Shown: piece by piece, positions 1 through 64,000 of the stretch
How positions within the stretch are numbered: position 1 is the stretch's first letter
Layout of the letters: the number at the start of each line of letters is the position of its first letter
Assembly: GCA_018350325.1 (NCBI GenBank)
Contig: JAEVLN010000001.1
Coordinates: 4,493,254 to 4,557,253 of the forward strand
Reading direction: 5' to 3'
Length of the DNA: 64,000 bases
Source of the DNA: Globodera rostochiensis
Taxonomy: Eukaryota > Nematoda > Chromadorea > Rhabditida > Heteroderidae
Made by a program: the position numbers and the translations under genes
Notes under the pieces: model-generated
What the model saw: the letters and a program-made list of their open reading frames with translations, nothing else
Databases searched by the model: none
What the model was told of the DNA's origin: nothing

Positions 1-131
1 GCAGCCAGTAATTCTCTAATCGATTTGATCGGGTCCGGCCCACTTACAAATTAGATTAATTGCGTGTGCATGGGGGGTTTTTTACGGTCAGAAACGGGGT
101 TTTATCCACACCGGATTTGTATTGGCAAAGA

Positions 132-1181
132 TCACTCTTTCATAGCGAGGGGTGGTTCATCGATTCCGCCCAAGCTGCTGTACTGCTCCAAAAAGAGAGA
201 TGGGAACCAAAATACGGCGCCAACGTCCATCTCCTGCTCGTCCACCCAGGCCCTCCCGTCTTTCACCAGCCGATCCAGCACACATCGCGCCCTCTGTTCC
301 TCCCATCTGAGCCGGTTTACGATCAATGCCTCACTGACGTGACCGCCGGTTTCTTCCGCCAGCTGCAACACCCGCACGTCGTCCATGCTCAGTTCCCCGG
401 GCACACTTTGGATCAGAAAACGGTCGCCTCCCAGAGAAACCAGTTCAAATCCGTGCCCAAGAACCTTCAGCTTCTTGACAGCGCGGATCACGTCGTCGCT
501 TTGTTGGGATTTAAGGATGGTAAATTTGACAAAAAATTTAAAAATGTATGTTAATATCAGGAGAAAAGGCTTTTTAAATTAAACTCACTGGGAAATTGGT
601 TCTTTCCGGGTCCGTGAACGTGACCGCATCAATCGGTTTCTCAGTTCATCAACAGTAATTAGCCCACCATTCAAATGCGTCGTCGACATGCAAACTGAAA
701 AAAGAGCACCGTGCTCCATTTCATTTGTAGTTAAAAAAAATACCTTCAATTATTTGAACGGCGAGTTCATAGTAAAAACTGCCAACGCCAAGTTTTTCTG
801 CCCAAAATCCTTTGCTAGCTTAAATTTGGCAAAAAATTTAGTTTTTAGGAGGAAGTTTGGCTATTCGTTTTTTTCACAAAAATATACATGCAAGAGGGTC
901 GACTCCTACGGTTACGCACATTTCCTGGAAGTAACGTCTAAATTGGGAATTTTTTCGTATTTCGTCCCGATGTTTCATCGCAAATTCCTCCAATTTTTGT
1001 GTGAACATTCCCAACTGATCGGTAAACTGCTGCAACTGTTCGCCAGCCAATTGGTCTCCTTTCGCTTGGAATTTGGCCTTTTGAATTTAACGTCGAATAA
1101 AAATATAATTAGTTTTAAAACCTGCATGTCCTGCTTTTTTTGCACAGCCCCAACACCAATTGCACGTCTGCGTGAAGTCAT
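132..1181 (-). CDS. SNF8: ESCRT-II subunit VPS22/SNF8
   Basis: SNF8 is the winged-helix core subunit of ESCRT-II, which sorts ubiquitinated cargo into multivesicular bodies on endosomes. Five exons join in frame (1181-1122, 1077-888, 818-744, 694-589, 498-132) to give 265 aa, close to the roughly 258 aa of the human protein. The N-terminus reads [16 protein letters not shown], a good match to the conserved RR.(V/I)G.GA..KK start. Next come a helical segment ending in [12 protein letters not shown], then [20 protein letters not shown], and two winged-helix blocks containing [17 protein letters not shown] and [10 protein letters not shown]. All donors are GT. It lies head-to-head with TRMT1 copy 1, with start codons about 350 bp apart, so a shared promoter region is possible. 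Identification is firm; the last ten residues are less conserved. Confidence 0.93.
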
Positions 1182-1528
1182 ACCGAAATTACTTAGGCAA
1201 ATAGCGATGTCCAATTTAAAACAAAAAGTTAATTTCAAATGCATGTATAGACCTGGATTTTTCTGGATCCAGGAATCCAGGCCTGCGTCAAATCCAGAAC
1301 CCAGATCGAGGCATTTGAAATTTTTAGTGACAGATCGCCAAATTTCCAAAAACCTCCCTCTAAAAACTCAAAAACCATGATTTTTAAAATTTTGTTGCAA
1401 AATGAGGAGGGTTTGACACTTTTTTCCCGGCTTGGAAATTTTTGCCTTTGGGCACCAGCTTTACTATTACCATTTTTGTTTATTTTTTCATCTCATTTTT
1501 TAATTTTTTAGGAGAAAAATATTAAAGA
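1182..1528. promoter_or_regulatory. Intergenic region between divergent SNF8 and TRMT1 copy 1
   Basis: This 347-bp spacer separates two start codons on opposite strands, so both 5' flanks lie here. It is AT-rich near the TRMT1 side, and a TTTTTTAG acceptor-like site at about 1502-1511, just before the TRMT1 start, could accept a spliced leader. A GGATCCAGGAATCC near-palindrome lies near 1265. No core promoter motif can be assigned by eye. Confidence 0.35.
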
Positions 1529-3435
1529 ATGGAAATTGAATTAGTCGATGTGCAGTGCAAAAAAGAACAAATTGAAAGTGGAAGCGTTGCTAATTCGGCA
1601 GACGAAGTCGCCGAAGTTACGGAGGGATTGGCGAGAATAAGCACACCGACCGATGGCGGCGAGACATTCTACAACCCGGTGCAGGAGTTCAACCGGGACC
1701 TGACGTTGGATTACAAAGACCAAGCAGAGGATGCATTGTTTCCACCTTAAGGAATTTAGGGTCATCGTTCTGAAGGCGTTCACAGCCGAAAGGGAGGCCA
1801 AAAAGGAGGAGCAAAAGCCGAAGGAGGGAACAACGAGTGAACCGGCGGCTAAACAGAGGAAAATTACGGGGTCAAATACAGCCCGCCATCCTCTTGCCTC
1901 ACAACAATTGCTGGTGGGCGTTTTGGATTGAATTTATTTACTATTTCTGATCTGAATTTTAAGGATGGGGGTGGAATCCGTGTGCTCGATGCTCTGTCTG
2001 CGTCCGGTCTGCGCGCAATTCGTTTTGCTTTGGAAGTGCCCAATGTTGAGCGCGTTCTGGCCAACGACTTTTCGGAGAGGGCGGTCGAGGCAATTCGGCG
2101 GAATGTGGAGCTAAACGGCGTCCAGGACAGAGTCGAGGCGGTCTTTTCTGACGCAATGTCTGTGACATCGGCCCCATTTTTGGATTTGCCTTTTAGCGAT
2201 TTGATGATGGCGCATCGCAAGTTCGGCAAGAGGTTTCATGCCGTCGACTTGGACCCGTACGGTTCGGCCTCCGTCTTTCTGGATGCCGCTGTGCAGGCAG
2301 TGATGGACGAAGGTATACGGACGGAGAACATTTTGGCATTAAAAAGTTATCTGTCTCAGGTCTGCTGATGGTCACTTGCACGGACACTGCAATTCTCTGC
2401 GGAAATACCGCCGAGGCGTGTTTCAACAAATACGGCTCGGTCCCGTTGAGGCACAAGTCTTGCCATGAATTGGTTTCCGACGGTTCGGCCTCACTTTCAC
2501 ACATTTCTCCTTAAGGCTCTTCGCATTTTGCTCCGCGCGATTGACGGCCATGCGAACCGTCACAAACGTTACATTGTGCCGCTTCTCTCCGTCAGCGTCG
2601 ACTTTTACGTCCGGTGTTTTGTCCGAATTCGGTCGGGAGCGGCTGTGGCCAAAGACAGCGTGACGTGCGTTCTTTATATGCTTTTGCTGCTTCACTTTCC
2701 TAAAAAAGGCCATCGTTTTGCTTCAGAAAACTTGCCCACATGCACTGTTGCGCCACCTGCCAAAGTTTGGACTTACAGCCTCTGCTCAAAAAGAGTGTCA
2801 ACGGGGCCAGCGTCCGTTTCTCGAACGCCCACTTTCAGTCCGATCTGATCCGCCTTACTGAAAGGCAGGGCACGTCGAGGGATGGCGGACTCGTCGCAAC
2901 GTGCGCGCATTGTGGCGGGACGGCCGTCCACACGGGCGGTCCCATTTGGGTGGCGCCAACTTGCGATGTCGAGTTCGTCGGCAAGCTGCTTGCAATGTTC
3001 GGATTTTGCATCGGATTAGCCGATTGAATTGCTTCAGACTCAACTGTCCGAAAGCCGGGGACGCCAAATTGGGCACTCGCGAGCGTCTGGAAGGTCTTCT
3101 GACGGTGCTTTCGGAGGAACTGCACGACGTGCCTCTCTTTTACGAACACGACCAGCTGATGAACGTGGTGAAGTGTCCTGCGCCCAAAATGAGCACCTTC
3201 CGATCCGCCCTGCTCAATGCGGGCTACCGATGCTCCATTTCCCATTGTAACCCGAGGGCCATCAAAACAGACGCTCCAACAACTTTTCTGTGGGATGTTT
3301 GTCGAGAATGGGTGGGTTGTTGGGGGACAAAGCCATCCACCAACCGGTCCCACCGCTTTTTGCAGGCAAAACGGAATGGCATCAAACCCGAAGGAACAGC
3401 GGCGGACACTCCGCGCAATTGGATTTTGACAAGGG
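1478..3435 (+). repeat. Left arm of large inverted repeat (TRMT1 duplication)
   Basis: This stretch, from about 50 bp upstream of the TRMT1 start through most of exon 9, recurs on the opposite strand at about 22960-24903 with only scattered differences, introns included. Outside these limits the flanks differ. The spacer between the arms is about 19.5 kb. Confidence 0.85.
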
Positions 3436-3818
3436 AGGCAAAGTGTGAAAAAATGAGTTAGTGATTTTCTTTTTTGTTCTGTTTAGGTTCAAAATCAACT
3501 TCACTACTCATCCCGAATGCAGAGTTGCTGGGTTGCTCAATCTCAACAAATCGAAACTTTTGGCATCGTCAGATGAAAGGTGCATTCCGAAAACTTTAGC
3601 ATTGTTTTAATTTTTGCCAAAGATTCGTTTTGGCACGGGAGAAAAAGCAAACGCGGAAGTCTTCTTCCCAATCTATTTGCACCGGTCAATTTCCAAAGAC
3701 CCCCGACCATTACTGGGACACCGGCTACCCGACACGAGACGAACAGCTTCAGAGGGGCTATTTGAAGTTCACAAATTCGCCGCTCTTCAAAAAAACAGCG
3801 AAGCGGCGTTTATTGTAG
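1529..3818 (+). CDS. TRMT1: tRNA (guanine-26,N2)-dimethyltransferase, copy 1
   Basis: Trm1 makes m2,2-G26 in cytosolic and mitochondrial tRNAs. Eleven exons (1529-1704, 1760-1913, 1964-2157, 2197-2312, 2360-2472, 2516-2664, 2727-2996, 3038-3311, 3366-3442, 3487-3579, 3623-3818) join to an intact 603-aa frame. Diagnostic segments are [33 protein letters not shown] (SAM-binding), [45 protein letters not shown] and the zinc-binding CATC/CAHC pairs. From about 3430 on it no longer resembles copy 2: the tail keeps HPEC but lacks the NWGP motif present in copy 2 and in the human protein, and ends in a different Lys/Arg-rich sequence. The catalytic part looks functional; the tail is lineage-specific or rearranged. 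Confidence 0.93.
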
Positions 3819-4043
3819 CGTTTTGTGCTTAATTCGAATTAATTCCGTCTTCATTTTTTGTTCATAAATTTCTAATGAATGTGCAAAGGCTTAACTTATA
3901 CCAACAATTATTTCGTTATTTATTATTGTTTTTTACGCGAGAAAAAGTATTGTCTGTGCAATTGGTCCACTTCCAATAAATATCAATTAATTAATTAACA
4001 AATAAATAAAAAATTGTGTCTTTTCTATTTACAAGGATTCAAA

Positions 4044-4618
4044 ATGGTGAAATTGGAAGAGATAAAGTCAAAATTTGAAACCGAATTTGAGAAGCTGCGA
4101 CAATTGGAGAAAGGTGGGGGCTTCCCTTATTGTAATCATTTGCATTCAATATGCTTTAGACCGTGCCAAATGCATGTCGAACAGACGACAATTGGAAAGC
4201 CAATTGACAGAGAATTCAATGGTCAAAGAGGTGAGTGAGTTGCAATGATTTTCGGCCTCGCTGGCCCCTTCGACGTATATAATGAAAATGCATTGGAGGA
4301 ATTGGATCGGTTGGAGAGTGGCGCCGGCGTGTTCAAGCTGATTGGACCCGTGTTGATCAAGCAGGACCTGGAGGAGGCCAAGCAAAATGTGGAGAAGAGA
4401 ATTGCTTACATTCAAACGGAAATGTAAATGGAAAATGGCGGGCTCACGTTCGAGCACTTTTGCTTAATTTAAGCGAGAGAGTAGAGTCTTTGCTTGGCGA
4501 TTCGGAGAAAAACATCGAAGCACAAAAAGAAGGCGTTGAGAGGGCGCGCGACACACTCAGACAGACTTTGGCGGCCTCCACCGCCTCGACACCGACGGCG
4601 AATTCGATCAACGCCTAA
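4044..4618 (+). CDS. pfd-6: Prefoldin subunit 6
   Basis: This is a beta-type subunit of the hexameric prefoldin chaperone, which hands unfolded actin and tubulin to the cytosolic chaperonin. Four exons (4044-4113, 4160-4230, 4299-4423, 4474-4618) give 136 aa, the usual size. The protein is two coiled coils around the beta-hairpin core: N-terminal LEEIKSKFETEFEKLRQLEK, then RRQLESQLTENSMVKEELDRL, the hairpin VFKLIGPVLIKQDLEEAKQN, and a second coil beginning KRIAYIQTEIERVE. The QLTEN..VKEEL and VFKL(I/L)GPVL blocks are the family signature. Exon 3 uses a weak acceptor (TTGGAG), chosen because it restores the conserved VKE-EL join. Confidence 0.92.
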
Positions 4619-5199
4619 GGGGCCGACCAATGCGACGAAGCTGAACATTTGCTAATACGTTTATTAGACGATGTCTTTGCTTGCTTCGTCTCCCTTTCCC
4701 TTTTGATAAACTTTTTGTTTGTGAGAAGGGAATGACAATGTGTGCAAAAGTTATAAATACGGGAAAATTGGAACAGCAATGGTCGGGCGGGGTTCGCGAG
4801 TTGTACTTCCATTTTGAGAATTTTTGGCAAACTTTTCGTTGGTTGATTGTTTTATTTTGGTTCAGTTTTGTCTAGTGGCGTCTGAGCAGTCGGTTGTTTT
4901 GAGCTCCTCCCCCGTGCCTGCTCCCAATCGACGGGGTGGCGCCCGTCCTCACAAATTCGTCCTCGAACTTTGCCATAACGATGGCTCTGAACATCTCGTA
5001 ACAGTGACCCTGAAGTGCGGGCACTAAATTTGCAATTCGTCCCCCAAGACCGCGCACTTTCCATTCCATAATCCGACGCCGAAAGTCAGCTGCAATGCAA
5101 ATTTGGTTGAATATCCTCGTCACGAATGCCGAACACTTTGGGCAGGACCCGTCAAAGCAGTGAAAAGCGCATTTGTGCCGAAAAAATAATTTTATTTTA
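4619..5199. other. Intergenic, tail-to-tail
   Basis: This lies between the convergent ends of the prefoldin and cysteine-rich genes. A minus-strand frame of 83 codons (4872-5123) is open and contains CysPro-like motifs just upstream, but I could not join it in frame to the cysteine-rich gene with consensus sites. It may be an alternative 3' exon or an untranslated region. Confidence 0.4.
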
Positions 5200-5979
5200 T
5201 TATCGCGGGTTGGGGGCGTACCGGAGACAGAAGCTGATCTTGTTCAGGTCGTGGTTGGCCTGTTGCACACATTCTCCGGCACAGTTCACCAGCACGGCAC
5301 ATTCCCCTTCGACAAAATTGGACAATTCAACAAAATTATCCGGGATGGCCCCGAATTATACCATCCATGGACCGTTTGTTTCCCGAGAGAACATCAACGA
5401 GCTTAATGGAAGAAAAAATATGATTTGAAATCAGCGACTGATCGATTGTCTGATCAGTCCGTTTGGTGAACATCGGATGCGTCGACTGACCTGCTGTTTG
5501 CTGGTCATGCACAGGGGACACCGATTGCACTCCTCCATGCAGCCGGAAGTGAAAATGCAGCCGTAGTCGATGTTCTGAGGTTGAAACAATCAAATAAAAA
5601 GCCTTGCCACAATGACTGACAATCGCTGACCTTGTCCAACTCGTTGTACAAATCCTTGCCAATTGTGGCATTTTCGAATGAACTTTGTAGGGACTCCAGC
5701 TGAACACATTTGTTCTGTACCGTACACATAAAAAGGTCCTTAACGGAATATTGTAGTGCAGCGAAAAGAATGGGTACGGTGTTTTTCCTATTTGAAAATG
5801 TGTCAAAGCCGCTTTTGGGCCCTTGACTTTCCGATTAATACTTTGCATTTGGCATTTAGTTTCAATGCTCCGTCAGAGATTGGCTCCGTTAAAGGCAGCA
5901 GCACCAGAAACAGCTCGAAAACCAACAGCAGGCCGTGTCCTCCACCCGATAAGCCGACCCACAAATCGGTGGCCCTCAT
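5200..5979 (-). CDS. Putative secreted cysteine-rich protein
   Basis: I do not recognise this family. Five exons (5979-5842, 5738-5631, 5574-5491, 5401-5362, 5306-5200) give 158 aa. The N-terminus has a strongly hydrophobic stretch (GLLLVFELFLVLLPL) expected of a signal peptide, followed by about 120 residues with 12 cysteines, including GCIFTSGCMEECNRCPLC and CAVLVNCAGEC. The even cysteine number and absence of any later membrane segment suggest a disulphide-bonded secreted protein. Exon 4 is only 40 bp and was placed because phase and cysteine spacing require it. It could be a cuticle, glandular or effector protein; function is unknown. Confidence 0.65.
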
Positions 5980-6487
5980 TAAGCTATGGCCTGCGAGTTT
6001 TGGAGGGGAACTTTTAGAGAAAGTGTTAAAACAACCGCCGGTAAATGAGTAAAGAGAAAGGGATAAATAGACGGGTTTTTGGGGGGGGGGGGGGACAGAT
6101 GGACTTCCTGTGGACGACCAACTGCTGGGCCCTCAATGTTAGAGAGTGAAGGTGCGCGATTGTGGTCATCGCGTCGATGGAAGGGAAATGTTGGCGAAGG
6201 GCGATTTGGCGGAGATGCGTTCGCCCCCTGGGGGTATTTGCTGCTGGGAAGCGAATGGACAACGGAAGGCCCACGGACAAAGTCCCTCCCGCCCACTAAC
6301 AACTCATCCCCCCCCCCCAGCCCCAACCGGTCCTTCGCCGACCGTTTCTCCATCAAAGGGTTGGGATTGGAAAACTCGGCTTCGGCTTCTTCTTCCTTTT
6401 CTGGCGATCCTTCGCACCAAAATCGATTGACGGGATTTTGGGAATTGAATAAAACATTTACTCTCCGCGGGATAATCATAGGGAGCA

Positions 6488-6520
<33 letters not shown>

Positions 6521-6757
6521 ACAGCAGGAGGCATGGAAAGGTGGGGGATTATTGCGGAGAGGGGGGGGGCGGATTTGGAATAAATATGATCGCATACGGA
6601 GTCTTGTAATATTTATGTCTGATCATTGAAAATCATCTCATAAACTTTGAAAACTCATTCCCGTCGTCGTTGCTTCCCTTCCCCCTCCTTCTCCATAGCC
6701 TCCGGCAATGCGTCCTTCTGTCCCTGTCGGCATTAACCTGTACCTGCTCAAAAGGCT
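5980..6757. other. Non-coding spacer with C/G homopolymers
   Basis: This stretch holds several G runs (about 6078-6094, 6490-6520) and a C run near 6308-6320. Open frames here are proline- or glycine-rich shadows of these runs. It may include the 3' UTR of the SIX1/2 gene. Confidence 0.5.
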
Positions 6758-8532
6758 CTATTTCCCTTTTTTTCTCTTCGAAGCCCACCTTCCCTCGGGT
6801 CCCACATATCCTCCGTACGCAATCCACGCCGCAGCGGCTAAGGCGGACGATGTTGGGACCGTCGTTGACGCATGTTGGGGCAGTGCCATCATCGGCGTCG
6901 ACGGCACTCTTTGCCGATTCTCCTGTCCGATGACGTCGATCAGCGGATTCTGCGTGTAAGAAGTGAGTTGTTGTGCTGGAAAGTGCGGTTGGTGTACAGC
7001 TGACGAGACGGAGGAGGAGGGCAGCAAAAACTGTTGTTGCTGCTGATAAAGGGCTTGCCGCTGAACAGATTCAAGTCCCACGCCCTTTCCCTGCTCTTCG
7101 TCGGCCTCCGTCTTCCCTATGCCCATCTCCAGCTTATTCTTCGCACTCAACATGGACGCCACCGCCACCGCGGACAGCTCATCCTCCTCGGCTGCTGATG
7201 AGTCACAAAATGTGTCATCAGTCGGACACAATTGAGCGCCTTCCTCTCTGCAAATTAAAGTTTATGACCGGCGTTCTTTTCCTGTCCAGACCCCCCCCCC
7301 CTCCGGTGATTACCTGCACCCGGCCGCTCTGTCCCTCTGTCGTCTGTTCTTGAACCAATTGGACACTTGTGTCGGCGTTAAACCCGTGCGTTCCGCCAGC
7401 TCCTTCTTCTCCTTGGGTGACGGGTAGGGGTTTAGCCGGTAGGACTCGCGGAGAATGGCCCTGGACCTCTCCTGAAGGGGCGGGACCGTTTCGTTTTACC
7501 CCCACCCCCCACTAATGGCTCACCCGGAAGCAGTAGCTGTTTACTCCCCCCCCCCCCAATGACTCACCCGGAAGCAGTAGCTGTTTACTCCCCCCCCCCC
7601 AATGACTCACCCGGAAGCAGTAGCTGTTTACTCCCCCCCCCCACTAATGACTCACCCGGAAGCAGTAGCTGTTTACTCCCCCCCCCCACTAATGACTCAC
7701 CCGGAAGCAGTAGCTGTTTACTCCCCCCCCCCCAATGACCCGGAAGCAGTAGCTGTTTACTCCCCCCCCCCCCCCAATGACTCACCCGGAAGCAGTAGCT
7801 GGTCTCCTCCCCGTCCCAAATGGTCCGAGGCAACGGAAACTTCCGTCTGATTCGGTATTTGCCGACGGCGCCCAACTCGCGGCCTCGCATTTTCTCGGCC
7901 TATTATTTGGAGTTCATTATATAATCTGTCGAAGAATTTTCTTATTTTCATCAAAACAATTTCCAAAATTCTGAAAAAGAGTCGGGGCCTTGCTTAGGCT
8001 ATTTGCCAATGTCACCTCGCAGTAATGCGCATGCATCCAAAGTTCCTAAAGGTCCGTTTTTATTTTGTTCAGAATGATTGATCCCGCGCCCTCCCACCAC
8101 CTGAAGTTCGGCATGGGTTTCTGGCGAAAAGTTGTGAGATTGAAGAATGGCGTAAAGCTCTTTGAAATTGTGCCGATGAAAGGAAATCACCGCCTGCGCT
8201 TTCAAAACTCCCTCGCTGAAGCGATATTCGTCCAGTGGGGGAATGGTCCACAGAAATTGGGCCTTGGGGGAGCGATTGATTGGTGCCAATGTTCGTTTTG
8301 CAAAGGCCTCACCAGTCGGTCAAGCAAATTATGCCGTTGCAAAACTTCGCAGAGAACGCCCACCTGTTCGACGCTAAACACAAATTCTGAGGAGGACGGT
8401 TGGGAGGGAATGGCACTGAAAGGGCGGGGGGGGGGGTGAATGGATTGGCGATGCGTTTGATGACCTGTGATGGAGATGGTGGTGCAGCTGAAGCTGTGGT
8501 GGGTGAGGGGGCATCATGGCCGAGGAAGCCAT
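6758..8532 (-). CDS. ceh-34: SIX1/2-class homeobox transcription factor (ceh-34-like)
   Basis: This is a sine oculis-class nuclear DNA-binding regulator, which in animals works with Eya in head, pharynx and muscle development. Seven exons (8532-8465, 8415-8313, 8262-8101, 8045-8016, 7899-7786, 7471-7314, 7247-6758) sum to 374 aa. A His-rich start is followed by the SIX domain ([88 protein letters not shown]). The homeodomain then has [20 protein letters not shown] and [15 protein letters not shown], with the class-specific Lys50. The rest is a Gln-rich, low-complexity tail. Intron 5 is filled with copies of the exon 5/donor junction. The end of exon 7 is the least certain part. Confidence 0.88.
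7517..7785 (-). repeat. Minisatellite duplicating the SIX gene exon 5 end and splice donor
   Basis: Six tandem copies of a roughly 37-47-bp unit sit in intron 5, directly after the true exon end. On the gene strand each unit reads TACTGCTTCCGGGTGAGTCA, the last 13 coding bases plus the donor, followed by a G run of 8-14 and AGTAAACAGC. Each unit thus carries a complete consensus donor. Units differ mainly in G-run length and in ATTG versus ATTAGTG. Confidence 0.9.
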
Positions 8533-9824
8533 GTTGGCCGTGGCCGACGCCTTTCCCCTCTCCGATTACGTCCTTTGGCGGCCGCGACGGTGTCGATTCC
8601 CCTCCCCCGATGGGGCAGGCAGTGTTGATTTCCTCCAAATTCGATACGAAAGCGGGGGGGGGGGGAGGAGGGGGGTAAACGGTCGGTGGTCGGTTGGTTG
8701 TTTGGTGTTATGCCGATCTTCGTCTTTGCATTGAAAAGCGATAAGAAGCGTATTTGAGAAGTGCGCGATGATCGACGTGGGAACCAGAGATTGGCCAGTG
8801 AGAGACGCCGGAGCCGGCGAAATTCAATCCAACGGCAGAAATGGGGGGGGGGCAAATGAAAGGACAAAAGGACGAAGAAGCGGCGGCGATTCGGGAGGGA
8901 GAAAGGGCGGGAAAATGAGGCGGGAAGGGGTGGGCTGGAACTGAGCAAGGAGAGATGAAGCGGCGGATGGAATTTCATCCGAAGCTTCATCCCCTCAGGG
9001 GAAGGGTACGGTGTCCAGGAGAGGGCGGAGAGGGACGGCCCGCTCCGACCGCCCCCCCCCGCTCAAAAACAATGTTTGCCCAAGGAGAAAGCCTCCCCCC
9101 CCCCTCCCAGCAGGTGTCAATGACTCTCGAACTGCTCTCTCCACTCATCTCCATCATTCTTCAACATTTTGACCACCATTTCGTCATGTTTGTATTGGGC
9201 CAACCCTCCTCCATATGATCCTATCCCAAACAAATGACCCAATTTGCCCCTTTCACATCAATCACTCCTCGCACTTGGGCAGTTTATTTATTTATTCTCT
9301 GAGATACTTTTACGGATAAACACTCTTTTTGCTATTTTTTATCAAGAACTCCAAACATCAGAGCCATCTCTCTCATTCTTCCCGTTTCAGCTCCTCCCTC
9401 GCGGCGTTTTCTTCCTTCCTTCCCCCGAATTCTTCTTCCCCTTTCTGCTCTTCCGCCCTCCGGCAGTTTCGCCTTCGTCCTCTTCGTCCCCATTTCATTG
9501 CTGCTTCATTGACGACGCCGACAGCCAAATGGCCAATCTGTGGATGAATTTGGTTGGAGGATAAAATGGGTAAAATGGGGGGGGGCCGGGGGGGCGCCGG
9601 GGGGGGGGGGTAAATAAACAGACCGACCGACGGATGGAAGTGGGAGGATGAGGGAGTGCAGCGGAGGAAAGGCATTTTGGCCCCCGGCAACGGCACCTCC
9701 GCCGGAGGATCATCCCACCGCCCCTCTCCGCCGTCCCTTCTGGCGATGTTCTGTTGCTCACCCTCCGTTCCATCACTTTCGGTTGATGAGCAGATAATTA
9801 TTCTGTTAATAATTTGGAATGTAT
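8533..9824. other. Spacer between the two SIX genes
   Basis: This is non-coding, with G runs near 8656-8672, 9571-9610 and C runs near 9050-9112. The minus-strand open frames are Pro/Arg-rich shadows. It should hold the SIX1/2 promoter and the 3' end of the second SIX gene. Confidence 0.5.
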
Positions 9825-11541
9825 TTAAATATTAACTCCAAATTTCGACTTTTGGTCGTTTTTCTGTTGCAGTCTGTGCTGCCGCGCTCTCTGACGCTGA
9901 TTTTTGAACCAATTTGAGACTTGGACAACGCTCAGTTGGGTCTTCCGCGCAAGACGAACTTTCTCCTCTTGTGAAGGCATATTATGACGTCGGTACGTCT
10001 CGCGCAGAATTTGACGTGCACTTTTCTGTCAAAGTTTCGTATAAACTTTTTGAGCAGGAATTTGTGGGAATCGCGAGGGATTGGATGAAAATATTTGTAC
10101 TTTTTAAGTGCGGGAATTTTTTGACGTTTTCACTGTTTCCTAAACGGGACCTTGAAGCAGTAGCTGGTGCCCTCGCCGTCCCAAATGCTCCGTGGGAATC
10201 CGTTCTTCTTCCGGATCCGATACCGTGACACCGGATCCAGCTGTTTCCCTCTCAGATGCTCCACCTTGTTTTGAAAGTCAATAAAAGATTTGTTGTCGAC
10301 GTTTTGTGGGGGGTTTTATTGGGGATACGGTGTTGGGGCTTTGTTGGGGATACGGTGTTGGGGCTTTGTTGGGGATACGGTGTTGGGGCTTTGTTGGGGA
10401 TACGGTGTTGGGGCTTTGTTGGGGATACGGTGTTGGGGCTTTGTTGGGGATACGGTGTTGGGGCTTTGTTGGGGATACGGTGTTGGGGCTTTGTTGGGGA
10501 TACGGTGTTGGGGCTTTGTTGGGGATACGGTGTTGGGGCTTTGTTGGGGATACGGTGTTGGGGCTTTGTTGGGGATACGGTGTTGGGACTTTGTTGGGGA
10601 TACGGTGTTGGGGCTTTGTTGGGGATACGGTGTTGGGGCTTTGTTGGGGATACGGTGTTGGGGCTTTGTTGGGGATACGGTGTTGGGGTTTTGTTGGGGA
10701 TACGGTGTTGGGGCTTTGTTGGGGATACGGTGTTGGGGCTTTGTTGGGGATACGGTGTTGGGGTTTTGTTGGGGATACGGTGTTGGGGCTTTGTTGGGGA
10801 TACGGTGTTGGGGCTTTGTTGGGGATACGGTGTTGGGGCTTTGTTGGGGATACGGTGTTGGGGCTTTGTTGGGGATACGGTGTTGGGGTTTTGTTGGGGA
10901 TACGGTGTTGGGGCTTTGTTGGGGATACGGTGTTGGGGCTTTGTTGGGGATACGGTGTTGGGGTTTTGTTGGGGATACGGTGTTTGGGGTACGGTGGGGA
11001 AGGCAGAATGTATTACATTCGACAGTCAGCATTCCTCACAAAACTCACCTCGGCGTAATGTGCCTCGTTCCACAGTCTCTGCAGAAGGGAATGGTCGCCG
11101 GGGACGAATTGGCTGTGTTGGATGAACGCGTACAATTCGCCAAACTGACGACAATGAAACAAGGAAAGTGCCTTGGCACGATGGAGAATGTCCCGTGCCG
11201 GATGGTTTGCCAATAAGCCGCAATATTTCTCAATTCGTTCCACAAAAAATGTCTGAAAGGGAGGGCAAATAAAATGCCAAAAGCAAACTATGAAATTAAA
11301 CTAACCAGTCCAGAAAAGTCGGCACAGTTTTCAAGGCACTGACAAATGCATGCGACCTGGTCAGCTGAGAAGAGGGACACGTCGTCTAATTGAGGAGGGA
11401 CACGGCTTCTGCTGATGAGAGAGGCGAAACGGGGAGGGGAGACGCATGGAAGCACTTTTTGAAGAGGGACTTACGGATGTTCTGCTGACGGCGATCTTTG
11501 TGAGGGGGAATTTGGACGACAAACTCTCCCGTAACTATCAT
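9825..11541 (-). CDS. Divergent SIX-family homeobox protein (possible ceh-33 counterpart)
   Basis: Five exons (11541-11475, 11385-11306, 11252-11049, 10264-10151, 10025-9825) give 221 aa. SIX-domain features are FSADQVACICQCLEN, ALSLFHCRQFGELYAFIQHS, LWNEAHYAE, LRGKQLDPVSRYRIRKK and SIWDGEGTSYCFK. The homeodomain is degenerate: ARQILRETYRRHNMPSQEEK and [16 protein letters not shown], with Gln for Arg52 and RAR for the usual RDR; Lys50 and Asn51 are kept. The fourth exon is 114 bp, exactly as in the neighbouring SIX1/2 gene, arguing for tandem duplication. The homeodomain lacks one residue at the exon join compared with SIX1/2. The start at 11541 is the first Met in frame; an upstream extension is possible. 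Confidence 0.8.
10316..10992. repeat. 25-bp tandem array, about 27 units
   Basis: The unit begins GGGGATACGGTGTTGGGGCT and continues TTGTT, repeating every 25 bp with only a few substitutions (GGGGTT, GGGACT). It fills the intron before the 114-bp SIX-domain exon of the divergent SIX gene. Because 25 is not a multiple of 3 and the unit lacks stops, several frames stay open for over 700 bp; these are not genes. Each unit has two GGGG runs. Confidence 0.97.
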
Positions 11542-12359
11542 AGAACATTGGCCCTGCTGTGGTTTGTAGCATTTAAGGAACGTAAAGTGATTATTGTTTG
11601 GTGAATATGAACTGCCCGAGACGGAGGAGGGGGGGGGGGGGGGGGGGGTAAGTGCCCACCCCCCCCCCCCCCCGCAGCAGACCGGGACTTCGGCAAATAT
11701 ATTCACTCTTTTCCCATACTCATTCATCCACCTCCACCATTTTTCTTCTGCTGCTGCTGGTGGTCTATGCGTAATCTGATCCCCTCCCCCCCCCCCCCCA
11801 AATTGGGGTTTTTAGTTGTCCAAACTGTTACGAAACGAATAAAATGAATGGGGAAATCATCGAAAGAAATCCACTGGTTTACCCAAGAGGACAGAAACAG
11901 GCCCGGGGGGGGGGGGGGGGGGAGGGGATGCCAAAGAAGGGGGAAGACCGTTCTCCCCTTGGGGGATGTTTGTTTGCTCTTTCGTTTTGCATTTGTCCAT
12001 TTTCATCGAATGGAAAGCAGAAGTCTGTCCCGTCATCCAGTTATGGCAAGCTGAACAAATATCGTCAAAGAGAAGGGACGAGAGGGAATTGAGTCAATTC
12101 GAAATGTGTCTTTGAGATCATTATATGTCGGGAATGATTTGTACAAGAAGTAGAGATGTTGGTGAATTTTGTGATTGATGTTCTGCACAAATAAATACTC
12201 CGTTTTCTCAAAATGGCTGAGAAGTTTGACACAAATTTTACTGTTCAGAGGGACAGACGATTAACAAAGATAAAAACTGAGGATAACATAACCTCATTCC
12301 CGACCGACCCAAATCTGCCCATAAAAGCGCTTCAAAAGTCACTTTCTCGTCATCCACAA
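11542..12359. other. 5' flank of divergent SIX gene with homopolymer runs
   Basis: G runs (11629-11648, 11904-11922) and C runs (11657-11673, 11787-11801) dominate; no gene was found. A minus-strand frame up to 11727 could extend the SIX protein but is proline- and glycine-rich across a homopolymer. Confidence 0.45.
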
Positions 12360-12361
12360 AA

Positions 12362-13170
12362 AACCCCCCCCCCCCCCCTCCTCCTCCCCCCGAATTGTAC
12401 AATTTACTCAACAAAATCCCCCCCCCCCTCCCGAATTGTACAATTTACTCAACAAAATGTCCCCCCCCCCCTCCCATTGTACAATTTACTCAACAAAATG
12501 TCCCCCCCCCTCCCGAATTGTACAATTTACTCAAAAATGTCCCCCCCCCCTCCCGAATTGTACAATTTACTCAACAAAATGTCCCCCCCCCCTCCCGAAT
12601 TGTACAATTTACTCAACAAAATGTCCCCCCCCCCCCCTCCCGAATTGTAATTTACTCAACAAAATGTCCCCCCCCCCTCCCGAATTGTACAATTTACTCA
12701 ACAAAATCCCCCCCCCCCCTCCCGAATTGTACAATTTACTCAACAAAATGTCCCCCCCCCTCCCGTTGTACAATTTACTCAACAAAATGTCCCCCCCCCT
12801 CCCGAATTGTACAATTTACTCAAAAATGTCCCCCCCCCCTCCCGAATTGTACAATTTACTCAACAAAATGTCCCCCCCCCCCCGAATTGTACAATTTACT
12901 CAACAAAATGTCCCCCCCCCCCCTCCCGAATTGTACAATACTCAACAAAATGTCCCCCCCCCCCTCCCGAATTGTACAATTTACTCAACAAAATGCCCCC
13001 CCCCCTCCCGAATTGTACAATTTACTCAACAAAATGTCCCCCCCCCCCCTCCCGATGTACAATTTACTCAACAAAATGCCCCCCCCCTCCCGAATTGTAC
13101 AATTTACTCAACAATGCCCCCCCCCCCCTCCCGAATTGTACAATTTACTCAACAAAATGTCCCCCCCCCT
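12362..13170. repeat. 42-bp tandem array with palindromic core, about 19 units
   Basis: Each unit is a C run of 8-12 followed by TCCCGAATTGTACAATTTAC and TCAACAAAATGT. AATTGTACAATT is a perfect 12-bp palindrome present in most units. Variation is mostly C-run length plus small deletions (TCCCATTG, TCCCGTTG, TCAAAAATG). Pro/Tyr-rich open frames across it are artefacts. Confidence 0.95.
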
Positions 13171-13973
13171 CCCTCCCTTCACTTACGCTCGCCTCCCCCC
13201 CTCTTTCTTCCGCCCTCATTTCTTCCCCATAGTTTATATGTAATATTTGGTTGTTGTGCCACTTACCTATCTTCCCGTTTTCCACTTCCATTTCCCGCCC
13301 CCCCCAATTCTTCAGTCAATTAACGGAATTTGATCGATCGTCCCGTCCGTCCTAACCAATGAAAAACAAACAATCTTGCACAGACAAATTAGGACTACCA
13401 GTCATTAACTTATTGTCATCAAATATTTAGTCGGATGCAAAAATAGTCCAATGAATTGAATTCGGTGCTTTTGGACGTCAGCAGGGGCCTCTTCAGGGTT
13501 AACGCTTTATTTTTTAGTTAAAATTAAATGAATTAATTTTTAAATACTTTCTTTTTATTTCATAGCGCATTTTTAGTTTTTAAAAATCGGTAAAGTTTTT
13601 ATAAAACAAGAACGAAAAATTTTTTAGCGTTTCTAATTTTATTTAATTAAGTTTTAAAATTATCTCAAGTTATTTAAATATATTTTCAAATGATTTATTT
13701 TATTTTGAAATAATTAAAAATGTTAGAAAGTAATGAGTAAAAATTGAAGGAGGCGGGAGGGAATAAACCCCTAAGACGAGAAAGAGGCCCCAGCAGCAGA
13801 TTTGAATCCAGAGAATGTCTTAAAAAATACCTTTTCGCAAAAACTTTATTTGCGGGTAACCGGGAAGGTCAAATTCCCTTTTTTTTGCAATAAAAACGTC
13901 TTTTATTTATTCTAATTGTGTTGTTCCTGGCGCCACTAAAATCTTCCGCTCTTCCAAATTAATTAGACAGGCA
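13171..13973. other. AT-rich intergenic region
   Basis: No coding potential was seen. This is the upstream flank of the aldehyde dehydrogenase gene and contains long A/T-rich stretches with several TTTT/AAAA runs. Confidence 0.5.
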
Positions 13974-16309
13974 ATGACTTCTTCATTTCACTCGGTAAGT
14001 TTCGACTTTATTAGTAAAAGTTGCATTTCCATTTAAATAAAATGTTCTTTCCCCTGTCGTTCAGCTTGTGCTGACTCAACGGGAGTTCTTCCTGACTGGG
14101 AAACCCGCTGAATTGACGCATCGAAAGCAGCAGTTGAAAAGACTTCGCAAGGCTATTCTTGACAACAAAGAGTTCCTTTGCGAGGCCGTGCACAAAGACT
14201 TGAAACGCGACGCCAAGCTGAATTACCCGCTTGAACTTTCGTCCGTCATCATCGAGATCGAGTACATGCTCGACAACTTGGAGGTTAAAGCTTTAATCGT
14301 TGCCCAATGACGGACTGGCGTTCTCTTAAAATCTCGAAACCTTTTTAATCTGAATTTTTTGTCAAGGATTGGATGGCGCCTTTGCATGTCGAGAAGACGT
14401 TTACCACAATGCTGGACACCCCACAAGTCGTCCCGGAACCGAAGGTCCAAAACGGTCGATAGATTCCATTTGGAAATAGGGAATTGGATTTAGCCTTTTG
14501 CGGCCTTTTTAGAAACCTTGGGGCAGAAAGAAGGCTCGGCGTTTGCCGGGAAGATTTAATTGGGAGGGCATGTCTCCCCCCCCCCACGTCATTATAAGGT
14601 AAAGCTTTTGGTTTAGGGCGTCGTTTTGGTCATCGGGCCATGGAATTACCCTCTGAATACGATGTTGATGCCTTTGGTTGCCGTTTTGGCCGCTGGTTCA
14701 TTTTCTTACCCTTAAACGAGTGAACCCCCGCAACAATTTTAGGGAACACCGCCATTTTGAAGCCGTCCGAAGTCGCACCGAACACAGCCGCCGCCGTGGA
14801 CGAAGTCTTCTCGAAGGCTTTTGAGCGGGTTGGTTGGAGCCGACCAAATTTCTGATTTAATTCGAATCCGCTTATTTTTAGAATTATTTGGCGGTGGTGC
14901 AGGGCGGTGTCGGACAGACCGGCGAATTGCTTTCTGAGAAATTCGACCATATTATGTTCACGGGTTCGGCGCCGGTCGCCCGCCACATTCTCAGGGCGGC
15001 TGCGACGCATTTGACCCCGTGCACTTTGGAACTTGGCGGCAAATCGTAAGCAAAACTTTGCACATTTATTGAATTTTGAACAAATTATGTTATTTGATTA
15101 TTTATTTGGGAGGTTTTTAGAGGTTAACCAAAAAGGGACGAGTTTTAGACCGGTGTTCATTGACTCCAACGTGGACATTGCGATCACCGCGCGTCGGTTG
15201 GCCTGGGGAAAGTGGCTGAACTGTGGCCAAACGTGTCTTGCACCCGACTACGTTATGCTAACCAACAACGTAAAGCCGAGACTGGTCGAGGAGTTGAAGA
15301 CGGTTCTCATCGAGTACTACGGGACGAACCCGGCGATGAGCAAGGACTACAGCCGAATCATCAACGAATCTCACTTCGAGTCCGTTTCAGTTAGCGTTTT
15401 TCTGTTTGGTAACCCACGAAGTTTTTGAAAGAAAAGCTCGAAAAACATTTAATTCGCTTATGCTTTCGTGACTTCTGACCTAAAACGTCTTGACAATGAT
15501 GAGCTTTTAGCCGTCTTTGCGCGTTGTTGAAAAGTTCTGCCGGGAAAGAACTGCACAAATTGGGGCAGCCCAACCGGGAGGACCTTTTCATCCCGCCGAC
15601 CATTTTGGATGTGGAAATCGGAGACTCTCTGATGCAATCCGAAGTTTGTTGGTCCGCCCGAACTGAATTATGTTGGCTTTTTCTTAGATTTTTGGGCCTG
15701 TTCTTCCGATTGTCACTGTCCATTCTTTTGACGAGGCCATCGACGTCATAAAGCGAGGCGAGAAGCCGTTAGCCGCTTATTTATTCACGCGGGACGAAGG
15801 GAAAGTGAAGAAGCTGGTCTCCGAGACGCATTCGGGCTCCGTTTGCATTAACGACGTGGTGCTCCAAATTACAGGTGACATAGCGAAAGGGACGAAGGGG
15901 TTAAACCATTTAACGAGAAATATTATTCTTTTATTTAAACAAATTTCGATCAATTTGAGTTATTTTTTGCAAATTCAGTGGACACTTTGCCGTTTGGTGG
16001 GGTCGGCGAGAGCGGAATGGGACGTTATCGGGGAAAGTTTGGCTTTGACGAGTTCTCTCACCAAAAGGCGGTGTTAAAGCGCTGTTTCTTTGGGGATGGC
16101 ATTGCGGCGTAAGGTTTCTATTCATTTCAATTATTTTTGGGTTTTTCAGAGGTCGTTACCCGCCCTTGACGGACCAGAAGTTGAAGAGTCTCCAGCAGCT
16201 GACCGGCAAACGCCGCGCGGTGCCCCGCTTTTTGAAGGCGTTAATGCCGACGGTGCCTTATTTGCTGGTGGGCCTTCTTCTCGGCTTCTTCATCAGTCGA
16301 TTAGTCTAA
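13974..16309 (+). CDS. Class 3 fatty aldehyde dehydrogenase, tail-anchored (alh-4-like)
   Basis: It should oxidise long-chain fatty aldehydes to acids at ER or peroxisomal membranes (ALDH3A2 family). Eleven exons (13974-13994, 14065-14283, 14367-14444, 14617-14695, 14743-14828, 14882-15045, 15149-15379, 15511-15643, 15688-15874, 15979-16108, 16150-16309) sum to 495 aa, typical for the family. Visible signatures are [34 protein letters not shown], the catalytic-Glu motif TLELGGKSP, the catalytic Cys in [20 protein letters not shown] and [13 protein letters not shown]. The C-terminus ends [18 protein letters not shown], a single membrane anchor. All splice sites are GT-AG. The first exon is only seven codons. 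Confidence 0.94.
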
Positions 16310-17896
16310 TTCAAATTCCCTCCCAGACACTTTCCCGATGGCTTAAGCCTTAACCGCTCCCCCCCCCAACCCAACAGACCCATTTATCAACGAAGATTCT
16401 TAGCCATTCGACACCAACTAAACTAAGATTCTCAACCTTGACTAATGTGACTTCACTTTGCGTAAATTTGATCATTTTATTCCGATAAAACGTTTTTATT
16501 TGATCGAACGAACGGTTTTTGGGAAAGTTGCCAACTCAATCCATCGAATGTAACTTTTAAAAGACCCGGTCTTTGGAGACTTGGATTTTTTGTTCTTTTT
16601 GAGCTTAAAGGGTCGTTTGCCCCCCCCCCCCCCCTCCCCACCACATTTTGCCCTTGTTTGTGCCCATTCACCCGTTTTACTAAATCGGGCCCCAATTAAG
16701 CCGCTCCTTTCCCACTCATTCAAAAAGCGAAAGGCATTGGGTGTTGTGGGGGGGGGGGGGGGGGGGGGGGGGAAGTGGGGGGGGGGTTGGGGGGTCTGAA
16801 CTCATCGTCTTCTCCCCCCCCCCCCCCCTCTTTCTCTCCTCATCCCCGCATCAAGCGCGTCATTTTTGACGGGAAAGGACTAAGAAAATGCGACGAAATT
16901 ACTTTTTCCTTCCCTCCCAACGTATTGCCCTGGGTGATTTGCCCGAGGCATTTTTGAGAGGGCAAAATTTTATTGCATTCAATTCATTCCCCCAAAGCAA
17001 TAATCTCTTCCAGTCAGGAGATGTTGATGTGCAGGATAGGGTATTTATATTGGCTCAGGAGATGTTAAGAGAGTTTTGCGAGATGAATGGCATTTCAAGG
17101 TCCAATGGCTGAGGGAGTGCCGTTCTGTGCCTAAAATATTGTCGCTTTCCCTCCGTCGCGCATTCCCTTCGTCCCCCGTCCGATTCAATTTGTCTGCCCC
17201 CCCACGAGCTTTCCCGTTAATCCATCCCCGGCACGCCATCTCCTTCAGCTCCCGCCCCCCTCCCCCCAAATTCGGCCTGTCCCCTCTTTCTAAATCAAAT
17301 TCTGCTGCTTCAGCGCACCAGCCTCATCTTTTTGGCCTCATCACCCCCCCCCCCTGAGGGGATGTGCCCACCGCAAATCCTTTGCAGATGCTCTCCTTCT
17401 TTCCCTCCGTCCGTCCATTACTTCTGCTCCCTTCTCCTCTTTTTCTTCCCTCCCTTTGTTTTCCCTTAGGGGACAAAGCCTTCGATGATTTCGATTTGAC
17501 TTTGTCATCTGGTTTGCCACTTGCTGAAGGGTGTCGGCCGTGCCAAATTAATTGAATTTCGCTTTTTGCATCCTCCCCTTTTCTGCCCACCCTTCGGGGG
17601 ATACCGTCGCCATTAACGCTTCGTTTGCGCGCAAAGTTCGACGGGGTTACAATGAAATGATGCATTTGGGGGGGGGGGGGGGGGGGAAATGGGCAAATTC
17701 GGAGGCTTCGTTGTCCCCGGCCATTCTCTCTCCGTCCAACGGCCCCATCCGCCGATGCTCTTCGACCCTTTTTGGGCAATAAAACAAATTGCGAAAACGG
17801 CCGATGGCTTTTCGAATTTACCTAACCACCGGAGAGAACGAAGCTTCATTTGTTTGTCCTTCTAAACTCATCCGGGTTCCCTTATAAATTAGATAA
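16310..17896. other. Intergenic, homopolymer-rich
   Basis: Long G/C runs occur at 16620-16638, 16747-16790, 16814-16829 and 17669-17687. Open frames on both strands are compositionally biased. I see no gene that I can support. Confidence 0.45.
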
Positions 17897-18619
17897 ATGC
17901 CTTCTCAATCTCCAGCTTTCATTGCCAATTCTCTCCGACTTTTCCTCTTCATTGTTCGGACTCGCATTTTTGGTGCCGCTTTATGGAGGGATCAGTCCGA
18001 TTCGTACACCCCGCCGACGTTGGCGGGTGGACGGCTGGACGTCGTCGACTCGTCGGCGGCTGCTGGGGCAATGTCGGCACATTCACTTCGCTACAGAAAG
18101 CCCTTTTATATGGACGGTGAGTCGTTAAAGTCCTTACAAAATCCCCTCTCCATTCGATTGGAAATTCGTCGTTATTTTAAAGACTATTAAAGCCCACCCC
18201 CCTAACTCCTCACAATTCCGTTTTACGTTCTTCAACTAAATCTGTTCGTCTCGGTCCCTCTCTCTCTCTCTCTTCCCCACACTCTCTCCCTCCTCTGTTT
18301 TCTCTCATTGCCTTCCAATTGCCCTTATCGCCCCCACCCCCGGCGGCGCCAATGCAATTGGCGCCGCCCCCTTTTCATTGCCGCTCCCCACGGTTCGATG
18401 GCTATAATCCTTCCGCCATCGCCTCTTATTGCCGCCGAACAACGTGAAGAGCATCCCAATGGGTGTCATCGCCGAGGAGAGATAAACCCCGGCGGGAGGG
18501 ACATTCGACCGATCGTTATTATCTCCCGGGGCAAAACGCAACAAGGCCTTTCCATCGCTCACATTTGTCTTCCAGCTCCATTGCCTTTTTCTCCTTATGT
18601 CCCCGGGGAGCGCAACTGA
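17897..18619 (+). CDS. Small putative secreted protein
   Basis: Two exons (17897-18116 and 18576-18619) joined at a strong GTGAGT donor and TCTTCCAG acceptor give 87 aa ending PYVPGERN. The first third has a hydrophobic core (LRLFLFIVRTRIFGAALW) that could be a signal peptide. After it come SDSYTPPTLAGGRLDVVDS and LRYRKPFYMDA. I recognise no family. It could be a neuropeptide-like or secreted precursor, or the 5' part of a longer gene with different splicing. Confidence 0.4.
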
Positions 18620-18831
18620 ACCTGCCCGTTGCTGATCCCGTGGATGGCTACCCAGTTCACCAAGCTGTTCTCTTTCATTCTCGCCTCCGTGCACGACCCT
18701 CCGCCTCATACGGCGGAACCAGGTTAGTCAGTGCGAATGTCGTGAAATTGCCTTTAAACCTCTGCCCCTGCTATCGTTCCATAGACTCCCTTCACCCTCC
18801 TCTTCCCCCCCTACCCAGATTTCCATAGGAC

Positions 18832-20025
18832 TCCCCTTCCTCTCAAATCCCCCCCCCCCCTCCTTCCCCTCAAATCCCCCCCCCCCCCCCTCCTTCCCCT
18901 CAAATCCCCCCCCCCCCCCTCTTTCCCCAAATCCCCCCCCCTCCTTCCCCTCTAATCCCCCCCCCCCCTCTTTCCCCTCAAATCCCCCCCCTCTCCACTT
19001 CCCCCTCAAATCCCCCCCCCCCCTCCTCTTCCCCCCTCCCCGGATCCATAGGACTCCCCTTCCTCTCAAATCCCCCCCCCCCTCCTTCCCCTCAAATCCC
19101 CCCCCCCTCCTTCCCCTCAAATCCCCCCCCCCCTCTTTCCCCTCAAATCCCCCCCCCCCCCTTCCCCTCAAATCCCCCCCCCCTCTTTCCCCTCAAATCC
19201 CCCCCCCCTCTTTCCCCTAATCCCCCCCCCCTCTCCACTTCCCCCTCAAATCCCCCCCCCCCTCCTCTTCCCCCCTCCGGATTTCCATAGGACTCCCCTT
19301 CCTCTCAAATCCCCCCCCCTCCTTCCCCTCAAATCCCCCCCCTCCTTCCCCTCAAATCCCCCCCCCCCCTCTTTCCCCTCAAATCCCCCCCCCCTTCCCC
19401 TCAAATCCCCCCCCCCCCTCTTTCCCCTCAAATCCCCCCCCCCTCTCCACCCCCCTCAAATCCCCCCCCCCCTCCTCTTCCCCCCTCCCCGGATTTCCAT
19501 AGGACTCCTTCCTCTCAAATCCCCCCCCCCTCCTTCCCCTCAAATCCCCCCCCTCCTTCCCCTCAACCCCCCCCCCCCCTCTTTCCCCTCAAATCCCCCC
19601 CCCCTCTCCACTTCCCCCTCAAATCCCCCCCCCTCCTCTTCCCCCCTCCCCGGATTTCCATAGGACTCCCCTTCCTCTCAAACCCCCCCCCCCCCTCCTT
19701 CCCCTCAAATCCCCCCCCCCCCTCCTTCCCCTCAAATCCCCCCCCCCTCTTTCCCCTCAAATCCCCCCCCCCCTCCTTCCCCTCAAATCCCCCCCCCCTT
19801 TCCCCTCAAATCCCCCCCCCCCTCTCCACTTCCCCCTCAAATCCCCCCCCCCCTCCTTCCCCCCTCCCCGGATTTCCATAGGACTCCCCTTCCTCTCAAA
19901 TCCCCCCCCCCCTCTCCCCTCAAATCCCCCCCCCCCTCCTTCCCCTCAAATCCCCCCCCCCCCCTCTTTCCCCAAATCCCCCCCCCCCCTCTCCACTTCC
20001 CCCTCAACCCCCCCCCCTCCTCTTT
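18832..20025. repeat. C-rich tandem array with higher-order periodicity
   Basis: The basic unit is CCTTCCCCTCAAAT plus a C run of 7-13, about 24-27 bp. The landmark TCCATAGGACTCC recurs near 18824, 19044, 19284, 19495, 19658 and 19875, showing a superunit of about 165-240 bp that also contains a TCTCCACTTCCCCCTCAAA variant. Glycine-rich minus-strand frames here are artefacts. Confidence 0.93.
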
Positions 20026-21281
20026 TCCGATTTCATTGCTCATTTAATCTCAGTGCCATGTTTTCTTATCGACTTCATTTTTACGTCCATCGCATAATTA
20101 TCTTTCTCGCTTTTAGTCGTCTAAGCGAGTACGCCTTGGCAAATTAGCTGAGCCGAAGGATAGGAACTCGGATGGGGACGGGGCGGGGGGGGGGGGTTGC
20201 TGATGCGATGCCATTGTCCCGACAAATGCTTTCCGGTAATTTACTCTCGAACCCCATCAAACTCTCGCCCCACTCATTTCCCCGCTGTGGTGGCAAAAGA
20301 GAAGAAAATTGGTCGATTTGTGTTGTTTGTTGGTGGAATAATGTGCAGGAATTCAATTAGGAAGAGAAAATGGCGGTGCGAATAGATCGACTGCTCTGTG
20401 GGGGGGGGGGGAATCCGCGAGACATCTCCCCCCCCCCCCCGGGGGGATGGACGGGCAAATAAATAGAGAGGCGAAAATCCAATTTAAGAACGAAGAAGCC
20501 CCTTTGATGTGCTTGAATGAAATGAGCGCGAATGAAAAAAGTAGCGCTAAATGTGGAAAATAGACAAAAATAAGAATTATTTTTAACATTATAAAGGGAT
20601 TGGGGGGACGGCACTTTGTTGAATTCTTCCTTTAAATAAACACTTAAAATAATTTAATTATATCACTACCGTCGACAAGCTTTCAGAGAAATACATTTTT
20701 TTATTCCAAAGCGAGTACAAATGAAACTTTTATATTTTTAAAGTTGCGATTTTTTATATTAATGCTTATCGTTGTTGTGCCTCTTTCTTCGTCTCAACAA
20801 CAACAAAAATGGATAAGACAAATTGCAGAATTGAATTGAATTGAATTGGTGCCGTCCGTGGCGGAGGGAATGACAGAATGGTCGAGTGAACAGACAATCT
20901 CCCCCGGGGGTTTTTCGGCCGTGACACGGACAATTCAATTGGGGAATTGACGTGGCAGGGTGATGGGGGCGGGGGCACACATAAAAGGGACGGAAGAGGC
21001 GTATTTTCGAATTGCGGCCTTTCCCTTTACCTAACCAACTCAAATTCCCCCCCCCCCCCCCCGACGACCATTTGGTTGCTCCTTCCCCGCTGTCCCACAC
21101 CCAACCAAATCTAATCCCAGAGGGTCCAGAGGAGTTGGGGAAGAATGAAAGGCGGCCAAGAGGGGAGGGGGGCTGAAAACTCAACCTCTTCCCACTCACT
21201 CTCGACCCAAAAGCCTTCGGTGTGCTCCATTCATTCAATTCTTCGCCCCTTTCCCAACACTTTTCTGTCCCTTGGCATGGA
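20026..21281. other. Intergenic, upstream of the ODR-2-like gene
   Basis: No supported gene. Contains an AT-rich block (20600-20760), G/C runs at 20401-20412, 20430-20441 and 21046-21062, and GAATT repeats near 20831-20845. Upstream exons of the ODR-2-like gene may lie here. Confidence 0.4.
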
Positions 21282-21923
21282 ATGGGCGCGGACTTCCTGC
21301 AGGTGTTCTCCTACTTCCTAGCCAACGTGTCCGATTTTGCCCACCCCTGGGGTCAGTCAGTCACCGCTCTCGGGGATTGGCAGTGAAATGGCTCTCTTGC
21401 CAACAAATAGTGCTTAAACTGGTGGCATTTCTTTAAGCCTATCGCCTGCACTGCCACAGCTGCATGAGTCCCTACCTGGAGGATCAGTTCCAGTTCATCT
21501 CCCACCTCTACCGACGACCTCTCGCGTTCAGTGAAAAGTGCGACCACGGCCAGTTCGATTGGCGTTACATCGCGACGAAGAACTGTTCAGACGCCTGCGT
21601 GACACTTCGAATGAACGACAGAGTGGGCGGTGAGTTAGCGAAGAAACGGTTTCAGACAATTAGCCAACCGGACGCTAACCGATGCATTCATCCAATTCTC
21701 CCGCTTTTCTTTCCCAGGACGCCGCCGCTTCGGCTTCATGCGCGGCTGTCTGTCGGACATCATCCACCACAACCGGACGGCTGTACGATTTGGCGAACTC
21801 GGCAAGACAACGAAATCGGGCGCGACAATTTGTTCGGCCATCCGTCTCCGAGATTTGTTCATCTCTTCGGACAGGTCCTTAGGGTTATCATTCAACGACA
21901 TTTTATTGGAAAGCGCGAATTAA
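21282..21923 (+). CDS. ODR-2/HOT-like Ly6-type protein (probable partial model)
   Basis: Three exons (21282-21351, 21438-21629, 21718-21923) read in frame. The core has CHSCMSPYLEDQFQFISHLY, then FSEKCDHGQFDWRYIATKNC, SDACVTL and FGFMRGCLSDIIHHN. The spacing (paired N-terminal cysteines, CVTL, RGC) resembles the nematode ODR-2/HOT proteins, Ly6-related membrane-linked neuronal proteins. No signal peptide is visible in the first exon and no hydrophobic GPI tail in the last, so 5' and 3' exons are probably missing from this model. The family call rests on remembered motif spacing. Confidence 0.55.
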
Positions 21924-22096
21924 ACACTCAAAAAGTCGATTTGAGTGCCACTTTTTTACCAATCTTTTTTTTTTGTCCATTAGTCCCATTTTAACCGAGA
22001 CTAAATTTAATCCCCGGTCCCGATGGGTACGGGTTTCTGCGGGAAAAGTAAATTTGAAATTCTCTCTCCCGCTAAATTTGAAAATGTTTTTATGTC

Positions 22097-22172
22097 TAGA
22101 GCCCGGACTTGAGCTCCGAGCGAGATCTCGAGTCGAGATCCTCGAGACGAGATCTCGTCTCGACCGGGCTCT
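22097..22172. repeat. Palindromic CGAGATCTCG element, copy A
   Basis: AGAGCCCGG at 22098-22106 and its exact complement CCGGGCTCT at 22163-22171 bound a run of CGAGATCTCG, CTCGAG and GACGAGATCTCGTC palindromes that can fold into a long hairpin. Related sequences occur at about 36177-36230 and 46466-46497. Confidence 0.7.
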
Positions 22173-22744
22173 AATTATGTCCTTCCATTCAGATACGCCT
22201 TCGACCCCCATGACCACATCGAACTTTGTGCCTGCATTCGGTCAAATTGCAATTCTGCCCGGCCAAAGTTCTGCACAAAAAATGCCCTTCTGGCGACTAT
22301 CACAACATTTCTCACCTTTTTGTTTTTGTGTGACGGCGAAACATTTCCGTCCGTGCCCAAAGAATTGCCGGGGGAGGCAAAAGTCGGCTTGGAAACCTTT
22401 GAAAGAAAAGGAAGGAAAACGGACACCGAACAGAGGCCAAAAAGGGGGGCCAAGAGAAGAGCAAAAGGGAGGCACAAATGAGACAAATCGCGTTTTTACA
22501 TTAAAAACACTTTTGTTTATCAATGAAATGGATAAATGTAAAATATGCAAACCCTTTTAAAGTTTTTTACTCACAAAACTTCCCTCAAGATTTAAAAAAA
22601 GGTATGCTTACTCAAAAGCTAAATTGAGAAGGGTCGTTAAGGTTAGCCTTAACTACACCCCCTGAGTTTTTTTTGTTGTTGTTGGATTTGATTGCATTTA
22701 ACCATTAACAATGAATATTTATAAATAATAACAAAATATAACTT
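22173..22744. other. Intergenic, between convergent genes
   Basis: No supported gene. It separates the 3' ends of the ODR-2-like gene and TRMT1 copy 2. A purine-rich stretch (22390-22480) gives Lys/Arg-rich open frames without recognisable domains. Confidence 0.45.
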
Positions 22745-24846
22745 TCATGCGACAATCAATGAATGCACACATTTTTCTTTGTCCGGCCCTTTTGCCTTTA
22801 TTTTTGGGCCCCAATTTTTTCCTTTATTGTCCTGAAATCGAAGCAATCCGACGAATTTGCTCTTTGGAATGCATTCCGGATGGCTGTTGAAGTTAATTTC
22901 AGACCTAAAATAAAACAATGATTTGTCCACATCAAATAAATGAGAACAAACGGACATTGCATCCCGTGCCAAAATCCGATTGCGCGGAGTGTCCGCCGCT
23001 GTCCCTTTGGGTTTGATGCCATTCCGTTTTGCCTGTAAAAAGCGGTGGGACCGGTTGGTGGATGGCTTTGTCCCCCAACAACCCACCCATTCTCGACAAA
23101 CATCCCACAGAAAAGTTGTTGGAGCGTCTGTTTTGATGGCCCTCGGGTTACAATGGGAAATGGAGCATCGGTAGCCCGCATTGAGCAGGGCGGATCGGAA
23201 GGTGCTCATTTTGGGCGCAGGACACTTCACCACGTTCATCAGCTGGTCGTGTTCGTAAAAGAGAGGCACGTCGTGCAGTTCCTCCGAAAGCACCGTCAGA
23301 AGACCTTCCAGACGCTCGCGAGTGCCCAATTTGGCGTCCCCGGCTTTCGGACAGTTGAGTCTGAAGCAATTCAATCGGCTAATCCGATGCAAAATCCGAA
23401 CATTGCAAGCAGCTTGCCGACGAACTCGACATCGCAAGTTGGCGCCACCCAAATGGGACCGCCCGTGTGGACGGCCGTCCCGCCACAATGCGCGCACGTT
23501 GCGACGAGTCCGCCATCCCTCGACGTGCCCTGCCCTTCAGTAAGGCGGATCAAATCGGACTGAAAGTGGGCGTTCGAGAAACGGACGCTGGCCCCGTTGA
23601 CACTCTTTTTGAGCAGAGGCTGTAAGTCCAAACTTTGGCAGGTGGCGCAACAGTGCATGTGGGCAAGTTTTCTGAAGCAAAACGATGGCCTTTTTTAGGA
23701 AAGTGAAGCAGCAAAAACATTTAAAGAACTCACGTCACGCTGTCTTTGGCCACAGCCGCTCCCGACCGAATTCGGACAAAACATCGGACATAAAAGTCGA
23801 CGCTGACGGAGAGAAGCGGCACAATGTAACGTTTGTGACGGTTCGCATGGCCGTCAATCGCGCGGAGCAAAATGCGAAGAGCCTTAAGGAGAAATGTGTG
23901 GAAGTGAGGTCGAACCGTCGGAAACCAATTCATGGCAAGACTTGTGCCTCAACGGGACCGAGCCGTATTTGTTGAAACACGCCTCGGCGGTATTTCCGCA
24001 GAGAATTGCAGTGTCCGTGCAAGTGACCATCAGCAGACCTGAGACAGATAACTTTTTAATGCCAAAATGTTCTCCGTCCGTATACCTTCGTCCATCACTG
24101 CCTGCACAGCGGCATCCAGAAAGACGGAGGCCGAACCGTACGGGTCCAAGTCGACGGCATGAAACCTCTTGCCGAACTTGCGATGCGCCATCATCAAATC
24201 GCTAAAAAGGCAAATCCAAAAATGGGGCCGATGTCACAGACATTGCGTCAGAAAAGACCGCCTCGACTCTGTCCTGGACGCCGTTTAGCTCCACATTCCG
24301 CCGAATTGCCTCGACCGCCCTCTCCGAAAAGTCGTTGGCCAGAACGCGCTCAACATTGGGCACTTCCAAAGCAAAACGAATTGCGCGCAGACCGGACGCA
24401 GACAGAGCATCGAGCACACGGATTCCACCCCCATCCTTAAAATTCAGATCAGAAATAGTAAATAAATTCAATCCAAAACGCCCACCAGCAATTGTTGTGA
24501 GGCAAGAGGATGGCGGGCTGTATTTGACCCCGTAATTTTCCTCTGTTTAGCCGCCGGTTCACTCGTTGTTCCCTCCTTCGGCTTTTGCTCCTCCTTTTTG
24601 GCCTCCCTTTCGGCTGTGAACGCCTTCAGAACGATGACCCTAAATTCCTTAAGGTGGAAACAATGCATCCTCTGCTTGGTCTTTGTAATCCAACGTCAGG
24701 TCCCGGTTGAACTCCTGCACCGGGTTGTAGAATGTCTCGCCGCCATCGGTCGGTGTGCTTATTCTCGCCAATCCCTCCGTAACTTCGGCGACTTCGTCTG
24801 CCAAACTTTCTTTTTTGCACTGCACATCGACTAATTCAATTTCCAT
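22745..24846 (-). CDS. TRMT1: tRNA (guanine-26,N2)-dimethyltransferase, copy 2
   Basis: This is the same protein as copy 1, inverted about 19.5 kb away. The first nine exons mirror copy 1 with the same intron positions. Compared with copy 1 there is an in-frame 24-bp deletion near codon 14 and few substitutions (for example TEGQ for TERQ, KPKG for KPEG). After exon 9 the tail reads [39 protein letters not shown] and ends at 22745. That tail has the RFQ...NWGP motif shared with human TRMT1, so copy 2 keeps the ancestral C-terminus. Both copies have open frames through every catalytic motif. It is head-to-head with BRX1, starts 545 bp apart. Confidence 0.92.
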
Positions 24847-24903
24847 TCTTTAATATTTTTCTCCTAAAAAATTAAAAAATGAGATGAAAAAATAAACAAC
24901 ACA
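22960..24903 (-). repeat. Right arm of large inverted repeat (TRMT1 duplication)
   Basis: This is the reverse complement of about 1478-3435. Homology begins in the shared 5' flank (TTGTTTATTTTTTCATCTC) and fades in exon 9, where ATTTTGGCACGGGATGCAAT replaces the copy 1 sequence ATTTTGACAAGGGAGGCAAA. Confidence 0.85.
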
Positions 24904-25390
24904 GCGGCTCATTAATTGTTAACAAATTTGCAACAATTTTAAAAATCATTGTAATTTTTTGAAGCTTTTAATGGGAGAGATCCCTCGGGGGAAAATTTTG
25001 AAATTTTAACAATATTTGCTAAGAATATTGGTCAAAAAATTACTAATTTTGAGTGGAGGGAGGTTTTTGAAAATTTGGCGATCTGTTACTTAAAATTTCA
25101 AAATTTGCGGGTAAAATCCTGATTTCTAATTTCATTTTTTCTTTTCACTTATAAAATCTAGGCATTTATAAATTAGAAATTCGGATTAGTTGAGATTAAA
25201 GTTACATATAGCGTTTCTAACATGCCTACTGCCGAAACGTCAGAACGCCCTTGAAAGCAATTTCAGACGCCAAAATAGTTTCGATTCTATTTAAAGTGCG
25301 AAAATCCCAAATTAGGGTTTTTTCGAGTCAGGCCACCGCGTTTTTTGTTTTACGATGACACCCATGTAAATTTGACAGTTTTGATGTTTA
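24904..25390. promoter_or_regulatory. Spacer between divergent TRMT1 copy 2 and BRX1
   Basis: AT-rich non-coding sequence that carries the 5' flanks of two genes for RNA modification and ribosome assembly. No motif can be assigned with confidence. Confidence 0.35.
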
Positions 25391-27053
25391 ATGGTGGTAA
25401 AGAACGCTAACAATCACAGATACATAATGCTGGAGGCTTCAAAGCATTCATCCACTAATTCGAAATGGGTCGACAGGGAGCGTGTAATGTTGCTTTGCTC
25501 GAGAGGCTCTTTGGCCAGAACACGACACCTAGTAAATGACCTCAAAAAACTCATGCCGAACGCTCATGGCGAATCCAAATATGGAAAAAATGGAAATATG
25601 GCTGAGGACCTCAACGAAATGTGTGAACTGGCAAACTGCACAAAATGTTTGTACTTCGAAAGTCGCAAGGGCAAAGATATTTATTTGGTAAGTCATTATG
25701 AGGAACGGGCCCGTTAGGCCCCCCCCCCGAAAATTTTTTCTATGAAACCGATTCGATTCTCTGTTGGTTTGTAGGATAAATCTTAGTAATTTGAAACAGA
25801 TAGAAATTCTAAGTCCAAAATCAACCCAAAAATGGTAACAATCACAGTTTAGTGGCTCTCAAATGTTGACGGCGGCCCTTCTGCGAAGTTTCTTGTACGC
25901 AATATGCATACGATGAATGAGTTGAATATGGTCGGCAATTGTCTGAAAGGATCGAGGCCAATTCTCTCGTTCGACCCGGAATTTGATGGAAAGTCGCATC
26001 TGAGGCTGGTCAAAGAACTTCTTGCAAACGTCGTGAAATCATCCTTAAAGCGAATACAAAGAATTTGCTCTTTAGGCATTTAAAACTCCGAGCCAGCATC
26101 CTCGAAGCCAACCATTCATTGACCATGTAATCAATTTTGCTGTGACCGAAGACGGAAATATTTGGTAAAACTAAAAAGTTTATTGGGATATATCAAAATA
26201 AATGCAGGTTTCGGAATTACCAAATTGCGAGCGACGATAGTGAGCTAATGGAAGTTGGTTAGTTTTATTAGATCCAATATCATATAAAAGGAATTTTCCT
26301 TGGGGGAGGGGGGTAACGAAAAAAGTCGATTTAGGGGGGTGCATTTTTCTTGAGCAATTTTTTTCTCAAAAAAAAAAAGTCGATTTTTAGAGGGTAAAAT
26401 TTAAAAACCGTAACAAGTTTTCCCTTTCGGGGGGAGGAGGGAGCGTGACCCCTCGTACGGAAGATGCGAGGAGTTACGTCGGCGCCGTCGGGATTTTTTT
26501 TTAAAAATAAAGTTACTCTAAAATTTGAATTCAAATTTGAAATAGGAATCTAAAAACTGAAGTATTTGGTTGATTTGAAATTTTTATAGAACGAACCGCG
26601 GTGCCGAAGACTTGGGGGAAAATTTTCAGATAGTAACCATGTTCATTGAAACTTTTTTCCATCATAAACAGAATATTGTACATCCCAAAAGGTCCTCGAT
26701 TCGTGCTCCAGCTGATTCGATTGTTCGACAATTCGTTCTGTGGGACCGTCCTTTACGACAATCCCGTCTATCAAACTCCGAACGCAATCCGACGGCAGAT
26801 CAAACTGCAGAAAGCAGGCGAACTTAGACTTCGACAAGGGCAACGGGAGGAGAGAAAGGTTAAGGAACGAACAATCCGAAGTGTGAAGATGGAAGACCCC
26901 CTAGGGGAGGTTTTTGACACCGACGTCACAATGGAGCAGCAGCAGCTAGGGAGAATGGGCGGTGGGCAAAAGAAACCGAGTGGCCGCCTTGCAAGAGCAT
27001 TGGAGAAGAGAATCCTGAAGAAAAACAAAAAGAAAACAAAGAGAACTACGTGA
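25391..27053 (+). CDS. BRX1: Ribosome biogenesis protein BRX1
   Basis: BRX1 is a nucleolar Brix-domain protein needed for 60S subunit assembly. Five exons (25391-25687, 25853-26029, 26076-26164, 26208-26257, 26692-27053) give 324 aa. Recognisable blocks are SRGSLARTRHLVNDLKKLMP, CELANCTKCLYFESRKGKD, NCLKGSRPILSFDPEFD, the PRSQPFIDHVINF block, and GPRFVLQLIRLFDNSFCG followed by LYDNPVYQTPNAIRR. The C-terminus is Lys/Arg-rich (RALEKRILKKNKKK), as expected for an rRNA-binding nucleolar protein. The start may instead be the Met at 25427; the residues between the two are not conserved. Confidence 0.95.
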
Positions 27054-27606
27054 TGAGATGAGAGAACGGTTCGTCTTTTTGGGGGGACGTCGACACGCCG
27101 TCGATCCTTTTAAAGTTACCTTATTGCATTATTTTCTTGTTTTCAAAACTGTCACCACTGTTTGAATTAAATTTTTAAAAAAAGCGTATATGGCAGGGGT
27201 CGCGTGTGTGTTTTTTTTTAAAGATTTGTACTTTATTTGCGTCTTTTTCCACCCTTAATTTGGATTTTTTGAATTTTCGTTTAAAATTTGAATTTTGTGC
27301 ATTTTTGCACAATGACAACTGAGTCCCCACTGAAAGACATTTCAGTCTAAGGCTCATAACTTTTTTCGGAATTGGTTTTGGTCGGATTTTCTTTAAGAAA
27401 AAAGTTTTTTTGCCCAATACACCCTTAAAGCGTCGTCCGACGATTTTTTTGTGTCCGCACTTGCTCAAATCGATAGTTTGTTAAACGATGGGATTAACTT
27501 ATATATATTTTTTATACCAGAGCGAGTTTCGTTTCGGATACAAAACTAAAATTAGCAAAAGCTAAAGTGTGGAAATTCTTTATATTATTCGCATCGTTGG
27601 AACAAA
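27054..27606. other. Short intergenic region, AT-rich
   Basis: No gene seen. It holds the BRX1 3' end and the eRF1 5' flank, with several T8-T9 runs. Confidence 0.5.
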
Positions 27607-29665
27607 ATGGCTTCAGCCGAGGGTGACGCTGATCACAATGTTGAGCTTTGGAAAATCAGACGTCTTATAAAGTCGCTCGAAATGGCTAAAGGGTATGTGT
27701 ATTGTTGTGGTGTTTTACTTAATTTATTTCTAGAAACGGCACTTCAATGATTTCCTTGATTATCCCGCCAAAAGATCAAATTGCTCGGATCCAAAAAATG
27801 CTTGGTGATGAATTTGGTACCGCGTCCAACATAAAATCGCGAGTTAACAGACTTTCTGTTCTGGGGGCAATTACATCGGTGCAAGCGCGTCTAAAGCTAT
27901 ACACCAGAGGTACTTAGCAAATACTTTAATTGAATTTAATTTGACTCATTCAATTAGAATAATAATCCCTTTTGTTCAGTGCCTGACAATGGTTTGGTTG
28001 TATACTGTGGGACAATTGTCACGGAGGACGGAAAGGAAAAGAAAGTGAACATCGATTTTGAGCCTTTTAAGGCAGTGAATACGTCGCTTTACCTTTGCGA
28101 CAATAAATTCCATACAGAAGCTTTGAATGGTACTTTAGTTTTCAATAAAACACTTTGGATTCCCATAATATATTGTAGCTTTGCTTGCTGATGACAATAA
28201 ATTCGGTTTTATTGTGATGGACGGCAATGGCTCACTTTTCGGTACTTTGCAAGGCAATGCGAGGGAGGTGCTGCACAAATTTTCCGTCGAATTGCCGAAG
28301 AAGCACGGAAGGGGAGGACAATCAGCGCTGCGTTTTGCGAGGTTGCGCATGGAAAAGCGGCATAATTATGTAAGGAAAGTGGCGGAGTCGGCGGTGGAAA
28401 TGTTCATCAAGAACGACAAAGTCGCCGTGGTGGGCCTCGTCCTTGCTGGTAGTGCTGATTTCAAAAACGAACTTGCCCACTCCGACATGTTCGATCAGAG
28501 ATTGCAAGTCGGTCAACTCGATGATGGAATGTTCTTAGACGAAACCTTTAATTCAGGCAAAGATTATCAAAACGGTCGACATTTCATATGGGGGAGAAAA
28601 CGGATTCAATCAAGCGATCGATCTGGCAGCCGATGCTTTGGCAGACGTCAAGTTCATAAAAGAGAAGAAACTGATCAGCTCATTCTTCGACGAAATTTCT
28701 CAAGACACAAATAAGGCGATTTACGGAGTGAAGGAAACGTTGACAGCACTAGAAATGGGAGCCATCGAAACTCTGATTTGCTGGGAGAATTTGGATCTTA
28801 TAAGGTGTGTTGCTTTCCGTCTATGCGCAACCGAATTAACACACCTGCAAATTTAGGTACTCATTCAGAACAACGGGTGGTGAAAAGGTTGTTAATCTGA
28901 AGCCCGACGAGAAAGACCGGTCGAATTTTGTTGACCCGGAGGTAATTAATTCTTTGTTGGCTTTTATCATAAAGCCCTTAGGTTATGATTCAGAAAGACT
29001 ACATACGTGTAAAACTAATGGTTGAATATATGCGATTTACGTGTAAAACTAATGGTCGAATATATGCGATTTTTTATTTTTTCAGACGGGAACGGACTAC
29101 GAGATCGAGTTGAACACGCCACTTCTGGAATGGCTTGCGAACAATTACAAACGGTTTGGTGCTGCGCTTGAAATTGTAACTGACAAGTCGCAGGAAGGAG
29201 CGCAATTTGTGCGGGGATTTGGTGGCTTGGGAGGTTGGTTGGCAAGTTCGAGGATTTTTTGACACAGGGGATCCCTGCCTTTTGAGTTTGGATCCCATGT
29301 AGTTCAAGAATTGGGCGACCTTTTGCTCGTCCAAGAAAAGAAGCTAAGTTTTCCCGAAAGTACCCGGTGGTACGAGAAACATTGATTTTTGAATTTGCTA
29401 GTTTTTGAAACTATTGGGGGGAGACTAGAGGATTTTACGCATAATTGATTGGATTTTTAGTCAGTTTAGCACTAGTCCCTATTTTGCCACTTTTTGGGAT
29501 TTTTAGCCTCTTTTTTGGGGAGTGTCCCTATTACTATTTCACGTTTTTTGTCTCTAAATCATAACTCTGTTTGTTGCTTAAGGAGTTCTGCGTTATTCGG
29601 TGGATATTCCGCAATTGGATGAGCTCGAGAACGGAATAGATGAGATCGATCTTAGCGAGTACTGA
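27607..29665 (+). CDS. etf-1: Eukaryotic peptide chain release factor subunit 1 (eRF1)
   Basis: eRF1 reads all three stop codons in the ribosomal A site and triggers peptide release. Eight exons (27607-27692, 27734-27909, 27980-28129, 28179-28507, 28557-28804, 28857-28941, 29086-29233, 29583-29665) give 434 aa, near the usual 437. Domain 1 has the [11 protein letters not shown] and NIKS ([11 protein letters not shown]) stop-recognition motifs. Domain 2 has the catalytic GGQ in [17 protein letters not shown]. Domain 3 has [14 protein letters not shown] and [12 protein letters not shown] with GFGGLGG. The tail is acidic ([12 protein letters not shown]). All key residues are intact. Intron 6 contains a short direct duplication and intron 7 is the longest at about 350 bp. 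Confidence 0.97.
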
Positions 29666-30275
29666 AGGGGGCGGGCGGGGTGTTCAGGGTGATGTGATCG
29701 GTTTATAATTGTTTACTTTACCAATGGCTCATTTTTGAGTTATTTATCGTGAGAAATCAAAAAGGCGAAAGTATTTATCAATGTTCGTGGTGCTTTCCCT
29801 TTTTCCGCAAATTTTGTTTTTTGTTGAGCGAATTTCCTTGCTATTATTATTCGGACACAGCCTAATACAATGCTAAAATATTGTTCCCTAAAATTGTTTA
29901 TGCCGGAATAATTGTATTTCTCTGGCATTCCACATTTACTTTTGCTCATTTTAAAATGAATAAATATTTTGGGACTGTTTTGTCAAAAGTAATGTATATT
30001 ATTTGTTCAATGCATTCAATACACGGGAAAAAGGTTACAAATTAGTTCGTTTACATCATAAAAGTAATCGAATCATTCGTTGGTTGTTGGGATGGCGTGA
30101 CAGTGATGGACGTTTGGTTTCTTCTGCCCATTTCTTCAAATAATTGTTTTGTTAAATTTTGATTTTTTTTAATTTTGTGATAGTTTTAAAATTCACGTTC
30201 AACTTATTCGAAATGTTCTCCGGTTGACACCGGCGGGACTTGCCTCCGTTAATCCAAAACCGTTTTTTAGGCGAA
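29666..30275. other. Intergenic, AT-rich
   Basis: No supported gene. A TTTTTTAG site at 30263-30270, directly before the next start codon, could be a spliced-leader acceptor. Confidence 0.45.
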
Positions 30276-32090
30276 ATGCAACAAATTGGTAAGGAATTAT
30301 TCTATTCTAGTGCCACTTATGCTGCACTAACGGCGATTACTATTGGAACAATTGCTTTGCTTTATTACGTCCTCAAAGGCCGTGGCGGCGGTCAGGGGAC
30401 AGCGACTGGGGGGAAGGTCTTTTTGTGTGCTTTTAAATCGTCTTTTTGGCTTTTGACCATTTTTCAAACTGATCGCCTCTCCCAATAATTTGCAATAATT
30501 GGTTTATAGGGAATTCAATTCAATTGCAAATATTTAAATGTGATGTTCTTCAAAGTGTGCCAAAATCTTTCCGGGAAAAGCCTTCATTTTGAAAAATTGG
30601 CCTTAAACTTGCAAAATTCCCGTTTGTGGTCTTTCGCTACTTCTCTTTCCCAAGTACGGCAAAAGGGAGAAAATCGGCACAATAAAATAATCGAATTTTT
30701 AGAAGCGAAGGCTCAAAGGTCCGAAAACTTTGGAGGATCCCGACGTGAAATACTCTCTGAAGTTGATCGGATGTGAACACATTTCGCATGACACCAGGTG
30801 AAGCCATTTGGAGGAATTTATTTTGTTTTGAATGGATTAAATATATTTTTAGGCTTTTTCGGTTTGCACTTCCCAGCGAAAAGCACATTTTGGGATTGCC
30901 CATCGGACAGCACATTTACGTCAGCGCAAAGGTAAATTTATTTGCCAAATCAGCGAAAAGAAAACGCTAATTTCTTAACCAGGGCTTCTAATTAAATACA
31001 AATTTAAAAATGAAGCTTTTGAAAATTTTCACCTGGGAGTCCTGATTTTAACGCAAATTATTCATATCTTCGGCAATTTCGTCTGACCTCCCATTAAAAA
31101 AACGGCTTCAGATTGACGGCAAATTGGTCATTCGGCCGTACACCCCGGTTTCAAGTGACGACGACCAAGGATTTGTGGAATTTGTGATAAAAGTGAGCGG
31201 GGGGGGGGGGGGGGGGGGTCCCCCCCGGGGGGGGGGGGTCTCCGACCATTTGCATTCACTTCGCCTTTTAAGGTTTACTTCCGCGGTGTCAATGTCCGTT
31301 TCCCGGAAGGGGGGAAAATGTCGCAGCATTTGGAAAGTCTGAAAATCGGTCAGATTTTGCATTCGATTTAATTTTTTGGAGACTTTTCTTTATTCAACTC
31401 ATTAATTTTATTGTCAGGTGACCAATTGGACTTCCGTGGGCCGAATGGACTCATTATTTATGAGGGCAACGGACATTTTCTGATTCGACCAGAGAAGAAA
31501 TCGGCGCCCGTTCCACGCCATTTCAACGAAATTGGACTAATTGCCGGGGGCACTGGCATAACGCCGATGCTACAGGCAATCAATCAGTTTTGATCGAAGT
31601 CCAATGAATTTGTGGGAGTTTCAGTTGATCAAAGACATTCTGAAGAATTCGCCGGAGGACTCAACCAAAATTTCGCTGCTTTTTGCCAACCAAACCGAAG
31701 AGGACATTCTGCTGAGGTGCCTTTTTGTTCGATAGTATTTAAAAAACGATTTGTTTCAGAAACGAATTGGACAATTTGAGTGTGCAATTCGCCGATCAAT
31801 TCTCTGTTTGGTATACCGTCGATCGCGCGCCGGGCCCCAATTGGAAATATTCGGAGGGATTTATTAACGTCGAAATGATCGCCGCCCATTTGCCGACCAA
31901 TAAAATTGGCTCCGCCGTTTTTATGTGCGGCCCGCCGCCAATGGTAAAAAAACGGAAGAATTTGGAGTTGAAGCCCAAATAATTATTTTTGGGAAATGTT
32001 TTTCAAATTAAAAAACTTCAGGTCAACTTCGCCTGCTTGCCAGCTTTGCAAAAGCTTAATGTTCCCGTTGAGAATTGTTTTGTCTTCTGA
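30276..32090 (+). CDS. NADH-cytochrome b5 reductase
   Basis: This FAD enzyme passes electrons from NADH to cytochrome b5 for lipid desaturation and sterol synthesis. Nine exons (30276-30416, 30703-30797, 30853-30931, 31112-31192, 31273-31348, 31418-31575, 31625-31716, 31760-31943, 32022-32090) give 324 aa. There is an N-terminal membrane segment ([15 protein letters not shown]), then the FAD motif [32 protein letters not shown], the NADH-site [25 protein letters not shown] and MCGPPPMV, ending CFVF. Intron 6 begins with GC (31576): only this donor gives [15 protein letters not shown], which aligns with mammalian MLQ.I..I.KDP.D; the nearby GT leads to a stop. Intron 4 holds a G run over 15 bp long. 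Confidence 0.95.
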
Positions 32091-32709
32091 TTTTTGGCTG
32101 AAACGGAAATCTTATCATTTATTTAGTCCATTTACTGTACATTTTGGATGTTTTCCCGTTATAGAAATCATAATCAAACTGATAAACGTAGAACTATTTG
32201 ACTCGTTTAAGTAAATTTAAATTTGTCATCTGTATTAATGCTTCGTTCGACATTATAATAAATCGACCGAATCCATCCCATCGACTGGTCACCCCATTCA
32301 AAACAGACACCTCGGGGGAGGGGGGTTACTGTAGGGCAAATACGGTAATAATTTGAAATGAAAAGGGACGGAAATGGTAAAAAGTGTTGGCCATTGGCAC
32401 CCGTCGGTTCCTTTGGCTGTCCGTTCTCTGTCTTTTCTTTGAGCTGACGTTCCCTTTGCGACCTTTCCCCGATGCCTTAGGCAATTGGTTGGCCCCAAAG
32501 TTTGCTGGTGGCGACTGACAAAAGGAAGAAAGTCCGGGAAGCCCCCCCCCCTAAGCCAATACCCCCCCCCCCCTCTCCACGTCTTTTCGTTGCTTTGTTG
32601 GCCGCCGCCGGCGTCGTTGTTCTTCATTTCCTGCCCATCTCGCCTTGCTAACATCGCTGCTTCAGCTAGCGCAGAATTGAGGATGGATGGGAAGTGCCAC
32701 AGCCTCCAT
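32091..32709. other. Intergenic, 3' of the reductase
   Basis: No supported gene; C runs at 32543-32551 and 32563-32573. Open frames over it are biased in composition. Confidence 0.45.
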
Positions 32710-33248
32710 TCCCCCCCCCCCCCTCGTCCCATTCCCCTCCCCTCCCTCCTCCCCCCCCCCCTCCTCCCATTCCCCCCCCCCCTACCCCCCCCTCCTCCTA
32801 TTCCCCCCCCCCATTCCCCCCCTCCTCCTATTCCCCCCCCCCTCGTCCCATTCCCCTCCCCTCCCTCCTCCCCCCCCCTCCTCCCATTCCCCCCCCCTAC
32901 CCCCCCCTCCTCCTATTCCCCCCCCATTCCCCCCCTCCTCCTATTCCCCCCCCCCATTCCCCCCCCCCCTCCCATTCCCCCCCCTCGTCCCATTCCCCTC
33001 CCCTCCCCCTCCTCCCCCCCCCCTCCTCCCATTCCCCCCCTACCCCCCCTCCTCCTATTCCCCCCCCCATTCCCCCCCTCCTCCTATTCCCCCCCATTCC
33101 CCCCCTCCTCCTATTCCCCCCCCATTCCCCCCCCCTCCTCCTATTCCCCCCCCCCCTCCCCCCCCTCCTCCCATTCCCCCCTCCCCGCCCCCTCCTCTCC
33201 CTCCCTCCTTCCCCCTGCCCCCGCCATCCTTCCCCCCCCCTCTCCACA
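32710..33248. repeat. C-rich tandem array (CCATTCCCC/CTCCTCCTATT units)
   Basis: Imperfect units of ATTCCCCCC and CTCCTCC with a higher-order repeat marked by CCTCGTCCCATTCCCCTCCC near 32723, 32842 and 32984. Proline-rich plus frames and glycine-rich minus frames are artefacts of composition. Confidence 0.93.
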
Positions 33249-33690
33249 CGTGGGCCTTATTCCCCGCGTGAGAGATGGGAGAGGAATTAATTGGCCGAGG
33301 CGAATAGAGCAAAGGTATTTTCTCCAACCATTCATTCTGCGCTGGCCACCGCACCCGACAGAGGCGCCGAGTGTTGAATAATTTACTACTAAATAAAAGG
33401 AACGAATTGAAAAGGACGGCGGGGAAAGCAAAATCCCTCCACAAAAAAGGGAATGCCAACATTCTTCACGCTTACATTCAGACTGCCCCTTTTATTCTTT
33501 CTGGATTTCGTCATATTCTGTTGAATAATCCCCCCCCCCCCGCCTCCGTCACCGCTTACACTGATCCAATTCACCTCATTCCCCCCCTCCCCTCCCTCCT
33601 CCGCCCATTTCCGGCCGGTCATAGCCTTCCGACTGACTGATTGCTCACCCACCACTTTTCTTTTTAGCATTTCCATCCATCGCCCAGTCA

Positions 33691-34813
33691 ATGCCTTTTC
33701 AGTCGACGGCCAATGGGCCATTGGCCAATTTTCGTGTGGAAGTTGCAAAGTCAGAAAACGCGCGGGAAGTTTTGGAGTTTCTCTTCGCCGACTTTCTGCA
33801 CAACGAGCCGTTGAATTCGGCGGTGGGGCTTACCAGGACGGAATGTGCCAACTTTTTTGCCGGTCAGCCGAATTTCTTTTGAACACCAAAAAGACCGACT
33901 TTTGAATGAATGCCTCGCACAATTAAAGCGGTGCGACGGCCGAATACAGAAAAGTCGGAGACGGATTTTCGGACAATTTGGCGCAAAACTGATCATTGAT
34001 CAATATACCAAACTCAATTAGGAAAAATCTCAGTTTTTAAGAATGTTTATTAAATTTTATTAGTTATTTCGTTTTTCAGAATTGGTCCAAATCTCTCTGA
34101 CTGATGGACTCAGTTATTTGGTCAGAGACCCGACAGAGGACGGCCGATTGGTGGCCATTCGTTTGGCGAATATAATGGACAGGAAAGAATTGACCAATGG
34201 CACCCCCAATGGCCCTGGCCCTGAAAAGGATGGCCAAAGGCCAAAGCGAAAGCAATCGAATGGACAGCCCTTTCAGGGCCATCGCTTTGAGAACGACAAA
34301 ATTCGCAATATCTGCGGCATTTTGCACTCGGTGGAGACGAAGGTGGGGGGAGGGAGTGGTTAATTATGATCGGACCGAATTTTGCCAAAATTCAGATTTG
34401 GTCTTTGCTCCCCTCCCACATCGATAGGCTTCTCTGTTGGCTCGTCATCTCCGTGGATGCCAATTACCGTCGCCAAGGGATTGCCCAGGCGTTGCTGCTC
34501 CATCGGCTGGACGAGGCCGTCGGCTTGGGCTGTCAGGGCGCTTTTACCGAAGCAAGTGCCATAAACTCGCAGAAGGTGACCTTTTTGGGAGGATTGGCCG
34601 GCAATTTCTCTCAATGAGTGGGGGGGGGCAATGCATTCATTGCCTGTAGACCAACTGAGACTTTGTGTTTAGCTTTTCTCCAAACTCGGCTACACCCGTC
34701 TGTTCGAACTACTGCTTGCCGACTTCAGAGACGGGCTCGGGAAGCAAGTGTTCCGGTGCAAAGATGGCACTGACCGCGTAACTCTCGAGTTTAGACTTTT
34801 TGATGCCCTGTGA
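33691..34813 (+). CDS. GNAT-family N-acetyltransferase (arylalkylamine NAT-like)
   Basis: Four exons (33691-33862, 34080-34342, 34396-34575, 34673-34813) give 251 aa. The order of elements fits insect and nematode arylalkylamine/dopamine N-acetyltransferases: an N-terminal FLFADFLHNEPLNSAVGLTR block, then SLTDGLSYLVRDP, and the acetyl-CoA loop VISVDANYRRQGIAQALLLH, matching V....R..GIA..L. A late LFSKLGYTRLFELLLADF follows, where such enzymes have F...GF. An NG/PKRK-rich insert interrupts the middle. Substrate is unknown; amine inactivation or cuticle chemistry are the usual roles. A TTTTTAG at about 33663-33667 upstream could be a trans-splice acceptor. Confidence 0.8.
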
Positions 34814-35330
34814 ATACCCAAAAACTTCGATTGCCCGTCCATTTTTAATTTGCCGCCGAATCCATCAAACTTCCTATACATAGAAAGGCCCGACCTTCGT
34901 AATTAATACAAAAATAAAACAAAACATTATCGGTGATTCTTACCGAATGCATTTTAACATTTGGAATCCTCGCGACTGATTGTTACCAAATTTGCAGAAA
35001 TTATGATAAAATTGGGGGAGGGGGGGGGGTTTTGGATTTCTTTTTGAGGTTTTTATTATTTCAGCGGAGGTTTTGTTGGCATATACACACAAAGTATTTA
35101 CAGCACAATGCATAGTATTGAACGTGTTGAATAATGGGTGAAAGAGTGGGAGAGAAAGAAAGAAAAGCAAAGCGATCGAAGAAGCCATCCGTTAATCGTT
35201 TGATAAGTGAGTGAGTTTTTGGTGGTTTTTATAAATTATGAGAGATTTTTGACTTTTTTGGCGTTTGTTGTGCAACCCCTTGGGGGAGTTTCTGGGGAGG
35301 GAGGGGAGGGGTGCATTTTCCGTACGTTTT
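34814..35330. other. Intergenic, AT-rich then G-rich
   Basis: No gene seen. Includes a G run near 35018-35029 and runs into the array that follows. Confidence 0.45.
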
Positions 35331-35942
35331 ATGGGGGGAGGGGTTTATTCTGTAGGGGGGGGTGGGGGTTTATTCTGTGGGGGGGGGGGGGGGTGGGGAT
35401 TTATTCTGTGGGGGGGGGGTATTCTGTGGGGGCGGGGGGTTATTCTGTGGGGGGGGGTGGGGATTTATTCTGTGAGGGGGGGGGGTATTCTGTGGGGGGG
35501 GGGGTTTATTGTGGGGGGGGGGGTGGGGGTTTATTCTGGGGGGGGGGGGTGGGGGTGGGGGTTTATTCTGTGGGGGGGGTATTCTGTGGGGGGGGGTGGG
35601 GTTTATTCTGTGGGGGGGGGGGGTTATTCTGTGGGGGGGGTATTCTGTGGGGGGGGGGGGGGTGGGGGTTTATTCTGTGGGGGGGGGTTATTCTGTGGGG
35701 GGGGGGGTATTGTGGGGGGGGGGGGTGGGGGTTTATTCTGTGGGGGGGGTCGGGGTTTATTCTGTGGGGGGGGGGTGGGGGGGGGGGGTATTCTGTGGGG
35801 GGGGGGGGGTGGGGGGTTTATTCTGTGGGGGGGGGTTATTCTGTGGGGGGGGGGGGGGTTATTCTGTGGGGGGGGGGGGTTTATTGGGGGGGGGGGGGGT
35901 GGTTTATTATTTGGGGGGGGGGGGTGGGGGTTTATTCTGTCC
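35331..35942. repeat. G-rich tandem array (GGTTTATTCTGTGGGG units)
   Basis: Roughly thirty units of TTATTCTGTG or TATTCTGTG separated by G runs of 6-14. The array ends directly at the stop codon end of the RBR ligase gene, so on that gene's strand it would form a C-rich 3' flank or UTR. Trp/Gly-rich open frames are artefacts. Confidence 0.95.
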
Positions 35943-35947
35943 TATTC

Positions 35948-38900
35948 CTACAATTCCGTCCGTCCATTTGTCCCTTCTTTCGCTTCGTCCGTAAATTTCT
36001 GCTGCGTTTTGTCCACCATTCGCTCCAATTTGACAAGTCGATCATTTAGCCCACGAACGTCGCACAAAGCGCCCGAAAAAAGCAATTCGTTGTTCAAACT
36101 CTCCGTCAGGTCGCGCAACGCCCACAGAAGGGAACTAAGCCAAACCAATCAATTGGGAACAAAACGATTGTGTGGGAGAGTTCGGACTTGAAGACCGATC
36201 GAGAATCTTGATCGGTCCGATCTCTATTGTGTGGTGAGCGGCCGACAAATTCAAATTAAGAAAACAATGTCAATAAATCGCGCTCACCGCAATTGGCTCC
36301 ATGCGGGCGGCCGGGGGCTCTGACGGGAGAGGTAAAGCCAAGCAGTGCCAAACTCCAACAAATGCAGGGCCTGGAGGACGTTTTAATCTTCCGCCGCCCC
36401 CAAATCTTTCAGTTTTTACCGTTTTTCGCGCCCCCACAAAGCGTCGTTCGGCCTTCGCATCGCCTAACAATCGGCGCGTGCATTTGCCCAATTGCCAGCC
36501 CAATTTTAAGTCCATTCGACGCGCACGCGCCTCAGAGAAAATTTGGGCGAATTGAGCGGAAATTGCGCCATTTTTCGCTTCGGGCAATTCTTGGCTTCGT
36601 TCTGAAATTGTGCGGTAAAATGTTTTTGTGTGCTTTCGTTGGTGTTTAACCGTGTTGCGCAAATTTTTGGGTCCATTGAACATTTTGGGCGCAATTCAAC
36701 GGCCAATGCGGCAACGAATCGCAATGGCAGCACCACAAAAGAGAGCAGCGAGAACAGAGAATAACTGAAGGAAATGTTTTCTTTCCTTTGGGGGGGGGGG
36801 TTGGGGACGTTCAGCTGCTGACAGACTTTTGGTGTGCGTTCGGAGTTTGTCTCCGGCGTCCAGCAGAAGGCCAGAACAGCCGGGACATTGTGCCAAAGGG
36901 CGAAGAACGGACGGCGGCGGCGGAAGGGAATTGTGCCGTACAAAGTGAAGGAGGGCGAAAGTGTTGGCCACGGGGAGCGGCAAGAAGCGCGGCAAAAGGT
37001 CTAACGGTAGCCGAGCAGAGCAAACCTTTGAGTGATTGGGAGGAAACGTTGAGGGAATAACAAATCCAAAAACCCGCCACTAACCGGACATCGAAGCTCT
37101 GCCCTCCCGTCGGCTTTGATCTGCTCCTCAAGACTCTTGGCAATGCATTCCCCACAAAATCGGTGTCCGCATGAGCGCAACATCGCCACGCGTGGCGCAG
37201 GACAGCGCGCACAATCGGCACATTGGGGCCCCAGATCGATGAGGTTGGTGGCTGTATTGCCCGCCTCGTGTTCGCTCTCCTTGTCTTCCCGAACCAGCTC
37301 CGTCATATCGATCAGCTCGAACTCCTCCTCCTCCTCCTCCTCTATTCCTCCACCGTGTTCATCTTCTTTGTTCTGTTCCTGCTCCAACTTGCTGCTCTCC
37401 ATCAGCTCTTCGGCCCTCACAAATTGCTCTTCCTCGCACGCCCATTCCGCCCGCTGTTGCTCCAAGATGGTATAAACGGCAATTGGATGAGAGGCAACAG
37501 CGAGTTGTGTGGAGTGGAAGACAGAACGGTGGGCATCAAACGTCGAGGAAATGAGTTGAGCTCGGCTAAGTTCACTTTTGGTAATCCAACTGCAAAAAGA
37601 ACGATCGATCACTCGTCCATTCTGGTCCGTCCGATCAACTCACTCAGCAAAATTAGGCTTGATCAGTTTGAGCAGTGCGTCCAATTTTAGCCCCAGCCCT
37701 AACTCCGATGAACTGGTAACTTTGCTCAGTTTGTCTCTGTCGGAGAGCGGGAACACCGTGTTGAGGATCAACTCCAGTCCATCCAAAATCTGCCAAAAGT
37801 CGTTGTTCATGTCTGGCAATCTTACAAACAATTAGCCCGCCCTAGACTGACCATCACCAGCAGAGGTGTTTCGGGTTCCTTTCCCCTGTTGGAGAACAAC
37901 TCCCAGGTCAAATCGAACATCAAAGTTCCCTCGTCCACCCAAATCGGACGCCATTCCGGTTTGGAAATGTTCAAGCCATTCAGAGTCGCAATATCGGCTT
38001 GGAGAGGAATGCGCAAGAAAGTGCCCTGGTGGGGCATCAGAGCGGACGGGAGACGATTTTGGAGAGAATCGCGGGGGAATAAAGTCGGAAGAGAAAGCAC
38101 GGCAAAATCGGCAGAAGGTGAGCGGGACATGAGCGGCATACATTCTGGCATTGGCACAATCGCAAATTGTTCCTGCAACGGATTAGACAATAAATGCAGC
38201 GGAATGACTTCGCCCACCTCCTCCGTCGACGGCACTTCCAAACCCTTTGGCTGTCTCCGAACCATCACCGGAGGGGAGCAGGTCTCCTTGACGAAGTCAG
38301 CCAGCGAGTACGTCTCCTGACGAGGGCTTTAAGGGAAAAGCCTTTCCTTTCATCACATCCAACACAACCAAACCCACCGGTATTGGGCCACGAATTCGCT
38401 CTCCTCCTCCGGCTCACTTTCCGGCACTGGCACTGACTTCTTTCGCGGTTTCTCCATTTGTTGCTGCTGCTGTTGTTCGCTGGAAGTATTCGTTCCCCCG
38501 AAGGCACTGTCCACGGCACATCGTTTGGCAGAACGGAAAGACTTTGTCCCTGAACAAAAAAGAAAGTCACCAACAGTCGTCGGTCGGTCGGTCGGTCCTT
38601 TTGGACCCCTCAGAGTCTGACTTTTGAAGAACTTTGCGGCGAACAGCTTCGTAACGGGGTGCGGCCTCTGCAGTTGGAAAAGCACGTCGTCCACCGCCTC
38701 GTCGCACCACGGCTCTCTGTTCTCCTGCTGTTGGCCACCATCTGGACTGATCAAATCGCCGATCGATGCTGCCCCGCGTCCGCTCTTCCCCCAGCGACTG
38801 TGCAGCAGCCCTCTCTCCGCGTCCAGCGAGTGCAACGCGCGGATAGACTCGGAGCCGTCCAAAGAGTAGTCGGCCTCTGCCAGCGACAACCGCAGACGAC

Positions 38901-39292
38901 CCCCGCGGGGAACATCGCCGCGGCTGGCCACTTCGGACAGCCAGTCGCCATCACTCAGTTTTGCCCAGCGACTTCTGCGGTTCAGCGAGTAAGGCACTAG
39001 ACGATTGTGCCGAAAGTACACAAATGCCATCGCATAACCCACCACTCGGCGCGAATTCCGCCGCCACCCGTTCGGACAGCGCTCTCCCCCGACCGCGTCC
39101 CCCGGCCCTCCCCCCGCCCGCCGTGCCCAACTCCTTGCCGACCCTCTCCACCCTGACCAGAAAGGCACGATTGGCCAACTTCCTGCGAAGAACGGCCTCG
39201 CCCGCATGGCGCCTGCCCTTCTCCGTCTTGCCGGCCTTTCTTCGTCCATCCTTTTCGAGCTCCATCAGATTTGGCTTCTCCGCTATTGGCAC
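35948..39292 (-). CDS. RBR (RING-IBR) type E3 ubiquitin ligase-like protein
   Basis: Supported exons include 39292-39039, 38974-38622, 38549-38378, 38326-37852, about 37830-37640, 37589-37085, 37025-36827 and 36764-36651, with further coding around 36600-36450, 36400-36297 and 36134-35948. The RING reads QCADCARCPAP, LRSCGHRFCGEC and, across the 37085/37025 splice, RCPVC. An IBR-like block follows: AQCPGCSG and then ILCSRCSLLWCCHCDSLPHW with PLNC, matching the C..C....C..C....HWP..C spacing. The C-terminal third is helical (FSEARARRMDLKLGWQLGKC). The N-terminal 400 residues are not recognised. Splicing between exons 4 and 5 does not resolve cleanly in frame, so that junction is uncertain. It probably transfers ubiquitin through a catalytic cysteine; targets unknown. 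Confidence 0.72.
36176..36230. repeat. Palindromic element, copy B
   Basis: GAGAGTTCGGACTTGAAGAC followed by CGATCGAGAATCTTGATCGG and TCCGATCTC, inside a 3' intron of the RBR gene. It shares the CGGACTTGA start with copy A at 22097. Confidence 0.5.
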
Positions 39293-39599
39293 GGTCAGAA
39301 CACTGAAAGGGGAAGGGAAAGCTGCTCCAAAAGTGCCGAGGAATCCTATTTTTTTGTCATTTTCACATGCGAAAAAACATAACTATTCACCTCATTTTCT
39401 CGCATTTTTCTATTTGTTAATGTTTTTGCTTTCACAAAAAGCGGATTTAATTTAAACTGAATCTTATAAACAGCGATGAAAAGAGCAGAAAAAGAGCGAA
39501 AATATGAGAGAGAGAGAGAAAGGAAAGAGCGGTAAGTCCACAGTAAACGTAATAAAAAATTTTTTGTGCCCTTGCTGTTGTCAATCAGAAAACTTGTCC
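39293..39599. other. 5' flank of the RBR gene
   Basis: No coding sequence supported. Includes an AGAGAGAGAGAAAGGAAAGAG purine stretch near 39505-39525. Confidence 0.4.
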
Positions 39600-40520
39600 C
39601 CCACCCCCCCCACCCCCCTCCCCCTCCCCCTTCCCCCCCCCCCTCCCGCTTCCCCCCCCCTTTCCCCCCCCCCCCCCCTCTTTCCCCCCCCCCCCTCCCC
39701 CTTCCCCCTCCCCTTCCCCCTTCCCCCCCCCTCCCCCTTCCCCCCCCTCCCCCTTTCCCCCCCCCCCTCCCTTCCCCCTCCCCCTTTCCCCCCCCCTCCC
39801 CCTCCCCCTTCCCCCCCCCCCTCCCCCCCCCCCTCCCCCTCCCCCTTCCCCCCCCCCTCCCCCCCCTCCCCCTTCCCCCCCCCCCTCCCTTCCCCCCCCC
39901 CTCCCCCCCCCCTCCCCCTTCCCCCCCCCTCCCCCTTCCCCCCCCTTCCCCCCCCTCCCCCTTTCCCCCCCCCTTCCCCCCCCCCTCCCGCTTCCCCCTC
40001 CCCTTCCCACCCCCCCTCCCCTTCCCCCCCCCCTTCCCCCCCCCCCCTCCCCCTTTCCCCCCCCCTCCCCCTTCCCCCCCCTCCCCCTTTCCCCCCCCCC
40101 TCCCCCTTCCCCCCCCCTTCCCCCCCCCCCCTCCCCCTTTCCCCCCCCCCCCTCCTCCCGCTTCCCCCTCCCCCTTTCCCCCCCCCCCTCCCCCTTCCCC
40201 CCCCTCCCCCTTCCCCTTCCCCCACCCCCTCCCCCCCCCCCCCCTCCCCCACCCCCCCTTCCCCCCCCCCCTCCCGCTTTCCCCCCCCCTCCCCCCCTCC
40301 CCCTTCCCCCCCCCCCCTCCCCCTTTCCCCCCCCTCCCCCCCCCTCACCCTCCCCCCCCTTTCCCCCCCCCCTCCCCCTTCCCCCCCCTTTCCCCCCCCC
40401 CTTCTTGCTCCCCCCCTCCCCCTTCCCCCCCCCCTCCCCCCCCCTCCCCCTCCCCCCTTTCCCTCCCCCCCCTTTCCCCACCCCCTCTTCACCCCCCCCC
40501 CCTTCCTCCCCCTCTTTTCC
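39600..40520. repeat. Pure pyrimidine C/T satellite, about 0.9 kb
   Basis: Almost only C and T: CCCCCTTCCCCC, CCCTCCCCC and occasional CTCCCGCTTCC. Extensin-like proline frames on the plus strand and Gly/Glu/Arg frames on the minus strand span the whole array and are not genes. The strand asymmetry is complete over more than 850 bp. Confidence 0.96.
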
Positions 40521-43500
40521 CATTTCAAATAAATTCGCCATTTGCCATTTGTTGATCGGATCGGCTTGATCTCTGTTTATTTCACCCCCCCCCCCCCCCC
40601 CCCGCCGCTGTCCTTCCCCTCGAGCGTCGTTCGGTCATGTGAGCCACGTGATGAATTTGTGGCACGAGAGCAAAAGCTAATTGACGCTCCGACAAAGTCT
40701 GTTTCAGTGAGCAAACTAAACACCCTCGACTGATGGCCAATCGTTCGTTTCCATTTGTCTCCGCATGCATTGTGTAATTTGTTTACACAAATGGCGTCCC
40801 CTCCCCCCGGGGGGAGAGGGAAGGGGGGGGGGAGGGGGGTCGGAGGACACAATCGCCACCAAACTGTTGTTTGTTTTGGTGTTAGCAGAAATAGGCTTTT
40901 GTGCATAATAGGCTTTTTGAAACAACTTCGCCCCAAAGAGAAAATCATTATTATCCCTTCAAAATGGACGTAATTTGAAAATCCCAACACTTCTCAACAT
41001 TTTCTGCTGCTGCTTTACTCACTTTTCCATTGTTTCACGGCGAGAAGTGGCGAATACGGCGGATGAGGTGGTCATTATTGTCGGTGGGAGGCTGGCAGAA
41101 GCAATTAGCAAGTCGGGAAGAGGAGAGAGAGGCTGGAGGAACAGTGAAGAGAAGGAGAGCGGCTCTGAAACGGTGTGAAGACAATGAAAGTGCCAGAATT
41201 GGAATTGGACAGAGAGAGGGGGGGGGGGGGGAAGGCGGCATAAACCCTTTCGCGCGCTTACCGGTGAAAAGCATCTGACGGAATGAATAAATGGGAACCA
41301 AAAGTTGAATGGATTTTGAAGGTGGCGGATTACAAATAAAGTGGCTGGACATACCCAAAAAAGGCAATGCCTTTTTATAGACAGGGAATTGTGAGAAAGC
41401 CCCCGAGGGGAAGGCACGCGAGCGAAGAAACGACCGAGAACAGCCGTTGAAGAACATCAGCTGATTGGAGGGGGGGGGGGGGGGGGGAGGGGGGGAGGGG
41501 GGGGGGGGTGTGGGAAAATGAGTGGGAGGGGGGGGGGCAGGACAGAGGAGGGGGAGAGACAGATGGTTGGACGAAGAGTAGAGAACAAGAGAGAGAGGAG
41601 GGAGGGGGGGGGGGTTGTTGGGGGGGGGGGGAGGGGGGTTGGGGGGGGGGTGTTTGTATTTGTCTTCGGAGGAGGAGGAGGGGGGGGGGGGGAAGATGGT
41701 GCAGCACTGTGTTGGTAATGTTGGTGGTCGTGCTGTGTTCTGCTGTGCGTATTTGTGCAATTCTTTCACTTCATTCGGTCGCTTTCGATCATTCCTTCTC
41801 CATTTTTCTCTTTTCCAGTCCATCCCCTCGAGGGATTGGACAAATAGTCAATCATATCATAATCGACTTCTTCTGTTCGCCTTGGCCCACCCAAGAAGAC
41901 CATCCAAAACACCATAAAAGAGAAGGGGAGTAAGATGATCGATCAGTGCTGATTTGATGGATCGGTTGGTTTTAGTTTTGGAGAAGTGACGAGAAAAGGG
42001 CGCATATAAATGTTAGAAAAGAGATGAAGCGTGTGAATTCACTTATCAGCTGGAATTGAATTAGCCTTAGCCTATGTATATGACAGAACGGCACTTGGTG
42101 GAGGGTTTGTGCCATTGATTGGCGGTTATGAATGCCAAAAATTGCCCCAGGGGGGAATTTCGTCCGTCCCTTCGTCCGCCAAAACCTCAGGCAAACGAAT
42201 GACGAATGGACGGCGGAAGAGCGGAGAATGGACGTCCGTCTCCACCCCCACCACCCGCCAGCAGAGGGGGGGAGGGGGGGGGGACTGAAATTGTCGGGAG
42301 AGGTCGAAAGCCGGCTGGCCGATGAATGCGTAATTGCGGCGGGTGTAAGGATTGCTCTCCTCTTACTCTTTTGCTGATTTGTGAGCGGAACAATGGTGGC
42401 GGATGGGAGGGGAGGGGAGGGGGGGGGGGGGGGAGGAGGGGGGGGGGGGGGATTTGGAGGGAGAGTCTCCCCCATAAAGTGGGGGGGGGGGGGGGGGGTC
42501 GAGCGAGGAGCCGAAAAGAGGGCGGGGCGGGTAGAGGGCACATCGACCTCTTCTTCCTCACTCATTTCTTCCCCTCACTGCTCTCCACACTTTATGTGTT
42601 CTTCCTGTGTTGGTTTTGTCAAGGCGAGAATTGGTGGATGATTGTGATCCTGGGGGAAGTGATGATCAGCTGATGATGGAACGGAGGGGGGGGGGGGGGG
42701 GTCTTTTCCCGGGAAAAGGGCGAGAGTGGGGGAGGGGTGGTCGGGAGTGGGCTGGGCCGGCGGAGGGAATGCCGTGCCTGCGAGGCAACTGTTTTCTTCC
42801 CTTAAGTTCATTGCCAATGGGAAAGTGCGACCTTTGTGCTCTTAGCCTTAAGCCATACGTTCCCAAAACACAAAAAGCAAAGTGGGCATTGGCATTTAAT
42901 AGATTTTAATCATAAATTAAACGAATGAATACTGCAGCAGCAGGTGAATGCCGCAGTTTTATATTGTGGGCTGGGGAGAGAATGGAACGGACAATTCACG
43001 AGATGTCCACGACAGCAAAGGCAAGCGACGGATGGGTGAAGAAAGAACGGAAGGCGAGGGGAGGGGGGGAGGGGGGGGGGGGGGGGTTGGGAGTAATTGA
43101 CTGTTTGTGAATGTTTTATGTGCAAGGGCAAATTTTGGGGGAAAGAAAGCATATTTTTGAGAGTTAAAAGAATCAAAAAAGTACGAATGTTTGCCCCATG
43201 GGCATGAGTGGAAAAGGGGGGAGGGAGGGGGGGGGGGGGGGGGGGGAGGGGGGGGGGGAGGCTAAAAATGGGAGAAATGTCATGGACAGATGGGCGGGGG
43301 GCAGTGAATTGAGCATTTCCCCCTCAAAGTCAGTCACTGACAGCGGTACGCAATTCCCAATTGTCTCGTGCCCATGACGGATAGTTTGGGTACTCGCCAA
43401 ATTTCTCATCATCGGCAGAGGATTCGTCGAGAGGTTAATGACATTTGGTCTTTGGCCTGTCTCGACGGCACTTTCCTCTCTCTGTCTTGCTGACTCTCTC

Positions 43501-45004
43501 TCTCTTGTTGGCACACACTCTCTCCCCCTTTCTGTTTCCAGGACTTTTGCCTGCTTCCACGGCACTTTCCCCTCTCTGACATTTCTTCATTCCGTTCTTT
43601 TCGTCTTCGCTTTTTCACCATTCAATTTCCTTCAGCTGATGTCCTGCGGGAATTGATTGAGTAGAGAAAGAAGAAAAGGGCGGGGGAACGGACGGGAAAT
43701 GGAACCAAACAAAACAATAAATCATATGCAATTCATGTGAACCCGGGGAGGTCGGTCATTTGCGGTCATGCCAAAATTTGCATTTTGGCTCAGTAAATTG
43801 ATTGGGTCCCCGGCTTCCTTTCCCCCCCCCCCCCCTCCATTCACAAAAGCCATTGGCCGGACGGACAATTCTATCAATTTGTTCTCGGGCGGATGGGTTT
43901 TTCCCCATTCCGGTGGCGGAGACTCTGGACCCCCCCCCCCCCAAACGCAAGGAACCGGAAATTTTTTTGGCCTATTTCGACATAGTCACCTCTTACAAAT
44001 TAGCCGAGAGCGAACTGAATGATAAGGCGAGGAGTCCATAAGGATGCAAACTTTCCCTCTTTAATCGAAAGTTGTACATAAATCTGTTGGCGGCCTTTGC
44101 ACAGACAAAGACAACAAAACACGCCGGGGGGGGGGGGGGAATTGTCGTCGGCCAACCCATTCATTCATTCGAATAGAAAAACAAAGTTTAAATGTGCAAT
44201 TTAATACGTCTTTCAGCAGAAAATCGTAGGGGGGGGGGAAGCGGAGGGCCCATCGACGATTAAAAGTCCCCGGAGATTTTTGGAAATTTCCTTTGGATCG
44301 GTCGGCGGGGGGGGGGTTCGAATTGGGGAGGAAAACCCGGTCCCTTAGATGGAACGGTAATCCGATTAAGGACTCCAAACGAAAAAGGGAAACAAATTTA
44401 AGCGTATTTTGAGCGCTTCAAAAGCATCGACATTCCGATTTTTAACACTTTAGCACCACAAAAATTAGCATGAGTCCATGCGACTTTTATCGTTTTGTCT
44501 GATTATTCGCTGATTATTAATTGTACTTTTTGGTTTAATTAAACTGTAAAAGTGCGCCTTTTGGACTTTTTAAGGATTTTGTAGGATAATTCTTTTCCGC
44601 AAGCTTTTAACAGAAAAACTTTTTAAGCCCCCAGGCATTCGCCGTTTCAGTGCTTTTATGGGGTCTGGATGTCCAAAAAAAGCCCGATTTGTTTGCCCTC
44701 CCAACCGGCCAAAGCTTTTAAGAGGGAGCAGCTCATCGAAAGACAAATTCGACTTTCTTACTACCGCGAGTTTCAGACCAAACCGAAAAACGGAGAAATT
44801 TCGGTTTTGGTAAAAATTGAAAAGCTCGATTTTGGTTCGAATTACCTATTGTTGATACAAAAGCATAGAAAAAAGCCTAAAATCGCCAAAACTATGTCAA
44901 GCTGTGCCCTTTCTCTAATGAGCTACGATAATTAAAATGTGTGCCAACTTTCATTTAAATGTGTTGAGACGAAAATAAGAAACAAATCAAAAATTTCTGG
45001 ACAA
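40521..45004. other. Large non-coding block with G/C homopolymers
   Basis: No gene I can support. G-rich clusters lie at 41470-41520, 41600-41700, 42415-42500, 42686-42702, 43060-43090 and 43217-43260; C runs at 40587-40602, 43821-43834 and 43930-43942. The segment 44400-44940 is more balanced and has an 88-codon plus frame (44669-44935), without a recognisable domain. Introns of an unseen gene are possible. Confidence 0.5.
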
Positions 45005-48000
45005 TTAGCCGAATAAGCATTCGTCGTCGGAGTTCTCCAAAACCTGCAAGAACTTTTTGGTGCCGCGTCCGCGCGACCGAATTTTCATTCCTTCGACGCG
45101 CGCTTCGATGGCTTTTGCCGGTGCGGACGCGTCCGCCGCTTTCGGCCGAGCGGACGCACTGCCGCCGCCGCCCTCTTCGCCCACAACGGCGCCGTCATCC
45201 TCCGTCCATTTGCCACTCTCGAAGAAACGCGTGTCGTGTTCGTAGTCCCAATCGAGCTAAAACACGAATTCAATCGAAGGAAGGAAAGGACAGAGTTCGG
45301 GAGGGACGTCAAAGAAGCAAAAGCTCTCGTGACTTTTTGAAGTAGCCGAGTCTCCATGAACTCATCGACCGAACACCTCCCCCCTACCTCATTTCCCTTC
45401 GCGTCGAACACATTCAGACCAGGTCGGATTTTCGTATTCTTAAAATTCGACGCGTCTAAATTTAATAGTAAATTTCCGAACTTGAAAGGTCGTCCCTCAT
45501 ACCGTCAATTTCTCCCCCTGGGGGTTTTAGTGTGTTATTTCGCGATGAAACCACAGCGGCGCGAATTTGAAGCCCCGTAGCGATACGCACCAAAGCCAAT
45601 TTGTTGTCCGGGACGTGTTTGACGACCACTCGCCACTTCCCTGCAGTTTATCAAAAATGAATAAAGTGAAAGGCAAAACCCACCCGGCGGTATCTTCACC
45701 ATCAGAACGTTCACCTCGACGACGTCTTTGCTCGATTGTTTGGGCTTGGTAATTGCATCTTAATTATTCATTTAGGCTTTTGCGGGGACAACAAAAACCC
45801 GGCAATGCATGCCAATGGAAATAGCTGAGAAAAATTTGTTAAAACGATCGAAAAGTTCCAAAAGTCGCAAAAATTAAACAAAAATTTGCATCTTCGCCTA
45901 AGTCCATTCCCACCTTTGACCACCGCCACGTCGTCCCCGTCCTCCTCCTTGACCTGCCCTTCTTCCTCGTCCTCACTCTCCACTAACTCCCCTTCCTCAG
46001 GCTTACGAGCCGTTCGAACACGGCGCAACGGCTTCGAGTTGTCAATCAGAAGCTGAACCAAATGTCACACAAATGAACGGACAAATAAGCAAAATATGGC
46101 GATTGAATTCAATTTGGTTGTCCTAATAGATTACCTATGTTCGAGGCTATTATGTCCTTAATAGTTCCGACGACATGGGACTTTAAGCGAATTTGCTTTC
46201 GGTCCCATGTTACAATAACTCTTATGCGTGCCAACGTCAGAAGAATTATTATATTGTGAGAAACGACCCCAATATGAATGTCTAACACCTGAGCAACGTC
46301 AAAAGGATTTTCAAACGTGACGACAAAGGCCGAAGAACGAACAATTCCCTCCAGGGAACGAACTGTTTGAGGGTTGAATTCCGCGAAGATTCTAAATTAC
46401 AGCAACTTAAATTGGTGGTGATGGAGCGGGGAGTCTGATTTATAATCTAGACATTAATTACAACTCGACGAGATCTCGTTCGGTCTGGGCTCTAATCAAG
46501 AATTGTGTCTTTTTTGACGAAGTACTAAAAAACCCTTAATTTTGCTTTGAAGTATAACATCAACTTCTTCCCTCCATACAAATGCTAATCCTTTTAGGAT
46601 CCAATTTTCGATTCCCTCCCCTCCCCGTCCAATTGCATCAGTCGTCTCTCTCATAAATGTGTGTGCCATTGGTCGAGGCACAATGGGCGCGATACTGCAT
46701 TAAGAATGGTCTAAAATGCATTATCTCTGCACCTTGGCCATTCTTTTATGGCCCAATTCTGCAAGAACTCTTCGCCCACTCGGCCGAATGAGCCCCCCCC
46801 CCCTTCCCGTCGCTCATGAATATTTTAATGGTCCACAGGAGCAATAAGCGGAGAGTCAGAGGAAGGGACTGGTGAAAAGCGAATGGCAAAATGCACGAAT
46901 TTTCGTGCGGCCTTGGCCATCTCCAGGCCAACCCTTCAAAAGCAGCAAACAACAACTTGTTACACTAATTCACAATTCTGAGCTAATATGGAAGAGATTG
47001 ACTGTCCCGACAAATGGACATAAATGGATGAATGAAGCAAATCGACTTAGACAAATAAAATAAAAAAGCAGCATTTACCTGGAAACCTCAAAGGTGTTCA
47101 TGTTTTCTACTGACGGCCAGTGGACGAAGAGCGCGTTGAAGCGAAGAGACGCGTCGTCCGGGTCCGCGTCAAGCGAAGTGTAAAGCTCTTCTAATTCCGC
47201 ATCGCTAAGCTAAACGCTCACATTATAACAATTTTTAAAGGTTATTTAATTGGCAAAATCTAATTAAATAGCTCAACTAAAATATCTTATTTGTTCAAAA
47301 TCCAATCTAATCCCCCTCCCCCCCCCAAGTGGTTGGTCATCGTCAAACATTCTCACACATTATTTAATCATTCATTCATCTTGCACATTTTCGTACTCAT
47401 TCCCAAAAAAAGGGTTAAATCTAGATGGAACTTTCAAGGTCCCTCTTCTTCCACAGTCATCCAATCGAATGGCGATTTCGCCCTTTTTCTCCTTCCATTT
47501 ACTCGCTTCTGAAGGTCACATGACACCCAATCCCTTTTTTATGTTCAGTAAAGCTTTTCGCATTTCTTGCATTAAATTTAAAAGGAATTTTAGAACTCAA
47601 CTCAAAAATGGAACGGAGCTCGTTTCGTAGTTAAACTCACAAAATAATGGAACCAGCGACGGTAACTTTAACGATTCTCTCCATTTACTTTGAATCCTTT
47701 TATTGCCATCTCCGATGGAAAAATGTTCCGCACCGCACTTAATGCCATCGATTTGAATGTTTGAGGTTATAGGGTAAGAAGACAAGACCGGATGTATCCC
47801 CCCCCCCTTCGGATAGCCCTAAAAACAATACGAAAGACGGATACTTAACCCAAAAGCCATCGAAGTTCGGTCGGATTTCTTCAAGTGGGTAATTGTGCAG
47901 ATGTGCAATAAAATGATCCCATCACACACTTCGCTTAACCTAGCATCGCCCCCCCCCTCCCCCCTCTACGCCCTCAATCAATGCTAACGATGGTCCAGAA

Positions 48001-48832
48001 AGGGTCATCCAAGCCAATGCACACAAAAGCGCAAGAGGGCGGCGGCGAATGGTGGGTCCAACGCTTTCCCGCAACAGCGACCGAGTAGTGTCTTTCAGTC
48101 TCTCATCGCAAACCCTCCACAGCCCACCCCACACCATCCGAGAGCCTTCTCCGATTCGCTCGGCTCAACGTCCGACTCCCCCCCCCCTCCCCCACTCACT
48201 CAATTTATATCAACACAACAACGGACGGATTTGGATGGTTGGGAATATTCCCGCGCCAATCCAACCACCAGTCCAGTCGGTCGTCATCTCCAATTACCCT
48301 CCCATATCCTTCCGACTATTCTAAATTTACCCGTGTCCTCTCTCACCAACCACCTCACAAAGCGAAGAGCAAATATATTCACATATAATAAATATTGCGA
48401 TGCTGGCAGTTGTTTCGGAAAGTGGAGAAAGTGATGGTGAAGGAAGCGGAGCCTCCACGAGAGACAAAAAAATACCAATTATGCCATAAAAGGAACTTGC
48501 AAATAGTAAGAAAAAAACGACCTTCCTCCGAGTGACGTCGGACCGTCCGCCATCCAAAATCCGTGCAAAGCGTTCGGCCGCAATGTTTTGTTCGGCGTCC
48601 TCATCGGTTTGACTCGCCAAACGCTTCACCCGTCCCGCCAGCCGACCTCCGAATTCGCTAGACTCATCACCGTCCCCACAACTTTCCCATTCCGTCTCAC
48701 TGTCCTCTCTCCCTTCCGGCGAAGGTGACCAAGTGCACTCTTCGCTCCTCCGTTTTCTGTTCTTCGATGCATCCACAAACAGCACCTTCTTACTCGAAGT
48801 TGTTTTAGTTGTCGAAGACCCGCCCTCTGCCT
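45005..48832 (-). CDS. NCBP3-like nuclear cap-binding/export factor (tentative, partial)
   Basis: Several minus-strand exons look coding: about 48831-48521, 47209-47079, 46047-45918, 45735-45685, 45655-45605, about 45465-45400 and 45255-45005. The order suggests NCBP3 (C17orf85): ALFVHWPSVENMNTFEVS resembles its AL(Y)V.GV..MST.(D/E)(I/V) block, LLIDNSKPLRRVRTARKPEE is followed by an acidic EEGELVES-type stretch, then WRVVVKHVPDNKLALVRI resembles the N.L(F)(M/V)R.AT segment. The C-terminus is basic then acidic (KKFLQVLENSDDECLFG). The first exon lacks a Met, so the 5' end is missing. The family assignment is by motif order only. Confidence 0.45.
46447..46497. repeat. Palindromic element, copy C (half)
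   Basis: CTCGACGAGATCTCGTTCGG followed by TCTGGGCTCTAATC matches the right half of the element at 22097-22172, ending in the same GGGCTCTAAT. It lies in a probable intron of the NCBP3-like gene. Confidence 0.6.
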
Positions 48833-50170
48833 GATAATTATTGTTGATGCATTAAGTGAAGGAGAAGGACAATTAACAGAGATTTATTTTAAGTTCCGGA
48901 ATATTAAGTTGGAATGCTCGCACACCTGAAACTTTGCTCACCTAACCTAATAGCATAAGGTTGAGTCGAAGTCCCAGGCGGCGAGCAATTCCCACTTGGA
49001 TTCGGCAGTTTCTTAGCCCAAATATTCCTTCACGGGAGACCGTTTGCTTGCTTAGTTTATTTTGTGGAGAGAAGCAACGAATGATGGGGAAGAAAGAATG
49101 GAGGGGGGGGGGGGGAGAAGGACTAATAAGTGAAGGGAGAAGACAAAACCAAGGGATGGTGAGGAAGAAGCACCACTCCGCTGAGTCAGCAGCAGAAAAG
49201 GATGGAATGCCAACCGCGCCATCCTTTCGTTGCCGTCGGCAGTCGTCTTCCCTGGCAAGCTTAGAATTAAATTAACTGCTAGTTGTGAAAATGCGGCGGT
49301 GAAGAACAATAAATGAGACGAAAGTAATTGAGGAGAACAGGGGGAAAAAATGGCGCGAGGCAAGTTTTCTCCACGTGCCATACAATTGAAAATTGTAGAA
49401 ACTTCAAACAGGTTGCGTTCAATTGTCCAAAATATACGTAATACGCATGGATTTCGATTGATTTTGCTGCGAGACGTTGAAAACAGAAGTGAATGAATGA
49501 ATGAAGCAAGCAGCAGAATCCGGCCTTCCCACAGGCGCTAGTTGGAGCAAGAATGTTTGGCGGGGAACAGAATGGACGCCTCTAACCACGGCGGGAAAGG
49601 AAGGAAAGGGAGGGGACGAGGGGGAATAGGAGGGATGAAGGAAAGGAGGGAAGGCAATAGTCACAATGTCGCAGTCACCCTCATCCTCAACCCTAGCAAA
49701 CGCATAAATGGAAGTGTGTGGTGCTGGATGGCAAAGGAAGGAGACGAAAACAGGGGAAGAATGGGAGGGACACCGTATTCTCTCCAATTCCCTTCTCCCC
49801 CCCCCCCCCCCCCCCCCCCCCTTCTAACCTCCCCCCACACATAATTGAGGAGGTCAGCAGGCAGCAGAAGAGGAAGGCGAAGAAGAAAGAAGACCGAAAG
49901 AGATGTGCGAATGTGTGAGTGAGTGAGTGAGGGATGGGCGCGAGGGAGGGAGGGGGGGGGGGGTTGAGAACAGCGCAGCATTGGGTAATCGACAAAGCTT
50001 TTATCCTCCATATACAATACTCGTATATAACAGAATATCATCACCCGCGATGTGCATGGAAAAAAGAATTAGGGAAATTAACAAGTCAAAATATTTCTTT
50101 GATGGAATCTCCATCACTGAAAACAGAACGAAGAGAATGATAATTGAAAGAAAGTTATCTTAAGCCGAAC
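48833..50170. other. Non-coding, homopolymer-rich
   Basis: No supported gene. Purine-rich stretches with G runs at 49106-49119 and 49953-49963; a 27-bp C run at 49797-49820; a GTGA repeat near 49915-49930. The 5' exon of the NCBP3-like gene is expected somewhere here. Confidence 0.4.
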
Positions 50171-50178
50171 AATGGAAG

Positions 50179-50416
50179 CAGGCACGTATTTAGAGTGCTT
50201 GGGGGTACATAACCCTCCCTAAGGGGAAATTTGAGAAAAAACCCATAGGCGGGAACTCTGTTGTGTTTTTCAAAATTCGTATTTTGGACTGATTTTCTTA
50301 ACAAATATCGTTAAAATCTTCAAAAAAATTTCTGACCCCTCTTATTCCTAAAAGTTTATCCCTTTAAAAGTAAAAACGGAATACACCCCAACGGCAAAAT
50401 TCTAAATACGAGCCTG
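50179..50416. mobile_element. hAT-like MITE, 238 bp
   Basis: The left end CAGGCACGTATTTAGAGT and the right end ATTCTAAATACGAGCCTG are inverted copies with two mismatches over 18 bp. The flanks AATGGAAG (50171-50178) and TCTGGAAG (50417-50424) agree at 6 of 8 positions, as expected for an aged 8-bp target duplication. The CAGG terminus and 8-bp duplication fit hAT elements. There is no transposase inside. Confidence 0.65.
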
Positions 50417-50424
50417 TCTGGAAG

Positions 50425-51699
50425 CAGCACGAGTTGAGAGATAGCAGTCACAAAACAGAGAGTCTCTCTGGGGTTAGATGGTTCAAAAACTAAGTTTTTT
50501 GCGTTTCTAAGAGTAAGAACGAGACCGTATATGGGCAAAAGGTCCGGACAAAAGGTCAGATAAGCACAAGTCAAACAAAACCACCTGCTAACTGCGGAAC
50601 GAACATGGAATTTATTTTTTATGCAACATTTTACTATTAAGAAATTGAATTTTCTGAACGGTTTTCATATTATAGAGAAACCCTATTGGCGATTTAAAGT
50701 CATATTTTGCGGATTTAAAGCTAACTTAAGCCCGCGCAGTTAGAAAAAAGCCTGTGGGTTTTGACATTTTTCTTTAATGAAAATACCTCTTTATTGAACG
50801 TAACATTAGTGCCATCGCCCGGAACATCCAGCTCATAATCGAGCTCATCTATGAAAAAAATCAAGTTCAAGAGTATTATAGGTGAATTTTGGGTGCTAAA
50901 ACCTCGTTGTAGGTACTTAGTTCTAAAAATCCATCAACTAGGTGCTAACCCCCAAAATATGAACCCCATTGTGGTTTCATCACATTTTTTTTTCAAAAAA
51001 TTGTGTATGTTAGAACCCACTTCCAGATCTAGGAATATTTATTATAAAATGTAATGGCTACGGCCCTGATTATATGCATCCTTAGGATTACCATCTGAAA
51101 TTGAAGGAAGCTGCAATAAATCCATTACACAATTGTTTCTATCTAAACAAAAAAATTAAATTTAATCAAGCTTCTATATGTAATTATTTGCAAAGTACAG
51201 GTACAATACTTAGAAACTGACGCTCGTACTTTGGAAATTTAAATGTACTTATTTCCAAGAATGCATTTTGAAAATAAGAATTTGGCGTGTTAAAATTTTT
51301 GAATTTTAATAAAGGAACTCACGATTTGGCATTGTGTATATTCAGATTATCAAAAGAAAATGGCCACTTTGTCAAAAAAAAAAACCCCTCACGAAACATT
51401 GATCTTCTGACAGCCAGAAACGTAGAATAAGCCTAATTTGTAATCCTCAGCTAGGCTCCTTAGGCATAAGCCTTTTTTTTTCAAGCGAAATGTCCCCACT
51501 CCAAAATAGAACAAAGAATATGGTGATTTAATTAAGCCTTTAAATATTTAAATAGGTTTGAAATCGGTTCAGAATTCAGTTTTCAAAATAAGTATTGCAT
51601 TAAAATTAAAGAAATCATAGTTGTTGTCTGACAGTATAAACGTGATTAGTAGGGCTGTCTTTTTTACCTGAAATAGGTTTTTTAGAGTTAACGTTTAAA
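50425..51699. other. AT-rich intergenic region
   Basis: No supported gene; long A/T runs and dispersed-looking sequence. The last part is the ubiquitin-S30 promoter, with a TTTTTTAG at 51678-51685 that could be a trans-splice acceptor. Confidence 0.45.
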
Positions 51700-52507
<808 letters not shown>

Positions 52508-52718
52508 GTCATTGGAAGAGGAATGCCGAGGATATGACGAAATATGTTTCTGTTTTGTTTGATGTTGATCGGTTATATAACCTGAATTGAGTAAATGTTG
52601 CCATTTATACAATCTCTTCTAATACAAACTAAATTATTGGTTTTTACAGTTTACTTATTTTTCTTTGTTGTGTTTTTTTGAAAACTTTCTTAAGGTGCGG
52701 CCGGATTCTTTTTCCCTA

Positions 52719-54001
52719 ATGGATTTAGTTTATCATGAAAAGGTACGTTTATTTACGGGTTTCATCATCAGTTGAATACGGCAAAATGTAGCCAGCTTTT
52801 GTTAGAAAAATTCTAATGCTATTATTGGGCGTGACAGAATTCTGACGCATTTTTTTAAGCAAATTGGTCGGATGTGTGCTCAACATGCATTGAACATGCT
52901 GCTTCAAGGGCATTATTTTACTCCCGACTCGTTGGCATCTATTGCTCGGGAGCTTGACCAAAGAGAGATGGCTATGCTAAGGGATGAATCTCAATTCCAG
53001 AGCCAAAATTACGATGAATCGGGCTATTTTTCAATCCAGGTAATCCGGTTCAATAGGTGTTGGTTCTTAGATAGGATCCAACTTCTTGTGTGGCCGGCCT
53101 TACACTCAAATGTTTGATTATATTATTGCAACGTTTGAGGTGATAACTGAAGCTTTACGTCGTCAAGCGAATCTCCACCTAGAGCCTCTCGAAAGCCCAA
53201 ACGTTTTGAAGATTTTGCAAAATCCCAGGTTTGTTCCTAATTCAACCATTTGGAAGTTTTATGGAAATAACAAATTAAGTTTGGCGTACGCTTACATTTG
53301 CCATCTGGAGGACCATTGGTTCTCCATTCGGAAAATTGGTACGACTTGGTTCATTCTCAATTCGCTGTTCAAAGGCCCTCGTCTCGTTTCTGAATCCTTT
53401 CTCGAGTTGTACATCACTCAGCTTCACGCGGAAGGTGCCTTAAAATGTTTGTTACCTTTGAATTTGTTTTATTTTTGGCAGGTTGGTCGATTTACGTCAT
53501 CGAGGGCGAATTACCCGCGTGTGCTGCCGAAACGGTGCCAAGAGAATTTTGGAATGAGACGCGCAGGACAAAGAAATTGGAAAGTGACATTGAGAAGGCA
53601 ATTGCACTGAGTCTAAACGAGGCACAGCCGTTTATTGTTACAAAGGTAACGTATTTGCTTCGATAAATCTTTCCTTTTTGATTATGCGTTTCAGACTTCT
53701 GACGAGGAATTGTTTGGCACAGCGACTCCAGTGGTCAGCCAAGCGGAAGAGTTGGACATTCAAGTGAATTTTGACGACTTTTGCTGTTGTCCAAACGTAA
53801 TTTTAGCGAGCTTTGGAGGACAGTCTGCGCGAAGCTAACAAGGCCAATTCTGTGCGCAGTGCCGAGTCACTTCTCGTTGGAGAGGCGATAAGAAACAGTG
53901 TTTTGGACCTGAACTCTTCTAGCAGCACTTCCAAACAGACCAACGAAGATGAAGAAGACCCGCACAATCAGCAGTCATGTTCAAGTGGCTACCAAAGATA
54001 G
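52719..54001 (+). CDS. atx-3: Ataxin-3 homologue, Josephin-domain deubiquitinase
   Basis: It removes or edits ubiquitin chains, acting with p97/VCP. Seven exons (52719-52742, 52860-53039, 53140-53228, 53280-53434, 53482-53645, 53695-53763, 53807-54001) give 291 aa. The Josephin domain carries the catalytic Cys in RMCAQHALNMLLQGH, the NYDESGYFSIQ loop, the catalytic His in LEDHWFSIRK and Asn in WFILNS. Two ubiquitin-interacting motifs follow (DIEKAIALSLNEA and RALEDSLREAN). There is no glutamine tract. It sits 210 bp after the ubiquitin-S30 gene on the same strand, close enough for a nematode-style operon, though no intercistronic signal is proven. Confidence 0.94.
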
Positions 54002-54497
54002 ATGTACACGTAGAACGCTTCACTTTTTCATTTTTATGGCACTTATGCTGGGCTTATTCAACTTTCAAATATGCATGATAAAGATTTGCATAGGTGCCAA
54101 GATTTTTAAGGTTAATTAATTTTTCTAAAAATATGAGGGAGAATCCTTGCTTTTGAACATGATCTGGACGTTTACATCGCTTTGTTTGTGATCGATTTAG
54201 TGTGGACATATGAGAAATTACTATTAAAAAGCTTTTAATATGCAATGTGTAGTTCTTTATGCCTTTAAGAATTTATTTGCCTGTTTGTATTCGAGTCGAA
54301 ATTAAAACAAAGAAGACAACAAAATTTTATTTTATTTTCCAAAGTTTTGACAACAACAAATATTGGAATGGATTTGTTAAGAAAAAATCTTTAAAGGTTT
54401 CTCCTTTTATGATGTCTGACAGAGCATCAACGAGCACGCGGACTTCGAGAGGTATTTTCGAGTTTTTTTGGTTGGTGTCAGTTTTTCAATGTTTAAG

Positions 54498-55100
54498 ATG
54501 GCGGTGAGCCTTGCGCAGAGAAAGTAATTTTGTGTGGTTAGAGCAGGCCAAATTTTACTCAGCTTAGAGAAATTGGTGCGCTGATTTCTGCTTTTCCGAA
54601 AGGAAATTCCAATGACGGACAAAAACCACCCGATTCAGCGCTCGGCACAGCGCTAAAAAACATGGTAATTCAGTGGAATTCGCTGCTTTCCCAGGTGGTC
54701 ACTGAAGTGGACCACCCACAGCCGATTTTGGAACACATCAAAGAAACGGCCGAGTTCTCAGTGAAACAGGTTAATTCATCAAGAACACCAAAACGGTTCT
54801 ACAAGAAAACATAAGTGCTGCTACACTTTCAGTTTCGTGATGCTTGCTTAGCGATGAACAGCGAATTGACTCGGATATCGATGGATTGGCAGCTGAACTT
54901 CCCTGAGGAAATGGTGAAGCAGGTTTTGGAGAATACATTCAATCATTTCTGGCTTAATGTAAGAGTTATTTCAGGAAATTGCTGAATATGAGAATTCAAT
55001 CCGAAGACAAGAGGACTTGTTGACTAAGATCAGTCAGAAATTGGACGAAGAAATTTCATCAGGAGAGAATTCGAACTTTGGCACAAATTTTGGATTTTAA
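54498..55100 (+). CDS. Mediator subunit 28-like protein
   Basis: Four exons (54498-54503, 54542-54769, 54833-54922, 54975-55100) give 149 aa. The first coding exon is just ATGGCG, followed by a 38-bp intron. This start was chosen because it alone joins in phase to SRPNFTQLREIGALISAF. The second half is helical (LNFPEEMVKQEIAEYENSIR, RQEDLLTKISQKLDEE) and resembles the MED28 coiled-coil segment (Q.P.Q.I..D...L...L.RKD.L...H..KL). MED28 links Mediator's head module to activators. The match is distant; another small coiled-coil nuclear protein is possible. The tail is Asn/Phe/Gly-rich. Confidence 0.5.
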
Positions 55101-55231
55101 TTCGGAAGAATTAGATGATAAAACTATAAATCGTTGTCCCCATCACTTGGTTTATGTCTGACTTCACTAATATTGTGCTTATGAATTGGATTTATGTAAA
55201 ATTCTATGCTGTTTTGGAGCGTGTTGTTGAC

Positions 55232-58200
55232 ATGTGGCATGAGGCACGAAGACAGGAGAAGATGGTCAGGGCGAAGATGGTGGACAACGCGAAGAGGAAC
55301 GAGCGGAGGAAACAGTTCTACGAAAGTGTGGTCAGTCTTGGGAGCGTGGTAACTGAATCCTCAATCCCCTTTTTGCCATTTCTTATCCGATGTGCCGGAT
55401 AGGAGGTGACGTTTTGTTCTAAATTTATATCGGTTTTACTGCTTAATTGTTTGGACAATGTTTGACAGCGAAAAGAACCGGAGGGTTTCATGCAATTACA
55501 TGGCCAAAGAATGCACATTCATGTTGACCCGTCGGAGGCGGCCGACTCGCCTAATTCAATGTTTGGATTGGCCTTTGTCGAGATTGGAGATTTAGTCAAA
55601 AAGAAAGAAATGGGACGGGGCATTTTTAAATGAAAAGAATTCCAAAATATGTTCAATAACAAATCCAAAGTGCCAATTCAATGTATTCACATCCTTTCAA
55701 TAGGAGGAAATGGCAAGGTGACCCAAACATTCTGATCGACAGATTCGACGTTCGTGTTTATCTCGATAGCATTCCGGAGACAGCGCCTAATTCGACCCAA
55801 AAGAACATGTGCATTTGTCTGTCTTTTGCTTAATTTAAAATAAATTCAGGCCGAAGGACGACGTCATCGAATTGCAATGCTATTACGAACGCTATCGAAT
55901 TCTGGTATTTAACGAATTTCGAAAAGGTATTCTAAATAGCAAAAAGGGTGCTTTTTGATAATTTAAATGTTTTCAAAGCATTAATTAATTCGGATAAAAC
56001 GCTTTTTTAGTCAACGAAAAGCAATTTCTCAACGAAATCGCTGCCAAGGAGTTCTGGCCGGCCCAGCAACAGTGCAGTCAATCTTCCAATGCCACCTATA
56101 AGAAGGAAATTGAGAAAAAGAGGCGAGTTTATGTCACACAACTTTTTCACCTTTTATAATTCAAGAAAATTGGCTTCCAAACGAGCTGCAATTGCATTCA
56201 ATTACGCCGACTCGACTGAAGCAATACATGTATCGCACGCGCCTTCCCCCGCTCATTACCCGAGAGAACAGCGCTCGTCATCGAGCAGTTCAGATGACGA
56301 CTTCGACGAAGTGGAAGAAATCGGTTGGTTGGATGCTGTGGTTACTCGACATTTGCAGGCCTAAACATTGCGGCCCGGACCGGGGAAAAACTTGCTTCAA
56401 CCTTACAGACATACTTAAATGCGGTTTAAAAAACCAAAATTTGGAATTAATTTCTACCTGTTAAGACACCGTTCTCGATACCGACGCTTTGAGTGCCGAG
56501 CAAGCGGCTACTCTTAACAAAATTGGAGCCCATTTCAACATCACTGCGGGTGCATTTCTCCAACTCTTGGTATCGTTTCGTTGAAATATTTGCCAATTTT
56601 TTTTTTGATTTCAGTCGCTGGACCGCAAAGAACAGACATCCACCGCCCAAATTAGAGAAATTGACAAAGCCAAACTCGCACTCTCAGTCTGTAATTATTA
56701 CTTTTTTACAACACAAATCTATCCATCATAGATAGTCCATAAACTTATTTTCCTTTTTCTATTGTATTTCACCGTCATTGTCCCTCCATTTTAGGGCCGA
56801 CATGCAAAAGCGGACAGAGCAGTATTGAAACGGTAGTCATTCGGCCTTGCATTGGGAGGTATAATGTCAATTTTCAACAATTGCAGAAAAAGGGCACTGA
56901 TCATCGGGAATCTGGGCTCGAATGCGCAAACCAGCGAGGAGGCGACTACCACTTTACTCAGTTTTTTGGCTGCATCCGGCAAAAATGAGCTGAACGAAGA
57001 GTTCGGTCTTTTTTCCGCTGACTAATTTCATTTTTCGCGCAGTTCCTCTTCGAGCGAATCGGGCGAAGAGTTTGTGAGGACTGAGTTTATCACTTCGTTT
57101 GGCGGAGAGGAGGAAAGAGAGTGCGCGAAAAGAGAGAGTGCCGTTGTTGGTGGGCCAACTGAGGACGAAGGCACGGACAGAGAGGCGGTCGTTCAGGGCC
57201 CAATTCTTCCTAACCGGGAGTATCGGCGGCTTCTGTACGGCCCTCCCCCTCCTCCTCCGCATACGTTTTATTCGTTTTGTTTAAATTCAGCGAATTGTCC
57301 CGACGGCGGTCGAATAGCCCAGAAAATACGTGGGAGAGGAGAGACCGTCCCGTGGAAAGGGAGCGCAGGGAGAGGGACCTCCGGCACGGCTTTCGCAATT
57401 CCTCGCGATCTCCGTCCCATTGGCGCCGTTGTTGGTCGACACGCTCTCGTGAAAGAGAAAGGAGAAGGCGGAGCAGCCGTTCGAGGAGCAAAAACAGCGG
57501 CAGACAAAGGCGACGACGCCGCTCTTGCTCAGTCTCTTCGTCCGCACCTTCCCCAAAACGCACGCCAACTGCGACATCTTCGAACAAACGAAAAACTGTT
57601 CGGCATGGAGAGCGTGACAGGTAACCAATTTTTGTAGAATGTTAAGGATTTCAGAAGTAATGTTTGTAATACAATAATAATGGGGGGGGGGGCTCGCATT
57701 GACTTGAAATTGACAGATCCGGCGAGCGAGAGTATCCGAGAAAGGACAAAAGCCTAAAAACGAAACGAAACAGTTCGTCCTCTTCTTCTCGAAGCCATTC
57801 GCACAAAATCGGCAATGGTGCCGCAAAAAACGCCCAACTTTCTCACTTTGCGATGAATCGAAAAAGTTCGTCTTCGTCCGATGTCGATTCGCTGTTGAGT
57901 GTCCGTTCGTCAATGAGCGAATCTGAAAAAGAGCGAATTGAACGTGAAAATCGAAAGAGGCGAATTCGTAAAACGAAAAGGACGGTCAAAGTACAACAAA
58001 ATAATGCCGAAACTGCCCAAGAGGAGGCCGAAACTGTAAGGAGAAAAAGCTAAAACCGTCGGCAAGAATGCGTTTTATCAAATCAAATTTCAGAAAGCAG
58101 AGAGAGCGGCGAAGAAATTGCGGCAGCAAATGCAAAAGGCACTGACAAAAACGGCGGCACAATTAAAGGAGGAGGAAGAGCAGCGACAGAGGGAAACGAT

Positions 58201-58448
58201 GCGCGAGAAAAAGGTGCCATCCAATTTCCCTTCACTCATTTGAACTGCTTCATTTCTACCAACAACAAAAAAACTTTCGAATTCAGAGGCGAGAAGAGCA
58301 ATTGCTGGAGGAGTCACGTCTGTTGAAGAAGAGGGAGAGAGAGAAGCGCAAGACGGACGAGGGGAGAGAAAGAGAGCGCAGAGAGAGTGAACGGGGCGAC
58401 GGAAACCGTTCCTCCAGACGACGAAGACGTTCGTCCTCCGACGAATGA
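55232..58448 (+). CDS. CLASRP: CLK4-associating serine/arginine-rich protein (CLASRP/SWAP2)
   Basis: This is an SR-related alternative-splicing regulator of nuclear speckles. Fifteen exons sum to 697 aa: 55232-55330, 55469-55560, 55704-55808, 55850-55926, 56011-56122, 56166-56323, 56466-56569, 56615-56686, 56795-56832, 56887-57000, 57043-57234, 57291-57620, 57717-58035, 58094-58213, 58287-58448. The N-terminal domain begins MWHEARRQEKMVRAKMVDNA and continues KRNERRKQFYE, then KWQGDPNILIDRFDVR and CYYERYRILVFNEF. FITSFGG marks the middle, followed by long RS/SR repeats and a charged coiled-coil tail with LRQQMQKALTKTA. Intron 5 starts with GC (AG|GCGAGT at 56123), needed to join EKKR-KLASKRAAIAF. 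Confidence 0.95.
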
Positions 58449-58613
58449 CTAATGAATGAAAGGCCACAAATTCTTTAATTTTTGTTGACCTGCTGAATTG
58501 TTCTGTCGTTGAATGAATGAATTAGTTCTCTCACAAGTGCTAATTGTTTTTGCCGAATGCTGAAGCATATTTTATTATGATTTCCTTAAAATTAGAGACA
58601 AATTTAGCCTTTG

Positions 58614-60005
58614 ATGATTCGTTCATTTACACTTTTGCATCGTTCGTTGCTGAATTTGAGACAAAATGCACCTTTGACGCGTGAACTGTCCGTTGGGTTG
58701 CAAAAAAAGGCTGTTATGGCGAGGTATGTGTTGGAAATGAGCCATAACTCGCGAGTTATGCTGGGAGTGCTGTTACCTGTGCTCTTCAAATTTGTTTAAA
58801 AGCGACCTGGATTCGTAAAAAGGCTTCTTCCTGCGTTAGCAGTCCCGCACCCCTAAACCCGACGGGGATCCCGCCACGGTCTGGGCTTTAGCCTGGGACT
58901 TAGAGACCCCCCTCCGGGGGCAAAGGCTGTCGAATTGTTGGCCTCGGGGTATCTGTGTGGGCTACAATAAGTGCGAAAAGCTGTTGGGGTTGGCTATTAG
59001 CTTAATTCTTTTTTAGGCATTTACACGTTACCGCCTTTCGCTTTAACCCGACCGCCGACGATGAAGGAAAACCGGTTGAAAATGCCGCCAACTTTGGGGA
59101 AGTCGAAAAAAGTGTGGGAACAAAAAAGGCTTCCGGTTCGATGATGTTTGGGCCCCAAACGTTGAGGCTTAGACCCGGCAAAAAAGAGAACCTCATCCGA
59201 AATGCCGTCAAAATATCGCAAATTGACGGTGAGGACGCAGGGATGGCCGGATCAAAAAGGTGGGGAAACACCGCGGGGGTTGGGAGGTTGGGGGGGGGGT
59301 CCCTCGTGACAGGGAAACGCATTTATTGTAATGGCGTCTACTAATCACCGCCATCGGCGAGGTCATTAACCTTCCGTGCCTTCTAAAACAATGGTTTTCG
59401 AACGTCCCAACAAAACATTCTGTCCATGTCCAATATGCACATCACTTAAGCCTTCTTTCCATGAACACTGCCGACATCGACCGGCAGTTGCCCACGGCGA
59501 TGACTTTGGTCCAACAATTTGATGGAGTCCCTTTCCGCGAATTGCCCGTCGTTCACATTAAAGCGTCGCCGAACAATACAATCATTCACGTGTTCAATAT
59601 CCAAACGGTCTCATAATTTATTGGGGGAGTTTTGGGGGGTATTTCGACGGATTCACCGCTTTCATTTCAGAAAAGGGCGCTTCTTTACACATCGGCACGC
59701 AAAGAAGGCTTTAAACATACGAAAAAGAAGTCGTCTTTGGCCGGTCAGACGACGGGCACGGCGACCGGACAAAAATTGCTGAGGCGGGGCATTTCGACCG
59801 TTCGCGTTGTGGTCAAAGGCATTGGGCCGGGGAGGATCAGTTCGGTGAAGGGATTGGCCGCCGCGGGCGTCGAAGTTGTCTCGGTCAGTTCGAGACAATC
59901 CCCAAAAGACAATTTTCCGTAAATTATGAAATAATCTTTTAGATATCGGACACCACGCGACTCCCGGAGCTTGGACCTCGGCCCAAGAAAATCAGAAGAG
60001 TTTGA
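58614..60005 (+). CDS. mrps-11: Mitochondrial ribosomal protein uS11m
   Basis: This is a small-subunit protein of the mitoribosome. Five exons (58614-58723, 59017-59259, 59451-59607, 59671-59883, 59943-60005) give 261 aa. The start is a likely mitochondrial leader (MIRSFTLLHRSLLNLRQNA, basic, no acid). The uS11 core has VVHIKASPNNTIIHVFNI, YTSARKEGFKHTKKKSSLAG, the QTTGTATGQK region, RVVVKGIGPGRISSVKGLAA and ISDTTRLPELGPRPKKIRRV, matching GPGR and C-terminal RPRK signatures. The exon 2 donor (59260) and exon 3 acceptor were chosen by phase; the region between is not conserved enough to check. Confidence 0.9.
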
Positions 60006-61230
60006 AGTGGGAGGACATCAACAAAAAGAGTATTTTATGTTTATGTTTTGTTTCTTCCGTTTAATTCATTTGGATGATGACAAAATGCTTGGAATTATAT
60101 TCGCTCGTCCCCTTCACAGTGAATGTGCCCTTCCGAAGTTTGTTCGGAAATGGCATTTCTTTTGCTATTTGGATGCCCTCCCCGCGCCATTTAACCCGCG
60201 TTCTCGTCATTCCCTCAATTCATTCATTCATTCCCCCCCCCTCCCCCTCCCTTTCGCTTCAATTCATTGTCACAGTGTCTGTGTGCTCTCGGCCATACGC
60301 GAATTAGTGCCCCCCCCCCCACTTCCCGGCTTTCATCTCAAACAACAGCAGCAAAAGAAGAAGAAGAGGTCCTTCATCTCCGCCGCCGTCTCATCGCACT
60401 CCCCGGGGGGGGGGGGGGGGTAACATCCAATCGATAGTCAGTTGCCTTCCTCCACTTTTCGCTGATTTTGCCGCCAGCCGGTGGAGGTTATCCCCCGGGG
60501 GCACTTCCCTCGGCCGTTCTGGGGGAGGGGCTGTTTTGCGTAATTGTTGTCCTCTTCCCCTCTTTTTTGTTGCATGGGGAGGGCTTTCTTTCCGCTCCCT
60601 TATTTTTCCAGCCCAATTGGCCAAATTGATGAGTTTTGCCGGATTAAACGGCAAAAAGTGTCCCCGGCCGTCTCTAATTGGCTGGTCAATTCCAACGCAT
60701 AGGACGGCAAAAAGAAAATATTTTCGAAAACATTTGACAAATGCCCGGAAGCAAACTCTAATTTATTCTCTCCCCCAACAACCCCCCCCCCCTCATAAAA
60801 TCCCTCAAATTTGGGGGGGGCAATGTGATCTGCTTCCTCTCATGCCGTGGGACGAAGGATGGAAGGGGCGGGTGGGGCAGTCGAATTGGCCAAGCTCGAA
60901 AGGGCGGGGAATGTTCCCACGGGGCGATGAGCAATGATCAATAATCCCCCCCCCCCCCCCCCCCCCCCCTCCCGACGAACACTTCACTCATTCCCTCCCC
61001 CCCCCCCCCAACCATCTCTTTTCACTCTTTCCTTTGCCGTTTCTTTACTCTCTGCTAATTGGCAAAGAATCCATGGAAAAGACAATGCGATGAAAAGAAC
61101 ACACTCCATCCTCTTCAACATTCCTCCGACCCCTCAAATTATCAGTGCTTCTCCTTTTTCAAAGGCATTGAATGGATGGGCACAAATTGGGGCAGACGAA
61201 CGAAAGCCCACGCCCCGCTGAATCTCTTCT
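60006..61230. other. Intergenic, homopolymer-rich
   Basis: No supported gene. A poly(C) run of about 24 at 60946-60969, G run at 60405-60420, C runs at 60232-60243 and 60310-60320. Confidence 0.45.
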
Positions 61231-61935
61231 CTTATCCCTCCCCCCCCCCCCTCTCCCCCCCCTCCCCCCCCCCCCTCTCCCCCCCCCCCCTCCCTCCTTC
61301 TCCCCCCCCTTTCCCCCCCCCCCTCCCTCCCCCCCGTCCCCCCCCCCCTGTCCCCCTCCCTCCCTCCCCCCCCCCCCTCCCTCCCTCTCCCCCCCCCCCC
61401 CCTCCCTCCCTCTCCCCCCCCTTCCCCCCCCTCCCCTCCCCTCCCTCCCTCTCCCCCCCCCTGTCCCCCCCCTCCCCCCCCCTCCCTCCTTCTCCCCCCC
61501 CCTGTCCCCCCCTCTCCCCCCCCCCTCCCTCCTTCTCCCCCCTGTCCCCCCCCCCCTCCCTCCCTCTCCCCCCCCCTGTCCCCCCCCCTCCCCCCCCCCC
61601 TCCTTCTCCCCCCCCCTGTCCCCCCCTCTCCCCCCCCCCCCCTCCCTCCTTCTCCCCCCTGTCCCCCCCCCTCCCTCCCTCTCCCCCCCCCCCTGTCCCC
61701 CCCCCTCCCCCCCTCCCTCCTTCTCCCCCCCCTGTCCCCCCCCTCTCCCCCCCCCTCCCTCCTTCTCCCCCCTGTCCCCCCCCCTCCCTCCTTCTCCCCC
61801 CCCTGTCCCCCCCCCATCCTCCCCCCTGTCTCCCTCCTTCCCCCCCTCCCTCCCCTCCCTCCCTCCCTCCCTCCCTCCCTCCCTCCCCCCCCTGTCCCTC
61901 CCCCATCCTCTCCCCTGTCCCCCCCTGCCTCCCTC
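61231..61935. repeat. C-rich tandem array (CCCTGTCCCC/CCCTCCCTCC units)
   Basis: Units of about 40-60 bp containing TCCCTCCTTCTCCCC, CCTGTCCCCCCC and C runs; near-pure pyrimidine except for the G of CTGTC. Long proline-rich frames and their Gly/Arg complements are artefacts. Confidence 0.94.
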
Positions 61936-62485
61936 CGTTTTTAATGACGAAGAAAAAACCCAAACCCCCAAAGGGACAGCGCAACCAAACAAGAATAATG
62001 CCAGTGAGTGTTGGAGAGTATTCGGTGCCATTTTCTCCCACACACTCGCTGCCAAGAAAGGTGGAAGAGGGCGGGGAAAGGACGGCCACCCCCCCCCCCA
62101 ATACAAAACTTGGCCACGGAGTACATAAGCCAATTTTCTCCTCCGCAGTCCCCGCCCTCTTTCGCTGTTACCGCCGCTTCTTCGCGGTTCACAATGCGCG
62201 TGCGTCGTCCGTGCCTTGGCAAAGAGAGGGCCATTGGGCGAATGAATGCGTCGTCTGTCGGGAAAGAATTGGCGGGCGGCCGGGGGAGGGAATATTCACT
62301 CTTCCCATTCAAATCCGCCACCCTCCGTGCGCCCCATGTAAGCATTAGCCTGCTTGTCCTGAGGCAGGCGAAATAGTGGGCCCCTGAGGGGTGGGGAGGG
62401 GGGAGGCATAGAGCCAAGCGGGGGGGGGGGGGGGCATTGATTTTTGCAAATAGTAATTTTGCCCATTTTTCCATGAGTCTTTCGT
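61936..62485. other. Non-repetitive spacer between two C-rich arrays
   Basis: No recognised coding exon. Contains a C run at 62090-62098 and a G run at 62420-62434. Confidence 0.4.
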
Positions 62486-62850
62486 TTCCCCCTCCCCCCT
62501 CCCCAGTATCCCCCCCCCTCCCCTCCCCTCCCCCCCCCCAGTCCCCCTCCCCCAACACATCCCCCCCCCCCTCCCCCTCCCCCCCCCCCAGTATCCCCCC
62601 CCCAACACATCCCCCCCCCCTCCCCCCCCCCCCAGTATCCCCCCCCCCCTCCCCCCCAGTATCCCCCCCCCTCCCCCCCCCCAGTATCCCCCCCCCTCCC
62701 CTCCCCCCCCAGTTTCCCTCCCCCAACACATCCCCCCCCCCTCCCCCTCCCCCGACCCCCCCTGCCACCCCAATTCCCCTTTCCCCCAGTATCCCCTCCT
62801 CTCCCCCCTCCCTCCCCCCTCCCTCCCTCCTCTCCCCCCCCTTCCCTATT
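62486..62850. repeat. C-rich tandem array (CAGTATCCCC / CAACACATCCCC units)
   Basis: Units end in CCCAGTATC (eight or more copies) or CCCCAACACATCC (three copies), each followed by runs of 8-12 C. It is distinct in sequence from the array 0.6 kb upstream. Confidence 0.92.
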
Positions 62851-63242
62851 AGGCCTCGATGTGATTTTCTTTCCTTTTCCCCTCATTTATGCCCTTTCCC
62901 TCGCGCAAAAGTGCACATTCCAACACAAAAGAGCAAAGCGTCCTCCGTTTTTCACTTATCGGCTTTTTGATCATTTTTGGCAATTGACCGTTTGGGGCGA
63001 CAAGTAAATAATATAAATTTTATATTTTGTTATGTATCAGCTGATCTCATTCGCCGTTGCTTGTCCCTTTGTTACGCCCGCTTCTCCTCGGCTTCTCCTC
63101 CCGCCCCGCCCCCCGTTGCTTGTCTCAGTGTTAGTTGAATGCGGAAAGCTGCCGCCAGTGATCAGTTGATCAGCCCGCAGCAGAAGCAGGCCAAAGAGCA
63201 GAGGGACCGGCGGTCGGCCAAGGCCCAACAGAGGCCGCAAAA
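62851..63242. promoter_or_regulatory. 5' flank of the protein kinase C gene
   Basis: Contains an ATATAAATTTTATATTTTG block near 63011-63029 and a leader rich in CAG/GCC. An upstream Met frame starting at 63139 is in a different frame from the kinase start, so it could act as an upstream ORF or is simply untranslated. Confidence 0.3.
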
Positions 63243-64000
63243 ATGGTTCTGTTCAACGGAATCGCCAAAATTCGCGTCGTCGAAGCGCGCGACCTTCAAC
63301 CCACGGAATGGTCAAAACGGTAATTGATGGGCGGAGGACGGAACCGACTTCTCCGATCACTTCTGATCGCCTTCTCCTCAGATTTAATCACTCGGACGAC
63401 CCGGACAGCCAACTGGTGGACGCGTACGTTAACGTCGACTGCGATGAATACCACGTTGGGAAAACGGTGACGAGGCCGAAGACCAAATGTCCTGTCTGGA
63501 ACGAGGACTACCAGGTTGGTCAACCAGAGATTGGTGGTTTGCGATCGGACATTTGGGTGATGATTCGAAGTATTTTGAAAATGGTCCCAACTGTAGACGG
63601 AGGTCCGCAACGGGAAGGAGCTTGGCTTTACCGTTTTCCACGACTGTGCTCTGCCGCCCGACGATTTTGTGTCGAACTGTCGTATTACCTTCGACCACCT
63701 CAAACTGACCGGCGCCAACGACATCTGGGTCGACCTGGAGCCCCATGGTCAGCTTCATCTGCAGATCGAACTCCAGGGCAAGACGGCCGAGGAGGAGTTC
63801 GAAGGCAAAGAACCGCGCGTGTTCCAGGAACGGTACGGAGCGTTCATGGACCGTCAGAGGCGGGGGGCTATGCGGCGGAAAATTCACGAAGTGTTGGGGT
63901 ATGGCTGTCCGGTTAGCCCCCCCCCCAATGTTTTATGAATTCAGTCACAAATTCATGGCACTTTTCCTGCCGCAACCAACTTTCTGTGCCCACTGCAAAG
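63243..64000 (+). CDS. pkc-1: Novel-type protein kinase C (epsilon/eta class), 5' part
   Basis: Four exons are visible (63243-63319, 63382-63514, 63597-63892, 63945 onward) and the gene runs off the window. The N-terminus MVLFNGIAKIRVVEARDLQP is the C2-like start of PKC epsilon (MVVFNG..KI...EA..L.P). Next come DAYVNVDCDEYHVGKT, CPVWNEDYQ, TVFHDCALPPDDFVSNCRIT and DIWVDLEPHGQLHLQIEL. The pseudosubstrate region reads RQRRGAMRRKIHEV with Ala in place of the phospho-acceptor, as in RQGAVRRR of human PKC epsilon. The last codons, HKFMALFLPQPTFCAHCK, open the first C1 zinc finger (diacylglycerol binding). The kinase domain is outside the window. Confidence 0.93.

What the first reader, a model, noticed from the sequence alone, without database searches (positions are those of the whole stretch)
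7517..7800. Minisatellite made from the SIX1/2 gene's own exon end plus splice donor
Six tandem units each repeat the last 13 coding bases of exon 5, the donor GGGTGAGT, a long G run and AGTAAACAG. The spliceosome thus meets the real donor followed by six perfect decoys, each also preceded by an AAACAG that could act as an acceptor of a 13-nt microexon. Using a decoy donor would shift the frame right before the homeodomain. A repeat that copies a functional splice junction in a developmental regulator is unusual and could be a copy-number-sensitive switch.
Basis: partly seen in the sequence, partly recalled or inferred. Interest (0 to 1): 0.75.

Follow-up and report, generated by a model that had tools for sequence, protein, structure and literature searches.

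The report
Splice-donor minisatellite in a SIX gene
In a SIX1/2 developmental gene of a nematode (likely a potato cyst nematode) the end of exon 5 and its splice-donor signal are repeated six more times inside the next intron; only the first donor gives the normal protein, so splicing likely uses that one and the copies are probably a tolerated by-product of repeat growth that would make faulty messages if used.

Summary
The array is real. On the minus strand, exon 5 of an 8-exon SIX1/2 gene ends at 7786; its last 16 bases, donor and G-rich intron start occur seven times head to tail (7801-7495): one real junction, six intronic copies. "Six perfect decoys" is wrong: four are perfect, one lost its donor (GTCATT), one is GTGAGC. 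The real donor and those four are the only five sites in the gene matching 8 or more of 9 consensus positions. Only the first donor gives the conserved SYCFR-ERSR protein; as assembled, no decoy keeps frame. Without the six units the intron is 52 nt, like its neighbours. Best reading: a minisatellite born by tandem duplication of the junction at a G run, likely spliced mainly from donor 0. A copy-number switch is untested. The kind is known: human IFI6 has a minisatellite reported to supply several donors. The same genome holds at least two more tandem duplications spanning exon-intron junctions in homeobox-type genes, one a perfect in-frame triplication of an exon end plus whole intron in another SIX gene. 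The species is likely Globodera rostochiensis.

The parts
8465..8532 (-). SIX1/2 exon 1 (from ATG, start codon inferred)
   Evidence: Heterodera trifolii protein also begins MASSAMM
8313..8415 (-). exon 2
8101..8262 (-). exon 3
8016..8045 (-). exon 4
7786..7899 (-). exon 5; its last 16 bases (7801-7786) are the first copy of the repeated exon piece
7472..7785 (-). intron 5, 314 nt, real donor CGG|GTGAGT at 7785, acceptor CCCCTTCAG ending at 7472
7495..7801 (-). whole tandem array, seven units
7756..7801 (-). unit 0 (46 bases): real exon end and real donor
7717..7755 (-). unit 1 (39 bases): decoy donor lost, CGG|GTCATT at 7739
7672..7716 (-). unit 2 (45 bases): decoy donor GTGAGT at 7700
7627..7671 (-). 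unit 3 (45 bases): decoy donor GTGAGT at 7655
7584..7626 (-). unit 4 (43 bases): decoy donor GTGAGT at 7610
7540..7583 (-). unit 5 (44 bases): decoy donor GTGAGT at 7567
7495..7539 (-). unit 6 (45 bases): decoy donor GTGAGC at 7523; runs into the unique intron tail
7314..7471 (-). exon 6, most of the homeodomain
6789..7247 (-). exon 7
6638..6743 (-). exon 8, ends MSFQSL-stop, like MSYQSL in Heterodera trifolii

Best explanation
A seven-copy array of about 44 bases lies across the exon 5/intron 5 boundary of a nematode SIX1/2 gene; it likely arose by tandem duplication of that junction and is predicted to be spliced mainly from the first, exon-attached donor, so that the six copies would act as tolerated decoys. 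Steps: (a) shown: each unit is the last 16 exon bases, donor-like sequence and a G-rich intron start, ending AGTAAA in units 0-5; (b) inferred: a 52-nt ancestral intron was extended when a segment from inside exon 5 to just past the intron's G run was duplicated, and further unequal exchange multiplied it; (c) inferred: unit 0, which holds the working donor, took part in that exchange, because it shares the lack of AGT after CATT with units 1, 4 and 5 while units 2, 3 and 6 have AGT; (d) inferred: U1 can bind any of five identical donors, but only donor 0 has the rest of the exon upstream and only it gives the normal protein, so it is used most; (e) inferred: occasional decoy use would give messages with an intact SIX domain and no homeodomain, or messages that are destroyed.
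For: Unit layout, donors, frames. Gene model of 399 aa in 8 exons; Pfam SIX1_SD E 7.8e-43 and Homeodomain E 7.6e-16; SIX1 chain 4egc_A E 1.7e-83, aligned without a gap over residues 33-209, through the junction. Joining donor 0 to the acceptor at 7472 gives SYCFRERSR; the G. pallida (94% identity) and H. trifolii (69%) predicted proteins read the same. Of 152 listed homologues 149 match SYCF(K/R)E(K/R)S with no insertion, P0125 reads SYCFRESSR, P0124 differs and P0123 lacks SYCF (the 152 are the best 120 of 2060 and of 2265 hits). 52-nt intron left without the extra units against the gene's 45, 49, 50, 55, 66 and 116. The G run as a breakpoint: a truncated SIX1/2 duplicate on the same contig (3.1 kb locus L031) aligns with the gene only from the intron-5 G run onward, and its intron reads G-run-AAGTAAAATG, so the AGTAAA tail of units 0-5 looks ancestral. 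Tandem arrays are common here: 99 of period 8 or more, 13% of a 200 kb sample from C1 and C2.
Against: No RNA evidence was available, so donor use is unproven. In IFI6 downstream repeat donors are reported to be used (PMC4526556, passage), so identical decoys may not be ignored. The last donor gives a 52-nt intron of typical size and could compete. The homologues are mostly predicted proteins, not transcripts. G-run lengths and hence frames may be off.
Confidence: 0.72

Rival explanations
1. Copy-number-sensitive switch: more decoys divert more pre-mRNA to frame-shifted messages that keep the SIX domain but lose the homeodomain, lowering SIX activity or acting as an inhibitor.
For: Five donors with identical near context and 8 of 9 consensus matches, stronger than the gene's other six donors (6-7 of 9); every decoy breaks frame as assembled after the SIX domain is complete. 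IFI6 is reported to use downstream repeat donors.
Against: No transcripts, no copy-number variation, no conservation data. Two of six decoys are weakened, as expected if use is harmful or neutral; the four intact ones may simply be young copies.
Confidence: 0.1
2. Microexon or stepwise splicing: AAACAG serves as acceptor and each unit is spliced as a 13-nt exon.
For: AAACAG precedes each of the six copies; three or six 13-nt exons would keep frame; the gene model has odd acceptors such as CCCAAG and ATAATAG.
Against: Mini-introns of 26-33 nt against 45 or more elsewhere in the gene; no pyrimidine tract, a G run instead; decoy 1 has no good donor; 150 of 152 listed homologues show no insert.
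Confidence: 0.03
3. Proximal-donor use: splicing favours the last donor (52-nt intron) and the gene is becoming a pseudogene or makes only a SIX-domain protein.
For: 52 nt matches the typical intron size of this gene.
Against: Last donor is the weaker GTGAGC; the exon would carry in-frame stops; the reading frame downstream is intact and the protein is 94% identical to G. pallida.
Confidence: 0.07
4. Assembly artefact: wrong copy number or false array.
For: G homopolymers of 10-14 are hard to read; no raw reads could be checked.
Against: Units differ from one another (AGT present or absent, GAGT lost, T to C), and the array is short enough for one long read to span.
Confidence: 0.05

Closest known systems
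IFI6 (6-16, G1P3) minisatellite, Turri et al. 1995 NAR (title seen in reference lists; paper not held; one passage about it in PMC4526556)
   Same: A minisatellite in a transcript whose repeats supply splice donors
   Different: There downstream repeat donors are reported in use (three mRNA species). Its 12-nt, frame-keeping unit and its place at an exon end are recalled, not seen in a call. Here use is unknown and every decoy shifts frame as assembled, in a developmental regulator of a nematode, with G runs between donors
[quoted passage not shown]
   Same: Tandem duplication of DNA carrying splice signals; in the yeast genes a multiple 24-bp repeat is spanned by an intron
   Different: No new intron is shown here; an old intron was lengthened from its donor side
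Intron multiplication by internal duplication, Arabidopsis TOUCH3 (as described in PMC4974935)
   Same: Resembles the triplicated exon end plus whole intron in the C7 SIX gene
   Different: The SIX1/2 units hold only part of the intron

Membership tests
Minisatellite that supplies multiple splice donors (IFI6 kind) | tandem array covers the exon end and its donor | tested here: met
Minisatellite that supplies multiple splice donors (IFI6 kind) | repeat donors resemble working donors | tested here: met
   four of six decoys identical to the real donor, 8 of 9 consensus (consensus recalled)
Minisatellite that supplies multiple splice donors (IFI6 kind) | repeat donors are used in transcripts | not testable with these tools
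   no RNA data reachable
[quoted passage not shown]
   an intron at the same place (after SYCFK) is read by eye in the neighbouring paralogue, so the intron looks old and was only extended
SIX1/2 homeobox gene | SIX domain plus homeodomain, best matches SIX1/2 | tested here: met
Copy-number-sensitive splicing switch | copy number varies and changes isoforms | not testable with these tools
   one assembly only, no RNA

The most novel reading that the evidence does not exclude
This cyst-nematode genome is an active nursery of splice signals: tandem duplication across exon-intron junctions, here seeded at a G run, keeps multiplying donors, exon ends and whole introns inside homeobox regulators, so that copy-number change there alters proteins. 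The SIX1/2 array would be the donor-multiplying form and the in-frame triplicated SIX gene on C7 the exon-multiplying form.
Probability: 0.22. Interest if true: 0.68.

Novelty: new variant of a known kind. Interest (0 to 1): 0.46.

Why it matters
It is a natural test of how a spliceosome chooses among several donors with the same local sequence, in a gene where the wrong choice would destroy the DNA-binding domain. With the triplicated SIX exon on C7 it also gives two apparently young stages of exon and intron multiplication in one gene family of one genome, which makes models of splice-site gain directly testable with RNA reads.

Tried and rejected
A chance match was rejected: seven copies with an identical 16-base exon piece. 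A genome-wide class of G-run donor arrays like this one was looked for and not found: the pattern GGTGAGT-G7-GGTGAGT has 6 hits, 3 of them this array, against 30 for the reversed control; the other places, on C43 and C61, were read and show no clear exon. GGTGAGT repeated at 15-45 bases has 44 hits, 3 of them this array, against 176 for the reversed control. So donor arrays are not enriched; a true deficit is not claimed, since base composition and abundant repeats may explain it. In TRF units of the 200 kb sample GT[AG]AG occurs in 4 of 100 and the reversed motif in 9 of 100; in the window 1 of 18 and 1 of 18 (its overlap filter kept 100 arrays where one search kept 99). Of the places listed I read six more in full: only C34:2401500-2402700 looks like an array at a real donor; the other five look non-coding, or like coding repeats or coincidence (judged by eye from translations). 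RNA folding of the intron region gave z -2.1, with 4 of 100 shuffles as stable, and no clear story. Family searches for tandem exon copies (rows judged by eye: same strand, within 500 bases, same profile range): 0 pairs in 54 zf-C4 rows, 1 in 71 homeodomain rows (C12), 0 in 144 kinase rows (where 121 of 566 candidates were scored); these would miss pieces as small as the SIX1/2 one. The listings of paper searches gave no close case beyond PMC4974935.

Full report
What is there. The window lies at C1:4493254-4557253 of a 92.6 Mb, 80-contig genome. The minus strand of 8532-6638 holds an 8-exon gene of 399 codons with introns of 49, 50, 55, 116, 314, 66 and 45 nt (boundaries placed by hand, from homology and splice signals, no RNA). 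It has a SIX domain (residues 36-146) and a homeodomain (158-207), aligns without a gap to SIX1 in 4egc over residues 33-209, and is 94% identical to a predicted Globodera pallida protein and 69% to one of Heterodera trifolii. Published G. rostochiensis assemblies are 92, 96 and 101 Mb (PMC8359618, passages), none of them with 80 contigs, so the species is likely G. rostochiensis in another assembly; that is inference.

The array. Exon 5 ends at 7786 with CAGCTACTGCTTCCGG|GTGAGT. The same 16 exon bases recur starting at 7755, 7716, 7671, 7626, 7583 and 7539, each followed by donor-like sequence, a G run and, in units 0-5, AGTAAA. Unit lengths are 46, 39, 45, 45, 43 and 44, then a last unit that runs into the unique intron tail. 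The exon piece is identical in all seven copies. Donors: units 0, 2, 3, 4 and 5 GTGAGT, unit 1 GTCATT, unit 6 GTGAGC. In the gene span of 8532-6638 only five GT sites match the consensus MAG|GTRAGT (consensus recalled) at 8 or 9 of 9 positions, and they are the real donor and the four intact decoys; the other six donors of the model match at 6-7.

Consequences. Joining donor 0 to the acceptor at 7472 gives SYCFR-ERSR, the form found in 149 of the 152 listed homologues, with a 150th nearly the same. Decoys add 46, 85, 130, 175, 218 and 262 bases, none a multiple of three; decoys 5 and 6 also bring stop codons. The junction falls after residue 159, near the start of the homeodomain match, so decoy use would leave the SIX domain whole and lose the homeodomain. 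G-run length errors could change these frames. The acceptor-like AAACAG would make introns of 26-33 nt around 13-nt exons; three or six such exons would be in frame, but the introns would be shorter than any other in this gene.

Origin. Without six units the intron is 52 nt, in the range of its neighbours. A truncated duplicate of the gene 2.8 Mb away on the same contig (L031, C1:1673874-1674020 and flanks) matches the gene from the intron-5 G run through exon 6 and intron 6 into exon 7, and in the 3.1 kb read nothing of exon 5 was found. Its intron reads AAGTAAAATG after the G run, so the AGTAAA at the end of units 0-5 is probably ancestral and unit 6 has lost AG. The duplication thus joined intron ...AGTAAA to exon CAGCTAC (inference). 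Unit 0, which carries the working donor, lacks AGT after CATT as units 1, 4 and 5 do, while units 2, 3 and 6 have it; so the working junction has probably exchanged sequence with the array (inference). Two of six decoys have altered donors while no exon piece has changed; that is a weak hint of selection, or simply few events.

How common. In a 200 kb sample (10 stretches of C1, 10 of C2) 99 tandem arrays cover 13%, so minisatellites are frequent there. Places with repeated GGTGAGT are few and not enriched over a reversed control. Yet a protein search with exons 5-6 found a second case: a SIX-domain gene on C7 (Pfam SIX1_SD E 6.2e-41; its partial homeodomain scores 21.6 bits, under the cut-off of 22.9) has three identical 146-base copies of the last 87 bases of the exon that precedes the main homeodomain exon plus the whole 59-nt intron; copies 2 and 3 would add 29 residues each in frame. 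Its intron lies about three codons further on than that of SIX1/2, and no G run is in its unit. A homeodomain gene on C12 (rows of 40.4 and 39.4 bits; LIM type by eye) carries a 388-base, 98% matching two-copy duplication that by eye spans exons and introns. A control count found no such pair in 54 zf-C4 and 144 kinase rows.

Judgement. Structure and duplication origin are close to certain; mainly-first-donor splicing is likely but unproven; the switch is possible and untested. The kind is known from human IFI6, known here only through papers that cite it. Differences are the frame-breaking units, the G runs, the developmental gene and the recurrence of junction-spanning duplications in homeobox-type genes of this genome.

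Noticed in passing
L036, C7:575031-575433 (-): Another SIX-family gene with three identical tandem copies (146 bases) of 87 exon bases plus a complete 59-nt intron; the extra copies would be in frame (29 codons each).
   Followed up: yes
L031, C1:1673874-1674020 (-) and flanks: Truncated SIX1/2 duplicate (intron 5 tail to start of exon 7) whose homology starts at the G run of intron 5.
   Followed up: yes
L045, C12:2676938-2677717: 388-base two-copy tandem duplication, 98% matches, that by eye spans exons and introns of a LIM-homeobox-like gene.
   Followed up: partly
L041, C34:2401500-2402700 (+): Intron of a Gly/Cys/Gln-rich coding gene (by eye) that seems to start with a donor array: an apparent real GGTGAGT, one changed copy, then three GGTGAGT copies 49 bases apart in G-rich units.
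   Followed up: partly
window 10310-10989: 27-copy, 25-bp minisatellite inside an intron of the neighbouring SIX paralogue (minus strand, about 11560-9870, read by eye); its unit holds no GTRAG motif.
   Followed up: partly
window 1-64000: GC 48.8% against 40.5% in the sample; 14 of 18 TRF arrays carry a G or C run of six or more against 11 of 100 in the sample, so this region is unusually rich in G/C runs.
   Followed up: no
window 6638-5400: The G. pallida UniRef model P0121 (607 aa) appears to fuse SIX1/2 with the next gene; exon 8 here ends MSFQSL-stop at 6638.
   Followed up: partly
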